Assembly: GCF_013184985.2 (NCBI RefSeq) | Contig: NZ_CP063418.1 | Location: forward strand, 1,736,001 to 1,800,000 | Length of the DNA: 64,000 nt | Source: Actinomyces faecalis | GTDB lineage: Bacteria; Actinomycetota; Actinomycetes; Actinomycetales; Actinomycetaceae | Direction: 5' to 3' | Part shown: positions 1 to 64,000 of the stretch, piece after piece | Numbering within the stretch: position 1 is the stretch's first letter | Layout: each line of letters opens with the position of its first letter | Made by a program: the position numbers and the translations under genes | Notes under the pieces: model-generated | What the model was told of the DNA's origin: nothing | Seen by the model: the letters and a program-made list of their open reading frames with translations, nothing else | Databases searched by the model: none

Positions 1-59
1 TGGGACTCCGCCACTGTGTGCCTCCGCGCTTGGTACCGAGCCGCTTGGGCTCCCCGACC

Positions 60-78
60 CTCAACCTCAAGTTGAGGT
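60..78 (-). promoter_or_regulatory. Inverted repeat in the presumed ftsZ leader
   Basis: A perfect palindrome (ACCTCAA, one base, TTGAGGT) lies at 64-78, with overlapping CTCAAC/GTTGAG arms from 60. It sits in the 203-base gap after ftsQ, so on the minus strand it is just upstream of the gene that follows ftsQ, normally ftsZ. Similar CTCAA-rich inverted repeats occur before ftsZ in other Actinobacteria (from memory). It could also be a regulator binding site. A GC-rich hairpin possibility lies at about 120-140. Function is inferred. Confidence 0.45.
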
Positions 79-203
79 AGATACTTATGTCATTCTCTCG
101 ATGACGGGAGTAACGCTATGGGCCGGCAAGGCCCCCGGCCCGGATTTGGCTCGGCGTGTTCAGGGCGTGTTCTCCGCCTCCTGCCCGGCACTGAGCAGGA
201 CGC

Positions 204-1148
204 TCAGGACGTGGTCGGGCTGTGCGGCGAGGAGACGTCGTAGACGCTCGCCTCCTGTCCCAGCAGCACCTTGAGCACCTGGGCCTTGAGAGCCAGGTCC
301 TGGCTGTCGCCCCACTGCACCTTCGCCCCGCTGGCCAGGACCAGCGAGACCTGCCCCGACGACGAGGCGGAGCCGGAGACGACCTGGGCACGGGTGGCCA
401 CGTCGAGGGCACCCACGGTCTGCGCCACGGCAGCCACCTGGGTCCCGCTCAGCCCTGCCCCCTCCGGGTCGGTGACCTGGACGAGCCCCTGCGGAGCGGC
501 GTCCACGGTCTCCAGGACGACGGCGTCGCCGTCGAGCACCCGCCAGGTCCGGTCCACCTGGTGGGCCGCTACAGGAACCCGCATCGTCAGCGCGACCGAC
601 AGCCCGTGGGGCCAGGAGCGCGTGACCTGGGTCGAGCGAACCCGCACCAGAGCGTCGGTCACCGTCCGCCCCGCCTCACGCAGGTCCAGGCGCAGCAGGC
701 TCGTTCCCTCCTGCCCGGCCAGCAGGTCACGCACCTGCTGGGTCGAGACGGAGCCGTCAGAGCCCGAGACCGTGACCTGGGAGGTTCGCAGCCCCAGCAG
801 CGGGGAGAGCAGCAGCGCCCACACGACCACAGCAACCACCACGAGGACCGCGGCGCCAGTCCGCACGCGCCGCCGTCGCAGCGCCCACAGCGCCCGACGA
901 CGCTCGGCCAGCCGGTCTGCCAGCCCCGTAGACACCACCCGGTCACGGGCGGTGCCGGTGTCCGCCTGCTCACGCTCCCCCCGGCGCCCGTACAGGGACA
1001 GGTCCGTGCTGCCGTCATGACGCCACGGCTCCCGAGGGCTCGTCACCTCCCCACGAGACGGCGCCCGCAGGGCGTCGGCCTCTCCAAGGGCCTGGCGCCC
1101 AGGTTGCCCGGAGGAAGGCTCAGGCCGCGGCGCGCTGGGCTTCCTCAC
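204..1148 (-). CDS. ftsQ: Cell division protein FtsQ
   Basis: FtsQ is a bitopic membrane protein that links early and late divisome proteins (FtsZ/FtsA side with FtsB/FtsL/FtsW/FtsI). The product is 314 residues: a long basic cytoplasmic N-terminus, one membrane segment at about residues 98-118, then a POTRA-like and FtsQ domain outside. The start chosen is GTG at 1148, because it overlaps the murC stop as GTGA and has GGGGAGG five bases upstream. An in-frame start at 1187 would run 43 bases into murC. It is the last dcw gene seen; ftsZ should follow past position 1. The family assignment rests on position as well as sequence, since FtsQ is poorly conserved. Confidence 0.9.
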   Translation of the reverse strand: MRKPSAPRPEPSSGQPGRQALGEADALRAPSRGEVTSPREPWRHDGSTDLSLYGRRGEREQADTGTARDRVVSTGLADRLAERRRALWALRRRRVRTGAAVLVVVAVVVWALLLSPLLGLRTSQVTVSGSDGSVSTQQVRDLLAGQEGTSLLRLDLREAGRTVTDALVRVRSTQVTRSWPHGLSVALTMRVPVAAHQVDRTWRVLDGDAVVLETVDAAPQGLVQVTDPEGAGLSGTQVAAVAQTVGALDVATRAQVVSGSASSSGQVSLVLASGAKVQWGDSQDLALKAQVLKVLLGQEASVYDVSSPHSPTTS

Positions 1149-2638
1149 GCTACCTCCCCGCCCGAGTCGCCCGGAGCACGCTCGCACAGACGTGCGAGCG
1201 CCACCTGGCCCATCTCCGTGACGTCGCCGGCCCCTACCGTCAGCAGCAGGTCACCGGGCCGCGCCATGTCAGCCAGGCTGCGCGCCGCCTCGACGCGGTC
1301 CGCCACGTACCGGGCCGTGCCAGGCGCCTTCTCGCTCACCAGGCGGCCGGTGACCTGCGGGTAGTCCTCCTGCGTCTCCCGGGCCGGGTAGACGGCGGTG
1401 ACGACGGCGACGTCCGCCAGCCCCAGCGCCTGGCCGAAACGCTCGGCGAAGGCCTGGGTACGCGAGAACAGGTGGGGCTGGAAGAGCACCAGGACCCGTC
1501 CGCCCCGGGCTGCGGCGACCTCACGTGCCGCCCGCAGCAGCGCCTCGATCTCTGTGGGGTGGTGGGCGTAGTCGTCGACAACGCGCACGCCGCCGGCCTC
1601 ACCACGGTCCTCGAAGCGCCGCCGGGTCCCACCGAAGGAGGCCAGGGCCCTCGCCATCTGCTGCTCGTCCACCTCCAGCTCCAGGCCGCAGGCCCATGCA
1701 GCAGCGGCGTCAAGGGCCACGTGCTCGCCGGGAGCCGACAGCCTCAGCTCCACAGGCTCCTCGTGCGTGGTCGCGCTCGTCCAGCGGACCAGGCTGGAGC
1801 GGGTACCCGTGGCCAGGTGCTCGTGTATCTGCAGCTCGACGTGAGCCTCACCGACAAGACCCTGACCAGGGAGCTCAGCCGGCGTGCAGCACCCGTAGGT
1901 CACCACGCGTCGTCCCTCCTCGGCGACGGCCAGCGCCAGCGCCAGCGCACCAGGGTCCTGCGTGCAGGAGATGAGCAGGCCGCCGGGCACCAGCGCGCGG
2001 GCGAAGTCGAGGAAGGCGCTCTCGAAGGCCTCACGCGTGCCATAGGTGTCCAGGTGGTCAGGCTCGACGTTCGTGACGATCTCGACCGCCGGGGTGTAAT
2101 TGAGGAAGGAGCGGTCGGACTCGTCGGCCTCGGCGACGAAGGCCGGCCCCGTGCCCAGGTGCGCACCGCTGCCCAGCGCGCGCACGACCCCACCGATCGC
2201 GAAGGAGGGGTCCTGGCCGACGGCGGTCAGCGCCTCCGCCAGCATCCCTGAGGTCGTGGTCTTGCCGTGGGCTCCGGCCACCGCGACCATGCGCCGGCCT
2301 CGGGCCGCCAGGGCCAGGGCCTGGGACCGGTGGATGACCTCCTGGCCCCGGGCTCGGGCCTCAGCCACCTCAGGGTTGGTCTCCTTGATCGCCGTGGAGA
2401 CCACGACGGTGGCCTGTTCCGGAACCGCCGCAGCGTCATGCCCCACGTACACCTTCAGCCCCTGGGCCCGCAGCTGCTCCAGCGCCGGACCGGAGCTGGC
2501 GTCGGAGCCCGTCACGTCTGCTCCCTGCTCAGCCAGGAGCTGAGCCAGGACGCTCATTCCCGCCCCCCCGACCCCGATGAGGTGGAAGGCACGACCGGTC
2601 AGGGCCTGGCCGTCAGAGTCCTCGTGCGTCGTCGTCAT
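1145..2638 (-). CDS. murC: UDP-N-acetylmuramate--L-alanine ligase MurC
   Basis: MurC is the cytoplasmic ATP-dependent ligase that adds L-Ala to UDP-MurNAc, the first peptide step of the wall precursor. It has 497 residues. The N-terminal nucleotide-sugar motif GVGGAGMS is at 22-29 and the Mur-ligase P-loop GAHGKTTT is at 122-129. The middle and C-terminal ligase domains follow (EADESDRSFL, then DDYAHHPTEI). The start has GGGAGGAG upstream, and murG ends 15 bases before it. It overlaps ftsQ by four bases, implying translational coupling. Confidence 0.97.
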   Translation of the reverse strand: MTTTHEDSDGQALTGRAFHLIGVGGAGMSVLAQLLAEQGADVTGSDASSGPALEQLRAQGLKVYVGHDAAAVPEQATVVVSTAIKETNPEVAEARARGQEVIHRSQALALAARGRRMVAVAGAHGKTTTSGMLAEALTAVGQDPSFAIGGVVRALGSGAHLGTGPAFVAEADESDRSFLNYTPAVEIVTNVEPDHLDTYGTREAFESAFLDFARALVPGGLLISCTQDPGALALALAVAEEGRRVVTYGCCTPAELPGQGLVGEAHVELQIHEHLATGTRSSLVRWTSATTHEEPVELRLSAPGEHVALDAAAAWACGLELEVDEQQMARALASFGGTRRRFEDRGEAGGVRVVDDYAHHPTEIEALLRAAREVAAARGGRVLVLFQPHLFSRTQAFAERFGQALGLADVAVVTAVYPARETQEDYPQVTGRLVSEKAPGTARYVADRVEAARSLADMARPGDLLLTVGAGDVTEMGQVALARLCERAPGDSGGEVA

Positions 2639-2653
2639 CTGCTTTCTCCTCCC

Positions 2654-3853
2654 TCAGGCCTGGCCGGGACGGTGGCTGCTGACGGTCTCACGCACGAGCC
2701 TGGCCAGCCGGGCCGCACCGTCACGGACCCCGGTCGACGCGGCGGCCTGCGCCATCTGCGTACAGGCCGCAGGATCAGTCAGCACCTGGGTGAAGGAGAC
2801 GACTGCCTGGACGTCCAGCTGGGCGTCGGGCACCAGCCGTCCGCCGCCGGCCCGGACGACGTCGGCGGCGTTGAGGCGCTGCTCACCGTTGCCCACAGGC
2901 AGGGGCACGTAGAGGGCCGGCAGTCCCAGAGCGGTCAGCTCGGCCACCGTGCCCGCACCTGACCGGCAGATGACGCCGTCGGCGCAGGCGTAGGCCAGCT
3001 CCATCCGGGTGAGGTAGTCCAGGACGTGGTAGCGGCTGGCGTCCCGCTCGCTGATGCTGCCGCTGGCCGCTGCGGCCTCAAGCGCGTGACGCACCGCGCC
3101 GTCCTTGCCTCGGCCTGTCAGGTGCAGCACCTGCAGCTCGTGGGGCAGCCGTCCCAGGGCCTGGGTCAGGACCTCGTTGAGCCGCTGGGCTCCCAGCGAG
3201 CCCCCGGTGACCAGCAGGGTGGGCGCCTGCGGATCCAGTCCCAGGGCCTGGGCGCCCTCACGCCGGGTAAGGCCTGCCTCCTGGCTGGTCGCGCCCGCTG
3301 CGACCAGCTCGGCGATCGCCGGGCGCAGCGGCAGCCCGGTGACCTCCGTGCGGCCGTGACGGGCAGCCAGCGGCGTGGAGGCGAAGGTGAGGGCCACGGC
3401 GCTCGCCCAGCGGGCACCCAGGCGGTTGGCCAGGCCGGGCCGTGCGTTCTGCTCGTGGATCACGACCGGGAGGCCTGCCTGTCGCGCAGCGAGATAGGCC
3501 GGGGTGGACACGTAGCCACCAAAGCCGACGACGACGTCAGCCTCGATGCTCTCCAGGGCCTGACGCGCGGCTGCCACCGCCCCGCGCAGCCGTCCCGGCA
3601 GCCGTACCAGGGCCGGCCCCGGACGCCTGGGCATGGGCACGCGTGGCACGAGGGCGAGCTCGTAGCCTGCCTGCGGCACGAGCTCGGACTCCAGCCCCTC
3701 CTTCGTGCCCAGGACGAGCAGCCGCGTCTCCTGGCCGCCACCCAGAGCCGGGTCCCTCAGAGCCGCGGCCGTGGCCAGCAGCGGGTTGACGTGGCCGGCG
3801 GTACCGCCTCCGGCGAGCAGCACTCGAAGCGGGTGGTCCTGGGTGTCAGGCAC
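2654..3853 (-). CDS. murG: UDP-GlcNAc:lipid I N-acetylglucosaminyltransferase MurG
   Basis: MurG is a peripheral membrane GT28 enzyme that converts lipid I to lipid II. It has 399 residues, a little longer than usual because of inserts. The hallmark GGGTAGHVNP is at 15-24. A mid-protein HEQNARPGLANR segment and a C-terminal donor-site region (GSLGAQRLN; RSGAGTVAEL) are present. It starts with GTG, with GGAGG just upstream, and overlaps the end of ftsW by eight bases, so translation is probably coupled. Confidence 0.97.
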   Translation of the reverse strand: MPDTQDHPLRVLLAGGGTAGHVNPLLATAAALRDPALGGGQETRLLVLGTKEGLESELVPQAGYELALVPRVPMPRRPGPALVRLPGRLRGAVAAARQALESIEADVVVGFGGYVSTPAYLAARQAGLPVVIHEQNARPGLANRLGARWASAVALTFASTPLAARHGRTEVTGLPLRPAIAELVAAGATSQEAGLTRREGAQALGLDPQAPTLLVTGGSLGAQRLNEVLTQALGRLPHELQVLHLTGRGKDGAVRHALEAAAASGSISERDASRYHVLDYLTRMELAYACADGVICRSGAGTVAELTALGLPALYVPLPVGNGEQRLNAADVVRAGGGRLVPDAQLDVQAVVSFTQVLTDPAACTQMAQAAASTGVRDGAARLARLVRETVSSHRPGQA

Positions 3854-5111
3854 GGTTCCTCCTGCGGGATGTCACGACGGACAGGCTACGACGCACGGCC
3901 CCGGCCCTGGCCGCGAAGGCCTCGGGCGCGCCGGGCTCCTGACGCGCGAAGGACAGCAGCACGCCGATGGCCAGGAGCACGAAGATGAGCGAGGACCCGC
4001 CTGCGCTGATCAGCGGCAGAGGCACGCCCAGCACCGGCAGCAGCCCGACGACGACGCTCATGTTGACCAGCGCCTGCCCCACGATCCAGGCCATGATGCC
4101 ACCGGTCACCACCGAGACGTACAGGTCGTTGCTGCGGCGGATGATGCGCACGCAGCACCAGCCCACCACGGCAAAGAGCACGATGACGACGACGGTGCCT
4201 ACCAGGCCCAGCTCCTCGCCCAGCACGGCGAAGACGTAGTCGGAGTCGGCCTGGGTGAGGTAGCCCCACTTCTGCCGGGAGGAGCCGGGCCCCACCCCGC
4301 CCCAGCCACCGGTCCCCATGGCGTAGCGGCCGTGGAGAGGCTGGTAGCCCACGTCCAGAGGGTCGGAGCCGGAGGGGTTGAGCCAGGCCATGATGCGCGC
4401 ACGCCGGTTGGCCGAGAGCATCGTTCCCGCGGCGAAGCCCACCAGGCCCACTCCCCCCAGCACGAGGAACCAGCCTCGTCCCAGACCAGCCATCCACAGC
4501 GCCCCGGCCATGAGCATGGCCATGATGACCACGGTGCCCAGGTCACCGCCGCCCAGGACGAGCGTGATGGCTGCCGCTGCCGGCGCGAGCATGAGCAGGG
4601 TGCTCCTGACCGAGGAGAACCGACCGCCGCGGCGCGCCACGGCCCACCCGGTGTACAGCGCCAGCCCGAGCTTGATGAACTCCGAGGGCTGGGCGGTACC
4701 GATGAGAGGCACCGCCACCCAGTTGCAGTTCCCGCCGGCGCAGCGACTGGCCCCGGGGACGAAGACCAGGCACTGCAGCGCCATCGACGTCGCCAGCACC
4801 GGCAGCGTCACCTTCTTGAGCAACGGGATCGTGGCACGCGAGGCGGCGAGCATGGCGGCCAGGCCCACCAGCGCGATGACCAGGTAGCGAGCGAAGGCTG
4901 CGTAGGCGTTTCCGCCCTGAGCCGCTACCGTCACCGACTGGACCGAGAAGACCATGATCAGGCCCAGGACCAGCAGGAACAAGGAGGAGATGAGCAGCGT
5001 GTAGTAGGTCAGGGAGGCCTTCTCCCCCGGCACCGGGCCGTCCGGCCCGGTCAGGGTCCGCCACCACGGGCGTGAGCGCTGCGAGCGTGCCTGAGGCTGG
5101 TCCTGCCTCAT
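3846..5111 (-). CDS. ftsW: Septal peptidoglycan glycosyltransferase FtsW (SEDS)
   Basis: FtsW is the SEDS-family polymerase that builds septal glycan strands with its partner FtsI, which is encoded in the same cluster. The product has 421 residues with about ten hydrophobic segments. A charged loop near residues 285-300 (DSDYVFAVLGEELG) carries the acidic residues typical of SEDS proteins, and PLPLISAGGSS lies near the C-terminus. The ends are basic and cytoplasmic. It overlaps murD by four bases (ATGA) and murG by eight. RodA is a paralogue, but the dcw position favours FtsW. Confidence 0.95.
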   Translation of the reverse strand: MRQDQPQARSQRSRPWWRTLTGPDGPVPGEKASLTYYTLLISSLFLLVLGLIMVFSVQSVTVAAQGGNAYAAFARYLVIALVGLAAMLAASRATIPLLKKVTLPVLATSMALQCLVFVPGASRCAGGNCNWVAVPLIGTAQPSEFIKLGLALYTGWAVARRGGRFSSVRSTLLMLAPAAAAITLVLGGGDLGTVVIMAMLMAGALWMAGLGRGWFLVLGGVGLVGFAAGTMLSANRRARIMAWLNPSGSDPLDVGYQPLHGRYAMGTGGWGGVGPGSSRQKWGYLTQADSDYVFAVLGEELGLVGTVVVIVLFAVVGWCCVRIIRRSNDLYVSVVTGGIMAWIVGQALVNMSVVVGLLPVLGVPLPLISAGGSSLIFVLLAIGVLLSFARQEPGAPEAFAARAGAVRRSLSVVTSRRRNRA

Positions 5112-6655
5112 GGCTGACGGTCCTGGTCGTCCTGCACCGTGCGACCTGCCTGGCCGGCTCCTGCCTGGAGGCGTGCGGCACGGGCGAACAGGTCACCGCG
5201 CTCGGCATAGCTGCGGAACTGGTCCCAGGAGGCTGCAGCGGGCGCCAGCAGCACCGTGTCGCCGCTGCGCGCCGTGGCGGCGGCCAGGCGGACCGCCTCG
5301 TCCATGACCTCGCCAGGCTCGCCCGGCCGTACCACGGTCAGAGGCACCTGGGGCGCCTCGTCCTGGAGGGCCTGGACCACCTCGGTCGGGTCGGCCCCGA
5401 TGACGACGGCGCCGCGCAGGTAGCCTCGCACGCTCGCCACGAGGGGGTGCAGGTCCGCGCCCTTGGTGTCACCTCCGACGATCCACACGGCCGTGCCCGG
5501 CTCCACCGAGGTCAGCGCGGCCCTGGCAGAGTGGGCGTTGGTGGCCTTGGAGTCGTCCACCCAGGTCACGCCGTCGCCCTGCGCCACCGTCACCAGACGG
5601 TGCGCACCGGGCACGAAGGCGCGTAGCCCGCGGGCCACGCAGCCGGGGTCAGCCTGCACCCGGTCGTGAGCCAGCGCCAGGCTCGCCGCGGCCAGGGCGT
5701 CTGCCACGACGTGGGCAGGAAGCCTTCCGGACCGTCCGCCCGGGGCCAGGTGCTCCAGGTCTGCCAGGGTCGCCAGCTCGGCTGCCTCGTGGTGACGACG
5801 GGGGTACCAGGCCCGGTCCACCATGACGTCCTCAACCAGGCCTACCTGGCCCGGCCCAGGCGCTCCCAGGCCGAAGCCGACGGCGCGGCAGCCCTCGACG
5901 ACGTCGGCCTCCTCGACCATGCGCAGCGTGGCGGGGTCAGCCAGGTTGTAGACCACGCCGCGCTGGGCGTGGGTATAGACGCGGGCCTTGTCAGCGGCGT
6001 AGGCCTCCATGCTCCCGTGCCAGTCCAGGTGGTCCGCCGACAGGTTGAGGCAGGCAGCAGCCAGGGGGCTCAGGCTGTGGGTGGCGTGCAGCTGGAAGCT
6101 GGACAGCTCAACGGCCAGGGCGTCCGCCTTGCCCTCGGCGACCACCGAGATCGTGGGTACGCCGATGTTGCCCACGGCTGGGGCGCTCATCCCTGCGGCG
6201 GTGAGGATCGCTGAGAGCATGCCGACCGTCGTCGTCTTGCCGTCAGTCCCGGTCACCGTGATCCAGGGGACCTCGGGCCGGGTCGAGCGGTGCAGGCGCC
6301 AGGCCAGCTCGATCTCGCTCCAGGTCTCGATACCTCGCGCGCGAGCAGCCTGCATGAGCGCGCCGGTAGCCGGCACCCCGGGAGAGACCACGAGCAGGCG
6401 CAGGTCCGAGCTGACCAGGGCCTGGGCCAGGGCGGCGTCGTCACCGACAGCGGCTGCCACGGGCCTCGTGCCGGCTGGAAGCGCCTGGACCGCGTCCTGC
6501 CGGGAGTCGAAGACCGAGACCCGGGCGCCCAGGGCCGACAGGACCTCGACGACGGCGGTGCCGGTGCGTCCCAGCCCCACGACGCCCACCTGGGCCCCGG
6601 CCAGGTCCTTGACGATGTCGCTGCTCTCGTACGTGACGGCGTTCGTGGTGCTCAC
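5108..6655 (-). CDS. murD: UDP-N-acetylmuramoyl-L-alanine--D-glutamate ligase MurD
   Basis: MurD adds D-Glu to UDP-MurNAc-L-Ala in the cytoplasm. It has 515 residues, longer than most MurD proteins because of an Ala-rich insert. It shows an N-terminal dinucleotide-like GLGRTG, the P-loop TGTDGKTTT near residues 133-142, a central NLSADHLDWHGS motif and a C-terminal DDSKATNAHSA motif. The end overlaps ftsW by four bases. About 70 bases separate its start from mraY, with nothing recognisable in them. Confidence 0.96.
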   Translation of the reverse strand: MSTTNAVTYESSDIVKDLAGAQVGVVGLGRTGTAVVEVLSALGARVSVFDSRQDAVQALPAGTRPVAAAVGDDAALAQALVSSDLRLLVVSPGVPATGALMQAARARGIETWSEIELAWRLHRSTRPEVPWITVTGTDGKTTTVGMLSAILTAAGMSAPAVGNIGVPTISVVAEGKADALAVELSSFQLHATHSLSPLAAACLNLSADHLDWHGSMEAYAADKARVYTHAQRGVVYNLADPATLRMVEEADVVEGCRAVGFGLGAPGPGQVGLVEDVMVDRAWYPRRHHEAAELATLADLEHLAPGGRSGRLPAHVVADALAAASLALAHDRVQADPGCVARGLRAFVPGAHRLVTVAQGDGVTWVDDSKATNAHSARAALTSVEPGTAVWIVGGDTKGADLHPLVASVRGYLRGAVVIGADPTEVVQALQDEAPQVPLTVVRPGEPGEVMDEAVRLAAATARSGDTVLLAPAAASWDQFRSYAERGDLFARAARLQAGAGQAGRTVQDDQDRQP

Positions 6656-6724
6656 GGCTCCTTGCTGGCGTGGTGACGGGGTTGACTGGCTCTCAGCGGG
6701 CGGACCGCGACGACCTGCGCACGG

Positions 6725-7813
6725 TCAGGCCATCCAGTACTCCGCGTAGAACAGGCCGAGACCGGCGACCACGCAGACCCCGGCCACGATCCAGAAACGG
6801 ATGACGACGTTGACCTCGGTCCACCCCAGCAGCTCGAAGTGGTGGTGGATCGGCGCCATGCGGAAGACGCGCCTGCGCGTGGCCTTGAAGGAGGCGACCT
6901 GGATGACGTCGGAGAGGACCTCGGCCAGGAACAACCCACCGATGACCACGGCGAGGAACTCGGTACGTGTCAGGATCGACAGCCCGGCGAAGGCTCCCCC
7001 CAGCGCCAGGGAGCCGGTGTCTCCCATGAAGATCTTCGCCGGTGAGGCGTTCCACCACAGGAAGCCGAAGCAGGCTCCCATCAGGGCCGCCGCGATCATG
7101 GCCAGGTCACGAGGGTCACGCACCTGGTAGCACATGGTGGCCACGGTGTCGGTGTGCGCGTACTGGCAGGACTGGTTGGACTGCCACACGCCGATGAGGG
7201 TGTAGGCGGCGAAGACCATCGCACAGGCCCCGGCAGCCAGGCCGTCCAGCCCGTCGGTGAGGTTGACGGCGTTGGACCAGGCGGTGATGAGGAAGTTCGC
7301 CCACAGGACGAACAGGACGATCCCCACAACCGCTCCCCCGGCGGCCAGGTCGATGCTGGAGTCGCGGGCGAAGGAGATGCGGGTCGAGGCAGGGGTCAGC
7401 CCGTTGCGGTCGGCGAAGAAGAGCGCGGCGACGGCGAAGACGATGCCGATCAGGGCCTGGCCGACGATCTTCTGCCAGGCCTTGAGCCCGAGCGAGCGCT
7501 GGCGGGAGATCTTCTCGAAGTCGTCCAGGAAGCCGATCAGCCCCAGTCCGACCACGAGGAAGAGCAGCAGCACGCCAGAGGCACGAGGGACCCGCATCTC
7601 GACCAGGTTCGCCACCGCGTAACCCAGCACGGTGGCCACGATGATGACGAGGCCACCCATCGTGGGAGTGCCACGCTTGGTGAAGTGCCCCTTCGGCCCG
7701 TCCTGACGGATGAACTGCCCGTACTCGCGCGCGTGCAGGAAGCGGATCAGCAGCGGGGTGCCCAGAAGCGAGATCATGAGCCCCACCGCGGCGGAGACGA
7801 GGATCGCAGTCAC
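6725..7813 (-). CDS. mraY: Phospho-MurNAc-pentapeptide transferase MraY
   Basis: MraY is the polytopic membrane enzyme that joins phospho-MurNAc-pentapeptide to undecaprenyl phosphate, making lipid I. It has 362 residues, the usual length. Conserved motifs are LDDFE at 96-100, NLTDGLDGLA at 184-193, FMGDTGSLALGG, and the cytoplasmic PIHHHFELLGW near the C-terminus. Catalytic acidic residues of the family fall in these motifs. The murF stop lies four bases upstream of its start, so it is an internal gene of the dcw operon. Confidence 0.97.
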   Translation of the reverse strand: MTAILVSAAVGLMISLLGTPLLIRFLHAREYGQFIRQDGPKGHFTKRGTPTMGGLVIIVATVLGYAVANLVEMRVPRASGVLLLFLVVGLGLIGFLDDFEKISRQRSLGLKAWQKIVGQALIGIVFAVAALFFADRNGLTPASTRISFARDSSIDLAAGGAVVGIVLFVLWANFLITAWSNAVNLTDGLDGLAAGACAMVFAAYTLIGVWQSNQSCQYAHTDTVATMCYQVRDPRDLAMIAAALMGACFGFLWWNASPAKIFMGDTGSLALGGAFAGLSILTRTEFLAVVIGGLFLAEVLSDVIQVASFKATRRRVFRMAPIHHHFELLGWTEVNVVIRFWIVAGVCVVAGLGLFYAEYWMA

Positions 7814-7817
7814 AGGC

Positions 7818-9299
7818 CTAGTCCTCCTTGTCAGTGGCGGTCAGGTGATCGGCTACGCGCCAGGCACCCGAACCGTTCGAGCCCTTGACCAGGACGGCGT
7901 CCCGGGGTCGTAAGGGTGACTGGTCGGAGTCCAGCAGCTCGATCGCCGACTGTACGTCAGGCAGCTCGATCGTGCGCACCCCGGCCTGGCCCGCCGCCTG
8001 CGCGGCTGGTGCGGCCCCCTGACCGATCGTGACAAGCACCTGCGCCCCGGCCGCCGCGACAAGCTCACCCGTACGGGCGTGGTCCGCCTGGCTGGCGCTG
8101 CCCAGCTCCAGCATCTCGGAGATGATGACCACACGACGACGGTCTCCCGCCAGCGACGGCAGAGCCTGCAAGGCAGCGGTCATGGAGTCGATGTTGGCGT
8201 TGTAGGAGTCGTCGACCACCAGCAGGCTCCCGCGCTCACACACGTCCATCCGGTGCGGGCTCTCCATGCCTGCGCCGGCCAGCCCCTGGACCACGTGCGA
8301 GGGCTCCAGGCCCGCGGCCAGGCACAGACCGGCTGCAGCCAGGGCGTTGGCCACGTTGTGCCGTCCCGGCAGGCCGAGTCTCAGGCGCTGAGGCTGGGCG
8401 CCGGGCAGGTGAAGGTCGAGCACCGCGTGGGCCTGCTCGTCCAGCTCGACGTCGCAGGCGCGCAGGTCTGCTGCGGGGTCACCGTCAGCGGAGAAGGTGA
8501 GCACACGTCCGGGAGCGAGCTCTCGCATGGCGGCTGCCCTCGGGTCGTCCAGGTTGAGCACCGCGACCCCGGTGGGAAGCAGACCGGTGACGATCTCGCT
8601 CTTGGCGCGTGCCACGCCGTCGACCGACCTGAAGCCGCCCATGTGGGCGTGCCCGATCATGAGGACCGCCGCCGCGTCCAGCGGAGCGATCGAGGTGAGG
8701 TAGTCGATGTGCCCCGGCCCTGAGGCCCCCATCTCCAGCACCAGGTAGCGCGTGGTGGGCTGCGCCCTCAGGACCGTCAGGGGCAGGCCGATCTCGTTGT
8801 TGAAGCTGGCCACCGGAGCGACCGTGGGAGCCTGGGCCGCCAGGACCTGACGGGTCAGGTCCTTGGTCGTGGTCTTGCCGACCGATCCCGTCATCGCGAC
8901 CACGCTCAGGGTCTGTCCTCGCTCAGCCGCCTGCTCGCGCAGCCGAGCCAGGTGCGCGCGAGCCAGGCCTCCTAGCGCCTCCACCGTGTCCGGGACGACG
9001 ACCAGCGGCAGGGAGTCAGGGTCCCGACCGGCCTCGGCCATCGCCGAGCGCACGGCGTTGACGTCACTGACCAGCGCGGCCACGGCACCCTGGGCCGCAG
9101 CCGCGGGTACGTGCCGGTGCCCGTCAGTGCGCTCTCCGACGACGGCGACGAACAGCGACCCCTGACCAGCCTGCCGGGAGTCGGTGACGACATCGGTCAC
9201 GGTCGGGGCACCCGCTGCGCCGTCCCCGGCAGCCTGGACCGAGTCCGTGAGCACGCCCCCGGACATCGCGGCGATCTCACGCAAGGTGCGGTCAGTCAT
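7818..9299 (-). CDS. murF: UDP-MurNAc-tripeptide--D-Ala-D-Ala ligase MurF
   Basis: MurF adds the D-Ala-D-Ala dipeptide, completing the UDP-MurNAc-pentapeptide. It has 493 residues. The N-terminal substrate domain includes TDSRQ; the P-loop GSVGKTTTKD is at 138-147; then come SFNNEIGLPLT, VLEMGASGPGHI and the C-terminal DDSYNAN motif. The start overlaps the murE stop by eight bases, which indicates coupling. No alternative family fits. Confidence 0.96.
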   Translation of the reverse strand: MTDRTLREIAAMSGGVLTDSVQAAGDGAAGAPTVTDVVTDSRQAGQGSLFVAVVGERTDGHRHVPAAAAQGAVAALVSDVNAVRSAMAEAGRDPDSLPLVVVPDTVEALGGLARAHLARLREQAAERGQTLSVVAMTGSVGKTTTKDLTRQVLAAQAPTVAPVASFNNEIGLPLTVLRAQPTTRYLVLEMGASGPGHIDYLTSIAPLDAAAVLMIGHAHMGGFRSVDGVARAKSEIVTGLLPTGVAVLNLDDPRAAAMRELAPGRVLTFSADGDPAADLRACDVELDEQAHAVLDLHLPGAQPQRLRLGLPGRHNVANALAAAGLCLAAGLEPSHVVQGLAGAGMESPHRMDVCERGSLLVVDDSYNANIDSMTAALQALPSLAGDRRRVVIISEMLELGSASQADHARTGELVAAAGAQVLVTIGQGAAPAAQAAGQAGVRTIELPDVQSAIELLDSDQSPLRPRDAVLVKGSNGSGAWRVADHLTATDKED

Positions 9300-10944
9300 G
9301 CTCGCTCCCGGTCCGCGGCCCGTCCTCTGAGACGGTGGGCCACTTGGCCTCGACGGCCTCCCGCATCACAGGAGCGTCGTTGTAACGGATGAACTCCCCG
9401 GCTGCCTCCAGGAAGGGCTCGTGCCCCTTGCCGGTCACGATGACGGTGTCCTGCGCGCCGCACAGCTCCACCCCGCGCCGCACGGCGTCACCGCGCCAGG
9501 TCGTGACCTCCTCGACGTCCTCCATCCCGGGGCGCACCGCGCGCACCCCTGCCAGGACGGCGTCACGGATGAGCTGAGGGTCCTCCGAACGAGGGTTCTC
9601 GTCGGTGACGACCAGGACGTCCGCCAGGCGTGCGGCGACCTCACCGAGCATAGGGCGCTTGCCCTGGTCCCGGTCCCCGTCGGAGCCGAAGACGACGATG
9701 AGCCGTCCGGGGGTGATCTCCCGCACAGCCTTGAGCGCGAGCTCCATCGCCTCGGGCGTGTGCGCGAAGTCGACGATGCAGGTACCACGACGGCCGTCAC
9801 GCTGGCAGACGCGTTGCATCCGACCGGGGATGTTGTGCGCGTGGGCCAGCGCGTGCACGGCTGTGTCCGCCGGCACGCCTGCCCTCAGGGCCATGACGAG
9901 GGCGAGGGCCGCGTTCTGGACGTTGACCAGGCCAGGGAGCGGGCAGGCGGCCTCGATGTGCTCGCCGTCAGGGCCGTGAAGGGTGAAGGTCGTCGCCGCT
10001 CGCGTCATGGAGACCGCGGCGTCGCTCACCCACCAGTCAGTTCCCTGGGACGGGTCGAGCGTCGGGTCCGGACCGGGATAGGCGCGTACCCGGTCCACCT
10101 CCAGCGCACCGGCCTCAGCCACCCGCCGGGCCAGGGCGGCGCCCCACCGGTCGTCCACGCAGATCACGGCGTGACGCGCGCGCTCGGGGGTGAAGAGCTG
10201 TGCCTTGGCGTCCAGGTACTCCTCCATCGTGTGGTGGAAGTCCAGGTGGTCGCGCTGCAGGTTGGTAAAGCCCGCGACGTCCACCCGCGTCCCGCCCAGG
10301 CGGTGCAGGACGATGGCGTGGCTGGAGGCCTCCAGGCTCGCTGCTCCCACGCCCTCCTCCACAGCCAGCGCCATCATCCGCTGGAGGACAGGAGCCTCGA
10401 CGGTGGTGCGCGGCGACTCCACCGACAGCGAGCCCACGCTCAGCTCGACGGTGCCCGCGATCATGCAGCCACCGTGGTGCGCCGCCAGGATCGCCTGAAG
10501 GAAGTAGGAGGTCGTGGTCTTGCCGTTGGTCCCGGTCACGGCCGTGGTCACCAGGTGCTGGCCAGGGTGGTGGTAGACCACTGCGGCCAGGGGACCGACG
10601 ACCTGGCGCGGGTCAGGGTGCACCAGGACCGGGACCCGCGGCAGCTCGGCCCGCACGCGCGCCGCGCCGTCAGCGTCAGTCAGGACCGCGACGGCTCCCG
10701 CGGCCACGGCCTGGGCGGCGAAGTCCGCCCCGTGCCTGCGAAAACCTGGGAGGGCCGTGAACAGCTCGCCTCGGGTGACGTCCCCGGAGTCCACGCTCAC
10801 GCCGTGGACCAGTACCTCAGACAGGTCCCCTCCGGCGTCGTCCAGCGCGTGAAGGTCCAGCTTCCTGGCCAGCTCAGCCAGCGTGGTCGGCGCCTGGGAG
10901 CGCGGACGCAGCACCGCTGCCGACTCGTAGGCCTGGTTGCTCAT
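9292..10944 (-). CDS. murE: UDP-MurNAc-dipeptide--diamino acid ligase MurE
   Basis: MurE adds the third, diamino residue of the stem peptide. It has 550 residues. TGTNGKTTT is at 137-145; GFTNLQRDHLDFHHTM and FAHTPEAMELAL are further family motifs. The specificity loop near residues 446-454 reads DENPRSEDP. In E. coli-type MurE the corresponding DNPR arginine contacts meso-diaminopimelate, whereas Lys-adding enzymes often have another residue there; related Actinomyces walls contain Lys or Orn, so the substrate is open. The 73 bases upstream carry a short CCTGA/TCAGG hairpin, a -10-like TAGATT, and GAGGAA right before the ATG, so an internal promoter is possible. Confidence 0.95.
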   Translation of the reverse strand: MSNQAYESAAVLRPRSQAPTTLAELARKLDLHALDDAGGDLSEVLVHGVSVDSGDVTRGELFTALPGFRRHGADFAAQAVAAGAVAVLTDADGAARVRAELPRVPVLVHPDPRQVVGPLAAVVYHHPGQHLVTTAVTGTNGKTTTSYFLQAILAAHHGGCMIAGTVELSVGSLSVESPRTTVEAPVLQRMMALAVEEGVGAASLEASSHAIVLHRLGGTRVDVAGFTNLQRDHLDFHHTMEEYLDAKAQLFTPERARHAVICVDDRWGAALARRVAEAGALEVDRVRAYPGPDPTLDPSQGTDWWVSDAAVSMTRAATTFTLHGPDGEHIEAACPLPGLVNVQNAALALVMALRAGVPADTAVHALAHAHNIPGRMQRVCQRDGRRGTCIVDFAHTPEAMELALKAVREITPGRLIVVFGSDGDRDQGKRPMLGEVAARLADVLVVTDENPRSEDPQLIRDAVLAGVRAVRPGMEDVEEVTTWRGDAVRRGVELCGAQDTVIVTGKGHEPFLEAAGEFIRYNDAPVMREAVEAKWPTVSEDGPRTGSEHD

Positions 10945-11017
10945 GGTTCCTCAATCTATCGTGGCTGTGCCTGCCTGAGGGTCAGGCGGGACCGTGCGTG
11001 CCCTGGTTTCCTGACGG

Positions 11018-12826
11018 TCATCCCTCAGCGTCCTGCGCCGCCTTCTCGGCCAGGACGTCCGCCTCGGCCGCTGCCTTGGCGGCGATGACCATGGGGTCCG
11101 GGGCGATCCCCAGGGCGTGCATGCAGGCCAGGGCGATCTTGCGGAAGACGGGCGCCGCCACCGTACCGCCGTACGTACCACCCGGCCGGTAGACGATGAC
11201 AGCCACGGCGATGGCTGGATCGCGCGCCGGTGTGAAGCCCACGAAGGAGGCTACCGTCCCCGGCTCGGTCAGGATCTCGGTGGTACCGGTCTTGCCGGCC
11301 ACCAGGTAGCCGTCGATCGAGGCAGCCTCAGCGGTACCGCCCTCCTGGGTGACACCGATGAGCATCTCGGTCAGGGTCGTGGCGCTGTCCGCCGAGATCA
11401 CCTGCACGCCCTCAGGCTGGGCCTGCGAGGTCTCCTCACCCTCAGGGCCGATCCAGGCGTCGATGACTCGGGGGGCGACCCGCACGCCCTTGTTGGCCAC
11501 CGTGGCCAGCACCTGTACCGCCTGCAAGGTGGTACCGGCGACTCCCTGACCGAACATCGTGGTGTAGCGGGTACGGGCGTCCCACTGGGTGTAGTCACCG
11601 AGGATGCCCTCGGACTCGGCCGGCATCTCGATACCGGTGAGGTGGCCGTAGCCGAACTTCTCCATCACCACGTGCCGGTCCTGGTCACTGACGCGGTCAC
11701 CGATCTGCAGCGTCCCCACGTTGGAGGACTCCGCCAGTACCTGGGCCGCGGTCAGGACCTGGACGGGATGGTCGTGAGAGTCCCGGAAGCTCTGCCCGTT
11801 CGGCGCCGTCCAGGTGTCGGGGACCTGGAACTGGTCCTGGGGCGTGAGCACACCCTTGTCCAGGGCCGTCGCGAAGGTCATGACCTTGCCGACGCTGCCA
11901 GGCTCGAAGATCGCCTGGACGCTACGGGCGTTACGGTCGGCCTCCGCCGTGGCGCCGGGGTCAGCGGGGTCCACGGCGCGAGAGTCCGCCAGGACCAGGA
12001 GCCGACCGGTGGCCGGCTCCATGACGACGACGCTGCCCCAGTCCGCTCCCTGGGCCTGGACGACCTCGTCGATCGCCTCCTGGGCCACGGCCTGGAGGTC
12101 CGGGTTGATGGTGGTCCGTACGGTGGTGCCAGGGACGGCCTCGACCTCGTCGTGCTCGCCGGTGGGGATGATGGCGCCGGTCTTGCCGATCTCGACGCTG
12201 CCGCGTCCGTCCACGCCGGTGAGGACCTTGTTCTGGGTCAGCTCAAGACCGGCTGAGCCGATGAGCTCACGTGCCTCACCCTCATAGGTGTATCCCACGA
12301 CGTTGCCCGCCACCCGGCCAGCCGGGTAGCTGCGACGTGTGCGCTGGTCAGGCTCCACGCCCGGGATCTCCAGCGCCTTGATCCTGCGCCACGTGTCGGG
12401 GGCGACCGCCTCCGCGATGACGACGTAGGTGGACTCGCCCACCATCTTCGCCCCTAGCTCCTGGGCGTCGACCCCCAGGACCGGCGCGATCCGAGCAGCT
12501 GCCGCGGCCGCGCCGTGGCCGACGACGGTACTCACCGTGCGGCCGGTCGCGGGGTCCTCCCGGTCCTCCTCGTGCAGGTACTGGGCGATCTTGACCTGGT
12601 TGACGCCGATGTCGTAGGAGATCGACGACGTCGCCAGCACCGAGCCGTCACGTCCCAGGATCTGTCCACGCTCAGCACGGTTGACCCAGGTAATGGTGCG
12701 CTCAGCCTTGGCCTTGTCAGCCAGGGCAGGTCCTTCGACGACCTGAAGCCAGGCGGTCCTGGCGGTCAGCACGCTGAAGCCGGCCAGGCCGAAGAGCTGG
12801 AGGGCACGACGGCGGCTGGGGTTCAC
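11018..12826 (-). CDS. ftsI: Septal transpeptidase FtsI (class B penicillin-binding protein)
   Basis: FtsI is the membrane-anchored D,D-transpeptidase that cross-links septal peptidoglycan made by FtsW. It has 602 residues: an N-terminal membrane anchor (about residues 10-30, LFGLAGFSVLTARTAW), a non-catalytic dimerisation domain, and the transpeptidase domain. Active-site motifs are EPGSVGK (serine near residue 310), SSN near 366 and KTG near 511. There is no PASTA domain at the C-terminus. The ftsL-like stop is five bases upstream, so the two are co-translated. Beta-lactams are the expected inhibitors, by family knowledge. Confidence 0.95.
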   Translation of the reverse strand: MNPSRRRALQLFGLAGFSVLTARTAWLQVVEGPALADKAKAERTITWVNRAERGQILGRDGSVLATSSISYDIGVNQVKIAQYLHEEDREDPATGRTVSTVVGHGAAAAAARIAPVLGVDAQELGAKMVGESTYVVIAEAVAPDTWRRIKALEIPGVEPDQRTRRSYPAGRVAGNVVGYTYEGEARELIGSAGLELTQNKVLTGVDGRGSVEIGKTGAIIPTGEHDEVEAVPGTTVRTTINPDLQAVAQEAIDEVVQAQGADWGSVVVMEPATGRLLVLADSRAVDPADPGATAEADRNARSVQAIFEPGSVGKVMTFATALDKGVLTPQDQFQVPDTWTAPNGQSFRDSHDHPVQVLTAAQVLAESSNVGTLQIGDRVSDQDRHVVMEKFGYGHLTGIEMPAESEGILGDYTQWDARTRYTTMFGQGVAGTTLQAVQVLATVANKGVRVAPRVIDAWIGPEGEETSQAQPEGVQVISADSATTLTEMLIGVTQEGGTAEAASIDGYLVAGKTGTTEILTEPGTVASFVGFTPARDPAIAVAVIVYRPGGTYGGTVAAPVFRKIALACMHALGIAPDPMVIAAKAAAEADVLAEKAAQDAEG

Positions 12827-12831
12827 GGCTG

Positions 12832-13230
12832 CTACTTCGCGACCGCTGCCTGACCGGCAGACAGGCTGGAGCTGGTGAGGTCCACGACGCCGGGAGCCGC
12901 CGCCGGCACCATGCCGAGCTCGGTGGCGCGCTGGGTGAGGTGGTCCGCGGCGGAGGCGTCCTGCACCTGGGAGCGAACAGTGTCAATGTGGTCGTTGACG
13001 ACGTTGAGCTCGGCCTGTGCGGACTGCATCCTGAAGGCCGTGGTGGCCATGGAGGCGTTGAGCAGCATGGAGGCTGCCAGGGCGCCCGCCAGGATCAGGA
13101 CAACGACCATGAGGAAAGGGACCGTGGACCGGGCAGGGGCGATCCCGCGCACGACGTAGAGCGCCGGGCGCTCGGACTCAGCCGGTGCAGGGCGTCGGGA
13201 GGGGGCTCGCATGGCGGAGGTCGCGCTCAT
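12832..13230 (-). CDS. ftsL: FtsL-like septum formation protein
   Basis: This small bitopic protein of 132 residues has a Pro/Arg-rich N-terminus, one membrane helix (residues about 37-57, starting VPFLMVVVLILAG) and an external segment rich in Gln, Glu and Asp that could form a coiled coil, then the FtsL-type TQRATELGMVP segment. FtsL recruits and activates FtsW/FtsI together with FtsB/FtsQ. Identification rests on topology and its place between rsmH and ftsI, because FtsL sequences diverge quickly. It overlaps rsmH by four bases. Confidence 0.8.
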   Translation of the reverse strand: MSATSAMRAPSRRPAPAESERPALYVVRGIAPARSTVPFLMVVVLILAGALAASMLLNASMATTAFRMQSAQAELNVVNDHIDTVRSQVQDASAADHLTQRATELGMVPAAAPGVVDLTSSSLSAGQAAVAK

Positions 13231-14333
13231 CGGGTCTTCCTTCCGTGTCGTCGTCGGGTAGTGGGTGGTGCCGGCTCGCTCGCGGGAGCCTCAGCGGCTG
13301 GTCGCAGACGGGTGACGGCTCTCAGCCTCACGGGCGCCGAGCGCGGGTTGGCGGCCAGCTCCTCCTCGTCGGCCTGCTCGGCCCCGTGGGTCAGCGCCTG
13401 GAGGTAGGCGGCTGCGGTCTCAGGGACGAAGGGCAGGTCCTCGGGGACGCTGGCACGGGTGCCGGCAGCGATGGCCTGCTTGACGACGCGGTCCTCCAGG
13501 CTCTGGTAGGACTCCACCACCAGCCGCCCTCCCACACGCAGGGCGTTGAGGGCTCGTGGGACCGCTCGCTCCAGGACCTCGAGCTCGGCGTTGACCGCGA
13601 TGCGCAGGGCCTGGAAGGTCCGCTTGGCGGGGTGCCCGCCCGTCCTCCTCGTCGCGGCCGGGACAGCCTGACGGACCAGCTCAGCCAGGTCCTGGGTCGA
13701 GGAGACCGGGTGACCGCTGCGCCTGGCGCGCACGAGAGCCTCGACGATCCTCGAGGCGAAGCGCTCCTCACCGTAGGTACGCAGGATCCGGACGAGCTCT
13801 CCTGGCTCGGCGGTGTCCAGGAGCTCCTGGGCGGTCATCCCCTGCGACTGGTCCATCCGCATGTCCAGCGGGGCCGGACGGGCGTAGGAGAAGCCGCGCT
13901 CGACGTCGTCGAGCTGGAGGGAGGACACGCCCAGGTCCATCAGGACCGCGTCGACGGTGGCGTCCCCGTAGGGGGAGAAGTGCCGGGCGACGTCATCGAC
14001 CTCGTCGTAGGTGGCGCGTACGGCCTGGAAACGGGAACCGAAGCCCTCCAGGCGGGCGCTGGCCAGCTCGATGGCCTGGGGGTCGCGGTCGATACCGACG
14101 ACCGTCAGCGTCGGGAAGCGCCGCAGCGCGCCCTCGGTGTGGCCCCCCATGCCGAGTGTGCAGTCGATCATGACCGCAGGACCCTGGGCACCCTCGATCG
14201 CCGGCGCCAGCAGGTCCAGGCAGCGTTGGAGGAGTACCGGGGTGTGACGGGAGGCCGCCTGGACGGCGAGGTCCGTCGTCGGCTCGGCGTCCCGGGCGGC
14301 GTCGGCCGGTCCCGGCTGCGGCGCAGTGGGCAC
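13227..14333 (-). CDS. rsmH: 16S rRNA (cytosine1402-N4)-methyltransferase RsmH
   Basis: RsmH (MraW) uses SAM to methylate N4 of C1402 in the ribosomal P site. The protein has 368 residues, longer than typical because of extra ends: a variable N-terminus and a basic C-terminal tail. The SAM-binding motif DCTLGMGGHTEG is at about 57-68, and VDAVLMDLGVSSLQLDD follows. The start is GTG with GAGGAGGAG upstream. It lies between mraZ and ftsL as in most bacteria. The 215 bases between it and mraZ hold no gene; a TGACGTCA palindrome there may be chance. Confidence 0.95.
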   Translation of the reverse strand: MPTAPQPGPADAARDAEPTTDLAVQAASRHTPVLLQRCLDLLAPAIEGAQGPAVMIDCTLGMGGHTEGALRRFPTLTVVGIDRDPQAIELASARLEGFGSRFQAVRATYDEVDDVARHFSPYGDATVDAVLMDLGVSSLQLDDVERGFSYARPAPLDMRMDQSQGMTAQELLDTAEPGELVRILRTYGEERFASRIVEALVRARRSGHPVSSTQDLAELVRQAVPAATRRTGGHPAKRTFQALRIAVNAELEVLERAVPRALNALRVGGRLVVESYQSLEDRVVKQAIAAGTRASVPEDLPFVPETAAAYLQALTHGAEQADEEELAANPRSAPVRLRAVTRLRPAAEAPASEPAPPTTRRRHGRKTR

Positions 14334-14548
14334 GTGCTCCTCCTCTCTGGTGGTTGGTCATGACGTCAGGGGCTGAGAGCCTCGGGGCCCGGCCGTCCTG
14401 CCAGGACTCCACCCGCTCTTCCGGCGCCGGGGAAGTGGCGTCGGACGACTTCGGGTAGAGACCTCACGAGACGGCCCGTGGGCGAACGAGGGTCCTCAGC
14501 GGTATGCAGTTGTGGTTCTCCGTGCTCCACGGCCCGGTCGGGGTCGGG

Positions 14549-14980
14549 CTAGAAGAAGCCGGGGATGATCTCCTCGGCGGTGTCCGCGAAGACCTGCTCC
14601 TGGGCAGCCAGATAGGTCTGCCACGCCTGGGCGTCCCAGATCTCCACACGCGCTCCAGCCCCGATGACCGCCAGGTCCTTGGACAGGCCCGCGTAGGCAC
14701 GCAGCGGCGCAGGAAGCGTGATGCGCCCCTGCTTGTCGGGGATCTGGGAGTCGGCGCCCGAGAGCATGACGCGGACGTAGTCGCGTGCCTGCTTCTGCGC
14801 GAGGGGGGCCTCTCGCAGCTGGGCGTACATGCGCTCGAACTCGGCGGTGGTGAAGGCGTAGAGACAGTGCTCCTGACCGCGGGTCAGCACCACTCCCCCA
14901 GCCAGCTCCTCACGGAACTTGGCCGGGAGGATGAGCCGGCCCTTGTCGTCGAGGCGAGGGGCGTGCGTACCCAGGAACAC
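14549..14980 (-). CDS. mraZ: Transcriptional regulator MraZ
   Basis: MraZ is a SpoVT/AbrB-like DNA-binding protein that forms ring oligomers and represses or tunes its own dcw operon. It has two repeats, each with a DxxGR-type core: [14 protein letters not shown] near residues 10-23 and [15 protein letters not shown] near 83-97. The start chosen is GTG at 14980, giving 143 residues, the family's usual length. GGAG lies eight bases upstream of it; GTG codons further upstream sit too close to the ribosome binding site. A run of repeats suited to MraZ binding lies just upstream. Confidence 0.94.
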
Positions 14981-15000
14981 CAGGACCACTCCTTCCCCTC

Positions 15001-15050
15001 GACGACCCAGTGCGCCCCACAGTACTCCACTTTGCTCCCCTTTCACCCAC
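15001..15050 (-). promoter_or_regulatory. Five MraZ-box-like direct repeats
   Basis: On the minus strand five decamers follow without a gap, each beginning with a G-rich pentamer: GTGGG (15050), GGGGA (15040), GTGGA (15030), GTGGG (15020) and CTGGG (15010), each with a five-base spacer. Known MraZ operators are TGGG-type boxes at 10-base period upstream of mraZ. The array ends 20 bases before the mraZ start, so binding should control the whole dcw operon. The exact transcription start is not clear. Confidence 0.75.
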
Positions 15051-15348
15051 ATTGAGGATGCGATGCGACCAAACAGTGACCTGGAGGCACAGATATCCAG
15101 GGAAAGACACGGTGGAGCACAGTGGAGGGACCGTGGCACGCACAGGCCACCGGCGCGTCGTCCTGGCGGCCGCGTGTGCCCCTCCTCACCCCGATCAGGG
15201 CGCACCGGCGCTCACAGCAGGCCCGGCAGGGGCGCGCACGGCTGAGGTGGAGGGAAGTGGGGGACGCATGGGGCGGGGACCAGGGGACACTGGGAACAGG
15301 AGCACAAGGAAGAGGCGGGAGACCGGCAGCGGCAACCTCACCACGCCT

Positions 15349-15516
15349 TTGGCGGCGTGTATCCACCTGGTCGGGGCGTGCTCCCGCGTCGTCGGGGCGT
15401 GCGTCCACCCGGTCGAGGCGTGTATCCACCCCGTCGAGGCGTGCGTCCACCCGGTCGAGGCGTGCGTCCACCCGGTCGAGGCGTGCGTCCACCCCGTTGG
15501 GGCGTGTGCTCAGGAT
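15349..15516. repeat. 21-bp tandem repeat array
   Basis: Eight consecutive 21-base units begin at 15349, 15370, 15391, 15412, 15433, 15454, 15475 and 15496. The consensus starts GTCGAGGCGTGCGTCCACCC. Units from 15391 to 15495 differ at only a few positions; the outer ones are degenerate. The period is a multiple of three, so both strands show seven-residue repeats when translated, but no start, ribosome binding site or family supports a gene. There are no spacers, so it is not a CRISPR array. Confidence 0.85.
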
Positions 15517-15554
15517 GACGGCGTGCCTAGAGACGTTCCCAGGCACGCCGTCAT
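15515..15554. repeat. 14-bp perfect inverted repeat joining two repeat arrays
   Basis: The arms 15515-15528 (starting ATGACGGCGTGCCT) and 15541-15554 are perfect complements with a 12-base loop. The right arm is also the start of the 40-bp repeat, so the left arm could pair instead with the second copy at about 15583. No U-run follows on either strand. Its role is unknown: terminator-like, a structured RNA, or a repeat-element boundary. Confidence 0.7.
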
Positions 15555-15632
15555 GTTCCATGCACGCCTCCGCCCACACAGAGCACGCCGTCATGTTCCA
15601 TGCACGCCTCCACCCACACAGAGCACGCCGCC
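15543..15632. repeat. 40-bp tandem repeat, about 2.3 copies
   Basis: A 40-base unit beginning GCACGCCGTCATGTTCCATG starts at 15543 and 15583, and a partial third copy starts at 15623. The two full copies differ by one base in the CCGCCC/CCACCC segment. It directly follows the 21-bp array and shares GCACGC/GCGTGC cores with it in inverted orientation. It is intergenic, between DUF3040 and the mraZ control region. Confidence 0.8.
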
Positions 15633-15667
15633 AAGCCCCGTATGCACGCCGCCACCAAAGAGGACAG

Positions 15668-15690
15668 GCCCTGTCCCCGTTGACAGGGGC
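15668..15690 (-). terminator. Candidate terminator of the DUF3040 gene
   Basis: A hairpin with arms GCCCTGTC and GACAGGGGC (one bulge) and a six-base loop lies about 37 bases past the DUF3040 stop on the minus strand. It is followed by CTGTCCTCTTT, only mildly U-rich. Confidence 0.45.
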
Positions 15691-15726
15691 AGGACCTGTG
15701 GTGACAGCCGCTAGGACGGGTCAGTC

Positions 15727-16125
15727 TCAGCGCTCGTTGTCGCGCCGGCGCTCCCAGCGCTCGGACTGACGGTCCATGAAGGAGGCGCGGCGAGCCGGAC
15801 GGCTGGTACCGGCAGAGCGAGTCGCACCTCGGCCTGCTCGCAGGCTCTCGGTACGGGTCAGCATGAGCGTCACGCCCCACACCGCGAGCGCGAAGCCAGC
15901 CACCCCGATGAGGATCGAGACGATCCCGTGCCCGACCGCGACACCGACGATGACCACCGTCAGCCCCAGCAGGACCAGGGCGACACCAGCGCCGACATGA
16001 CGAGGAGACAGGCGGCCAGGCTGCCTGTCACCCTGCCGCATCGAGCTCACCAGCGTGGGGTCGTCCTCGTGGAGCTGTTCCTCGAGGTCGCGCAGCACCT
16101 GCTGCTCGCGCTCTGTCAGTGCCAT
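15727..16125 (-). CDS. DUF3040 membrane protein
   Basis: This is a 132-residue actinobacterial DUF3040 protein of unknown function. The N-terminus MALTEREQQVLRDLEEQL is the family's conserved opening, followed by a Gln/Arg-rich stretch and two adjacent membrane helices at about residues 44-65 and 68-88. The C-terminal tail is basic and ends RRRDNER. The ATG at 16125 was chosen because the conserved N-terminus begins there and GAGGGGAG precedes it. In many Actinobacteria a DUF3040 gene lies between dinB and mraZ, as here. Confidence 0.85.
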   Translation of the reverse strand: MALTEREQQVLRDLEEQLHEDDPTLVSSMRQGDRQPGRLSPRHVGAGVALVLLGLTVVIVGVAVGHGIVSILIGVAGFALAVWGVTLMLTRTESLRAGRGATRSAGTSRPARRASFMDRQSERWERRRDNER

Positions 16126-16292
16126 GGCTCCCCTCGCTTCCGTGACGTCGCAGTAGTGTGGCCTCGCCCTGACAGCCGCCCCGCCCTGACAAGGTCGGCG
16201 CTGACCACGCGGGTCGGACCCGTTGAGGACCAGGATAGGCGCCAGTCCTGGCGGAACGGAAACCGGACCCCACCTCCTGGGCACCTCGCTGC

Positions 16293-17570
16293 TCAGGACC
16301 GGTGCCGGCTCCGAGGCTCCTCGGGACCGGGTGGCTGCGTGCGGCTGCGCGTCTGGGACCTGCCCGGCAGCAGACTCGCCGGCCCCACGACCGCCGCGCC
16401 CCACCGACGCCTGACCGCGTCCGCCGCCCTCTCAGAGGCGCCACGCCGCGGGTCCTCGTCCAGGGCCAGCTGGACGCCGTCGTCGCCGCGCACGAGCCCT
16501 TCGCAGCGTACCCCGAGCAGCCGGTACCCGCCGGGCGGGACCGGTAGACCAGCGAAGAGGGACTCGACGACGGCGAAGACGTCCCTGGCCAGGTCCGTCG
16601 GCGCGCTCAGGGTCCGCGAGCGCGTCAGGGTCGTGAAGTCCGCTCCCCGGGCCTTGAGCACCACGACACGGGCCCGGGTCCCGCTGTCCCTCAGCCGCTC
16701 GGCGCACTGGTGGGACTGGTCGAGCAGGACACGACGGGCGTCCTCGCGGCTGGTCAGGGTGTCGAAGAAGGTCGACTCCGTCCCGACCGACTTCTCCTCA
16801 CGCCCCACCGTCACCGGGCGCGGGTCGATCCCGTGAGCCAGGTCCCACAGGTGGCGGCCGGCCGCGGTCCCCAGGATCCTCTCCAGACGGCGCACGTCGG
16901 TCGCCGCCAGGGTACGCACGTCGGTGATGCCCCACCGGGCCAGCGCCTGGGCGCTCTTGTCCCCCACACCCCACATGGCCCCCACCGGCAGCACGTCGAG
17001 GAAGTCCTGGGTGGCCCCTGCCGGCACCAGCAGCAGACCGTCCGGCTTGGCGTGGGAGGAGGCAAGCTTGGCCACGAACTTGGTCGCCGCGATGCCGACG
17101 GACGCCGGCAGCCCCAGCTGGCTTCGTACCTGGGAGCGGATCCAGCGACCGATGACCACCGGCGAGCCCATGCGGCGCCTGGCGCCTGAGACGTCGAGAA
17201 AGGCCTCGTCCACGCTGACCTTCTCCAGGACCGGCGTGACCTGCTCCAGGATGCTCATGACCTGGCGGGACACGCGCGAGTAGTGGGCGTGACGTACCGG
17301 GAGCACCACGGCCTGCGGGCAGCGGCGCAGCGCCTGGCTCATCGACATCGCCGAGCTCACGCCGTAGGCACGGGCCTCGTAGGAGGCGGCCGAGACCACA
17401 CCACGTCCGTCCGTACCTCCCACGACGACGGGACAGCCCACCAGCTCAGGGTGCTCCAGGAGCTCGACCGAGGCGTAGAAGGCGTCCATGTCCACGTGAA
17501 GGATCGGTGTGGCGGAGTCGTCCTCGCCCCAGGAACGGCGCGCTGCCTCGTTCCTCGGTGCTCGACTCAT
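16293..17570 (-). CDS. dinB: DNA polymerase IV (Y-family, translesion)
   Basis: This is an error-prone Y-family polymerase for bypass of damaged template. It has 425 residues. The palm motif HVDMDAFYASVE is at 25-36, with catalytic aspartate D27, and the second acidic motif SVDEAFLDVS is near 120. A helix-hairpin-helix region (WGVGDKSAQALARWGI) and a little-finger domain follow. No beta-clamp peptide is obvious at the Pro/Arg-rich C-terminus. The ATG has a -10-like TAGCCT six bases upstream and also GGAGG beside it, so it may be transcribed leaderless. The gene is divergent from the spermidine-synthase-like gene with 22 bases between them. Confidence 0.93.
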   Translation of the reverse strand: MSRAPRNEAARRSWGEDDSATPILHVDMDAFYASVELLEHPELVGCPVVVGGTDGRGVVSAASYEARAYGVSSAMSMSQALRRCPQAVVLPVRHAHYSRVSRQVMSILEQVTPVLEKVSVDEAFLDVSGARRRMGSPVVIGRWIRSQVRSQLGLPASVGIAATKFVAKLASSHAKPDGLLLVPAGATQDFLDVLPVGAMWGVGDKSAQALARWGITDVRTLAATDVRRLERILGTAAGRHLWDLAHGIDPRPVTVGREEKSVGTESTFFDTLTSREDARRVLLDQSHQCAERLRDSGTRARVVVLKARGADFTTLTRSRTLSAPTDLARDVFAVVESLFAGLPVPPGGYRLLGVRCEGLVRGDDGVQLALDEDPRRGASERAADAVRRRWGAAVVGPASLLPGRSQTRSRTQPPGPEEPRSRHRS

Positions 17571-17576
17571 GCCTCC

Positions 17577-17586
17577 AGGCTAACGT
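17577..17586. promoter_or_regulatory. Overlapping divergent -10 elements (dinB and 17593 gene)
   Basis: On the minus strand TAGCCT occupies 17582-17577, six bases before the dinB ATG. On the plus strand TAACGT occupies 17581-17586, six bases before GTG 17593. The two hexamers share the TA at 17581-17582. Each is placed as expected for leaderless transcripts, so the two polymerases would compete for the same DNA. Confidence 0.6.
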
Positions 17587-17592
17587 GCGCCT

Positions 17593-18426
17593 GTGACACC
17601 ACGACGCCGTTCCAGGGCCTCCTCCGCCACCACCCGTTCCCGCCAGGCCCCCAGCCTGGAGGACCTGCCCACCGGGCCGGTGACCACCAGCCTGTCCGTC
17701 GCCCGCCTGGAGCGGAGGGAGAGCGGGGTGCTTCTCCTCCTGGACGACACGGAGTCCTCGTGGATCGACCTGCGCGACCCGGCCCACCTCGACTTTGAGT
17801 ACCAGCAGCAGATGAACGCCGTGCTGAAGGTGCTGATGCCTGAGCCCCGCCCTGTGCGGGCCGCGCACCTCGGCGGTGCCGGCTGCGCGCTGGCTCGGGC
17901 CTGGGAGGCGCGCCGTCCCGGCTCCACCCAGCTCGCTGTCGAGATCGACGCCGTGCTGGCCGAGCGCGTACGCCGGTGGTTCGACCTTCCGCGGGCCCCG
18001 CGCCTGCGTATCCGGGTGGGGGACGCGGCCGAGGTCGCCCCGAGCCTGCGGCCGGGCGAGTGGGACGCCGTCGTGCGCGACGTCTTCGCCCGCGGCTCGG
18101 TGCCCTCAGGGTGCCAGGCCGTCCAGTTCCACGCCGCCTGCCTGCAGGCGCTGGCGCCGGGAGGGGTGTACCTGGCCAACCTCCCCTCGCTGCCCCGGCA
18201 GGAGGCCGGGGCCGACCTTGCGGCAATCCGTGAGGTCTTCCCTGCCGTCATGGTGGTGGCCGACCCGGCCCACGCACGGGGCAAGCGGCGCGGCAACCTC
18301 GTTGCCCTGGCCCGGCGTGAACCGTGGAGCGCAGGCGAGCGCGATGAGATCGAGCGCGCCGTGCGTCGTCTGCCCCTGCCGGTGCGGACCTGGCTGCCCC
18401 AGGACCCGGCGCTGCCGCGAACCTGA
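17593..18426 (+). CDS. Spermidine synthase-like SAM-dependent protein
   Basis: This 277-residue cytosolic protein has a Rossmann SAM-binding fold of the spermine/spermidine synthase type. HLGGAGCALARAW (near residues 97-109) is the glycine-rich nucleotide motif, AVEID the acidic ribose-binding strand, and VRDVFARGSVP the active-site strand. The usual ALLLDGxxQ-type segment appears degenerate as LLLLDDTESSWIDL. Many actinobacterial homologues have uncertain substrates, so true aminopropyl transfer is not assured. GTG 17593 is preceded at the right distance by TAACGT and has no ribosome binding site, suggesting a leaderless mRNA. It converges with the MFS gene. Confidence 0.75.
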   Translation: MTPRRRSRASSATTRSRQAPSLEDLPTGPVTTSLSVARLERRESGVLLLLDDTESSWIDLRDPAHLDFEYQQQMNAVLKVLMPEPRPVRAAHLGGAGCALARAWEARRPGSTQLAVEIDAVLAERVRRWFDLPRAPRLRIRVGDAAEVAPSLRPGEWDAVVRDVFARGSVPSGCQAVQFHAACLQALAPGGVYLANLPSLPRQEAGADLAAIREVFPAVMVVADPAHARGKRRGNLVALARREPWSAGERDEIERAVRRLPLPVRTWLPQDPALPRT

Positions 18427-18474
18427 GATGGACGACGGCGGGGCGAGCCCTGAGGAGGTGGGGAGGCCAGCCGC

Positions 18475-19764
18475 TCAGAAGCTGGTCTGCCAGCGTCCTG
18501 AGCGCAGGTGGCGGCGCGTGGCACGGCGCGAGACCAGCAGCCCGGCCATCCCCACCAGCCACACCGCGGCCGTGGTGGCGACAGCCAGGCGGAAGTCCTC
18601 GGCCGAGCGGTTTCCCCCGGTCAGGTCCAGCACGACGCCCACCAGCTCGACGGCGAGGATCGTGGCCGTGAAGCCGCCGGTGTTGACCAGGCCCGTACAG
18701 GTTCCCCACCGGCTCGGCGCGTTGAGTGAGCGGGCGACGTCGAAGCCGATACCGGAGTAGGGCGCCGTCACCCCCAGCACCACGGCAGCCAGGAAGGCGG
18801 CCAGGACCGCCTGGGGCAGGAGCAGACCGGCTATCCAGGCCCCCACCGACACCAGTGCCGAGACGATGACGACGGTCGAGCGGTGGGCGGGCAGGCGTGA
18901 GGAGAGAATCCCGGCGCTCATCCCACCTACCACCCCGGCCGCGGTGTTGGCCGTCAGGGCCGCGGAGGCCGTAGACGCCGATACTCCCAGGCCCTGGGTC
19001 ATCCAGGACACGCCCCACATCAGGGTCAGCACCGCAGCCGGGAACATGCCGATCCAGTGGCAGAAGAAGCCCAGCCAGGTACCGGGGTGGCGCATGACCA
19101 CAGCCATCGTGGTCCCTGTCCTCTCACGCCGCCCCACCTGGGCCCCTGCCTGTGTCCCTGGTGGCACGTCGCGGATGAGAGCGAGGCCGGTCATCGCCAC
19201 CGCCATCGAGATCCCCGACATCGTGGCGAAGGTCGTGGTCCAGCCGCGGGCGTGGAGAAGGGCGAGGAAGGGGACGGCGGAGACGACCTGCCCCAGCTGT
19301 CCGAAGACCGAGACCAGCTGACTCATCAGGGGCACGGTCCCCAGCGGGAACCAGGTGGGAAGCAGGCGCAGGGTGCTGATGAAGGCCGTCGCGTCGCCTG
19401 CCCCGACCAGGACACGGGCCGCCACCGCTGCCGGCACCGAGGTGGCCGTAGCCATGAGGAGCTGGCCGCAGGCCACGACCAGGCCGCCGGTCACGAGCAC
19501 GCGGCGTGAGCCGAAACGGTCCAGCAGGAGCCCCACGGGGACCTGGGCCAGGGCGTAGACCGCCAGCTGCAGCACGACGAAGGTCGCCAGCATGCTGGCT
19601 CCTCCTGGAAAACGCTCACTGGCCTGAGGGACCGCTACCGCGAAGGAGGTGCGGGCGGCCACGGCCAGGACGTAGATGACGGCCGCGGGCGCCAGGACGA
19701 GCCATGCGCGCACGCCTCCCAGGGGCGGGGAGGCGTGCGCAGGCTCCGAGGCGGCGTCGGTCAC
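18475..19764 (-). CDS. MFS transporter
   Basis: This is a major facilitator permease of 429 residues with about twelve hydrophobic segments. The loop 2-3 signature GLLLDRFGSRRVL is near residues 78-90. Substrate cannot be read from the sequence; it resembles nitrate/nitrite or sugar-phosphate-type MFS proteins only in general form. It overlaps the PAC2 gene by four bases (ATGA), so the two are co-translated. The C-terminal cytoplasmic tail is short and basic. Confidence 0.85.
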   Translation of the reverse strand: MTDAASEPAHASPPLGGVRAWLVLAPAAVIYVLAVAARTSFAVAVPQASERFPGGASMLATFVVLQLAVYALAQVPVGLLLDRFGSRRVLVTGGLVVACGQLLMATATSVPAAVAARVLVGAGDATAFISTLRLLPTWFPLGTVPLMSQLVSVFGQLGQVVSAVPFLALLHARGWTTTFATMSGISMAVAMTGLALIRDVPPGTQAGAQVGRRERTGTTMAVVMRHPGTWLGFFCHWIGMFPAAVLTLMWGVSWMTQGLGVSASTASAALTANTAAGVVGGMSAGILSSRLPAHRSTVVIVSALVSVGAWIAGLLLPQAVLAAFLAAVVLGVTAPYSGIGFDVARSLNAPSRWGTCTGLVNTGGFTATILAVELVGVVLDLTGGNRSAEDFRLAVATTAAVWLVGMAGLLVSRRATRRHLRSGRWQTSF

Positions 19765-20723
19765 GGTAGGGGTTGGTCCCGGCCGTCGTGAGGACGTGGC
19801 TCCACCCCCGTCGAGCCCGGGTACTGCAGGCCAGGATCCGTGCCGTTGGCCTCCAGGAAGGCCTCCAGACGGGCGCCGATCTCGTCGGCGGTCGGTACGT
19901 CAAGCATGCGGGAGACCCCCTCCACGTCAGCCTTGACCGGCGCGACGGCGTCGTACTGGGCCTCCAGGGCCGAGACCACGGCAGCCACCTCCGGCTGCCC
20001 TGCGGCCTCGGTGTCGATCTCCGCACGGTTGACGGCAGCGGCTGCCTCCAGGTCACCCAGCGGCAGGGCCAGCCCCGTGGTCTCCGCCACCCCAGCCAGC
20101 AGCGCCGCGGCGCCGGCCGGGTAGTCGTCCCGCGCCACGTAGTGCGGGATACCGGCGGTCAGGCCCCGAGAGCTCAGCCCGGCCTCTCCCAGCCGAAGCT
20201 CCAGCAGCCCGCTCATGGACCCGGGGAACTCAGCGTGTCCGAAGAAGTCGGGCTGCTCGGGAAGCTCCTCCGGGCGGTTGCCGTGGTGATGGACGTAGAC
20301 CGGACGGGTGTGGGGCACCGCCAGCGGCATGCCGGTCATGGACACCGCCTGGCTCACCCCCATGGTGAGCGCCAGGTGGGTGACCGCCCCGACGAGCTCC
20401 TCCCACCGGTAGTCCGGCTCGCTGCCGTGCAGCAGCAGCAGGTCCTCACCCTCGTCGTCCTGGAGCAGGTCGAGGACCAGCTCGGGCATCTGGACCGAGG
20501 TGTAGGTGTGGGAGCTGAAGGTCATCATGGGGCGGCGCGCCCGGTAGTCCATGAGGGCGTCAGTGTCGAAGGTCGCCAGGCGCTGCCACGGGAGCGTCAT
20601 GAGCAGCTGCTCGACGGCGAGCTCACCGGCGTGGCCGGCGTCCATCGCCCCGTCCAGGTGGTACAGAAGGACCCTGGGTGCCACAGGCTCCCCCGTGGGG
20701 CGCTCAAAGCTGTAGAGCGGCAT
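19761..20723 (-). CDS. PAC2 family protein
   Basis: The product is 320 residues and belongs to the PAC2 family (proteasome assembly chaperone 2-like, common in Actinobacteria, role not established). The core shows LLYHLDGAMDAG, an SVQMPELVLDLL-like segment, a GSEPDYRWEELVGAV segment and the MTGMPLAVPHTRP motif. The ATG at 20723 was chosen because AAAGGAGG ends six bases before it; another ATG six bases upstream abuts the ribosome binding site. It is divergent from the HelD gene with 184 bases between, which include a -10-like TATTCT on the minus strand near 20823-20828. Confidence 0.82.
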   Translation of the reverse strand: MPLYSFERPTGEPVAPRVLLYHLDGAMDAGHAGELAVEQLLMTLPWQRLATFDTDALMDYRARRPMMTFSSHTYTSVQMPELVLDLLQDDEGEDLLLLHGSEPDYRWEELVGAVTHLALTMGVSQAVSMTGMPLAVPHTRPVYVHHHGNRPEELPEQPDFFGHAEFPGSMSGLLELRLGEAGLSSRGLTAGIPHYVARDDYPAGAAALLAGVAETTGLALPLGDLEAAAAVNRAEIDTEAAGQPEVAAVVSALEAQYDAVAPVKADVEGVSRMLDVPTADEIGARLEAFLEANGTDPGLQYPGSTGVEPRPHDGRDQPLP

Positions 20724-20907
20724 GGGCATCCTCCTTTCGTGCCGAGCAGTGCAACGCACCTCGTGGTGACCATGTTCCCACGTGCTGTTCGCCGTCGGCG
20801 TCTTCCGCACGGTCCGGTCAGGAGAATAATGGACCGGCCTGCCCACGCACCTTCCTGGTGCCGCCGGCAGCCTCACGACCTGCCCCGTCGAACAGACAGC
20901 GAGACAG

Positions 20908-23397
20908 ATGCCTGCGTCATCATCGTCACCGTCCTGCGACCCGTCCCAGGCCCAGCAGCCGGTCTCGGCCCGCGAGCGCGAGATCAGCGCCGAGCAGCGC
21001 GTGGTCGACCTGGCCTACGGTGAGCTGGACCGTCAGCTGGAGGCCGCACGCCGGTCCCTGGCCGCCACCGAGGCGCAGGGGGTGTCCGGCACCCACCAGT
21101 CACGTGGTGAGCGGGACGCCTACGCCGTGCACTACTCCAGCCTCATCACCTCGCTGGAGGGCGTGGAGGACCGCCTGGTCTTCGGACGCATGGACCTGGC
21201 TGCTGACGCCGTCGACGCCGCCAGCGCCAGCCCGGTCACCCACGGCGGCCGGCGCCACTACGTCGGACGTACCGGCCTGCAGGACGAACGGCACCGCGAG
21301 GTCGTGCTGGACTGGCGAGCCCCGCTGGCCCGTGCCTTCTACCAGGCCACCGCGTCCAGGCCGATGGGGCTGGTGCGCCGCAGGCACATCAACACCCGTG
21401 CCCGTCGCGTGGTCGGCCTGGAGGACGAGGTCATCGACGTCGCCTCCCTGGACCGCGACGGCGCTGGCTCAGGCGACGACGGCACCCCGGCTCGCGTGGC
21501 CGCTGAGGGCCTGCAGGGAGAGGGCGCGCTCATCGCGGCGATGAGCGCCGCCCGTGACGGGCGTATGGGCGACATCGTGGCCACGATCCAGGCCGAGCAG
21601 GACCGCGTCGTCACCTCTGACGGCAGGGGCGTCCTGGTGGTCCAGGGAGGCCCGGGCACCGGCAAGACCGCGGTCGCCCTGCACCGGGTGGCCTACCTGT
21701 TCTACTCCGAGCGCGAGCGGCTGGAGCGCTCCGGCGTTCTCCTGGTCGGCCCCTCACGCACCTTCCTGCGCTACGTGGAGCAGGTCCTGCCCTCGCTCGG
21801 TGAGACCGGAGTGGTGTCCACCACCATCGGCGACCTCGTGCCGGGCCTGCACGCCCGTGGCACCGACTCACCGGCCGTCCACGAGCTCAAGGGACGGCAG
21901 CTGTGGGCTGAGGTGCTGCGCCGGGCGGTACGCAGCCTGCAGCGCGTGCCCGGCTCCCCTCGCGAGATCATGGTCCAGGGCACGCGGCTGCTCCTGGAGC
22001 CGGCGGACGTGCGTGAGGCCATGAGCCGGGCGCGACGCTCAGGCAAGCCGCACAACCTGGCGCGCGAGACCTTCGTGCTGTGGCTCCTGGAGCGCCTGAC
22101 CGACCAGTACGCCGCCGCTACCCGGCAGGACGCCTCCGACCCTGAGACCCGGGCGTGGATCCGCGAGGACGTACGCACCGCCCGCGACGCCCGCAGGGAG
22201 ATCAACCTGTGCTGGATGCCGACGACGCCCACAGGTCTGCTGGAGCGCCTGTGGTCGCGTCCGGCGCTGCTGGAGCAGGTGGCCCCCGAGCTCAGCCCGG
22301 CTGAGCGGGAGAGCCTGTGGCGCGAGCCCGGCTCCCCCCTGACCCCGGCGGACGTCCCGCTGGTCGACGAGCTCGCCGAGCTGCTGGGTCCCAGCGAGGA
22401 CGCCCAGGCCCGTCAGGCCAGGCTGGAGGCCCGCCGGCGTGCCGAGCTGGTCGACTACGCCGCCCGCGCCATCGAGTCCCAGGACCTGGGCGGCGGCATG
22501 GTCAGCGCCGAGATGCTGGCTGACCGGATGGCGGACTCCGGCCCGTCCCTGACACTGGCCGAGAGGGCGCGGGCCGACCGCGGCTGGACCTACGGGCACG
22601 TCGTGGTCGACGAGGCCCAGGAGCTGGGCGACATGGCCTGGCGGGCGCTGGCACGCCGTTGCCCGGTACGGTCCTTCACGGTGGTCGGGGACCTCGCTCA
22701 GTACTCCGGGCCGCACGCGCCCTCCTCCTGGGCCGAGGTCCTTCAGGTGCTGGGGACCTCTCACGTCCCGGCACGCCGCGGCGGGCGGACGGCGAGCAGG
22801 TCCGCGTCCACGCCGCTGCGCGAGGAGGTGCTCACCGTGTGCTACCGCACCCCGGCCACGATCATGGACGCGGCTGACGCCGTGACCAGCGCGCTGGGCC
22901 ATCCACCGGTCTACCCGGTGAGCTCGGTCCGCGACCTGCCCGGGTGCCTGGCTGCCGAGGAGTTGTCGACCTCACCGGCCGCGGCAGACTCCCAGGCCTG
23001 GGCCGCGCACCTTCGTCAGGTGGTGGCCCAGGAGCTGACCGCCCTCGACGAGGCCGTCGGTCCCCAGGGCGGGCGCGTGGCCGTCATCGCCCCTGACGCG
23101 CCGGCCGTGGCCGCCTGGCTCGGCCAGGACGCCACGCTGGCGGAGGCGATGACGGCTCCGGGCGGGGACGTGCTGCGAGCCAGGCTCGCGGTGATGGGAC
23201 CGGTGCTGTCCAAGGGGCTGGAGTTCGACGTCGTCGTCCTGGTGGACCCCTCCGAGATCGGGCGCAGGAGCGCCGGGGACCTGTACGTGGCCATGACCCG
23301 GCCCACGCGCCGGCTGCGCGTGGTCTCGCGGACCGCGCTGCCGCAGGGCCTGTCCGCGGAGCATCCGGGCGAGCCAGGTCACACTCTCCTAGGATGA
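20908..23397 (+). CDS. helD: HelD-like superfamily 1 helicase
   Basis: HelD proteins are UvrD/Rep-like ATPases that remodel stalled or inactive RNA polymerase. The protein has 829 residues, long for the family. The N-terminal antiparallel coiled-coil arm (EISAEQRVVDLAYGELDRQL) is followed by an insert, then Walker A GGPGTGKTAVALHR near 247-260, VVVDEAQELGDMAWRA (Walker B), GDLAQY, and a C-terminal KGLEFDVVVLVDP and AMTRPTRRL helicase motif. This architecture separates HelD from UvrD. The start ATG has only a weak ribosome binding site (GCGAGACAG). No antibiotic-resistance neighbour is seen, although some actinobacterial HelD proteins protect against rifamycins. Confidence 0.85.
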   Translation: MPASSSSPSCDPSQAQQPVSAREREISAEQRVVDLAYGELDRQLEAARRSLAATEAQGVSGTHQSRGERDAYAVHYSSLITSLEGVEDRLVFGRMDLAADAVDAASASPVTHGGRRHYVGRTGLQDERHREVVLDWRAPLARAFYQATASRPMGLVRRRHINTRARRVVGLEDEVIDVASLDRDGAGSGDDGTPARVAAEGLQGEGALIAAMSAARDGRMGDIVATIQAEQDRVVTSDGRGVLVVQGGPGTGKTAVALHRVAYLFYSERERLERSGVLLVGPSRTFLRYVEQVLPSLGETGVVSTTIGDLVPGLHARGTDSPAVHELKGRQLWAEVLRRAVRSLQRVPGSPREIMVQGTRLLLEPADVREAMSRARRSGKPHNLARETFVLWLLERLTDQYAAATRQDASDPETRAWIREDVRTARDARREINLCWMPTTPTGLLERLWSRPALLEQVAPELSPAERESLWREPGSPLTPADVPLVDELAELLGPSEDAQARQARLEARRRAELVDYAARAIESQDLGGGMVSAEMLADRMADSGPSLTLAERARADRGWTYGHVVVDEAQELGDMAWRALARRCPVRSFTVVGDLAQYSGPHAPSSWAEVLQVLGTSHVPARRGGRTASRSASTPLREEVLTVCYRTPATIMDAADAVTSALGHPPVYPVSSVRDLPGCLAAEELSTSPAAADSQAWAAHLRQVVAQELTALDEAVGPQGGRVAVIAPDAPAVAAWLGQDATLAEAMTAPGGDVLRARLAVMGPVLSKGLEFDVVVLVDPSEIGRRSAGDLYVAMTRPTRRLRVVSRTALPQGLSAEHPGEPGHTLLG

Positions 23398-23437
23398 GGG
23401 TGAGGCCACACCCGCGTCGCCCCTCACCCCCTCACAA

Positions 23438-23465
23438 GGTTACGCAACCGTAGGTTACGGTTACG
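23438..23465 (+). promoter_or_regulatory. GGTTACG repeats upstream of acyl-CoA synthetase genes
   Basis: GGTTACG occurs at 23438-23444 and 23453-23459, and GTTACG again at 23460-23465. Between them CCGTA ggt TACGG forms a 13-base palindrome at about 23448-23460. Possible -10 hexamers (TACGGT, TACGTA) overlap the repeats. The layout suggests an operator, perhaps for a TetR- or GntR-type lipid regulator. This is inference; no regulator gene lies nearby. Confidence 0.5.
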
Positions 23466-23516
23466 TAGGCAGCGGATCAGCCCCGCCCGCCTCGCGCCCC
23501 AGGGAAGGAACCTCGG

Positions 23517-25394
23517 ATGAGCGACACCTCGCGCCGCTACCTGCGGCCTCACTACGCCCCCGGCGTACCTGCCACCATCGCTCCTGTCACCGAGCCGCTC
23601 TCGCGCATGCTCGACGACGCCACGCGCCGCTTCCCCGACCACGTCGCCCTGGACTTCCTGGGGGCCACGACCACCTACGCCCAGCTCTCTCGCCAGGTCG
23701 CCCAGGCTGCTGAGACCCTGCGCAGGGCCGGGGTGGGACGCGGCGACGTCGTCGGCCTCATCCTTCCCAACTGCCCTCAGCACGTCGTGCTCGCCTATGC
23801 CGCCTGGCGCATCGGCGCCATCGTGGCCGAGCACAACCCTCTGGCCCCTGCCGCCCAGGTCCGTGAGCAGATCAGCATCCACCACGGCAAGGTCATCATC
23901 GCCTGGGAGAAGACGCTGGCACGCCTGGTCCAGGCCTCCGGGTCGCTGCGCGCCGCTGGGCTGGCCGACCTCCAGGTCTACTCCGTGGACCTTTCTCGCG
24001 GCCTGCCGTGGACCAGCCGCCTGGCCCTGCGCCTGCCGGTGGCCGCCGCCCGCGCCCAGCGCTCAGAGCTGCGCGGCAAGGTCCCGGCTGGCGTGCGCTC
24101 GTGGGACGACGCCGTCGCCGCCTCCACCCCGCTTCCGGCCGGGCACCCCCTGCCGGACGTCGACGAGACCGCCGTCCTGCTCTACACCGGCGGTACGACC
24201 GGCAGCCCCAAGGCCGTGCGACTGACCCACACCAACCTGCGCTCCAACGCCGAGATGAGCCTGGCCTGGGCCTCCCAGACCTGCGAGACGGGCCAGGAGA
24301 CCTTCTACGCGGTCCTGCCCTTCTTCCACGCCTTCGGGCTCAGCCTGTCCCTGCTGTGCGCCGTGGGTCTGGCGGCCACCCAGGTGGTCCTGCCCAAGTT
24401 CAGCGCTGACATGGTGCTCACCGCCTGGAAGCGCCGCCCGGCCACCTTCTTCCCGGGCGTGCCGGTCATGTTCGACCGTATCGTCTCGCGCGCCAGTGCC
24501 ACCGGCGCGGACCTGTCGAGCTGCAAGATCGCCGTGTGCGGAGCGGCCGCCAACCCCAAGGCCATCGCCCAGGCCTGGGAGGAGGCCACCGGCGGCACCA
24601 TCATCGAGGGCTACGGCATGACCGAGGCCTCCCCCATCATCCTGGGCAACCCCATCTCCCCTGAGCGCCGTGCCGGGGCGCTGGGCGTGCCCTTCCCCTC
24701 CACCGACGTGCGACTGGTCGACCCCGAGGATACGGACACCGACGTCGAGCCCGGGCAGGTCGGTGAGCTACTGGCGCGCGGCCCCCAGGTCTTTGCCGGC
24801 TACTGGGAGAACCCTGAGGAGACCGAGGCCGTCCTGCTGCCCGGGGGCTGGCTGCGCACCGGGGACCTGGTTCGCCAGGAGGACGACGGCTTCTACGTCA
24901 TCGCCGACCGGCGCAAGGAGCTCATCATCTCCGGGGGCTTCAACATCTACCCCACCGAGGTCGAGGCAGCCGTACGCTCGATGCCCCAGGTCGAGGAGGT
25001 CGCCGTCGTCGGCCTGCCCGGAGGCGAGAGGGACGCTGGTAACGAGCGCGTCGTGGCCGCGATCCTGCCCAAGGAGGGCCAGACGGTCACCCTGGAGCAG
25101 GTGCGTGCGTGGGCCGAGCAGACCCTGTCCCACTACGCGCTGCCCCGCCAGATCGCGATCCTGAGCGAGATGCCCCGGTCCCAGATCGGCAAGGTCCTGC
25201 GCCGGGTCGTGCGCGAGGAGCTGCTGGCCGCCAGAGAGGCCGCCAGCGGGGCGGCCGACGCCGTCGCCTCGGCCTCCGTCAGCGCGGCCGCTTCCCTGGT
25301 CGAGCGTCTAGGTGAGGCCCAGGGTGCCCAGTCCAGGAGCACCCACGTCTCCTCGGCCGCCCAGGCCCACCAGAGCGAGGAGGGCGACCGGTGA
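23517..25394 (+). CDS. Acyl-CoA synthetase (AMP-forming), first of a pair
   Basis: This adenylate-forming enzyme activates a carboxylic acid, most likely a medium or long fatty acid, to acyl-CoA. The product has 625 residues. YTGGTTGSPKA (P-loop-like AMP motif) is near 223-233, GYGMTEASP near 364, GWLRTGDLV near 444 with RRKELIISGGFNIYP after it, and the C-terminal catalytic lysine motif GKVLRR near 557. An Ala/Ser-rich extension of about 60 residues follows. GGAAGGAAC precedes the ATG. It overlaps the next gene by four bases (GTGA). Exact chain length cannot be told. Confidence 0.88.
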   Translation: MSDTSRRYLRPHYAPGVPATIAPVTEPLSRMLDDATRRFPDHVALDFLGATTTYAQLSRQVAQAAETLRRAGVGRGDVVGLILPNCPQHVVLAYAAWRIGAIVAEHNPLAPAAQVREQISIHHGKVIIAWEKTLARLVQASGSLRAAGLADLQVYSVDLSRGLPWTSRLALRLPVAAARAQRSELRGKVPAGVRSWDDAVAASTPLPAGHPLPDVDETAVLLYTGGTTGSPKAVRLTHTNLRSNAEMSLAWASQTCETGQETFYAVLPFFHAFGLSLSLLCAVGLAATQVVLPKFSADMVLTAWKRRPATFFPGVPVMFDRIVSRASATGADLSSCKIAVCGAAANPKAIAQAWEEATGGTIIEGYGMTEASPIILGNPISPERRAGALGVPFPSTDVRLVDPEDTDTDVEPGQVGELLARGPQVFAGYWENPEETEAVLLPGGWLRTGDLVRQEDDGFYVIADRRKELIISGGFNIYPTEVEAAVRSMPQVEEVAVVGLPGGERDAGNERVVAAILPKEGQTVTLEQVRAWAEQTLSHYALPRQIAILSEMPRSQIGKVLRRVVREELLAAREAASGAADAVASASVSAAASLVERLGEAQGAQSRSTHVSSAAQAHQSEEGDR

Positions 25395-27187
25395 GCACTG
25401 CAGCTCAGCACACCAGCGTCGGCGCGTCCTGGGACGCCGCACGCTTCCACCGCCCGGGCTACCAGCCAGGCATCCCCGCAACCATTGAGGTCCCCGACTC
25501 CCACCTGTCCGAGCTGCTAGAGACCGCCGCCCGCTTCTACCCCGATCGCGTCGCCATCGACTTCCTGGGCTGGACCACCACCTACCGCGAGCTGCTGGAG
25601 ACCTCCGAGCGGGCCGCCCAGGTCCTGGCTGACGCCGGGGTGCGTGCAGGCGACCGGGTCGCCCTCATCATGCCCAACTGCCCCCAGCACGTCGCTGCCG
25701 TCTACGGCGCCCTGCGCCTGGGGGCGATCGTGGCGGAGCACAACCCGCTGGCCCCGGCAGAGCAGGTGCGCGCCCAGCTCGACCACCACGGCGCCCGCGT
25801 CGTCGTCGCCTGGGAGAAGGCCGTCGGCCTCGTCACGGACCCCGCTGCCGAGCGCGATCCCTCCGTCGACCCCCTGGGCGGCAGGACCGTCTTTGCTGTG
25901 GATCTGTCCCGTACCCTGCCTGCGCACCTGCGCGCCGCCCTGCACCTGCCGGTGGCCAAGGCTCGCCAGACCCGCGCCTCGATGAAGGCAGATCGTCTGC
26001 CCGCCGGAGTCCGCTCGTGGGACGTCGAGGTCGCCCGCAGCGGGCGTCTGCCCTCCTCATGGCCCTACCCGGTCGGCAGCGACGTCGCCGTCCTGCTGCA
26101 CACCGGAGGGACCACGGGCACGCCCAAGGCCGCCATGCTCACCCACACCAACCTGCGGGCCAATGTCAACCAGGCCATGGCCTGGGTACCGATGCTGCAC
26201 GAGGGTGGGGAGAGCTTCCTGACCCTCCTGCCCTTCTTCCACGCCTTCGGGCTCACCTTCAACCTCTTCTGCGCCGTCCAGAAGGCCGCCACCCAGGTGA
26301 TGATGCCCAAGTTCGACGTCAAGGAGGTCCTAGCGGCGAACAAGCGCCGTGCCCTGACCTTCTTCGTGGGTGTGCCGGTCATGTTCGAACGCATCCTGCG
26401 CGCGGCGCAGAAGGCCGGAGCGGACCTGACGAGTCTGCGCTACGGGGTGTGTGGCGCGGCGCCGATGCCCGCCGAGGTTGGTGCGCAGTGGGAGGAGCTC
26501 ACCGGCGGGTACTTCGTCGAGGGCTACGGCATGACCGAGACCAGCCCCATCATCGCCGGCACCCCCATGGGGCCTACCCGGCGCCTGGGGTCCCTGGGGC
26601 TGCCCTTCGCCTCGACCGACGTGCGTGTGGTGGACCCTGACGCCCCGGTCATCGACCCAGAGGTTGAGGTTCCCGATGGTCAGAGCGGTGAGCTTCTCGT
26701 GCGCGGCCCCCAGGTCTTCGCCGGCTACTGGCAGGACCCGGAGGCTACCGAGGCGGCGTTGCTTCCTGGCGGCTGGCTGCGCACCGGGGACATGGTGCGC
26801 CGTGAGGAGTCCTTCCTGTGGATGGCTGACCGACGCCGCGAGCTCATTCTCTCCGGCGGCTTCAACGTCTACCCCTCCCAGGTCGAGGCGGTGCTGCGAC
26901 AGGTTCCGGGTGTTGCGGACGTGGCCGTGGTCGGCACGGACAACGGCTCGGCCAGTGAGACCATCGCAGCCGCCGTCGTGCTGGACAAGGACGCCTCAGG
27001 CCAGCCCACCGCTGAGGGCCGGGCGCTGAGCCTGGAGGTGCTGCGCTCCCACGGCGAGAGGCTGCTGCCTCACTACGCCCTGCCCAGGCGCCTGGAGATC
27101 ATCGAGGAGATGCCTCGTTCGATGATCGGCAAGGTGCTGCGCCGTGAGGTGCATGAGCTGCTGGCGCGGCGAGACCGGCACGGCTGA
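25391..27187 (+). CDS. Acyl-CoA synthetase (AMP-forming), second of a pair
   Basis: This is a paralogue of the preceding gene, of 598 residues. HTGGTTGTPKA is near 237, EGYGMTETSP near 377, GWLRTGDMV near 461 and the catalytic-lysine GKVLRR near 580. The two proteins align closely over most of their length (for example PNCPQHV and AEHNPLAPA recur), so they arose by tandem duplication. Coupled translation through GTGA suggests both act together or on related acids. It converges with dapA with 44 bases between, in which a GC-rich hairpin is possible. Confidence 0.88.
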   Translation: MSTAAQHTSVGASWDAARFHRPGYQPGIPATIEVPDSHLSELLETAARFYPDRVAIDFLGWTTTYRELLETSERAAQVLADAGVRAGDRVALIMPNCPQHVAAVYGALRLGAIVAEHNPLAPAEQVRAQLDHHGARVVVAWEKAVGLVTDPAAERDPSVDPLGGRTVFAVDLSRTLPAHLRAALHLPVAKARQTRASMKADRLPAGVRSWDVEVARSGRLPSSWPYPVGSDVAVLLHTGGTTGTPKAAMLTHTNLRANVNQAMAWVPMLHEGGESFLTLLPFFHAFGLTFNLFCAVQKAATQVMMPKFDVKEVLAANKRRALTFFVGVPVMFERILRAAQKAGADLTSLRYGVCGAAPMPAEVGAQWEELTGGYFVEGYGMTETSPIIAGTPMGPTRRLGSLGLPFASTDVRVVDPDAPVIDPEVEVPDGQSGELLVRGPQVFAGYWQDPEATEAALLPGGWLRTGDMVRREESFLWMADRRRELILSGGFNVYPSQVEAVLRQVPGVADVAVVGTDNGSASETIAAAVVLDKDASGQPTAEGRALSLEVLRSHGERLLPHYALPRRLEIIEEMPRSMIGKVLRREVHELLARRDRHG

Positions 27188-27231
27188 GCGTCCTGCGCGG
27201 CGAGGCGGCTGGGCACCCGGCGTGCCGGGGG

Positions 27232-28128
27232 CTAGAGCAGTCCCTGCTCTGCCAGCACCTGGCGCAGCACCTCCACCTCACTGGCCTCGGCACGCACGAG
27301 CGGCAGCCGTACGGTCGCCGTCGGGATCCGGCCCTGCAGCTCCAGAGCCTCCTTGGCCATGACGGCGCCCTGACCGCCTCCCATGATGGCGGCCGTCAGC
27401 GGCCGCATCCGCTGGGCGACAGCCCGCGCCCCGGGCATGTCCCCGGCGTCGACCTCGGCCACCATCTCACGCCAGGAGTGCGCGTCAGCGTGGGCCACCA
27501 CGGAGACCACACCGCTGGCCCCGTGCGCGAGCCAGGCGAAGTTGAGGCCGTCATCCCCGGAGTAGTAGGCCAGCCCTGTAGCGGCCATGCGGCGGAAGCC
27601 CTGCTCAACGTCGCCGGTAGCGTCCTTGACGGCGAGCACCCGCTCGTGCTCGGCCAGCCGGGCCAGGGTGTCGTCCTCGATCCTCACCCCGGTACGGCCA
27701 GGGATGTCGTAGACCATGACAGGCAGGTCGGTCGCCTCGACCACGGCCATGATGTGCTGGTAGACCCCCTCCTGGCTGGGGCGGTTGTAGTAGGGGGCGT
27801 TGACCAGCAGCCCCTGCGCCCCGGCCTCCTGGGAGCCGACCCCGATGCGTACGGCGTGGGCGGTGTCGTTCGAGCCCGCACCGGCCACGAGCATGGCGCG
27901 TCCGGCCAGGGCGTCACCCACCTCGCGCAGCAGGGTCTGCTTCTCCGGCAGGTGGGTGGTGGGCGCCTCCCCCGTCGTCCCGGCCAGCAGGATCATGTCG
28001 GCCCCGTCCTCGACGAGGCTGAGGGCCAGGGCCTGGGCGGCCTCGACGTCGATCGAGCCGTCGGGGTGGAAGGGGGTCACCATCGCGACGCCGACGGATC
28101 CGAAGGGGCGGGAAAGTGGGGTGCTCAT
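27232..28128 (-). CDS. dapA: 4-hydroxy-tetrahydrodipicolinate synthase
   Basis: DapA condenses pyruvate with aspartate semialdehyde, the first committed step to diaminopimelate and lysine. It has 298 residues and the TIM-barrel hallmarks: GTTGEAPT at 50-57, tyrosine Y140 in VMVYDIPGRTGV, and the Schiff-base lysine K168 in VLAVKDATGD. The product feeds DapB, encoded in the same window at 29082. The ATG has TAGACT exactly six bases upstream and no ribosome binding site, so a leaderless transcript is likely. It is divergent from the GNAT gene. Confidence 0.95.
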   Translation of the reverse strand: MSTPLSRPFGSVGVAMVTPFHPDGSIDVEAAQALALSLVEDGADMILLAGTTGEAPTTHLPEKQTLLREVGDALAGRAMLVAGAGSNDTAHAVRIGVGSQEAGAQGLLVNAPYYNRPSQEGVYQHIMAVVEATDLPVMVYDIPGRTGVRIEDDTLARLAEHERVLAVKDATGDVEQGFRRMAATGLAYYSGDDGLNFAWLAHGASGVVSVVAHADAHSWREMVAEVDAGDMPGARAVAQRMRPLTAAIMGGGQGAVMAKEALELQGRIPTATVRLPLVRAEASEVEVLRQVLAEQGLL

Positions 28129-28134
28129 AGGCTG

Positions 28135-28140
28135 AGTCTA
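28135..28140 (-). promoter_or_regulatory. -10 element of leaderless dapA
   Basis: TAGACT lies at -12 to -7 relative to the A of the dapA ATG, with no Shine-Dalgarno sequence between. Confidence 0.6.
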
Positions 28141-28198
28141 GCCGCAGCCTCGGGCCTGGGACCGGGCGCGCCCCATCCTGAGGCCGGTTCCGGACCGA

Positions 28199-28204
28199 TA
28201 CGCT
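28199..28204 (+). promoter_or_regulatory. -10 element of the GNAT gene
   Basis: TACGCT lies seven bases before ATG 28212 on the plus strand, consistent with a leaderless or nearly leaderless mRNA. Confidence 0.5.
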
Positions 28205-28211
28205 CAGGTCC

Positions 28212-28880
28212 ATGAGCCCCCGCCACAGCCACGACCTGCCCTCGGTCTTCGACACTGACCCGGCCGCCGGCCTGCCTCACGCCCAGGTCCCGGGAACCGA
28301 GCAGCCTGCTGGCTTCGTCCGGCCGGCCGTGCCCGAGGACCTGGAGGCCATCGGCCGGGTACACGCCGCCGCCATGCTGGCGTCCCTGCGCCATGCCCAC
28401 GCTGTGGCCCACTCCGGCACGTCGCTGCCCGCCGGCGTCGAGGCCATGATCGCTCCGGCCGTACTGACCACCGGCTGGGAGCAGGCGGTCACCGAGCCCG
28501 CGGCCACAGGTCACCACGTCCTGGTGGCCACGGCCGGGCAGGAGGTCGTGGGACTGCTGGCCCTGGCCCCCACCCAGGGCCAGGCCGTGGACGACGACGG
28601 CGAGGCGGCCGGAGCCGAGCCGGAGCCTGCCGCTGAGGTCACCGCGCTCGGGGTCGACCCGGCTCACCAGCGCTGCGGCCACGGGTCCAGGCTGCTGGCC
28701 GCGGCCAGCGACCTGGCCCGTGCCGACGGCGCCCGTGTGCTGCTGGTATGGGTCGTGCGCGGGGACGGGTCACTGGCAGGGCTCCTTCAGGCCTGCGGGC
28801 TGGAGCGCACACCCTCCTGGCGCGAGCTCCCGGTGGGCCAGGGCGTGGTCGAGGAGTGCTGGGCGGCGTCGCTGGCATAG
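28212..28880 (+). CDS. GNAT family N-acetyltransferase
   Basis: This is a 222-residue acetyltransferase-like protein. An N-terminal Pro/His-rich stretch is followed by the GNAT core: FVRPAVPEDLEAIGRVHAAA (motif C region), then ALGVDPAHQRCGHGSRLL, the acetyl-CoA pyrophosphate loop (Q/R-x-x-G-x-G/S), near residues 150-165. The substrate is unknown. A very Ala/Glu-rich insert lies before the core strand. The start has TACGCT seven bases upstream and no clear ribosome binding site. Confidence 0.75.
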   Translation: MSPRHSHDLPSVFDTDPAAGLPHAQVPGTEQPAGFVRPAVPEDLEAIGRVHAAAMLASLRHAHAVAHSGTSLPAGVEAMIAPAVLTTGWEQAVTEPAATGHHVLVATAGQEVVGLLALAPTQGQAVDDDGEAAGAEPEPAAEVTALGVDPAHQRCGHGSRLLAAASDLARADGARVLLVWVVRGDGSLAGLLQACGLERTPSWRELPVGQGVVEECWAASLA

Positions 28881-28957
28881 CCCTCATCGGTGCCATAGGC
28901 CGCCTTCGTCGCCCCCGCATCCCGTATCTCGTGTCCCGTATGGCTGCCGTGTCCCGT

Positions 28958-29030
28958 GTCGCTTTCTACTCGGAACAGTCGCTTTCAACGCTGCGCGGAA
29001 TGAGAGCGACTGTTCCGAGTAGAAAGCGAC
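28958..29030. repeat. Perfect 26-bp inverted repeat between convergent genes
   Basis: The left arm is 28958-28983, beginning GTCGCTTTCTACTCGGAACA. The right arm is 29005-29030, its exact reverse complement. The loop is 21 bases. The left arm itself contains a direct repeat of GTCGCTTTC 20 bases apart, the second reaching into the loop. It lies between the stops of the GNAT gene (28880) and dapB (29082), so a two-way terminator is possible. The lower GC content, perfect arms and absence of U-runs also fit a small repeat element. Confidence 0.8.
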
Positions 29031-29081
29031 GTGATCGACCGGCCAGGCGATCGATTGGCCAGGGCGACAGGTCGCCAGCGT

Positions 29082-29834
29082 CTACAGGTCCAGCAAGGGC
29101 TCCAGGCCGATGGTCAGCCCACCTCGTCCACCGACCTGGCGCACGGCCAGCAGCACACCGGGCATGAAGCTGACACGGTCGAAGGAGTCGGTACGGATCG
29201 TCAGCTGCTCACCCGGGTTGCCCAGCACGACCTCCTCGTGGGCAGTGAGTCCCTGCAGGCGCACCGCGTGGACGTGGACGCCCTCGACCACGGCGCCGCG
29301 TGCCCCCAGCGGGTCGGTCGTCGTGGCATCCGGCATCGCCGGGCACCCGGCGGCTGCGCGGGAAGCCGCGATTCCGCGGGCAGTGGCGACGGCCGTGCCC
29401 GAGGGGGCGTCCACCTTGCCCGGGTGGTGAAGCTCGATGACCTCCGCAGAGGCGAAGTAGGGGGCTACCTTGGCCGCCAGGCTCATGGCCAGGACGGCGG
29501 AGAGGGCGAAGTTCGGGGCGATGAGCACGCTGCGCCCGGCTGCCTCCGGGCTGGCCAGGTGCTCGCGGACCCGGTCGTAGGAGGCCTCGTCCCAGCCGGT
29601 GGTGCCCACGACGACGTCGAGCCCGGCGTCGAGGAGCGCGTGGACGTTGGCCTCGGTCGTGCTGGGGACCGTGAAGTCGACGGCGACCTCGGCCCCACCC
29701 AGGGCGGCCGGGACGATCTCGTCACCGGCGTCCAGACGCGCGACTAGTGTCAGGTCCTCAGCGTCCTCGACCGCCTGGCAGACGGTGGATCCCATGCGCC
29801 CGCAGGCACCGATGACGGCAACAGCAATGCTCAT
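29082..29834 (-). CDS. dapB: 4-hydroxy-tetrahydrodipicolinate reductase
   Basis: DapB reduces the DapA product with NAD(P)H in the diaminopimelate/lysine pathway. It has 250 residues. The Rossmann motif GACGRMG is at 9-15, GTTGW at 77-81, and the active-site ELHHPGKVDAPSGTA stretch (HHPGK at 136-140) is intact. The ATG has TAGGCT exactly six bases upstream, so it is probably leaderless and has its own promoter although the M16 gene lies only 26 bases upstream. Confidence 0.96.
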   Translation of the reverse strand: MSIAVAVIGACGRMGSTVCQAVEDAEDLTLVARLDAGDEIVPAALGGAEVAVDFTVPSTTEANVHALLDAGLDVVVGTTGWDEASYDRVREHLASPEAAGRSVLIAPNFALSAVLAMSLAAKVAPYFASAEVIELHHPGKVDAPSGTAVATARGIAASRAAAGCPAMPDATTTDPLGARGAVVEGVHVHAVRLQGLTAHEEVVLGNPGEQLTIRTDSFDRVSFMPGVLLAVRQVGGRGGLTIGLEPLLDL

Positions 29835-29840
29835 GGCCCC

Positions 29841-29846
29841 AGCCTA
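29841..29846 (-). promoter_or_regulatory. -10 element of leaderless dapB
   Basis: TAGGCT lies at -12 to -7 of the dapB ATG, in the 26-base gap after the M16 gene stop. No Shine-Dalgarno sequence is visible. Confidence 0.6.
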
Positions 29847-29860
29847 GCCAGAACCCTGTC

Positions 29861-31222
29861 TCAGGACTCAGGACCGACCAGCACCCGGGCGCGAGGCTGG
29901 TCCAGCAGCCACGCTGCCAGGGACTGGATGTCCGCGCCTGAGACCGCCTCCAGGCGCCGCAGGTTTTCTGCCATGGAGCGCAGGCGCCCAGTGGTGACCT
30001 CACCGCGTCCCAGCCGTCCCATCCGGGCCAGGGAGTCTTCTCCCCCCAGCACCATCGAGCCACGGATCTGGGCGCGGGCACGCGCCAGCTCACGGTCCGT
30101 CACGCCGTGGGCTGCAAGCCTCTCGAACTCCCCCACCATCACCGTGCAGACCTCATCGACGTCACGCGGCGCGCACCCAGCGTACAGTCCGAAGGCCCCG
30201 GCCCCGGCGTAGGAGGTGTCGAAGGCGTAGGTGGTGTAGGCCAGCCCCCGCTTCTCACGAACCTCCTGGAACAGGCGTGAGGACATGCCCCCGCCCAGGA
30301 TCGTGGTCAGCACGCTCATTGTCCACCGCCGCTCATCCCGGGTCGCGATTCCCTGGCAGGTGAGGTAGACGTGGGACTGCTCCGAGTCCCGGTCGATGGT
30401 CACATCCTGGACGTCCAGTGAGGTGAAGGGCTCGGTCTCGAAACGACGAGGGCGCGGCACAGCCTCAATCGAGCAGTCCCAGCCGGCGGCGGCCAGGTCA
30501 CCCAGCACCCGGTCACACATCTCCTCGTGGTCCACCGCGCCAGCGGCGGCGACCACGAGCGTGTCCGAGGCGTAGGTGCGCTGGTAGTGCTCCCACACCG
30601 CGTCGCGTGGTATCGCGGTCACGGTCTCGTAGGTCCCACCGATCGGCCGCCCCAGCGGGGTGCCGTCCCCGAAGGCCGCACGGGCGAAGGCCTCCTGTGC
30701 CACGTCCTGAGGGTCGTCAGCGGCGTCGGCGAGCTCAGAGACGATGACGCCCCGCTCGGTCTCGACCTCGGCGGGGTCCAGGAGGGAGGAGGTGACCATG
30801 TCGGTCAGGACGTCCAGGGCGGTGCCGGTGTCCTGTCCCTGGACGCGGGCGTAGTAGGAGGTGTGCTCCTTGGAGGTCGCAGCGTTGGACTCCCCGCCGA
30901 TCATGTCAAAGGCCTCAGCGATCTCACGTGCGTCACGCCTGGCGGTGCCTTTGAACAGCAGGTGCTCCAGGAAATGGGTGGCTCCCTCCTGTCCAGGGAT
31001 CTCGTCGCGACTGCCCACCCCGAACCACATGCCGATGCTCGCCGAGCGCAGGCCCGGCACCGACTCGGTGATGACACGCACGCCCCCGGGCAAGATGGAA
31101 CGGCGCAGGGCGGCGCCGTCGTCAACAAGGTGCAGCTCGGTACCGGGAGCGCCAGCGGCTCCGCGCTCGAGAGCGACCTCGGTGTAGGTGGCGGCAGCAG
31201 GTGCTGTGGAGGAAGACGTCAC
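29861..31222 (-). CDS. M16 family zinc metallopeptidase
   Basis: This is a pitrilysin-type (M16B) processing peptidase of 453 residues. The inverted zinc motif HFLEH is at 83-87, and the third ligand lies in ERGVIVSEL at about E163. The second, non-catalytic half follows, with the RG-type EKRGLAYTTYAFD segment near 310. Such genes sit next to pnp in many Actinobacteria; substrates are not known. The start is GTG at 31222, with TAGGCT six bases upstream and no ribosome binding site, which suggests leaderless transcription separate from pnp. Confidence 0.9.
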   Translation of the reverse strand: MTSSSTAPAAATYTEVALERGAAGAPGTELHLVDDGAALRRSILPGGVRVITESVPGLRSASIGMWFGVGSRDEIPGQEGATHFLEHLLFKGTARRDAREIAEAFDMIGGESNAATSKEHTSYYARVQGQDTGTALDVLTDMVTSSLLDPAEVETERGVIVSELADAADDPQDVAQEAFARAAFGDGTPLGRPIGGTYETVTAIPRDAVWEHYQRTYASDTLVVAAAGAVDHEEMCDRVLGDLAAAGWDCSIEAVPRPRRFETEPFTSLDVQDVTIDRDSEQSHVYLTCQGIATRDERRWTMSVLTTILGGGMSSRLFQEVREKRGLAYTTYAFDTSYAGAGAFGLYAGCAPRDVDEVCTVMVGEFERLAAHGVTDRELARARAQIRGSMVLGGEDSLARMGRLGRGEVTTGRLRSMAENLRRLEAVSGADIQSLAAWLLDQPRARVLVGPES

Positions 31223-31228
31223 CGCATG

Positions 31229-31234
31229 AGCCTA
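31229..31234 (-). promoter_or_regulatory. -10 element of the M16 peptidase gene
   Basis: TAGGCT lies at -12 to -7 of GTG 31222, just past the pnp terminator hairpin. The spacing predicts a leaderless mRNA. Confidence 0.6.
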
Positions 31235-31250
31235 GCTGCGCGCCGGTACG

Positions 31251-31295
31251 CGGCTGGGGCCGGGTGAGGTGGAGTCCCTCACCCGGCCCCAGCCG
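31251..31295 (-). terminator. pnp terminator hairpin
   Basis: Perfect 19-bp arms (31251-31269 and 31277-31295) enclose a seven-base loop, 33 bases past the pnp stop. There is no U-run after it, as is common for actinobacterial hairpin terminators. Confidence 0.75.
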
Positions 31296-31328
31296 GATCA
31301 CGTCCGTGCCGCAGCGCGGCTCAGCGTC

Positions 31329-33698
31329 TCACTCCTCCTCCGAGGACTCCTCGGCGGTGCGGTTGCGACGACGACGGGGACGACGCTCTCGACGCTCCCC
31401 CTCCTCACCGCGCTCGGAGCGGCGGGGGCGGCGCTCTCGACGCTCGCCCTCCTCCTCGCCGCCGCGGGAGGCCTTGGCGTCCTGCTCAGCGGCGAGCTGC
31501 TCGTCGGACAGCACCGCGTGCAGGGAGAGCTTGCCACGCTGGTCGATCTCAGCGAGCTCGACCTGGACCTTGTCACCCACGCCCAGGACGTCCTCGACGT
31601 TCTCCACGCGCTTGCCACCGACCAGGCGACGGATCTGGGAGATGTGCAGCAGGCCGTCCTTGCCCGGGGTCAGCGAGACGAAGGCCCCGAAGGTCGTGGT
31701 CTTGACGACCGTACCAATGAAGCGCTCGCCGATCTCAGGCATCTGCGGGTTGGCGATGGCGTTGACCGCGTCGCGGGCAGCCTCGGCAGAAGGACCGTCG
31801 GAGGCACCGATGTAGACGGTGCCGTCGTCCTCCACCGTCAGGTCCGCACCGGTGTCCTCCTGGATCTGGTTGATCATCTTGCCCTTGGGGCCGATGACCT
31901 CACCGATCTTGTCCACCGGGATGTGGACGGTGAGCACGCGCGGCGCGGTGGGGGCCATCTCATCAGGACCGTCGATGGCCTGCTCCATGACGTCCAGGAT
32001 GAAGAAGCGGGCGTCACGTGCCTGGCCGAGCGCGCCGGCCAGGACCTCGGAGGGCAGGCCGTCGAGCTTGGTGTCCAGCTGCAGGGCGGTGATGAACTCA
32101 CGCGTACCGGCAACCTTGAAGTCCATGTCGCCGAAGGCGTCCTCGGAGCCGAGGATGTCGGTGAGCGTGGCCCACTTGGTCTCGCCGTCGATCTCCTCGT
32201 GCATGAGGCCCATGGCGATACCGGCCACGGGAGCGCGCAGCGGTACACCGGCGTTGAGCAGGGAGAGCGTGGAGGCGCACACCGAGCCCATGGAGGTCGA
32301 GCCGTTGGAGCCCAGGGCCTCGGAGACCTGGCGGATCGCGTAGGGGAACTCGTCCCGGCTGGGGATGACCGGCACCAGAGCGCGCTCGGCGAGCGCTCCG
32401 TGGCCGATCTCGCGGCGCTTGGGGGCGCCCACGCGACCGGTCTCACCGGTGGAGAAGGGCGGGAAGATGTACTGGTGCATGTAGCGCTTGTGCGTGATCG
32501 GCGACAGGTCGTCGATCTGCTGCTCCATGCGCAGCATGTTGAGGGTGGTCACGCCCATGATCTGGGTCTCGCCACGCTCGAAGATCGCCGAGCCGTGCAC
32601 GCGGGGCAGGACCTCGACCTCGGCGCCCAGGGTGCGGATGTCCTTGAGCCCACGGCCGTCCATACGGACGCCCTCGGTCAGGGTGCGGTGACGCACCAGC
32701 TTCTTGGTCACGGACTTGAAGGCCGCCTTGAGGGCCTTGACGTCCTCGTCCGCTCCGAGCTGCTCAGCGAGGTCCGCCAGCACCGCGTCGCGCACGGCGT
32801 CGGTGGCCAGGTCGCGGGCCTGCTTGCCCTCGGTGGCGATGGCGCCGGCCAGGTCGTGAGCGGCAGCCGCCTTCTCCACGGCCTCGTACTGCTCGTCGGA
32901 GTAGTCGAGGTAGAGCGGGAACTCGGCGGTGGGCTTGGAGGCGTGCTTGGCGACCTCCAGCTGGGCCTCGCACAGGGCCTTGATATGAGGCTTGGCAGCC
33001 TCCAGGGCCGAGGCGACGACGGGCTCGGTGGGGGCTGTCGCGCCAGCCTGGATCAGGTCCCAGGCGTTCTCCGTGGCACCGGCCTCGACCATCATGATGG
33101 CGACGTCGCCGCCCTCCAGCACACGACCGGCCACGACCATGTTGAAGGTGGCGCGCTCCAGCTCGGAGTAGCGGGGGAAGGCGACCCACTGACCGTCGAT
33201 GAGAGCCAGGCGGGTGCCAGCGACCGGGCCAGCGAAGGGCAGGCCCGCGATCTGGGTGGACATGGAGGCGGCGTTGATCGCCAGGACGTCGTAGGCGTCG
33301 TCAGGGTGGATGGCCAGCACCGTCTCGACGACCTGGACCTCGTTGCGCAGACCCTTGACGAAGGAGGGGCGCAGCGGGCGGTCGATGAGCCGGCAGGCGA
33401 GGACGGCGGAGGTGCCGGCGCGGCCCTCGCGGCGGAAGAAGGAGCCTGGGATGCGGCCGGCAGCGTACTGGCGCTCCTCGACGTCGACCGTCAGCGGGAA
33501 GAAGTCGAACTGGTCCTTGGGGTGCTTGCCCACCGTGGTAGCTGACAGGACGGCGGTCTCGCCGTCGAGGTAGGCCATGGCGCTTCCGGCGGCCTGCTTG
33601 GCCAGGCGTCCGGTCTCGAAGCGGACGACACGCTTACCGAAGGAGCCGTTGTCGATCACGGCCTCGGCAGCGGTGACCTCGGGGTCATCGATGAACAT
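31329..33698 (-). CDS. pnp: Polyribonucleotide nucleotidyltransferase (PNPase)
   Basis: PNPase is the phosphorolytic 3'-5' exoribonuclease of mRNA turnover; it works as a trimer. The product has 789 residues: two RNase PH domains (residues about 10-240 and 330-560), with the catalytic [15 protein letters not shown] stretch near 516-530, a KH domain ([13 protein letters not shown]) near 600 and an S1 domain ([13 protein letters not shown]) near 665-735. A C-terminal tail of about 50 residues has near-repeats of [12 protein letters not shown], alternating acidic and basic, which may bind RNA or partners. The ribosome binding site before ATG is weak (GAAAGAGA), and the leader is about 175 bases. 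Confidence 0.97.
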
Positions 33699-33739
33699 CT
33701 GTGATGAGTCTCTTTCTCTCGATCAGGGGCGGGCTCGTG

Positions 33740-33885
33740 GCCTTCGATCGAGGCCCACGGAAGGCAGCCGGCTGGTCGCCGCGCGTCCGTCCGGAGGCCA
33801 CCACCGAAAACCGACGGCATCCGCCCGTGCCTGCGGGCGTCAGGACCACGCGTACGCGGGTACTGGTGCAGGCACTGTGATCCTA
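33740..33885 (-). promoter_or_regulatory. pnp leader with candidate promoter and hairpins
   Basis: On the minus strand a -10-like TAGGAT lies at 33885-33880, giving a leader of about 175 bases before pnp. No good -35 is visible. A stem (GTGGGCCT with AGGCCAC around a TCGATCG centre) lies at about 33744-33765, near the start codon. In other bacteria pnp is autoregulated through its leader; that role here is inference. Confidence 0.4.
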
Positions 33886-33916
33886 TCGTGAGCCGGGCCC
33901 CAGTGCCGGGGAGCAC

Positions 33917-33956
33917 GACGTAGGCCCCGTCACCTCACAGTGACGGGGCCTACGTC
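33917..33956 (-). terminator. rpsO terminator hairpin
   Basis: Perfect 17-bp arms (33917-33933 and 33940-33956) enclose the loop CTCACA, 16 bases past the rpsO stop on the minus strand. Confidence 0.75.
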
Positions 33957-33972
33957 CGAGCCGGGAAACCGC

Positions 33973-34242
33973 TCAGCGGCGGATACCCAGGCGGGCGATG
34001 AGGGAGCGATAGCGCTCGATGTCCTCCTTCATGAGGTAGTCCAGGAGGCGGCGACGCTTACCGATGAGCAGGTAGAGGCCGCGACGCGAGTGGTGGTCGT
34101 GGGTGTGGGTCTTGAAGTGCTCGGTGAGGTTGGAGATGCGCTCGGACAGAACGGCGATCTGGACCTCCGGGGAGCCCGTGTCACCCTCGTGGGTGGCGTA
34201 CTCGGCGATGATCTGCTTCTTGCGCTCGGGGGAAACCGACAC
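33973..34242 (-). CDS. rpsO: 30S ribosomal protein S15
   Basis: S15 is a primary 16S rRNA-binding protein of the small-subunit platform and forms bridge contacts with the 50S subunit. It has 89 residues, the usual length, with conserved [17 protein letters not shown] and [17 protein letters not shown] segments. The start is GTG with AGAGGAG six bases upstream. It lies between ribF and pnp, the standard order. Confidence 0.98.
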
Positions 34243-34326
34243 GGTCGCTCCTCTTTCTCGTTGCGCGGAGCGCCGGGGCTGGTTCTCCCGGGCATGACAC
34301 GTCCGCGGCCGATCGACGGCCCGACC

Positions 34327-34332
34327 ACGATA
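34327..34332 (-). promoter_or_regulatory. Candidate rpsO -10 element
   Basis: TATCGT on the minus strand lies about 85 bases upstream of the rpsO GTG. The -35 region is poor. The rest of the gap to ribF contains only a short GCTGTG/CACAGC hairpin past the ribF stop. Confidence 0.35.
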
Positions 34333-34405
34333 CCAGCGCCCGCCCCGAGCAGCCCCGGTCAGAGGCCTCGTACAGCTGTGGGAAGCCGCACAGCACTGTC
34401 AGGGC

Positions 34406-35449
34406 TCAGGCCGTGACGTCCTCGGGACGCACCGGGGACGGGACAGGGACACCCAGGACACGAGCCGCGTCGGCGACGTCGGCACGCATCTGCGTCAGCA
34501 AGGGCTCCAGGGCGTCGAAGGCGAGCATGGGCCGCAGGCGGGCCACCAGCTCGATGACGACCACCTCACCGTAGAGGTTGAGATCCGCCCGCCCCAGCAC
34601 GTGTGCCTCGACCGTGCGCTCAGGGACGTCGTCGAAGGTGGGGTTGGTACCGACCGAGATCGCTGCGGGAAGACGCTCCTGCCTCGCGCCCGAGCCGTCC
34701 CCGCCGCCGGGCGAGCGCACCAGCCAGCCCGCGTAGACGCCGTCGGGAGGCACGACCCCCGCCGTGGCCGCCTGCAGGTTCGCGGTGGGGAACCCCAGCT
34801 CGCGCCCACGGCGCAGACCGTGGACCACGGTGCCACGCAGCCGATGGGGACGCCCCAGGACCTGCGCGGCCGCCTCGACGTCGCCCGCCTCGATGAGCTC
34901 GCGCACCCAGGTCGAGGACCAGCGTCGTCCGCTGGGCGCCAGGACGTCACGGACGATCTCGATCTCCAGGCCGTCCTCGCGACCGATACCCTCCAGGGTC
35001 GCGGCGTCGCCGCTGTTGCCCCTGCCGAAACGCACGTCGTCACCCACGACCACGGCGCGTGCGCCCAGCAGCCCCTCCAGCCACTGACGGACGAAGCCCT
35101 GCGGGCTCTGCTGCGCGAAGTCGAGGGTGTAGTGGACCACGAGGACCGCGTCCAGCCCCGTGGCGGCAAGCAGCTCCAGACGGTCCGCCAGGGAGGCCAC
35201 CATCGGCAGGTGCGACTGCGGACGGTGGACGAGGACCGGGTGGGGGTCGAAGGTGAGTGCGACGGCGAGCGGAGCCTGACGGTCCGGCTGCAAGCCAGCC
35301 AGGTCCCGGGCACGCTGGACCACTCGCCCCAGGAGGGCGCGGTGACCACGGTGGACGCCGTCAAAGACACCCACCGTCACCACGCTGCCGGGTCCGCCTG
35401 GCGCGCTCAGCGCCGGCGGCACCTGCTCCGGCCCGTACCAGACCTCCAC
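34406..35449 (-). CDS. ribF: Bifunctional riboflavin kinase / FAD synthetase
   Basis: RibF phosphorylates riboflavin to FMN and adenylates FMN to FAD. It has 347 residues. The N-terminal FAD synthetase domain has VGVFDGVHRGHRALL near residues 27-41, with the HxGH-type nucleotidyl motif, and SSTWVRELIEAGDV near 170. The C-terminal kinase domain carries GFPTANL and GTNPTFDD motifs. The start is GTG, with GGGGAAG close upstream. In this order ribF follows truB, as in many Actinobacteria, with a small Cys-rich gene between them here. Confidence 0.95.
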   Translation of the reverse strand: MEVWYGPEQVPPALSAPGGPGSVVTVGVFDGVHRGHRALLGRVVQRARDLAGLQPDRQAPLAVALTFDPHPVLVHRPQSHLPMVASLADRLELLAATGLDAVLVVHYTLDFAQQSPQGFVRQWLEGLLGARAVVVGDDVRFGRGNSGDAATLEGIGREDGLEIEIVRDVLAPSGRRWSSTWVRELIEAGDVEAAAQVLGRPHRLRGTVVHGLRRGRELGFPTANLQAATAGVVPPDGVYAGWLVRSPGGGDGSGARQERLPAAISVGTNPTFDDVPERTVEAHVLGRADLNLYGEVVVIELVARLRPMLAFDALEPLLTQMRADVADAARVLGVPVPSPVRPEDVTA

Positions 35450-35481
35450 CGCGCTTCCCCGGTTCCAACGCAGCCGGCCGG

Positions 35482-35751
35482 TCAGTGCCCGCCGCAGCCG
35501 CAGCCGCCGCGACCTCCACCGTGACCGCGCCCACCACAGCCGCAGCCGCCGCCCGCTGCGGCGGCCGAGACGTCACGCAGGCCCAGGACGTTGCCGGCCT
35601 TGCGACCGGGGACGACGCCGTCCCCCTGGTAGCCCTCGCCCAGCGGCTGGACGGCCTCAGGTGCCGGGGCACCGACCTCCTCACGCCTGCCGTGCCCGCC
35701 GCAGCCGCATCCCTGGGACTGCTGGGGCTCGTTGGTGGTCTGCTCGCTCAT
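35482..35751 (-). CDS. Small Cys/Gly/His-rich protein
   Basis: I do not recognise a family. The 89-residue product begins MSEQTTNEPQQSQ and has a CGCGGHGRREE cluster near residues 14-24, a neutral middle containing GYQGDGVVPGRKAGNVLGL, and a C-terminus of Gly/Cys/His repeats (GGGCGCGGRGHGG, ending CGCGGH). CxCGG clusters at both ends suggest metal binding or a cysteine-rich scaffold; this is inference. ATG 35751 is preceded by AGGAGA five bases away; a GTG 15 bases further upstream lacks that. It lies between truB (28 bases) and ribF (32 bases) and is probably in the same transcript. Confidence 0.7.
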   Translation of the reverse strand: MSEQTTNEPQQSQGCGCGGHGRREEVGAPAPEAVQPLGEGYQGDGVVPGRKAGNVLGLRDVSAAAAGGGCGCGGRGHGGGRGGCGCGGH

Positions 35752-35779
35752 CGTCTCTCCTGTCACGACTGCCCTGCAC

Positions 35780-36841
35780 TCAGCTCGTACCGCCGGAAGG
35801 GGTGAGGACGAGCAGGGGCCGGGTCCGGTCCTTGGCCGAGGTCAACAGTGCCACGACCTGCCCGTCCGGCGCGAACCCCGCAGCCACCCCGCCCGTGCCG
35901 CCGGCCTTGGAGACGACGGCACGGGGCGGCACGACCGCACGCCCCATCACCCCCACGGGCAGGAGCTGGCCGTAGCCGACCGCACGAGCCTCAGCCTCCG
36001 ACAGGCTGACCACGGGGAAGCAGCGGCGTGCGACCTCAGACAGCGACAGGGTCGCCATCCCCTGAGGCCGGTCGGCGGCAGCGTCAGCCTCGACCAGCCC
36101 AGCCAGCCGCTCAACGGTCGCGGCCTCACTGACGTCAAAGGGGCCGACGACGGTACGACGCAGCGCCGTCAGGTGCGCACCGCACCCCAGCGCCACCCCG
36201 AGGTCCCGTGCCAGAGCGCGCACGTAGGTGCCCGAGGAGCAGGAGACCGTGAGGTCCAGGTCGACCACGACCGTGCCGTCACTCGCCCGCTCCTGCCGCA
36301 GACCGCCCTGGCGGGTCAGGGAGTGGATCGTCACCGGCCGGGCCGGCAGCTCGACGTCCTCCCCCCGGCGCACACGCGTGTAGGAGCGCACGCCGTCGAC
36401 CTTGATGGCGGAGACGGCGGAGGGCACCTGCATGATCTCCCCCGTCAGGGTGTCCAGCGCAGGCTCCAGGCACTCAGCGACCTCAGCGGCTCGCGCACCC
36501 CGAGCGCGCACCACCTCGCCCTCCGCGTCCTCGGTGACAGTCTCCTGCCCCAGGCGCACCGTGGCCCGGTAGGCCTTGTCCGCTCCCACCAGGTAGGTCA
36601 GGAACCGTGTAGCCCGTCCCACCCCGAGCACGAGCAGGCCTGTGGCCATCGGGTCCAGGGTCCCGGCGTGTCCTACCTTGCGGGTCGCTGCCATGCGGCG
36701 GGTCATCGCGACGACGTCGTGGCTGGTGACCGCGGCGTGCTTGTCCACGAGCACGATGCCGTCGGCGGCAGTGGCACCGCCACGAGGAAGGTCCCAGCGT
36801 CGGGGGGTGGCCGCAGGCGCCTGAGGACGAGCGGGACTCAC
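35780..36841 (-). CDS. truB: tRNA pseudouridine55 synthase
   Basis: TruB makes pseudouridine 55 in the T-loop of tRNAs. It has 353 residues. The catalytic motif GHAGTLDPMATGLL, with the essential aspartate, is at about residues 57-70. GIVLVDKHAAVTSHD precedes it and VSCSSGTYVRALARDLG follows near 200. The C-terminal PUA-like region is present. It overlaps rbfA by four bases (GTGA), so translation is coupled. Confidence 0.96.
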   Translation of the reverse strand: MSPARPQAPAATPRRWDLPRGGATAADGIVLVDKHAAVTSHDVVAMTRRMAATRKVGHAGTLDPMATGLLVLGVGRATRFLTYLVGADKAYRATVRLGQETVTEDAEGEVVRARGARAAEVAECLEPALDTLTGEIMQVPSAVSAIKVDGVRSYTRVRRGEDVELPARPVTIHSLTRQGGLRQERASDGTVVVDLDLTVSCSSGTYVRALARDLGVALGCGAHLTALRRTVVGPFDVSEAATVERLAGLVEADAAADRPQGMATLSLSEVARRCFPVVSLSEAEARAVGYGQLLPVGVMGRAVVPPRAVVSKAGGTGGVAAGFAPDGQVVALLTSAKDRTRPLLVLTPSGGTS

Positions 36842-37290
36842 TCCTCCCAGCCCTCAACGACCGCGGGCTCCTCGTCATCGTGCCGGTAGGGGTCGGCGTC
36901 ACCGGCGTAGGTCGCCCCCGCCGTCGCGCGCGCGATCTCCTCGTCCTTGGCTCGCGCCTGGGCCAGGGCGTCCTCGAAGGTCTTGGCCTGCGTCGGCAGC
37001 GCGTCCGGCTGGAAGGTGATCGAGGGCGTCAGACGGATACCGAGCGCCTTGCCGACCTCGGAGCGGATCAGGCCCGTGGCCGAGCGCAGCGCGGCGGCGG
37101 TGTCGCGGCGCTCTCGCTCAGAGCCGTACACGGTGTAGAAAACCGTGGCCTGCTGCAGGTCACCGGTCACGCGCACGTCCGTGATCGTGACGAAACCCAG
37201 ACGAGGATCCTTGATACGCCCCTGCAGGAGCCTGGCAACGGTCTGGTGGATGCGGTCAGCGACCTTGCGGGCACGTGCTGCGTCTGCCAT
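36838..37290 (-). CDS. rbfA: Ribosome-binding factor A
   Basis: RbfA is a small KH-fold protein for maturation of the 30S subunit and 16S rRNA processing. It has 150 residues, with the core DPRLGFVTITDVRVTGDLQQ and a C-terminal acidic, disordered tail. ATG is preceded by AAGGAG seven bases away. It normally follows infB closely; here about 720 bases with two relic genes intervene. Confidence 0.95.
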   Translation of the reverse strand: MADAARARKVADRIHQTVARLLQGRIKDPRLGFVTITDVRVTGDLQQATVFYTVYGSERERRDTAAALRSATGLIRSEVGKALGIRLTPSITFQPDALPTQAKTFEDALAQARAKDEEIARATAGATYAGDADPYRHDDEEPAVVEGWEE

Positions 37291-37438
37291 CGGTGTTCTC
37301 CTTGCACGAGGTTCCCAGTCGGCCGGGAGGCCGACTGTCCCGCAGGCTGCGGGCAGCAGATTGTCTCAGATCCGCGCCCGCTCAGCCCGGGCACCGAGCG
37401 AGATCACACCGCTTGAGGGAGCTACACAAGAGATCTTT

Positions 37439-37462
37439 ATTTACCGGATTTATCCGGTAAAT
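37439..37462. promoter_or_regulatory. AT-rich perfect palindrome
   Basis: ATTTACCGGAT and ATCCGGTAAAT form perfect 11-bp arms around TT. The stretch 37430-37470 is strikingly AT-rich against its surroundings. It resembles an operator for a dimeric repressor, and lies about 75 bases upstream of the molybdopterin-oxidoreductase relic and about 150 upstream of rbfA on the other strand. No regulator gene is nearby. Confidence 0.55.
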
Positions 37463-37535
37463 ATTACCGTCTCCTCACCCCCTCCCGAATGGCCACCGAT
37501 GTCCCCCTTCCTCACGGCGTCGTCTACGTCACCCT

Positions 37536-37778
37536 CATGATCGCGACCGGAGCCTGGCGCTGGAGGAGGACACGGTCCTGGCCTGGGGCCGTAACGACGC
37601 GCCCCTGTCCCCGATGCTCGGCGCGCCGCTGCGTATGCGCTGCGAGTCCGCCCACGGATACAAGATGGTCACGTGGGTACGCTCGGTGACCGTCATCCGT
37701 GACTATCGCGAGGTCAGTGACGGCATGGGAGGCACTCGCGAGGACTCCGGGTACCAGGACGTCGACGCCCGCATCTAG
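37536..37778 (+). pseudogene. Relic of a molybdopterin-dependent oxidoreductase (C-terminus)
   Basis: A reading frame ending at TAG 37776-37778 encodes about 75 residues matching the C-terminus of sulfite-oxidase-like molybdoenzymes. It shows LALEEDTVLAWGRNDAPLSP, then GAPLRMRCESAHGYKMVTWV with the typical Gly-Tyr-Lys and Trp, and GGTREDSGYQD at the end. There is no start codon with a ribosome binding site, and the catalytic N-terminal three quarters are absent, so this is a remnant. It interrupts the infB-rbfA spacing. Confidence 0.65.
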
Positions 37779-37918
37779 GAGCGAGGTCGAGGCCAGCGCC
37801 CGGCCGAGATCTCCTCGTGGAAGACCGCCCAGGCTATGAGGAGCTGGAGGACCGGTGAGACGAACTGGACCAGGCCAGTGGCACGCTGTCGGGTGGCAGC
37901 TTCGGCTGGGCTCACCCG
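37775..37918 (-). pseudogene. Relic of a RarD/EamA-type permease (C-terminus)
   Basis: On the minus strand a frame ending at TAG 37777-37775 reads ATGLVQFVSPVLQLLIAWAV then FHEEISAGRW. This matches the penultimate membrane helix and loop of RarD-like EamA transporters (LGxxQYxxPxxQ..., HE...RW). The rest of the gene is missing on both sides. Its stop overlaps the stop of the molybdoenzyme relic in one CTAG, so the two relics meet tail to tail. Confidence 0.5.
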
Positions 37919-37928
37919 CATACGGTAC

Positions 37929-37974
37929 GACGACGGCGCTGTCACCTCCGTGGGAAGGTGGCAGCGCCGTCGTC
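37929..37974 (-). terminator. infB terminator hairpin
   Basis: 19-bp arms (37929-37947 and 37956-37974, one G-U-type mismatch) enclose an eight-base loop, 36 bases past the infB stop. It implies that infB and rbfA are transcribed separately here, unlike the common operon. Confidence 0.7.
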
Positions 37975-38010
37975 CTCAGGCTGAGTCAGCCAGCCCGACT
38001 GGGCACGCCG

Positions 38011-41001
38011 TCAGTCGCGCGGCTTCTCGCGCATCTCCCAGGTCTCGATGACGTCACCCTCGGCGATGTCCTTGAAGCCCAGGTTGATACCGCACTCGTA
38101 GCCCTCGCGAACCTCGGTGACGTCGTCCTTCTCGCGGCGCAGCGACTCGATGGACAGGTTGCCGTCCACCACGACACCGTCACGCACCAGGCGGGCCTTG
38201 GTGCCCCGCTTGATGATGCCGGAGCGCACGATCGAACCGGCGATGGAGCCGAACTTCGAGGAGTGGAAGACCTGTCGGATCTCGGCGGTGCCGAGCTCGA
38301 CCTCCTCGTAGACGGGCTTGAGCATGCCCTTCATCGCAGCCTCGACGTCCTCGATCGCGGAGTAGATGACTGAGTAGAACTTCATGTCCACGCCCTCGCG
38401 GTCGGCCAGCTCGGCCACCCGCTCGGCGGGACGGACGTTGAAGCCGATGATGACGGCGGAGTCGACCGTGGCCAGGTTGACGTCGTTCTGCGTGATGGCA
38501 CCCACGCCACGGTGGATGATGCGCAGGGCGACCTCCTCGCCCACGTCGATCTTGAGCAGCGAGTCCTCCAGGGCCTCGACCGCACCCGAGGAGTCTCCCT
38601 TGAGGATGAGGTTGAGGGTGTCGACCTTACCCTCCTTGAGGACGTCGGTGAGGTTCTCCAGAGACACACGCTTGCGGCGCTTGGCCAGGAGCGCGGCGCG
38701 CTCAGCGGCCTCACGCTTGTCCGCGATCTGACGTGCGGTCCGGTCGTCGGGCGCGACGATGAAGGAGTCACCGGCGCTAGGCACGTTGGTCAGGCCCAGG
38801 ACCAGCGCGGGGCTGCCGGGGCCGACCTTCTCCAGGGCGTCGCCATGCTCGTTGAACATGGCACGCACGCGACCGTAGGCGCTGCCGGCCACGATGGGAT
38901 CACCCACGTGCAGGGTGCCGCGCTCGACCAGGATGGTCGAGACCGCGCCACGGCCCTTGTCCAGCTTGGCCTCGATCGTGACGCCTCGGGCGTCGGAGTC
39001 GGGGTTGGCCCGCAGGTCCAGCGCAGCGTCAGCCGTCAGCAGCACGGCCTCAAGCAGCTCGTCGATGTGCAGGCGCTGCTTGGCCGAGATGTCGACGAAC
39101 ATCGTGTCGCCGCCGTACTCCTCGGGCACGAGACCGTACTCGGTGAGCTGACCACGGATCTTGTCCGGGTTGGCGCCCTCCCTGTCGATCTTGTTGACCG
39201 CGACCACGATCGGCACACCGGCCGCCTGGGCGTGGTTGAGCGCCTCGACCGTCTGGGGCATGACGCCGTCATCGGCAGCGACCACGAGGATGGCGATGTC
39301 GGTGACCTCGGCACCACGGGCACGCATAGCCGTGAAGGCCTCGTGACCGGGGGTGTCGATGAAGGTGATCCGACGGTCCTCGTCGTTCAGGTGCACGCGC
39401 ACCTGGTAGGCACCGATGGACTGCGTGATACCGCCGGCCTCTCCGGCCACGACGTCCGTGGACCGGATGGCGTCCAGCAGCTTGGTCTTACCGTGGTCGA
39501 CGTGGCCCATGACCGTGACCACCGGGGGCCGCGGAAGCAGGTCGGCGTCGTCGAGCTCGGCCTCCTCAGCCTGCAGGTCGATGTCGAAGGACTCCAGGAG
39601 CTCGCGCTCCTCGTCCTCGGGCGAGACGATCTTGACGTCGTAGCCGAGCTCGGCACCCAGCAGGGCGAAGGTGTCCTCGTCCACGGACTGGGTGGCCGTC
39701 ACCATCTCTCCCAGGTGGAACAGGACCGTCACCAGGGCCGCGGGGTTGGCGTTGATCTTCTCCGCCAGGTCCGTCAGGGTCGCGCCCTGACGCACCCGGA
39801 CAGGCGTGGAGCCGTCACCGCGGGGAACGATCACGCCGCCGATCGACGGCGCGCCCTGCTGCTCGAACTCCTGCCTCTTGGCGCGCTTGGACTTGCGTCC
39901 GCGCTGGCTGGAGCCACCGCGCCCGAAGGCTCCCTGCGTGGAGCCACGGCCACCGCGGCCTCCGCGAGGACCGCCACCGAAGCCGCCGCCGGGACGGCCT
40001 GTGCCACCACCGGCGCCACCGCGACCGCCGCCGCCCGAGCGTCCACCACGGCCGCCCTGGCCCCCGCGAGCCGCGCCGGGGCGGGCGACCGAGGAGTGGC
40101 CGGGCATCATGCCGGGGTTGGGACGAGGACCACCGCCGGGGCGGGGACCGGGACGCGCTCCGCCCTGGGGACGAGGACCGCCGTTGCCAGCCGTCTGCGG
40201 GCGCGGGCCGCCGTGGCTGCCACCGGGGCGAGGTCCGGGACGTGGACCGCCCTGGGAACGAGGACCACCGGAGCCGCCCGGACGGGGCATGCCCTGGGAG
40301 GAGGCGAAGGGATTGTTGCCTGGGCGCGGCGCGCCCTGACCTCGCGAGGCTCCCTGGCCGCGTGAGGACCCCTGGCGCTCACCGCGCTCAGAGCGCTGGC
40401 CACCACGCCCGCCGGGGCGGGGCATGCCCTGGGAGGAGGCGAAGGGATTGTTTCCTGGGCGCGGCGCACCCGGGCGCGGGCCCGGAGTCGGCGCACCCGG
40501 GCGCGGGCCCGGGGTCGGCGCCGCCGGGCGCGGGCCCGGGGTCGGCACGTGGTCACCGCGGCTGGCAGGCTCGCTAGGAGCCTGGAAGGCCGGGGCGGAG
40601 GGCCTGGCGGCCGGCTTGGGAGCCGCCGGCGCAGAGGCTGCCGGGCTCGAGGCCTGCTCAGAGGGGGTCTGAGCAGGGCCAGGCCTGGCCGCGCCCTGCT
40701 CGGCAGAGGTGCTGGGCGCCGGCTTGCCGGGGGCAGCAGGCTTCGGGGCACCCTGGCGCGGGGCAGGCTTGGCTGCCGGGGACTTGGGTGCGGAGGATCC
40801 GGAGTCCTTGCCCGCCAGGGAGGCGGACTGCTCGGCAAAGTGCTCGCGGACCCGGCGAGCGACGGGGGGCTCAACCGCCGAGGAGGCCGCCTTGACGAAC
40901 TCTCCCTGGTCCTTGAGCCAGGCCAGGATCACCTTGGAGGTGATCTTCTTGCCAGTGGGGTCGAGCTCCTTCGCGAGCTCGTGAACGCGTGGTTTAGCCA
41001 C
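38011..41001 (-). CDS. infB: Translation initiation factor IF-2
   Basis: IF-2 is the GTPase that places initiator tRNA on the ribosome and joins the subunits. It has 996 residues. The N-terminal IF2_N segment is followed by a long Pro/Gly/Arg-rich region (about residues 75-390) with imperfect repeats around [15 protein letters not shown] and PTPGPRPGA. The second IF2_N region precedes the G domain, with GHVDHGKT at 499-506, DTPGHEAF and NKID. Domains II-IV, including the tRNA-binding C2, follow. The start follows GGAGAAAAGTGGCTAAACC on the minus strand. Confidence 0.97.
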
Positions 41002-41018
41002 TTTTCTCCTGTCCGGTT

Positions 41019-41041
41019 GCCCACCCCGGATCAGGGTGGGC
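41019..41041 (-). promoter_or_regulatory. Intercistronic hairpin before infB
   Basis: GCCCACCC and GGGTGGGC form an 8-bp stem with a seven-base loop in the 104-base ylxR-infB gap, about 20 bases before the infB start. It could be an attenuator or an RNA-processing site. Confidence 0.4.
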
Positions 41042-41105
41042 GTCAGTTGAGGCAGCTCATCGCTGGGTACTCATCGGGTGCCCATCGGCTTCCTACCCGC
41101 CTTCT

Positions 41106-41435
41106 TCATCGGTCGTTGTCGCGGCGCACGTCCGGTGCGTCGCTCGCGCGCCCTGTCTCGCCGTCCTGGCTGACCCAGGAGGCGATCCACTCACGCACGG
41201 GAGCCGCATCCAGCGGCTCACTGGTGCGCAGCGCGCGCCCGAGGGCTCGTCTGCGCTCGGCCAGCTCCAGGCACGCGGGGTCCAGGTGGATCCACGCTCC
41301 TCGCCCTGGCATAGCCGCCCGGGCGTCGACGCGGAGCTCGCCGTCGTCGATCACCAGGCGCAGCATCTGCGCCCGGGGTCCCTGAGCACGACAACCGACA
41401 CAGGTCCGTTCAGGCACGTGTGAGAGGTGCTTCAC
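41106..41435 (-). CDS. ylxR: YlxR family RNA-binding protein
   Basis: This is a 109-residue YlxR (DUF448) protein. The conserved [20 protein letters not shown] is near residues 8-27, and the [17 protein letters not shown] motif near 44-60. In Bacillus a YlxR acts on nucleoid or RNase P activity; the role in Actinobacteria is less clear. It lies in the standard nusA-ylxR-infB order. The start is GTG with GGGAAGGA further upstream, weakly spaced. Confidence 0.92.
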
Positions 41436-41478
41436 CGTCTCGCCGCGTCCTTCCCGTCGTGTCAGTGGCCCGGGACCA

Positions 41479-41502
41479 CTGGTGACCTCTCGAGGTCACC
41501 AG
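41479..41502 (-). promoter_or_regulatory. Hairpin between nusA and ylxR
   Basis: CTGGTGACCT and AGGTCACCAG form a perfect 10-bp stem with a four-base loop in the 107-base gap past nusA. It has no U-run, so partial termination or processing is more likely than a strong end. Confidence 0.45.
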
Positions 41503-41542
41503 AGCCGCTCAGGGTCCTGAGCAAGTCTAGCCGCAGCAGGGC

Positions 41543-42589
41543 TCAGGCATCCTGCTCGGCAACTGAGGGGCCTGTCACGTCGTCGGCGCGAGAACCGCGC
41601 CCCGGGACCACCTCGCCGCTCTCGGCGTCAGCGTGGATGTCGATCTTCCAGCCGGTCAGTCTCGCGGCCAGACGGGCGTTCTGCCCCTCCTTGCCGATCG
41701 CCAGGGAGAGCTGGAAGTCCGGAACCACCGCCTTGGCGGTCTGGTCCTCCATGGACTGGATGTGTACCGAGGACACGCGCGCCGGGGACAAGGCGTTGGC
41801 GATGAAGCGGGCCGGCTCGTCGGAGTAGTCGACGATGTCGATCTTCTCCCCGCCCAGCTCCGCCATGACGGCGCGCACACGCTGCCCCATCGGGCCGATG
41901 CACGCCCCCTTGGCGCCCAGGCCCCGCTGACGCGAGCGCACGGCCATCTTCGTGCGGTGGCCTGCCTCGCGAGCCACGGCCATGATCTCGACGTCACCGG
42001 AGACCAGCTCGGGCACCTCACGCTCGAAGAGCTGACGCACCAGCCCGGGATGGGTGCGCGAGAGGATGATCTGCGCACCCTTGGGCCCACGAGAGACCTC
42101 GGTGACGTAGGCGCGGACGCGGTCGCCGTGGCGGTAGCGCTCACCGGGCACCTGCTCGTGAGGAGGCATGATCCCCTCGTGCTCCTCGTCCAGGCGCACG
42201 TAGACCACGCGCGGGTCGCGGCCCTGCTCCACGGTGCCGGAGATGAGCTCACCGGCCTTGTCCTTGAACGCCCCCAGGACCTCGAAGTCGCGACGGTCCT
42301 GGATGCGCTGGACGATCACCGAGCGGGCTGTCGCCTGCGCGATCCGGCCGAAGTCGTCCGGGGTGTCGTCGAAGTACTCGCCCGTGGGCTGGTCCTCCTC
42401 GTCCACCTCAGGAGCCAGCACCGCCATGTGGCCGCTGCGCCGGTCGATCTCGACGTGCGCACCACGGATGGCGCCGGGAACCTTGGCGTAGGCGCCCAGG
42501 ATCGCGTCCTCGATGGCAGGAAGGAGGTCCTCAAGGTCGATGCCCAGCTCCTGGGCGGCACCTCGCAGCTCCGGCATGTTGATGTCCAT
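41543..42589 (-). CDS. nusA: Transcription elongation/termination factor NusA
   Basis: NusA binds RNA polymerase and nascent RNA and affects pausing, termination and antitermination. It has 348 residues: N-terminal RNAP-binding domain ([20 protein letters not shown]), S1 domain near 125-195 and two KH domains ([40 protein letters not shown]). It lacks the C-terminal acidic repeats of E. coli NusA, as expected for Actinobacteria. GAGAGGAC precedes the ATG. rimP ends 27 bases upstream. Confidence 0.97.
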
Positions 42590-42616
42590 GGTGTCCTCTC
42601 TCGTCCGCGTGCCTGC

Positions 42617-43081
42617 TCAGAAGACGACGACCATCCGGGCCTCGATGAGGTCCGCGTAGCCGATCGTGTGCTCGCTGCCGTCGACCTCGATGGTGACGGT
42701 CTCCTCGTCCGCACGGAGCACGGTACCGGTCAGGGTCTGCTCCGCCGTCACCAGACGGGCGTCGTGGCCGGTGGCGCGGCGGAAGGTACGGGGCGTGGTC
42801 AGCTCGCGCTCAGCCCCGGGGCTGGTGACCTCCAGGGTGTACTGCCCCTTGACCGGGTCGGCCTCGTCCAGGGCGTCCGAGACGGCCTGCGTCGCCTCGG
42901 CCACGGTGTCCATGTCCAGGTCACCCGGTCCGTCAGGCAGGTCGACGACGACGCGGACGGTGGAGTACCGGCCGGCGCGAGTGGTCTCTACCCCTTCCAG
43001 GAACAGGCCTGCCTGCTCGACCACGGGGGTGAGCAGCTGCCTGAGCCGCTCGGTCGTCGCAGTTGACGGCGTGTCTGCCAT
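42617..43081 (-). CDS. rimP: Ribosome maturation factor RimP
   Basis: RimP helps early 30S assembly. The product has 154 residues with the two-domain form: an N-terminal alpha/beta domain (EQAGLFLEGVETTRAG) and the SPGAERELTTPRTFRRATGH motif around residues 88-107, then an SH3-like C-terminal domain. GGAAGGGA precedes ATG 43081. It heads the nusA operon and is divergent from the lipoprotein gene at 43195. Confidence 0.94.
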   Translation of the reverse strand: MADTPSTATTERLRQLLTPVVEQAGLFLEGVETTRAGRYSTVRVVVDLPDGPGDLDMDTVAEATQAVSDALDEADPVKGQYTLEVTSPGAERELTTPRTFRRATGHDARLVTAEQTLTGTVLRADEETVTIEVDGSEHTIGYADLIEARMVVVF

Positions 43082-43194
43082 GGGGTCCCTTCCAGGTCGT
43101 CGTTCGTGTCACCAGCCGTGCGCGCAGGCGCCCAGGGGCGTCCACGGGCGTGGCCAGTACGACTCATGCTACCTGGCCGTGCCAGGATCACCGT

Positions 43195-44172
43195 GTGAAG
43201 CCTGCACACCTGCTGTCCTCCCCCGCCCTGTCGCGTCCGGCACGCGCTGGCCTCGCCCTCACCCTCGCCGGCGCCCTGCTGGCTGGCACAAGCGCCTGCG
43301 ACCTCAGGCTGGGCCACGGAGCCCCGGCCACGCTGCCCACGGCCTCGGCCGCCGAGGCCACCCGGGACGCGCTGGCGCGCCAGGCCGCCCTCATCTCCTC
43401 AACGGCCCAGGTCGTCTCGGCCTCAGGACAGGCCGAGGCTGCTTCCCAGGCCGCTCGGCTCATCGAGGACGCCGACGTCCAGGTCCAGGCGCTGGGCGGA
43501 GTGTGGCAGCCGTGGCCGAGCCCGGCCCCCACCCCGCTTCCAACGACGACGCCCGTGCCCACGGCCCCGTCCTACGCCACCCCCGGTGACCTGCTGGACT
43601 CGCTCGTCGCCGGCGCGCAGCAGGCTCACGAGGCGGCCCTCCAGGCTCCTGACGCCGCTGCCGCCCAGCTCTACACCGCCCTCACCGTCTCCTGGGCCAC
43701 GGCGGCCAGCCAGCTGGCGACGCCCCTGGGCCAGTCCGAGGCGACCTGGCCGACCGGTGCCGCCCGACAGGTATCGACGGTGACGACCACGCTGGACGCT
43801 GACCTCCTGCAGGCCTATGACGCTGCCCGCTACGCGATGGAGGAGGTGGCGGCACGGTCCGCCGACGCCCGACGCTCCCGGGCCCAGACCGACGCCGCCT
43901 ACGCCGACGACGTCGTCAACGCCTCGATCGCGCTGGGGGGCACCGACTCACGGCTGGCTGCCTACGCCGCCCCGGCGTCCGACGGCTCAACGAGCACTGA
44001 TGTGGCCTGGGCCCAGCAGGCCTGGGTGAGGGTATGCGAGCAGGAGATCGTCTCGCTGGGTGCCCCTGGCTTGTCCCAGAGGGCTGCGGCCATTGATGCC
44101 GCAATCGACGCCGGCCTACGCGCCCAGGCCTGGGGCGCGCCGCTGCCCGCCCTGCCCGGCTATGACGCCTGA
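43195..44172 (+). CDS. DUF4439 ferritin-like lipoprotein
   Basis: This is a predicted lipoprotein of 325 residues. After a basic N-terminus, a hydrophobic stretch ends in LAGTSAC, a lipobox with the cysteine near residue 35. A Pro/Thr-rich linker follows at about residues 115-130. The C-terminal half is helical, with AYDAARYAMEEVAARSADA, and resembles DUF4439 ferritin-like domains found near rimP in Actinobacteria. No di-iron ligand set can be firmly assigned. GTG 43195 has AGGA seven bases upstream; CAGGAT also lies at -12 to -7, so either mode of initiation is possible. Confidence 0.75.
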   Translation: MKPAHLLSSPALSRPARAGLALTLAGALLAGTSACDLRLGHGAPATLPTASAAEATRDALARQAALISSTAQVVSASGQAEAASQAARLIEDADVQVQALGGVWQPWPSPAPTPLPTTTPVPTAPSYATPGDLLDSLVAGAQQAHEAALQAPDAAAAQLYTALTVSWATAASQLATPLGQSEATWPTGAARQVSTVTTTLDADLLQAYDAARYAMEEVAARSADARRSRAQTDAAYADDVVNASIALGGTDSRLAAYAAPASDGSTSTDVAWAQQAWVRVCEQEIVSLGAPGLSQRAAAIDAAIDAGLRAQAWGAPLPALPGYDA

Positions 44173-44219
44173 CAGGGCGGGGCGGTGCTACGCTCTCGGG
44201 CTGGCGCAGCGCCCCTGGG

Positions 44220-44984
44220 TTAGCACCGGGCGGGTGTGACGGTCACAGCACTGAGGAAGACCTGCTGGTTATTGCGGCAGATGTTGCCCTTACCGCTCGG
44301 GATCGGGTTGGTGTAGGTGATGGTCAGGGAGGTCACCGACTCCCCTGAGACCGTGTAGGTGACGTCACCGCGAGTCGATGTCTCGGCACTGATCTCTGAC
44401 ACCGCCTCCCTGTCCCACTCGGGCTCGACCGCAGGACGCGCCTCCACGGTGGACGTGCCGCTCCCCGTGACCGCGACGAAAGCCGGGTCCTTTGCCTGCG
44501 CCTGGATCTTCGCCCCGTCAACCGACACTGTGACGACGTCTATGTAGCTGGTATCAACAGGAAAGTCCCGTAGCCGCATGGCGTCGATGTCGTGGATGGT
44601 GAACGAGACCTCTGACATCGGCTTCGGGAAGGTGATGACGACGGTCTCACCGGCGGAGTTGATCCCACAGGTGCCCAGGGCCAGCCAGGTACCCGGGATG
44701 GCCGTAAAAGACGTGATGACGCCATTGGTGTAATCGTTCTGTCGTCCCGGATTCTGCCGATGGTCGTCAAGGGTCTTGCCGTTGAGCGTGATCGACGCGC
44801 TCGCCGCCATCCCGCTGCCGGTGAGCGGGATAGTCGTCTGCTCCTTCTTCGTGTTCGTCCACTGCAGCGTGGTCGGGTCGCAGGCGGACAACGCCGCAGC
44901 GGGTGCCGCGGGTGCTATCACGATCGCGGGCGCGGCCCATGAGGCCCCCTTCATCACCGTTCGTCGCCTCATCCCCTCAGTCAT
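44220..44984 (-). CDS. Tat-exported secreted protein, unknown function
   Basis: I do not recognise a family. The 254-residue product starts MTEGMRRRTVMKGASWAAPA, a twin-arginine signal of the actinobacterial RRRTVMKGA-WAAPA type, with cleavage probably after AAALSA. The mature part is mostly beta-strand-like with Thr/Ser/Val richness (ETVVITFPKPMSEVSFTIHD; TSLTITYTNPIPSGKGNICR) and has cysteines near both ends and in LGTCGIN. It looks like a surface or adhesin-like domain. ATG 44984 has GAGAGGAG nine bases upstream and the Arg pair five residues later. It converges with the lipoprotein gene. Upstream are two long G-tracts. Confidence 0.7.
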   Translation of the reverse strand: MTEGMRRRTVMKGASWAAPAIVIAPAAPAAALSACDPTTLQWTNTKKEQTTIPLTGSGMAASASITLNGKTLDDHRQNPGRQNDYTNGVITSFTAIPGTWLALGTCGINSAGETVVITFPKPMSEVSFTIHDIDAMRLRDFPVDTSYIDVVTVSVDGAKIQAQAKDPAFVAVTGSGTSTVEARPAVEPEWDREAVSEISAETSTRGDVTYTVSGESVTSLTITYTNPIPSGKGNICRNNQQVFLSAVTVTPARC

Positions 44985-45060
44985 CGCGGGGCACTCCTCT
45001 CGTGATACGAGCAAATAACAGTCCACCCCCACAGAGAGGGCGCTCTGATCATTCACCCCG

Positions 45061-45131
45061 CCCCCCCCCCCGCAACCCCAGACGAGATTCTGGGTCCCAG
45101 ATCACATATGCAGCACCCGTGCCCCCCCCCC
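45061..45131 (-). repeat. Two long G-homopolymer tracts upstream of the Tat-exported protein
   Basis: On the minus strand there is a G11 run at 45071-45061 and a G10 run at 45131-45122. The nearer one ends 76 bases before the start codon at 44984. The 304-base gap between this gene and proS has no gene; besides the tracts it holds only the proS terminator. Runs of this length slip in replication in other bacteria and can vary promoter spacing. Confidence 0.7.
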
Positions 45132-45213
45132 GCCGAGCACTGCCTTCCTTCGCCTTCCCCGCACTACGTGGCTAGTCATCACGCGTCTTGAGACCAGCCG
45201 CAACAAAACAGCC

Positions 45214-45256
45214 AGGCCGGTGGAGGCAGCACCCGAGGTGCTGCCTCCACCGGCCT
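45214..45256 (-). terminator. proS terminator
   Basis: Perfect 20-bp arms (45214-45233 and 45237-45256) with a three-base loop, followed on the minus strand by GGCTGTTTTGTT. It is the clearest U-tailed terminator in the window, 33 bases past the proS stop. Confidence 0.85.
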
Positions 45257-45288
45257 CAGTCCTTGTTCTTCCGTCCCCCCGGACTCCG

Positions 45289-47130
45289 TCAGCGACCAGG
45301 TCGCTCGGCGCTCATCAGGGCCTCACGCACGGTCCGCTCCACCTCTGCGGCGGCGTCGGCCACGGCGAGGGAGCGCCGCTCGCCGCTGCGACGGTCACGG
45401 ATCTCCACCGTGCCCTCCTTGGCCAGGTCACGGCCGACGACGAGCGTGTAGGGAACTCCGAGCAGCTCGGAGTCAGCGAACTTCACGCCCGCCGAGACCT
45501 TACGACGGTCGTCGTAGAGGACCTCAAGGCCCGCAGCGTCCAGCTCCCCGGCCAAGGCCTGGGCGGTTGCGAAGACCTCCTCGTCCTTGCCGGTGGCCAG
45601 GACCTGGACGTGGTAGGGCGCGACCTGGATCGGCCACGCGAGCCCGCGCTCATCGTAGTTGGCCTCGGCCAGCGCAGCCATGACGCGGCTGACACCGATG
45701 CCGTAGGAGCCCATGGTGACCACGCGCGCCTTGCCGTTCTCGTCCAGCACCGTGAAGCCCAGCGCCTGGGCGTACTTGCGGCCCAGGGCGAAGATGTGAC
45801 CGACCTCGATGCCGCGCTCCAGGTGCAGGGGGCCAGAGCCGTCAGGGGCTGGGTCCCCCTCGCGGACCTCGGCGGCCTCGATGGTGCCGTCAGCCTCAAA
45901 GTCGCGTCCCTTAACCAGGTGCAGAACGTGCTTCTTCGGCTCGTTGGCGCCCGTGACCCAGCTCGTGCCGTCCACGATGCGGGGGTCAAGCAGGTAGCGC
46001 ACGGAACCAGTGAGGACCTCGTTGCCGTCCGCGTCAGTCTCGGTGCGGCGCAGCGGGGAGTTCGGGCCGATGGCCTCCGGGCCGATGTAGCCAGGTACCA
46101 GCTCGGGATAGGCCTTGAAGTCCTCCTCGTTCGCCATCTCGACCTCGGCGGGGGCCACTGCCGCCTCCAGGCGCTTCATATCCACCTCGCGGTCACCGGG
46201 CACGCCGACCACCAGCAGCTCACGCTCGCCGTGGGGGTGGATGAGTGTGACGACGACGTTCTTGAGCGTGTCCGCAGCCGTCCACTCCCGCCCGTCAGGA
46301 CGCGGGTAGGCGCGGTTGCACAGCTCTACCAGGGAGTCGATGGTCGGGGTGTCGGGGGTGTCAACCACCTGGGGCGCGGGCTCGGCAGAGGCGTCCACGG
46401 GCTCGGGCACGGGGGTGGTGACGGCCTCAGCGTTAGCCGCGTAGCCGCCGTCGGAGCGCACGAAGGTGTCCTCGCCGATCGGTGAGGGGTGGAGGAACTC
46501 CTCCGAGTGGGAACCGCCCATAGCCCCTGCCATGGCGTTGACGGGCACGTACTCCAGGCCCAGGCGGCGGAAGATGCGCTCATAGGCGTCGCGGTGACGC
46601 TGATAGGAGGCGTCCAGGCCGGCGTCGTCGACGTCAAAGGAGTAGGAGTCCTTCATGATGAACTCGCGACCGCGGATGAGGCCTGCGCGCGGGCGGGCCT
46701 CGTCACGGTACTTGGTCTGGATCTGGTACAGGGTGGCGGGCAGGTCCTTGTAGGAGGAGAACATGTCCTTGGCCAGGAGCGTGAACATCTCCTCGTGGGT
46801 GGGGGCCAGCAGGTAGTCCCCGCCCTTGCGGTCCTGAAGCTTGAACAGCGTGGGACCGTACTCGTCCCAGCGGTTGGTGGCCTTGTAGGGCTCGGCCGGC
46901 AGGAGGGCCGGGAAGTGGACCTCCTGGCCGCCCATGCAGTTCATCTCCTCACGCACGATCGCCTCGATCTTGCGTACCACGGCCTGTCCCAGCGGCAGCC
47001 AGGTGTAGATACCCGGGGCGGTACGGCGGATGTAGGAGGCGCGCACGAGCAGCTTGTGGCTGGCGACCTCCGCGTCAGCGGGGTCCTCGCGCAGGGTACG
47101 GATGAAGGCGGTTGAGAGAGTCTGAAGCAC
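45289..47130 (-). CDS. proS: Prolyl-tRNA synthetase
   Basis: ProS charges tRNA-Pro. It has 613 residues, a bacterial-type (ProS1) class II synthetase with an editing INS domain between the catalytic motifs. [11 protein letters not shown] near residues 157-167 is catalytic, [20 protein letters not shown] near 193-212 is motif 2, and a C-terminal anticodon-binding domain follows. The start is GTG 47130 with TAGGAT six bases upstream and no ribosome binding site, so it is likely leaderless. Confidence 0.96.
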
Positions 47131-47136
47131 GGGGCG

Positions 47137-47142
47137 ATCCTA
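47137..47142 (-). promoter_or_regulatory. -10 element of leaderless proS
   Basis: TAGGAT lies at -12 to -7 of GTG 47130. No Shine-Dalgarno sequence precedes the start. Confidence 0.6.
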
Positions 47143-47199
47143 CGTGGTCCCAGGACCTGGCTCTCGCCAGCCGCACGGCAGATCCTGTGTCACGTGCTC

Positions 47200-48030
47200 T
47201 CAGCCGGCAGCGGGCAGGTGTGGGGCGATGAGCCGCAGGGCACGGGGCAGAGCCTCGCCCACGACAGGATCGTCCAGGCCCGGATGCGTTCCCTGCGGCC
47301 AGTACCGCAGGTCCTCGCTCCTGGTCCAGATGACGCGTCCGCTGGTGCCTGTCTCCAGGGTCTCCAGGCTGGTGGCAGCCAGGTCGTCGTCACGCACGAC
47401 GACGGCGGTCCGCGCCCTCATGCCCTCACCGCTCGCGTCCCACCGCGGGCTGGTCTCGATGAGGCGCCACACCGTGCCCTGAGCCAGCACGTGCCAGCTC
47501 GACGGCCACCAGCCCTCCAGCCCCTCGCACAGGGGCGCCTCGACCACTCCTCCCTCCGCCAGCGGTGGCGCAGGCGTAGAACGCAGCCGCCTGACACCCT
47601 CCAGGAGCTGACCGGCGAGAACAGTTCGTCCGCCGTGCGCCGCACCGCTCCTCGCGTTCGCACCGGTCTCCGGCTCGCCGGGCCGCGGCCGTGGGGGCGA
47701 GGCTAAGGGCTCTCGTGCGATGAGCTCGTCCTGCCCGTGCCGCCAGGCCACGCAGAGCAGGTCCTCACGCTCCTGGTAAGCCTCAGTGACGACCTGGAGG
47801 ATCTCGACCGGGTACGAACCGGGCCAGGTCACCGTCTCCGCCCTGCCCGGCAGGAGGACACAGGCCAGGGTCACCTCCGGCCAGCCACCCAGCACCGGGA
47901 CGGCAGAGCCGCCAGCGTACCGACCACCTGGGGCCACCGGCCAGGGACTGATGATCACGTCGCTCACGGCAGTCATCCCGACTGCCTCACGGCTCAGGCC
48001 CGTGGGAATCGTGAAGGGACACACGTTCAT
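47200..48030 (-). CDS. Hypothetical protein
   Basis: I do not recognise this gene. From ATG 48030 it encodes 276 residues, beginning MNVCPFTIPTGLSREAVGMT; a later ATG at 47976 (MTAVSDVIISPWPV) has GAGG upstream and is also possible. There is no signal peptide or membrane helix. The N-terminal half has YPVEILQVVTEAYQEREDLL; the middle is Pro/Gly/Arg-rich; the C-terminal half has Trp-rich segments (GWWPSSWHVLAQGTVWRLIE, RVIWTRSEDLRYWPQG). Starting further upstream at 48093 would translate the palindromic operator, so it is rejected. It is divergent from the secreted-protein gene and shares its control region. Confidence 0.6.
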   Translation of the reverse strand: MNVCPFTIPTGLSREAVGMTAVSDVIISPWPVAPGGRYAGGSAVPVLGGWPEVTLACVLLPGRAETVTWPGSYPVEILQVVTEAYQEREDLLCVAWRHGQDELIAREPLASPPRPRPGEPETGANARSGAAHGGRTVLAGQLLEGVRRLRSTPAPPLAEGGVVEAPLCEGLEGWWPSSWHVLAQGTVWRLIETSPRWDASGEGMRARTAVVVRDDDLAATSLETLETGTSGRVIWTRSEDLRYWPQGTHPGLDDPVVGEALPRALRLIAPHLPAAG

Positions 48031-48060
48031 TCTTTGCTGCTCTTCCCGCACGAGAACGAT

Positions 48061-48101
48061 GCGCATATGCTTCATATGCGCTACATGTTTCATCTACAGT
48101 A
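48061..48101. promoter_or_regulatory. Divergent control region with a 21-bp palindrome
   Basis: GCGCATATG CTT CATATGCGC (48061-48081) is a perfect palindrome. Next to it, TACAGT (plus, 48095-48100) and TACTGT (minus, 48101-48096) are overlapping -10-like hexamers for the two divergent genes. The palindrome would overlap the plus -35 region and lie just downstream of the minus start, a typical repressor position. The regulator is unknown. Confidence 0.55.
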
Positions 48102-48134
48102 GCGCTCAGTCGCATTCAACCAAAGGAGATTGAC

Positions 48135-48703
48135 ATGCGCCCCCCAGAATCGCCGCACTGATTGTCACGCTCTGCCTCGCCTTCCTCGCACCGCCGAGCC
48201 ACGCTGCGACAGCCTTCGATGAGCACGCACTGCGAGACTGGTTGACCTCCTACGGGGTTCCAGCCGAGCTACAGCAGCACACAGCTGACAAGGTCCAAGC
48301 CGGCGAGCAGCTCGAGGCCGATCAGGAGTACAAGGGCTCACCCGATGAGACCCATTCAGCAAACACTAGTTTTCGAAAAGTGTCTGGATGCACGTACAAG
48401 AGTGCGGGCAGCGCCTGGGTCGGATACTGGACAAACTGCCGAGCTGAGCACGCCAACACGTACGGAAGCTTATTCGTGACCGTCAACTACGAGAACATCG
48501 CGGGGTCTGGTTCACGCATCACGAGCTACTGGGGCGCTGGCGGTCACGCCACCTACGGTGGAGGCTCCTTCCGCGCCCAGCGGATCTCCGCCAACAAGAT
48601 TCTGGTCCTCGGGGACTTCCACAGCTACGGAGGGCAAGACACCGACACCAAGGGAATGTACGTGACGTCCTCCGGGCCGGGCCTCACGACATCGACCTAC
48701 TAG
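48135..48703 (+). pseudogene. Secreted protein gene with a frameshift at a C6 run
   Basis: ATG 48135 has a strong ribosome binding site (AAAGGAG, seven bases away). Translation from it stops after eight codons. The C6 run at 48140-48145 shifts the frame: with one more C the product would read on through a signal peptide (RIAALIVTLCLAFLAPPSHA) into a mature protein of about 160 residues ending GLTTSTY at 48703. The mature part has paired cysteines (GCTYKSAGS, YWTNCRAEH) and a Gly/Tyr/Ser-rich half (ITSYWGAGGHATYGGGSF). An in-frame TGA at 48131 excludes another upstream start. It may be phase-variable, decayed or a sequencing indel. I recognise no family. Base use is less GC-rich than around. 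Confidence 0.6.
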
Positions 48704-48742
48704 TCACCTGCCACACCAAAGTAGAAAAGGACAATCAATTCC

Positions 48743-48892
48743 ATGGAAACCTGGTTTGACTACTGGATCTTCAGCCAGCACCTCGCCATTTTCATTGGCG
48801 TGATCGTCAGCAGTTGCGCGCTTGTGAGCATCGCTCGATCACTGCGTCAAGTCGTCAATATCTTACGACGCGACAAGAATTCGCAGGAATAA
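48743..48892 (+). CDS. Small membrane protein, 49 residues
   Basis: This short gene encodes METWFDYWIFSQHLAIFIGV followed by the rest of one membrane helix (about residues 12-30) and a basic C-terminus (ARSLRQVVNILRRDKNSQE). AAAAGGAC lies 11-12 bases before the ATG, a loose ribosome binding site. It starts 40 bases after the secreted-protein gene on the same strand and shares its lower GC content, so the two probably form a unit. One-helix partners of secreted toxins or peptides are known, but no homology is claimed. Confidence 0.5.
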   Translation: METWFDYWIFSQHLAIFIGVIVSSCALVSIARSLRQVVNILRRDKNSQE

Positions 48893-48929
48893 CACGAATT
48901 CACCGAGGCTGATATCAGATTGCTGATCG

Positions 48930-49889
48930 TTAGAGCAGCACCGTGGAAAAGGTGCCGACCCGCTCGAAGCCGAGCCCACGGTAGAGGGCCAGCGCGGGCG
49001 CGTTGAAGTCGTTGGCATACAGGCTCACCGTCCCGTCTGACCCCACGTGGTCCCGACGCACCGCGTCCACGGTCGCCGCCAGCGCCGCGCTCGCCACCCC
49101 CCTGCCTCGCAGGTCGGGGCGGGTCCACACGCCCGTCAGCTGGGCGACGCCCGGCTGCCCCGGCGGGCTCCACACCGCTCCGACGTCGGCCTTGAAGGCC
49201 ACGGACCTCGGGCCACCGGGCAACGGAAGCCGTCCCTCGCCGTCGTCAATGACGACGTAGCTGCGCCCCACGGCCACCAGCCAGTCCACGTGCCGGGCGT
49301 AGGAGCCACCGGCGCTCATCGGGTCGTAGCCGAGCTCGGAGGTGAACATCGCGACCGAGGCAGGCAGGACCAGGGGCTCCTCCCCCGGCTGCGCGGCACG
49401 TAGTGCCGTGGCGACCCACTCCAGGCCCGGGCGACGTGCCAGCGCACGGTCCGTCAGCCCGCCTGCGACCGGGGGCGCCACGAGGAGAGGCTGGTTCCAG
49501 CGCTCCTCACGCGATCGGGTCCCGCCCTCAGCCAGGGCCCGCCACACGGGCTCGACGTCGCAGGCAGGGCCGAACACCGACCCTCGGTTGACCAGCCGAC
49601 GACGTGCGTGGTCAGCCAGGGCCCGCACCTGGGCACGGCTCGCGCCGTCGTGTCCACGCTCGGTGCGGGCACCCAGCCCGAAGGGGATAACCGATCCGGT
49701 CGCCCAGCCTCCCCCGTCAGGATGGCCCACGCGCCCGGCCACGACGACGTCGCCGTGCCCCCAGCGGCTCCAGCGCAGCAGCTGGTGAGCCAGGTTCGCT
49801 CCGCCTACGGGGTCGAGAGCGCACAGCGCCAGCAGCCCGTCAACCTGGTCCCGGCCGACAGCGGTGACAGGGCGGTGGATGATCCTCAT
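48930..49889 (-). CDS. DUF4081/GNAT acetyltransferase
   Basis: This 319-residue protein has an N-terminal DUF4081 domain and a C-terminal GNAT domain with acetyl-CoA loop LTGVWTRPDLRGRGVASAAL near residues 255-275 and VSLYANDFNAPALALYRGLGF near 292-312. It resembles the mycobacterial gene next to gcpE/ispG (Rv2867c type), and here too it follows ispG. Substrate is unknown. ATG 49889 was chosen (MRIIHRPVT); a TTG 33 bases upstream would add unrelated residues. No clear ribosome binding site is seen. Confidence 0.85.
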   Translation of the reverse strand: MRIIHRPVTAVGRDQVDGLLALCALDPVGGANLAHQLLRWSRWGHGDVVVAGRVGHPDGGGWATGSVIPFGLGARTERGHDGASRAQVRALADHARRRLVNRGSVFGPACDVEPVWRALAEGGTRSREERWNQPLLVAPPVAGGLTDRALARRPGLEWVATALRAAQPGEEPLVLPASVAMFTSELGYDPMSAGGSYARHVDWLVAVGRSYVVIDDGEGRLPLPGGPRSVAFKADVGAVWSPPGQPGVAQLTGVWTRPDLRGRGVASAALAATVDAVRRDHVGSDGTVSLYANDFNAPALALYRGLGFERVGTFSTVLL

Positions 49890-49940
49890 TGTCGTGATGT
49901 CAGGGGCAGGTCCTGCCCGCAACAGGCAGTGACAGCAGCC

Positions 49941-51119
49941 TCACGCAGTCACGACGGCGGGACTGGTGCCGGCCAGCGCCTCCTCGCCCAGCTCAGAACG
50001 CATCTGGTCAGCCATGTCCTGGGCGTGGCGCAGCAGGGTCTCGACGACCTGGTCCTCAGGCACGGTCTCCACGACCTTGCCGTGCACGAAGATCTGGCCC
50101 TTGCCGTTGCCCGAGGCGCACCCCAGGTCCGCCTCACGGGCCTCGCCCGGGCCGTTGACGACGCAGCCCATGACGGCCACTCGCAGCGGGGCCTGGACGT
50201 CCTTGAGCCCCTCCTCGACCTTCTCGGCGAGGTCCCACACGTCCACCTGGGCACGTCCGCACGAGGGGCAGGAGACGATCTCCAGCTTGCGCTCGCGCAG
50301 GCCCATGAACTCCAGGAGCTTGGTGCCGACCTTGACCTCCTCCACCGGAGGGGCGGACAGGGAGACGCGGATCGTGTCCCCGATGCCCTGGGCGAGCAGG
50401 GTGCCGAAGGCGGCGCAGGACTTGATGGTGCCCTGGAAGGCCGGCCCGGCCTCGGTCACGCCCAGGTGCAGGGGCCAGTCACCCTGCTCGGACAGGAGCT
50501 GGTAGGCCTGGACCATCGTGACGACGTCGTGGTGCTTGACAGAGATCTTGAAGTCGTGGAAGCCGCACTCCTCGAACAGGCCCGCCTCCCACACCGCCGA
50601 CTCGACCAGGGCCTCAGGGGTGGCCTTGCCGTGCTTCTTGAGCAGACGAGGGTCCAGGGAACCGGCGTTGACGCCGATGCGCAGGGACACGCCGGCGTCG
50701 GCGGCCGCCTGGCAGATCTCCTTGACCTGGCCGTCGAACTTGCGGATGTTGCCGGGATTGACGCGCACGGCGCCACAGCCGGCGTCGATGGCCTGGAAGA
50801 CGTACTTGGAGTTGAAGTGGATGTCCGCGATGACGGGGATGCGGGACTGCTTGGCGATGATCGGCAGCGCCTCGGCGTCCTTGTCCGTGGGGCAGGCGAC
50901 GCGCACGATGTCGCAGCCCGCCGCCGTGAGCTCCGCGATCTGCTGGAGCGTGGCACCGATGTCGTGGGTCTTGGTGGTCGTCATGGACTGGACCGAGATG
51001 GGGGCGTCCCCCCCGACCTCGACGTCCCCGACCCGAATCTTGCGGGTAGGACGGCGTGGCGCCAGGACAGGGCGCTCCTCGCGCACGGTCGGGATACCAA
51101 GAGCGATCGCTTGAGTCAC
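49941..51119 (-). CDS. ispG: 4-hydroxy-3-methylbut-2-enyl diphosphate synthase
   Basis: IspG (GcpE) is the [4Fe-4S] enzyme making HMBPP from MEcPP in the MEP isoprenoid pathway, which also uses Dxr encoded at 54756. The product has 392 residues: an N-terminal TIM-barrel ([18 protein letters not shown]) and a C-terminal domain with cluster cysteines in [12 protein letters not shown] and [14 protein letters not shown] 51119 gives the usual length, and CATACT lies at -12 to -7, so a leaderless start is likely; a longer frame to 51191 has no support. Confidence 0.95.
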
Positions 51120-51125
51120 GTCGCC

Positions 51126-51131
51126 AGTATG
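51126..51131 (-). promoter_or_regulatory. -10 element of leaderless ispG
   Basis: CATACT (one base from TATACT) lies six bases before GTG 51119. It is separated from the HNH gene stop by about 95 bases. Confidence 0.5.
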
Positions 51132-51224
51132 GCACCACGACCCGCGGCCCTGGTTGAAGCCTGGCTCGCAGCGGTGTGGGATCCAGCGCACCGGCTCCCA
51201 GCACGCCAGGCCACGCGCCTGCCC

Positions 51225-53243
51225 CTAGAAGGGCACGACGGCGTCCAGCAGCTCGGCCAGCCCGAGCGTATGAAGCCCAGGCGGGTAGCCATGGGACTCA
51301 AAGGCACCTGCCCGCTGGCCAGGTCGGGGGCCGCGAGCCTCCAGGGAGGGCAGGTCTGAGGAGCCGGGACCTGACAGGCCCCGTTCCAGACGAGAGACGA
51401 CCTCCTGCGTCACGGCACGCGCCAACGCCTGCGGAACCACCTTCTCGTCCTGAAGACGTTGCCGTGGACCGACCCGCAGGGGCATCAGGCGAGTGGTCCC
51501 GTCCGGATCCCGCCGGTAGCAGGCGCCCGAGGGTGTTCGCCACACCAGCGCCCCCTCGGAGGTCCGCGTGAGCGACCAGCCGGGAGAGTGCTTGAGGTAG
51601 TGGTGCGCCTGGCACAGGAGGGTGAGGTTGTCCGCCGAGGTGGTTCCTCCCTGAAACCAGGGGCGGACGTGGTCGAGGTCGCAGCGAGAGGCAGGAACCT
51701 CGCACCCCGGATGAGCACAGAAGACGTCCCGGGCACGCACCGCGTCCGCCAGGGCAGCAGGAGGGCGGTAACGGCGGCGGCCGACGTCAAGGACCACGCC
51801 GCTGACCGGGTCAGTGAGCAGACGACGCCAGGTACCCCTGGCTGCCAGCGCCACGGCGACAGCCGCAGGGACAGGGGCGTGACCACCTCCCACACGGAGG
51901 GCCGCGGAGCCGGTGCCCTCGTCAGCGAGCAGCGCCTGATCCGACGACGCTTCCTGGTACCTGGCCAGGACGTCCACCGGCACCGTGACGTCCACACGGA
52001 TATCAAGGCCTTCAGGAAAGGGCACAGGCCCCACGCCCGACGGCGTCCACCACGGGCTGGTCGAGGAGACAAGAGCGCTTAAAGAGGACAGCAGCCGCTC
52101 AAGGGGCACGCCGTCCGGGCAGCGCCGCACCACGGGCGCTGACTGGTCTCCGAGTGACAACGCGCCAGACCCACGAGCATCCTGGTCCGCATCGCGCTGG
52201 CTACGCCGTATCACGCCCAGGCTCATCGAGACCAGGGCGTCAGCCCGTAGCTGTGCAAGCGTACGAGCGTCCCCCGCCGTCCTGGCCGAGGCCGCCACGG
52301 CCTCCAGGGTCGCGTCCAGGAGGAAGGCGTCCGGGGTCGGCAGGAGCAGGCGCATCTCGCTCGTGCCTACCCCGGCTGGCCGAGGTCGTGAGACGTACCG
52401 GCCAGCCACGTCGCGGCGTCGACGCCGTGAGACTCCCTCGGGATCCGAGGCCGCGAGCGCCCTGTCCAGGTCGCGTGCCAGCTGTGCGTGAGTCCGGTGC
52501 GCCGCCTGAGGGAGCACCTCGCCCTGCACCTGCTGACGCTGCTGGCTGCCGACCCCGTCCAGCCGTTGCTCCACCACCGAGAACTTGGCGGCGTCGATCA
52601 CGCCTGCCCGGAACAGGCCAGCAGCGGGGCTCAGGTCCGGGTCGCACAAGGCCTGACCGCGCCTGAGAACCGCGGCGGCACGCCGTCGAGAGACCCCGAG
52701 CCGGCACGCGATCTCGTTCTCCGCGCTGATAGTCGCCTGCTCCAGGCTCATCAGCCGTGCTGGGCGTGCCGAGGACTCACACGAGTCCTCGTTCTCCATC
52801 TGCGCCAGACCACGCTCCAGCGCAGCCGCCATGAGCGCCTGCACCCAACCAGCCCAGGCCTCCAGGCGGGCGCAGGCTCCCACCAGCTCCCGGATCCAGG
52901 CGGGGTCCAGACGTGACAGCCCTTCCACCAGCCCCAGCGTCTCGCCCCGAGCCAGTCCTGACACCACCGGTGTCGCGGCATCGTCGTCGACCCGCTCACC
53001 GCGCCCGCCCGCCGGCTGCGAACCGGCCGCAAGCAGACGCTCGACGACTCCCGCCAGCGCCGCACCCGGCGCTATCGCCCCCAGGAGGTCCGCCACCGGG
53101 GCGTCACCACAGGCCTCATGACCACAGGCCTGGTCGCCCGCGCCAGTCATCAGCGCTGAGGCGTCAGCCAGCCCGCACGAGCCTTCCCGCCACGTCCCCG
53201 CACCGGGAACGTGACAGGACTCCAGACCTCCCGCGTCGAACAC
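51225..53243 (-). CDS. HNH endonuclease of the DUF222 family
   Basis: This 672-residue protein has a DUF222 domain (about residues 95-430, including ARLMSLEQATISAENEIACR and a DLSPAAGLFRAGVIDAAKFS stretch) and a C-terminal HNH nuclease motif near residues 505-550: FCAHPGCEVPASRCDLDHV and NLTLLCQAHHYLKH, with the Cys and His metal ligands. Such genes are common, often multicopy, in actinobacteria and their role is unclear; some are mobile. It interrupts the usual ispG-rseP neighbourhood. GTG 53243 has TAGTAT at -12 to -7, so it appears leaderless with its own promoter. Confidence 0.88.
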   Translation of the reverse strand: MFDAGGLESCHVPGAGTWREGSCGLADASALMTGAGDQACGHEACGDAPVADLLGAIAPGAALAGVVERLLAAGSQPAGGRGERVDDDAATPVVSGLARGETLGLVEGLSRLDPAWIRELVGACARLEAWAGWVQALMAAALERGLAQMENEDSCESSARPARLMSLEQATISAENEIACRLGVSRRRAAAVLRRGQALCDPDLSPAAGLFRAGVIDAAKFSVVEQRLDGVGSQQRQQVQGEVLPQAAHRTHAQLARDLDRALAASDPEGVSRRRRRDVAGRYVSRPRPAGVGTSEMRLLLPTPDAFLLDATLEAVAASARTAGDARTLAQLRADALVSMSLGVIRRSQRDADQDARGSGALSLGDQSAPVVRRCPDGVPLERLLSSLSALVSSTSPWWTPSGVGPVPFPEGLDIRVDVTVPVDVLARYQEASSDQALLADEGTGSAALRVGGGHAPVPAAVAVALAARGTWRRLLTDPVSGVVLDVGRRRYRPPAALADAVRARDVFCAHPGCEVPASRCDLDHVRPWFQGGTTSADNLTLLCQAHHYLKHSPGWSLTRTSEGALVWRTPSGACYRRDPDGTTRLMPLRVGPRQRLQDEKVVPQALARAVTQEVVSRLERGLSGPGSSDLPSLEARGPRPGQRAGAFESHGYPPGLHTLGLAELLDAVVPF

Positions 53244-53249
53244 ATGTAC

Positions 53250-53255
53250 ATACTA
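53250..53255 (-). promoter_or_regulatory. -10 element of the HNH gene
   Basis: TAGTAT lies six bases before GTG 53243. The rseP-HNH gap (161 bases) also has a C9 run at 53385-53393, just past the rseP stop. Confidence 0.6.
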
Positions 53256-53404
53256 GTGGACAGCATCCCGGAAGGGAATACCAAACGACATGTGAGATCC
53301 TCAAAGACACCCACCCGATAAGATCCCCGCGCCCAGCGCTGAGCACACCAAGGCAGGCCCAGCAGGTACGGCTCCTCAGCGCAGCCCCCCCCCGCCGTCA
53401 GGAC

Positions 53405-54733
53405 CTACAGAGGCGCGACGATGTCCACCCAGATGAGCACCAGGGCCATCACGACCAGCAGGACGAAGACCACCTGCCCCACCGGCAGCATGCGCGCGGT
53501 ATCGACGTACCCGGGGTCCGGCCGCCCTCGCAACCGCGCCCAGGTGCGCCGCAGCCCTTCCCAGCAGGCGCCGGCCACGTGACCTCCGTCCAGCGGGAGC
53601 AGGGGAACGAGGTTGAAGGCGAAGAGCGCCAGGTTGAGCGAGCCCAGCAGCGAGAGCATGGAGTACAGCCTCACTGAGAAGGGGACCGCACCGGTCTCAG
53701 CCCCGGCGCTGGAGACCTCTCCCGCGATCCGCCCCATCCCGACCAGGCTGATCAGGCCCTGCGAGCTACGTTCCTCCAGCCCCAGTCCCGCAGCGACCGC
53801 GTGGTAGAGCCCGACCGGAATCGTCACGATCGCCTTGAGCGTCTGCCCGACGGCGGAGACCACCTGCCCGGTGACCTCGCCAGCCGGCACACGGATAGTC
53901 CCCAGCGCAGGTCCGATACCCACGTAGGGCCGCTCCTGGGTCACCACCTGGCCAGCCGCGTCCTTGGACGGCGTACCGTCGTCGGTATACACCACACGTG
54001 CGACCCTCACCGGCGTGACCTGAAGGCTGGTCCGGGCCCCGTCCCGCTCGACCACCACCGTGGCGGTCTGCGTACCGCCGTCGGCAATGGCCTGCTGGAC
54101 CTGCGACCAGCGGGACACCGCCGCGCCGTTCCAGGAGACGATCTCGTCGCCAGGCTCCAGACCGGCCGCAGCGGCCGGCGAGGCAGGGTCGGCGTCGGTG
54201 CACTGCTGCGCCTGCGAACCGCGCACCCCGTCGACGTCAGCCGGCACGCAGGCCGATACCGAGGCGAGGGAGGAGGTGTCACCAGGTTGCCCGACCACGC
54301 CGAGCGCCACCGCGAGGAGCACGATGCCCAGCACGAGGTTGGTCAGGATGCCACCGGCCATCACCACCAGCTTGCGCGGCACGCTCAGCCGGTAGAAGGC
54401 CCGGTCCTGCTCCTCAGGCCCCAGCTCTGCCAGCGCCTCCTCACGCGCCTGCGCCACCGCTGACCCCGGCCTGTCCGGCCGTCCGGGCCTGGCCGGAGGC
54501 AGCATGCCCAGCAGCCGCACGTACCCGCCCAGCCACACGGCCTTGACGCCGTACTCGGTCTCACCGCGCCGAAAGGACCACAGACGCGGACCGAAGCCGA
54601 TGAAGTACTCCGGGACCTTCACCCCGAAGCGCTTGGCCGGCACCATGTGCCCCAGCTCGTGCAGCGCGACCGAGGCCCCGATGCCGACGAGGAGGACGAC
54701 GATTCCCAGGACGTAGGCAAGGGTCGCGTTCAC
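53405..54733 (-). CDS. rseP: Site-2 protease RseP (M50 metallopeptidase)
   Basis: This is an intramembrane zinc protease that releases anti-sigma factors and other membrane-bound regulators. It has 442 residues. Membrane helix 1 carries HELGH at 25-29; a PDZ domain lies at about 180-280 (AAGLEPGDEIVSWNGAAV); the C-terminal NLVPLLPLDGGHV motif carries the third zinc ligand. GTG 54733 was chosen since AAAGGA lies eight bases upstream; a longer frame would overlap dxr by 44 bases. dxr ends 22 bases upstream. Confidence 0.93.
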   Translation of the reverse strand: MNATLAYVLGIVVLLVGIGASVALHELGHMVPAKRFGVKVPEYFIGFGPRLWSFRRGETEYGVKAVWLGGYVRLLGMLPPARPGRPDRPGSAVAQAREEALAELGPEEQDRAFYRLSVPRKLVVMAGGILTNLVLGIVLLAVALGVVGQPGDTSSLASVSACVPADVDGVRGSQAQQCTDADPASPAAAAGLEPGDEIVSWNGAAVSRWSQVQQAIADGGTQTATVVVERDGARTSLQVTPVRVARVVYTDDGTPSKDAAGQVVTQERPYVGIGPALGTIRVPAGEVTGQVVSAVGQTLKAIVTIPVGLYHAVAAGLGLEERSSQGLISLVGMGRIAGEVSSAGAETGAVPFSVRLYSMLSLLGSLNLALFAFNLVPLLPLDGGHVAGACWEGLRRTWARLRGRPDPGYVDTARMLPVGQVVFVLLVVMALVLIWVDIVAPL

Positions 54734-54755
54734 AGGTAGGTTCCTTTCACACCCG

Positions 54756-56057
54756 TCATGCGATCCGGTGCTGGGCGATGAGCTGCTCGGCGCGCTCACG
54801 CGCCCAGGTCTCCGCCTCCAGCACGGCGTCGAGGGTAAGGCCGGCGGCAGGCGTGCCCTGGTGCTCCGCCACCACCGCCGCGTCGATGTCGACGATATCC
54901 GTCCACGCCAGGCGCCCGTCCAGGAAGGAAGCGACCGTCTGCTCGTTGGCAGCGTTCAGGACCGCCGGGTGGGTGGCTGAGGACGCCACCGCGTGACGAG
55001 CCAGGTCGACGGCGGGGAAGGTCTGGGCGTCCAGAGGCTCGAAGTCCCAGCGTGCGGGAGCCTGCCAGCTGTTGGGGACGACCAGCCCAGACAGGTCGGC
55101 GCGTGCCGGCCAGGTCAGCCCCAGCGCGATCGGTAGGCGCATGTCCGGGGGGGAGGCCTGGGCGATGGTGGCGCCGTCGACCAGCTCCACCATGGAGTGG
55201 ATGACGGACTGTGGGTGGACCGCGACCGTGATGTCGGCCGGGTCGACGTCGAAGAGCAGGTGGGCCTCGATCAGCTCCAGGCCCTTGTTGACCAGCGTCG
55301 AGGAGTTGACGGTCACGACCGGGCCCATCGCCCAGGTCGGGTGGGCCAGGGCCTGGGCAGCCGTCACCTTGCTCAGCTCGCTGCGCCGTCGGCCTCGGAA
55401 GGGCCCGCCCGAGGCCGTGAGCACGAGGCGGCGGACCTCGCTGCGCCCGGTCAGGACGGGAGAGGTCAGCCCCTTCTCGTGCAGCCCGGAGCGCAGGCAC
55501 TGTGCGATGGCCGAGTGCTCAGAGTCCACCGGCACGATCTGCCCGGGGCGGCGCACGGCCTGTCTCACCAGCGCACCACCGACGACGAGGGACTCCTTGT
55601 TCGCCAGCGCGAGCGTCGCGCCGCTGGCCAGGGCAGTCAGCGTCGGGACCAGGCCGACCGAGCCTGTCACGCCGTTGAGGACCGTGTCGTGCTCACCCAG
55701 CCCGGCCGCCTCGATGAGGTCGCTGGCCGCCGTCGGGCCGGTCAGGACCTTGCGGACAGGATCGGGCTGTCCCGCCTGCCGCGAGGCACGGTCAAGGTAG
55801 CCACGTAGCCGCGTCTCCGCCTCGGGATCCGTCGAGGCGACGGCGAGAAGCGGCACCTCGTAGGCCACCGCCTGCTCGGCGAGCAGCTCCAGGTGGCCTC
55901 CTCCGGCTGCCAGACCCGCTACCTGAGGGGCGGGCCCTTCGTGCCCCTGGGCCAGGCGCGAGACGACCTCAAGGGCCTGGGTCCCGATGGAGCCGGTTGA
56001 GCCCAGCAGGACCAGCCGACGTGCACCGCCCTGTGCCACCCCCACGACGCTGCTCAC
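54756..56057 (-). CDS. dxr: 1-deoxy-D-xylulose 5-phosphate reductoisomerase
   Basis: Dxr (IspC) makes MEP from DXP with NADPH; it is the target of fosmidomycin. It has 433 residues, slightly long. The NADPH-binding LGSTGSIGTQALEV is near residues 18-31, with NKESLVVGG and a VDSEHSAI metal-binding segment, then ASGGPFRG. The C-terminal helical domain is present. It overlaps the DivIVA-like gene by four bases, so translation is coupled. IspG lies in the same window. Confidence 0.96.
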   Translation of the reverse strand: MSSVVGVAQGGARRLVLLGSTGSIGTQALEVVSRLAQGHEGPAPQVAGLAAGGGHLELLAEQAVAYEVPLLAVASTDPEAETRLRGYLDRASRQAGQPDPVRKVLTGPTAASDLIEAAGLGEHDTVLNGVTGSVGLVPTLTALASGATLALANKESLVVGGALVRQAVRRPGQIVPVDSEHSAIAQCLRSGLHEKGLTSPVLTGRSEVRRLVLTASGGPFRGRRRSELSKVTAAQALAHPTWAMGPVVTVNSSTLVNKGLELIEAHLLFDVDPADITVAVHPQSVIHSMVELVDGATIAQASPPDMRLPIALGLTWPARADLSGLVVPNSWQAPARWDFEPLDAQTFPAVDLARHAVASSATHPAVLNAANEQTVASFLDGRLAWTDIVDIDAAVVAEHQGTPAAGLTLDAVLEAETWARERAEQLIAQHRIA

Positions 56058-56599
56058 TCGACCGACAGCAGGACCTCGACCACGCGGGCGAGGTAACGGT
56101 CCACCGAGGCCTCGTCATAGGCCTTGGAGCGCCGTGCGGCGGCGAAGACGGTACCGCGGACCTGGCTGGAGGTCAGCGTCGTGGCGGAGTCGAAGTAGGC
56201 GGCGACCTGGTCCATCAGGGCGTCCACGTCCTGCTTGGCGTAGCCAGTGTGCTCAGCCGGGCTGAAGCGCTCCCCCGCAGGACGCAGCAGGCGCGGGTAG
56301 AGGGTCGTGGCCAGCTCAGCGACCTGGTCCATCCAGGCCTGGCGCCCGTGCTCGGCGACGAAGTCAGCACGACGACGCTGGAGGAAGGCTGCCTCCAGGC
56401 GGTCAAGCGCGGCGTCGACGGCGTCAGGCTGGTAGCCGCCACGCACGATGTCAAAGGCGACCGTGCGCACGCCCTCAGAGTCCATCTCCTCGACCTCGCC
56501 GGCGTCATAGATCTCGTGGGCGGTAGCGAAGTAGTGGTCGACCTGCTCTGCCCGGTAGCCCCGGCGCATCAGACCCGTCCTGGGGAACATGTCGCTCAT
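56054..56599 (-). CDS. DivIVA-domain protein
   Basis: This 181-residue protein contains two or three copies of the short DivIVA motif: [16 protein letters not shown] near residues 12-27, [20 protein letters not shown] near 52-71, and [19 protein letters not shown] near 118-136. A helical tail ends [17 protein letters not shown]. Such proteins occur between rlmN and dxr in Actinobacteria; whether they act in polar growth or cell division is not established. It overlaps both neighbours by four bases. Confidence 0.8.
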
Positions 56600-57864
56600 C
56601 GCCTTGTCCTTGCCCTCTCCTGGTTGAGCACCTCCGTGGCCAGCTGGCCACAGGCGCCGTCGATGTCGCTGCCGCGGGTGTCACGCACCGTCGTGGTGAT
56701 CCCCGCCCGCCGAAGTGTATCCACGAACCGCTCCTGAACGTCCGGCTCCGAGCAGGTCCAGATCGATCCGGGCGTCGGGTTGAGCGGGATGGGGTTGACG
56801 TGGGCCCAGCCACGGCCTCGGACGTTGAGCTCGTCCGCGAGCAGCTGCGCGCGCCAGGCGTGGTCGTTCATGTCCTTGATGAGGGCGTACTCGATAGACA
56901 CCCGGCGACCAGTGGTCCTGTAGTAGTCGTAGGCAGCGTCGAGCAGCTCGCCCACCTTCCACCTGGAGTTGATCGGGATGAGCTCGTCGCGCAGCTCGTC
57001 GTCCGGGGCGTGCAGGGACACCGCCAGCGTCACCGGCATCCCCTCGGTGGCGAGCTTGCGGATCAGCGGGACGAGCCCGACCGTCGAGACCGTGATGCCA
57101 CGGGCGGACATGCCGAATCCCTCAGGCGCCGGGGAGGTGAGCCGCCGCAGGGCAGCGACGACGTTCTTGTAGTTGATCATCGGCTCGCCCATGCCCATGA
57201 AGACGACGTTGGACAGGCGCGCCGGCCCTCCGGTGAGGTCCCCGCGCTCCGAGACCTGGGCGGCGTGACGCACCTGCTCGATGATCTCGCCAGCTGACAG
57301 GTTACGGGTCAGCCCCATCTGCCCGGTGGCGCAGAAGGGGCAGGCCATGCCGCAGCCGGCCTGGGAGGACACGCACAAGGTGGTGCGGTCCCTGTAGCGC
57401 ATGAGGACCGACTCGACCCGGACGCCGTCGTGCAGCTCCCACAGGTGCTTGATCGTGCGCCCGCCGTCGGCCCGCAGGGCGCGCACCTCGTGGATGAGGT
57501 CAGGAAGGAGCTCGGCGGCCATCTGCTCACGCTGGGAGGCGGGCAGGTCGGTCATGTCCTGCGCGTCGCGGGTGAAGCGGGTGAAGTAGTGCCGTGAGAG
57601 CTGGTCGGCCCGGAACGCGGGCAGACCGGCGTCCTTGAGGACGGCCTTGCGGCCGGCCAGGTCGAGGTCGGCCAGGTGGCGCGGGGCCTTGCCCTTGGGA
57701 ACCGGGACCGCGAAGGAAAGACGCGGCCGGGCGTCCGGCGTGGTCGCGCCCTCCGGGGCCTGGTCGGTGGGCATGACCTGGACCTGGCCGGCGGGGCGGG
57801 GACGACGGCGCAGCGCTACCGGCTGGGGCGCTCGACGGCGCGGGGAGTCCTGGCGGTCATTCAC
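56596..57864 (-). CDS. rlmN: 23S rRNA (A2503)-C2/tRNA (A37)-C2 methyltransferase
   Basis: RlmN is a radical-SAM enzyme that methylates C2 of A2503 in 23S rRNA and A37 in tRNA. It has 422 residues. The radical-SAM motif [13 protein letters not shown] (CxxxCxxC) is near residue 170, followed by [22 protein letters not shown] and TVSTVGLVP segments. The catalytic cysteine is in the C-terminal [16 protein letters not shown] segment. A basic N-terminal extension precedes the domain. The first ATG has no nearby ribosome binding site; an alternative ATG at 57774 is possible. Confidence 0.93.
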
Positions 57865-57903
57865 GGCTGATGAGATCCTCTCGACCTGGTGCCGCGCCCT
57901 CGC

Positions 57904-57941
57904 CTGCGGAGCGGTCCGCAGCGGGCGCGATGACGAGGCTA
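57904..57941 (-). promoter_or_regulatory. Candidate rlmN promoter and hairpin
   Basis: TAGCCT on the minus strand at 57941-57936 resembles a -10, about 70 bases upstream of rlmN. A CTGCGGA/TCCGCAG stem with a four-base loop follows at 57904-57921 in the leader. Confidence 0.35.
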
Positions 57942-57988
57942 CCTGCCAGCGGCCCTGTGCGCCGCAGCGCCGGTCACACCTTCCGGGC

Positions 57989-58930
57989 TCAGCCCAGCAG
58001 CAGGCTGGCGAGGTAGACCACCGGAGCGGCCACGAGGATGGAGTCGAGCCGGTCCATGATGCCTCCGTGCCCGGGAAGCAGGGTGCCCATGTCCTTCAGG
58101 CCCAGGTCCCGCTTGAGCAGGGACTCGCCTAGGTCCCCGAGCGTGGAGACGACCACGACGACGGCGCCGAGCACCGCCCCGGCCCAGACCGGCTCCCCCA
58201 GCAGCCACAGGCACAGGCAGCCTGCTCCCACCGCAGCCAGGAGCGAGCCGGCGAAACCCTCCCAGGACTTCTTCGGCGACACGCTCGGGGCCATCGGATG
58301 ACGGCCGAAGGTGATGCCGGCCAGCCAGCCTCCGGTGTCGTTGGCAGCCGGCAGCGCGATAAGCGTCAGGACCTTGCCGACCCCGTGGTCCTGCGAGGCC
58401 AGCAGGACGGCGAAGCCTGCCAGCAGGGGCAGGTAGGTCGCGGCGAAGACGGCGGCACAGGCCGCCACGGAGCGTGAGCGCCGGACCGCGTCGTGAGCGG
58501 GGGTGCGAGGCACGCCGTCGTGGTCGCCCGCCTCAAGGTCGGTGCCGGTCTCAGCCTCGGCCTGGTCGAGGAAGCACCACAGCACGCACGCGCCTGCGGT
58601 AGCGATGTAGGCCCCGAGAGCGGCCTCAGCCCCGATGGTCCATGCGCACACGGCGACGCCCACCGTACCGATCCACAGCGGGGCCAGCGGCAGACGGATG
58701 TCCTTGCGCGCGAAGGCCCCGGCCAGCTCCCACAGGGCGCCGCACACGGCGATGACGACCAGCCCGACGAACAGGACCTTGTCCACCAGCAGGGACGCCA
58801 GAAGGACGCCGATGAGCACCGCCGCCACCCCGAGCGCAGCGGGCAGGTTGCGCCCTGCGCGCCCGGTGGCGGGCAGCGGTGCACGGTTACGGGTCGGCGG
58901 CGGGGTCAGCAGCGTGGACAGCACGGTCAT
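57989..58930 (-). CDS. cdsA: Phosphatidate cytidylyltransferase (CDP-diglyceride synthase)
   Basis: CdsA makes CDP-diacylglycerol from phosphatidate and CTP at the membrane, the precursor of all phospholipids. It has 313 residues with about eight hydrophobic segments. The signature is at the C-terminus: [13 protein letters not shown], then [18 protein letters not shown] and MDRLDS. It follows frr and pyrH in the common order; 52 bases separate it from frr. Confidence 0.95.
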
Positions 58931-58982
58931 AGGACGAGCCTGGGGCGGCGCAGGTTACGGGGACGTCGAGGCAGCCGGAGGG

Positions 58983-59540
58983 TCAGACCTCCAGCAGCTC
59001 AGCCTCCTTGACCGCCAGCGCGGCGTCGACGGCCTCGACGAAGCGCTTGGTCAGGGCGTCAAGCTCGCCCTCGGCGCGCTTGACCTCGTCCTCCCCGGCC
59101 TCGCCGTCCTTCTTGATGGCCTCCAGCTCCTTCTTCGACCTGCCACGGATGCCACGCACCTGGATGCGGGACTCCTCGGCGCGCGAGCGGGCAAGCTTGA
59201 CGTAGTCCTTGCGGCGCTCCTCGGTCAGGGCCGGCAGGGTGACACGGATGACCGTGCCGTCGTCGGTGGGGTTGACACCCAGGTCCGACTCGCGGATCGC
59301 GGAGGTGATCTCCTTCATCGCTCCACGGTCGAAGGGGCTGACGATCACCGTACGGGCCTCGGGGATCGTGATCGAGGCCAGCTGCTGCAACGGAGTGGGG
59401 GCACCGTAGTAGTCGACCACGATCGAGCTGAACATAGAGGGGTTGGCTCGGCCGGTGCGGATGGAGGCGAGCTCACGCTTGGCGGCGTCCAGTGCCGCTT
59501 CCATCTTCTCTTCGGCCTCGAGCATGACGTCGTCGATCAT
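58983..59540 (-). CDS. frr: Ribosome recycling factor
   Basis: RRF splits post-termination ribosomes with EF-G. It has 185 residues, the standard length, with an L-shaped three-helix bundle: MLEAEEKMEAALDAAKREL at the start, RTGRANPSMF near 29-38, and ELDALTKRFVEAVDAAL at the end. ATG 59540 was chosen since AAAGGAAG lies upstream and the conserved N-terminus begins there; a longer frame has no support. pyrH ends 59 bases upstream. Confidence 0.97.
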   Translation of the reverse strand: MIDDVMLEAEEKMEAALDAAKRELASIRTGRANPSMFSSIVVDYYGAPTPLQQLASITIPEARTVIVSPFDRGAMKEITSAIRESDLGVNPTDDGTVIRVTLPALTEERRKDYVKLARSRAEESRIQVRGIRGRSKKELEAIKKDGEAGEDEVKRAEGELDALTKRFVEAVDAALAVKEAELLEV

Positions 59541-59599
59541 AGGTCTTCCTTTGGTACGGGTCGGGTGGTCATGGTCAGTCAGTGATGGAGCCCGAGGGC

Positions 59600-60346
59600 T
59601 CACTCGGAGGTGGTCACCAGGGTGCCGATCTTCTCACCCAGCAGCGCCCGGGTGATGTTGCCGGCCTCGCCCATGCCGAACACGCGCATCGCCAGGTTGT
59701 TGTCGCGGCACAGGGCGAAGGCGGAGGCGTCGACGACCTGCAGGCCGTCCGCCAGGGCACGCTCGTAGGTCAGGTGCTCCAGGAGCCGGGCGTCAGGGTC
59801 CTGACGGGGGTCGGCGGTGTAGACGCCGTCGACACCGTTCTTTCCCACGAGCAGCTCGTCGCAGTGGCTCTCCAGCGCACGCTGGGCGGAGACGGTGTCG
59901 GTGGAGAAGTAGGGAAGGCCCGCGCCGGCGCCGAAGACGACCACGCGGCCCTTCTCCAGGTGGCGGATGGCTCGCAGCGGGATGTAGGGCTCGGCGACCT
60001 GCGTCATCGCGATGGCGGACTGGACGCGGGCGGGGACACCGGCCTTCTCAATGAAGTCCTGCAGGGCCAGGGCGTTCATGACGGTGCCGAGCATGCCCAT
60101 GTAGTCAGCCCGGGCCCGGTCCAGGCCACGGCGGGAGAGCTCGGCGCCACGGAAGAAGTTGCCGCCACCGACGACGACGGCGACCTGCACGCCCTGGCGC
60201 ACGGCCTCGGCGATCTGCCAGGCGGCGTCGGAGACGACGTCCGGGTCCAGGCCGACCGCGCCGCCGCCGAAGACCTCACCGGAGAGCTTGAGGAGGACCC
60301 GACGGGGGCGTTGTGCGGTGGCGTTCTCCTGATGCTGGGCGGTCAT
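59600..60346 (-). CDS. pyrH: Uridylate kinase
   Basis: PyrH phosphorylates UMP to UDP, the pyrimidine supply for UDP-sugars used in wall synthesis. It has 248 residues, of the amino-acid kinase fold. [14 protein letters not shown] is near residues 16-29, GGGNFFRG near 65, and the C-terminal [20 protein letters not shown] substrate loop. ATG 60346 was chosen because AGGAGAG precedes it and the family N-terminus begins there. It normally follows tsf closely; the sialidase gene intervenes here. Confidence 0.96.
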
Positions 60347-60474
60347 CAACTCTCTCCTGCTCTCGTATGTCCGACGGCTGGGATCTCGGCCTGCTTGCGT
60401 ATCTGGGCCGAGCCTACCCGCAATGTCCACCGCCGTCCGTCGCCTGCAGGAGACGATGTCCCACTCTGTACCCA

Positions 60475-60525
60475 GGGCGACGCTGCCTGGCTGTCACGGT
60501 CCGTGACAGCCAGGCAGCGTCGCCC
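60475..60525. terminator. 51-base near-perfect palindrome past the sialidase gene
   Basis: 25-bp perfect arms (60475-60499 and 60501-60525) around one base form a very long hairpin, 26 bases past the sialidase stop on the minus strand. It lies between the sialidase gene and pyrH and should end sialidase transcription. It has no U-run. Confidence 0.75.
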
Positions 60526-60551
60526 TTACTCATCAGGAAGGAGATGCCGTG

Positions 60552-63293
60552 TCAGGAGCGCCTTCCCTGACGGCGCATGAGCAGACCAGCACCACCAGCG
60601 CCCGCGGAGACCAGCAGCAGCGCTGTGAGTGCTGTCCCGGTACGGGCAAGGCTGGCACCGCGACTGGGCCGAGCAGTCTCCTTCGCCCGGCTTGTGGAGG
60701 CGCTAGCGGACGGCTCCGGCTGGGCCGATGGCTCATCCGACGACTCGGGCTGAGCAGAAGGCTCGTCCGACGGCTCGGGCTGGGCCGATGGCTCATCCGA
60801 CGACTCGGGCTGAGCGGAAGGCTCATCCGAAGGCTCCGGCTGGGCCGATGGCTCGTCCGAAGGCTCCGGCTGGGCCGATGGCTCGTCCGACGGCTCAGGC
60901 ACAGGTGCGATCTCACCAGGAAGGAGCATCAGCGTGAAGGAGGTGGATGCCTGTCGAGGCGCGAGCCCCGTACCATCGTCCTTCTCAGAGACGGTCACCG
61001 TCACCTGATAGGTCGTCTTCTCAGTGATGCCCGCCTGGGCACGGCCCGAGATCGTCGCGGTCTGGGCATCGTAGGACAACCCCTCAGGCAGACCGCTCAC
61101 TGAGACGGTGCGCCCCAGAGCCGGGTCACCGCCACCGGAGACCACGGCAAGCGCCTTGATCTCCTCACCGTCAGTCTCCGTGACGTCATTGATGTCCTCA
61201 ACCGTAAGCGCAGGCGCCTGACACAGGTTCGGAGCAATGTCACCGAGGGTGAACCGGAGGTAGCCGATGTCGTTGAAGATCCGGGGCTCATAGAGCAGCC
61301 CGATAGAGCCGTCAGGCTGGACCGTCATCGTCGTGTAGCCAGTACCACCAGGGATCAGCTCACGCTTGTGGCTCCAGGTCTTGCCATCGTCACACGAGGC
61401 CAGGACGGTGCCCTTGTCCCGCGCCCTCTGGTTGAAGGCACCGGAGTACAGCAGCACCTTGGCACGTGCCGAGCCTGCCGCGGCATTCGGGTAGGCGCGG
61501 ATGATCTGGGCGTTGTTGCCAGAGTCCAGGAGCTGGGTCTCTGCGAAGGGCTCGCTCCAGGTGGCACCACCGTCCTCAGACAACGCCACGATCCGGTGCC
61601 CACCTCCCGGGGAGGCGTTGGTGGTACGGGAGTTGAGGATCAAACGACCGTCAGACAGCTCAGCAACCTTGTTCTCGTCAAAACGCCACGGTTGCTGACC
61701 CGGTCCACGGCTGACAGGCACATAGGCGCCAGTAGCCCAGGTCTGCCCGTGGTCGTCAGAGATCATGGACATTGCGACGATCTCACCGCTAGTGCGCACA
61801 CAAGCGATCTGTTGGACCAGACGGCCGGCGAACGGGGCCTGCTTCTTCTGGATACCCGCTCCCGAGGTTGCGAAGCAGGAACGCAGATCGGTCTTGTCGT
61901 GCAGGGCCTGGGCCGTGACGACCCGCTGGGTCCAGGTGTGACCGTTGTCCGTGGATACGGACAACCCGAGGTTCATCGCGTGGCGGTCGGATTCGTCGAT
62001 CCGACCGTCGCTACCGCGGTTGTAGGCCGGGTTATTGGCGAAGACCCCCGAGTCGAAGCTCTGGACGTGAAAGTTGAAGACTGTCCCGGTGGTGGCATCG
62101 ACCACGTAGGAGGGGTCAGAGAAGCCCAGTCGGTTGCGCTGGCTGCTGTCTCCTTGTGCCACGACGGTCTCGCGCTGCCAGGTCTTGCCGTTGTCGGTCG
62201 AGCGGCGCTGAACGATCCAGTTGGCGTTCGGGGAGTCGCCACCACCTGTTCCACCGTCCAGCGGGCGGCGGTCGTAGGCGGCGAGCAGGTCCCCGTTGGG
62301 TGCGACGGCGATCGCAGGGATACGAATGTTGTAGGCCTTGTCCCGTGCTACCGCCAGGGTGAGGGGATCAGACACGCCCGGTGCCAGTGCGGGGTCGGCG
62401 TCAGGGCTCTTGAAGGCGCCCGCCGTGCTGAACTCGGTCGGGCCACCAACCTGGACGGTCTCACCCAGCGTTGGCTCGGCCGTTGTCAGGCTACCCTGGT
62501 AATTCGGGCTAGACGTTGACGCCCATGTCACACTCGGGGTGAAGCTGCCTGCCTCGACGTCGGAGGCCGTGATGGTGTGCGAGGCGAAGAAGCAGTCCAG
62601 AGGAACTCCTGCCGAGGCCCTTGACCAGCGGCAGTTCCAGGCATTGTCGAGGTTGGAGCTGCTCACGAGCAGCGATCGCTCAGCATTGGACGTGTTGGTC
62701 ACCACGAGCCGGTAGTCAATGATCTGTCCCAGGGTGTACACACCGTCGGCTGGTGCAGGACTGAGCACCTCGATCGTTGATGACACCACCGGCGCATCCG
62801 GATCCTGCGGCTCCTGGTGCGCCTCAACTGGCACCGACGAGGAGCCCGTGCCAATCACCGTGGCCTCACCCGAGTAGTTGTCCTCGGAGTAGGCGCTGTA
62901 TGTGATGGACAGGTCGAGCGTGCCGTCCTCCACATCAGTCTCGGTCACCACGTACTGCGCCCTTCCGGCGCAGGTCTGGGGCGATGCTGGAGCCATCCAG
63001 TGCCAGCGACAGGCCTCATAGTTCATCAGGGTCGACGCGCTTGGACGCAGTCCTAGATGACGGCCGGAGGTGTTGGTCACCGTGATATCTACGGGAACCG
63101 TCTCCCCAGCCGTCCACGACGTGCCGTTAGCGGGCACGCCCGTGACAGACAGCTCGATCGTCACCTGGTCAGTGGGAACGGGTTCGGCCGCAGAGGTGGG
63201 CGCATGAGTGACTGGCAGACACAGTGCAAGTGCTGCGAGCGAGGACAGTAGGGCATAGGTTCTTCGTTGAGCCATACCTGGATCGTCCGACAT
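60552..63293 (-). CDS. Cell-wall-anchored sialidase (GH33)
   Basis: This is a predicted exo-alpha-sialidase, 913 residues. A signal peptide (MAQRRTYALLSS onward) suggests that ATG 63275 may be the true start, 18 bases inside. Two N-terminal beta domains come before the catalytic propeller, which has the RIP motif (IRIPAI, near 320) and five Asp-box repeats (such as STDNGKTWQ, STDNGHTWTQ, SDDHGQTW, SEDGGATWSE, CDDGKTWSH). A cadherin-like domain follows near 690-790. The tail has six PSDEPSAQPE repeats, then a sorting signal: LARTG at 882-886, a hydrophobic helix and MRRQGRRS. Sortase should attach it to the wall. It is inserted between tsf and pyrH. Confidence 0.9.
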   Translation of the reverse strand: MSDDPGMAQRRTYALLSSLAALALCLPVTHAPTSAAEPVPTDQVTIELSVTGVPANGTSWTAGETVPVDITVTNTSGRHLGLRPSASTLMNYEACRWHWMAPASPQTCAGRAQYVVTETDVEDGTLDLSITYSAYSEDNYSGEATVIGTGSSSVPVEAHQEPQDPDAPVVSSTIEVLSPAPADGVYTLGQIIDYRLVVTNTSNAERSLLVSSSNLDNAWNCRWSRASAGVPLDCFFASHTITASDVEAGSFTPSVTWASTSSPNYQGSLTTAEPTLGETVQVGGPTEFSTAGAFKSPDADPALAPGVSDPLTLAVARDKAYNIRIPAIAVAPNGDLLAAYDRRPLDGGTGGGDSPNANWIVQRRSTDNGKTWQRETVVAQGDSSQRNRLGFSDPSYVVDATTGTVFNFHVQSFDSGVFANNPAYNRGSDGRIDESDRHAMNLGLSVSTDNGHTWTQRVVTAQALHDKTDLRSCFATSGAGIQKKQAPFAGRLVQQIACVRTSGEIVAMSMISDDHGQTWATGAYVPVSRGPGQQPWRFDENKVAELSDGRLILNSRTTNASPGGGHRIVALSEDGGATWSEPFAETQLLDSGNNAQIIRAYPNAAAGSARAKVLLYSGAFNQRARDKGTVLASCDDGKTWSHKRELIPGGTGYTTMTVQPDGSIGLLYEPRIFNDIGYLRFTLGDIAPNLCQAPALTVEDINDVTETDGEEIKALAVVSGGGDPALGRTVSVSGLPEGLSYDAQTATISGRAQAGITEKTTYQVTVTVSEKDDGTGLAPRQASTSFTLMLLPGEIAPVPEPSDEPSAQPEPSDEPSAQPEPSDEPSAQPESSDEPSAQPEPSDEPSAQPESSDEPSAQPEPSASASTSRAKETARPSRGASLARTGTALTALLLVSAGAGGAGLLMRRQGRRS
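60714..60893 (-). repeat. Six 30-bp repeats encoding PSDEPSAQPE
   Basis: Residues 801-860 of the sialidase consist of six ten-residue units (PSDEPSAQPE, with Pro/Ser change at the first residue of two of them). They form a stiff Pro-rich stalk between catalytic and anchor parts. Copy number may vary between strains. Confidence 0.85.
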
Positions 63294-63327
63294 CTGATGT
63301 CGCGTGTCAACTCAGTCACAACAAGGC

Positions 63328-63369
63328 GGTGGGGGTGCGGACAGAACTGAGTCTGTCCGCACCCCCACC
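63328..63369 (-). terminator. tsf terminator hairpin
   Basis: Perfect 18-bp arms (63328-63345 and 63352-63369) with a six-base loop, 45 bases past the tsf stop. The minus strand then reads CGCCTTGTTGTG, a weak U-rich tail. It separates tsf from the sialidase gene. Confidence 0.75.
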
Positions 63370-63413
63370 AGCCACTGACCCGCTAAGAGGTCATCCTGGC
63401 AGGCCTGAGTCGA

Positions 63414-64000
63414 TCAGGCACCGACGCGGAAGCGGACGAAGCCGGTCAGCTCGCCGCCGGTAGCCTCGACGACTTTGCCGACCGTGGTCTTGGGGTCCTT
63501 GGCGTAGGCCTGCTCGAGGAGGCAGATCTCCTTGAAGAAGCCACCCAGACGGCCCTCGACGATCTTGGCGATCGCCTGCTCGGGCTTGCCCTCGGCGCGG
63601 GTGGTCTCCTCAGCGATCTTGCGCTCCTTCTCGACGACGTCGGCGGGGACGTCCTCGCGGCGCAGGTACTGCGGGGAGTAGGCAGCGATGTGCATCGCGA
63701 CGTCGTGGGCCACCTCAGCAGCCTTGGCGTCGGTGCCGACGAGCACGGCCACCTGGGCCGGCAGGTCGGGGTTGGTGCGGTGCAGGTAGAGGTCAACCTT
63801 CTCGGCGGCCAGACGCGCGACGCGACGGACCACGATCTTCTCGCCGATGACGGCCTGCATGCCGTCGGTCATGGCCTGGACGGTCTCGCCGTCGACCGTA
63901 GCCTCAGCCAGGGCCTCGGCGCTCTCGGCGCCCGAGGCGACGGCGGCGGCCAGGACCTTGTCAGCGAAGTCGATGAACTTCTGGTTCTTGGCCACGAAGT
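63414..64000 (-). CDS. tsf: Elongation factor Ts (5'-truncated by window end)
   Basis: EF-Ts exchanges GDP for GTP on EF-Tu. About 195 C-terminal residues are present; the N-terminal UBA-like and Tu-contact part lies past 64000. The visible part has the segment VAKNQKFIDFADKVLAAAVA, the dimerisation repeats (VAVLVGTDAKAAEVAHDVAM; PEQAIAKIVEGRLGGFFKEI) and KTTVGKVVEATGGELTGFVR at the end. The first visible GTG (63995) is inside the coding frame, not a start. Confidence 0.95.
   Translation of the reverse strand, partial: FVAKNQKFIDFADKVLAAAVASGAESAEALAEATVDGETVQAMTDGMQAVIGEKIVVRRVARLAAEKVDLYLHRTNPDLPAQVAVLVGTDAKAAEVAHDVAMHIAAYSPQYLRREDVPADVVEKERKIAEETTRAEGKPEQAIAKIVEGRLGGFFKEICLLEQAYAKDPKTTVGKVVEATGGELTGFVRFRVGA

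What the first reader, a model, noticed from the sequence alone, without database searches (positions are those of the whole stretch)
48030..48892. Secreted-protein cassette with a frame-shifting C6 run, a tiny membrane partner and an operator-like palindrome
A gene with a strong ribosome binding site (ATG 48135) is thrown out of frame by a C6 run at 48140-48145. One more C would restore a signal peptide and a mature protein of about 160 residues up to 48703. A 49-residue one-helix protein follows at 48743-48892. A 21-bp perfect palindrome (48061-48081) and overlapping divergent -10 hexamers sit upstream, shared with an unknown gene on the other strand. The stretch is less GC-rich than its surroundings. 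Together this looks like a horizontally gained, possibly phase-variable secreted system.
Basis: partly seen in the sequence, partly recalled or inferred. Interest (0 to 1): 0.7.

Follow-up and report, generated by a model that had tools for sequence, protein, structure and literature searches.

The report
Out-of-frame secreted protein with membrane partner
A bacterial gene for a secreted protein is out of frame at a run of six C's right after its start; some of its relatives in other bacteria of the order break at similar G or C runs in the same early part of the gene while a tiny neighbouring membrane protein stays intact, which looks like a slip-prone off-switch or a gene that is discarded again and again.

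The parts
48124..48128 (+). Shine-Dalgarno AGGAG of the secreted-protein gene
   Evidence: sequence; AAGGAG also in both relatives
48135..48161 (+). ATG and short out-of-frame reading (MRPPESPH, stop 48159-48161)
48140..48145 (+). C6 run at which the ATG frame and the main frame part
   Evidence: same run and offset in G013 and G047
48140..48703 (+). Main frame: signal peptide (to about 48205) and secreted protein; broken at its 5' end; about 32 residues shorter in the middle than P0003
   Evidence: purifying selection in this frame
48743..48892 (+). 49-aa single-helix membrane partner with basic C-terminal tail, intact
48061..48081 (.). Perfect 9+3+9 inverted repeat upstream; role unknown, unique in the genome
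47203..47976 (-). Divergent gene of unknown function (conserved part); not part of the module
   Evidence: conserved in G018 and G043, which lack the module:

Best explanation
The locus is an OFF copy of a two-gene module of Actinomycetes: a Sec-secreted protein with a conserved Cys pair, whose C-terminal beta domain is predicted to fold like Listeria Zea (Lmo2686), followed by a small membrane partner. Its 5' end is a slip-prone region: G/C runs of 6-7 in the signal-peptide code gain or lose a base during replication and throw the gene out of frame, so that cells without secreted protein arise often while the partner stays intact. In the window the run is in the OFF phase. Shown: the frame break, its presence in three species, the conserved pair, the concentration of G/C runs and breaks at the 5' end, past selection on the main frame. 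Inferred: slippage as the cause, reversibility (phase variation), the reason for switching off (cost, toxicity or immune visibility of the secreted protein), and that the partner protects the producer or anchors/handles the secreted protein.
For: C6 and offset identical in the window, G013 and G047. Four further independent signal-peptide breaks at G6/G7 in distant copies: L050 and L040, L061 and L062. Offset of the main frame relative to the ATG frame: -1 in window, L040, L050, L062; +1 in L061, so both directions occur, as slippage would give. G/C runs of 6 or more: 11 in 6360 nt (first 120 nt of 53 copies), 6 in 31030 nt of the rest, 27 in 146937 nt of flanks; counting related copies once, 8 runs in 50 copies, Poisson P 3e-5 against the rest of the gene. 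8 of 50 against 5 in 236 control ORFs have such a run in the first 120 nt (Fisher 3e-4; counts after removing two rows that were the family itself, test; before removal 7 in 238, P 0.001). Intact copies carry such runs too: 4 (3 independent) in 4320 nt against 3 in 21777 nt. Main frame under purifying selection between window and G013: dN/dS 0.20/0.60 and 0.165/1.19; codon-position bias P 0.07 for the N-terminal and 6e-4 for the C-terminal segment. Partner intact just downstream in 10 of 17 broken copies, and upstream in L043 and L112.
Against: No length variation of any tract between strains was seen or could be tested; metagenome cluster P0007 (15 members; one representative seen) is in the same off frame as G374. 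Runs of 6-7 are short for contingency loci (recalled). Ten of the 17 breaks are not at runs: stop codons (L043, L051, L052, L054), a 7-bp duplication (L071), shifts or truncations without a run (L060, L065, L099, L107, L112). G013/G047 carry a second frame-breaking deletion and the window copy lacks about 32 residues, as in decay. The enrichment in intact copies alone is weak (P 0.02 Poisson, 0.06 Fisher). The signal-peptide-like control set is too small to exclude a general tendency of GC-rich signal peptides: 19 ORFs with 2 runs, P 0.44; 17 with 0 after removing the family's own two rows, P 0.08.
Confidence: 0.48

Rival explanations
1. Ordinary recurrent decay: the secreted gene is costly or useful only for a time, is inactivated again and again (often early, often at the most mutable runs), and the partner is kept because it still protects or is neutral. 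The window copy is a young pseudogene.
For: 17 of 53 copies broken by many kinds of lesion; second lesions in G013/G047; remnant of the partner and no secreted gene in G045; no match in 46 of 49 genus genomes; between G013 and G047 the C-terminal part has 3 nonsynonymous and 0 synonymous changes.
Against: 14 of 17 first in-frame stops (12 of 15 with the window clade counted once) lie in the first 67 of about 235 codons (binomial 6e-6 and 5e-5; the limit of 67 was chosen after seeing the data and degraded fragments were left out); G/C runs are also enriched in intact copies; the main frame stayed under purifying selection over dS 0.6-1.2 although both lineages share the same break.
Confidence: 0.38
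2. Programmed expression: ribosomes shift by -1 at the C CCC CCA heptamer just after initiation (or RNA polymerase slips at C6), so the gene is working and the break is regulatory.
For: C6, offset and AAGGAG conserved in three species; the ATG-frame codons form a slippery X XXY YYZ heptamer (sequence; motif recalled); selection on the main frame.
Against: The RNA downstream of the run folds less well than shuffles (196 and 199 of 200 shuffles fold at least as well in the two stretches tried); L061 is offset in the other direction and the G7 of L040 is no such heptamer in the ATG frame; most distant copies have no run and start in frame; G013/G047 have a further break downstream.
Confidence: 0.09
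3. Assembly or sequencing error in a homopolymer.
For: Homopolymers are error-prone (general knowledge).
Against: Same run length and offset in two other species' assemblies (named).
Confidence: 0.02

Closest known systems
Zea / Lmo2686 of Listeria monocytogenes (PDB 4K15), secreted RNA-binding protein
   Different: Sequence match not significant; the family has an N-terminal two-helix region and a Cys pair whose counterpart in Zea I did not check; its partner gene is a small membrane protein, whereas lmo2686 lies in an operon with ftsW2/rodA3 (PMC6686043, passages). RNA binding and hexamer not tested.
Slipped-strand contingency loci; frameshift-indel silencing in Mycobacterium tuberculosis (PMC8339072, abstract)
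   Same: G/C run in the 5' coding region coincides with the frame break; nucleotide repeats are unstable in mismatch-repair-lacking M. tuberculosis, also an actinobacterium (PMC2430213, abstract).
   Different: Switching not shown here; runs only 6-7 long; mismatch-repair genes of the window genome not searched.
Secreted bacteriocin with membrane immunity protein
   Same: Secreted protein directly followed by a 1-2 helix membrane protein (37 of 53 copies); partner often outlives the secreted gene; 4 of 6 partners scanned resemble PLDc_N, two above cut-off.
   Different: No bacteriocin family model reaches its cut-off (JUQZ_fam_ocin 14.5 bits against 40); nine intact copies have no partner found within -30 to +60 nt; no killing shown.

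Membership tests
Phase-variable contingency locus (slipped-strand) | Repeat tract in the coding region exactly at the frame break | tested here: met
   window C6; L040, L050, L061, L062
Phase-variable contingency locus (slipped-strand) | Tract-bearing copies found in and out of frame | tested here: inconclusive
   3 independent in frame (L041/L042, L056, L073), 5 independent out of frame, but in different species and at different places in the gene
Phase-variable contingency locus (slipped-strand) | Tract length differs between clones or strains of one species | not testable with these tools
   no reads, one genome per species
Zea / Lmo2686 | Same beta fold | tested here: met
Zea / Lmo2686 | Significant sequence homology | tested here: inconclusive
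   profile E 0.043 and 0.066
Zea / Lmo2686 | Secreted (signal peptide) | tested here: met
   signal-peptide-like N-termini in the intact copies, judged by eye, no predictor run
Zea / Lmo2686 | Toroid hexamer that binds RNA | not testable with these tools
   needs protein
Bacteriocin-immunity pair | Adjacent small membrane protein | tested here: met
   37 of 53 against 1 of 161 control ORFs
Bacteriocin-immunity pair | Match to a curated bacteriocin family | tested here: not met
   27 members scanned against Pfam and NCBIfam (cut-offs seen): none above cut-off; JUQZ_fam_ocin hits one member at E 0.031
Bacteriocin-immunity pair | Kills other cells; partner protects | not testable with these tools
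   needs an assay
Programmed -1 frameshift gene | Slippery heptamer in frame | tested here: met
   C CCC CCA in the ATG frame (motif recalled)
Programmed -1 frameshift gene | Stimulating downstream structure | tested here: not met
   less folded than shuffles

The most novel reading that the evidence does not exclude
A family of secreted Zea-like (RNA-binding or antibacterial) proteins of Actinomycetes is built as a contingency gene: short G/C runs placed in the signal-peptide code switch secretion on and off, while a co-encoded one-helix membrane protein gives standing protection, so that a population always holds secretors and silent but protected cells.
Probability: 0.27. Interest if true: 0.75.

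Novelty: new variant of a known kind. Interest (0 to 1): 0.5.

Why it matters
It defines a secreted-protein/membrane-partner module in Actinomycetes of which none of 27 members scanned matches a Pfam or NCBIfam model above cut-off, links it by predicted fold to the secreted bacterial RNA-binding protein Zea, and shows that part of its frame breaks fall on G/C runs that are concentrated in the signal-peptide region. If the runs switch, it would be a simple, testable case of phase-variable secretion in high-GC Gram-positive bacteria.

Full report
What is there. At 48124-48128 lies AGGAG, at 48135 an ATG, and at 48140-48145 six C. The ATG frame ends after eight codons. The neighbouring frame, open from just after a TGA at 48131-48133 to TAG at 48701-48703, reads as a signal peptide followed by about 165 residues. 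A 49-residue one-helix ORF follows at 48743-48892. GC is 0.57-0.59 here against 0.62-0.74 in the windows around. The finding's description is accurate.

Not an error. Copies in G013 (A. glycerinitolerans) and G047 (A. succiniciruminis AM4; names from the matching contigs) have ATG-CG-C6 with the same frame offset, the same AAGGAG, a homologous 60-aa partner (51% and 49% identity) and the same GNAT neighbour. With the window genome they are the 3 of 49 genus genomes that match the secreted protein; a fourth, G045, keeps a broken remnant of the partner at the same place. P0003, a 219-aa protein of an A. succiniciruminis MAG annotated 'partial' and beginning at the K of KIAALI, and P0004, from unclassified Actinomyces and beginning MPPIK, are further relatives; their DNA could not be read. 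P0004 suggests that a copy with an in-frame start exists, although its sequence carries the internal break of G013/G047.

Selection. Between window and G013, the N-terminal 58 codons give NG86 dN 0.20, dS 0.60, and the C-terminal 62 codons dN 0.165, dS 1.19; differences by codon position are 13/8/20 and 11/9/29 (chi-square P 0.07 and 6e-4). The main frame was therefore probably under purifying selection for most of that time. Either the shared break did not abolish use of the gene, or it arose twice at the same run, or both lineages lost the gene late. Against continued use, G013 and G047 share an internal frame-breaking deletion, their C-terminal parts differ by 3 nonsynonymous and 0 synonymous changes, and the window copy lacks about 32 residues present in P0003.

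Origin at the site. The adjoining genes match G018 and G043 at 89-90% DNA identity, and these lack the pair; G013/G047 match at 78-81%. dS of ispG (0.51) and GNAT (0.93) between window and G013 is like that of the pair. A single old presence with repeated loss explains this better than recent gain, but repeated insertion at one place is not excluded. In G018 another small secreted-looking gene occupies the site, and 61 bp of it survive in the window at about 47973-48033 (82% identity), inside the ORF the finding called the divergent gene; that gene is conserved only from residue 37-38.

The family. Profiles built from the window and relatives found copies in 22 of 396 order genomes, 18 of 213 family genomes, 3 of 38 genomes of the genus of G374, 18 of 221 genomes of family f8 and 6 of 47 of family f11; the sets overlap and the carrier counts include fragments. 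Of 27 members scanned, none matches a Pfam or NCBIfam model above its cut-off (the single hits with their cut-offs are). Seven proteins scanned against PADLOC and PHROGs gave nothing informative. Conserved features are a region with G-V and K-x3-G, a 'DGS' motif and two Cys.

The pair. By one rule (28-115 aa, 17-residue hydrophobic mean of 2 or more, start -30 to +60 nt from the stop) 37 of 53 copies have a small membrane protein downstream, against 1 of 161 control ORFs from the same stretches. In L043, L111 and L112 such a protein lies upstream instead. Of six partners scanned, four resemble PLDc_N at E below 0.01, two of them above the cut-off. Nine intact copies have none by the rule; four of these are the two neighbouring pairs in G605 and G672. 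Among 17 broken copies the partner is intact just downstream in 10, and upstream in L043 and L112.

The breaks. Of 53 copies 36 are intact by my reading and 17 broken. The first in-frame stop lies within 67 codons of about 235 in 14 of 17 (12 of 15 with the window clade counted once; binomial 6e-6 and 5e-5). The limit was chosen after seeing the data, and far-gone fragments were left out. Five independent breaks lie on a G/C run in the signal-peptide region: window clade C6 at codons 2-4, L050 G6 at codons 7-9, L040 G7 at codons 32-34, L061 G7 at codons 16-18, L062 G7 at codons 11-13 (positions). L061 is offset the other way from the other four. The remaining ten broken copies show stop codons (L043, L051, L052, L054), a 7-bp tandem duplication (L071), or shifts or truncations without a run (L060, L065, L099, L107, L112). 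G/C runs of 6 or more: 11 in 6360 nt of 5' ends, 6 in 31030 nt of the remainder, 27 in 146937 nt of flanks. Counting the window clade once and L041/L042 once leaves 8 in 50 copies (Poisson 3e-5 against the rest of the gene; Fisher 3e-4 against 5 in 236 control ORFs, counts with the family's own two rows removed, test). Among signal-peptide-like controls only 17 were usable (0 runs, P 0.08; with the two family rows 2 of 19, P 0.44), which decides nothing. In intact copies alone the excess is weak (P 0.02 and 0.06).

How it most likely works. The secreted protein's start region is slip-prone; loss or gain of a base in a G/C run puts the gene off while the partner is still made. Whether the switch is used (phase variation) or is merely one usual way this gene dies cannot be told without strain-level data. 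M. tuberculosis shows that frameshift indels may silence genes reversibly (PMC8339072, abstract) and that nucleotide repeats are unstable without mismatch repair (PMC2430213, abstract); the mismatch-repair genes of the window genome were not searched. The programmed-frameshift alternative lacks a downstream structure and a consistent direction across the family.

Literature. The searches listed nothing on this Actinomycete family or its pair, but the family has no name to search for and only open-licence PMC papers are held, so absence from print is not established.

Noticed in passing
window 47973-48033: Relic (61 bp, 82% identity) of a small secreted-looking gene that is longer in the related species G018 (L038 about 4007-4465, minus strand); the site between the divergent gene and GNAT seems to turn over small secreted genes.
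   Followed up: partly
G605 C25 (L089/L105) and G672 C7 (L090/L106): Neighbouring pairs of diverged copies of the secreted gene, with no small membrane partner found by the rule used.
   Followed up: partly
L043 (G374), L111 (G773), L112 (G251): In family f11 a small membrane protein lies upstream of a broken or degraded secreted gene instead of downstream.
   Followed up: partly
L007 2111-2530 minus strand (G047): A PIN-domain-like ORF (by eye) and transposase-like remnants next to the module in A. succiniciruminis AM4.
   Followed up: no
window 44220-45056 minus strand: 278-aa ORF whose start looks like a twin-arginine signal (MRRRTVMKG); no Pfam family above cut-off.
   Followed up: no
P0007 cluster (15 member sequences): A metagenome relative of the G374 copy is called from a start inside the off frame, so gene callers give a protein without its signal peptide.
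   Followed up: no
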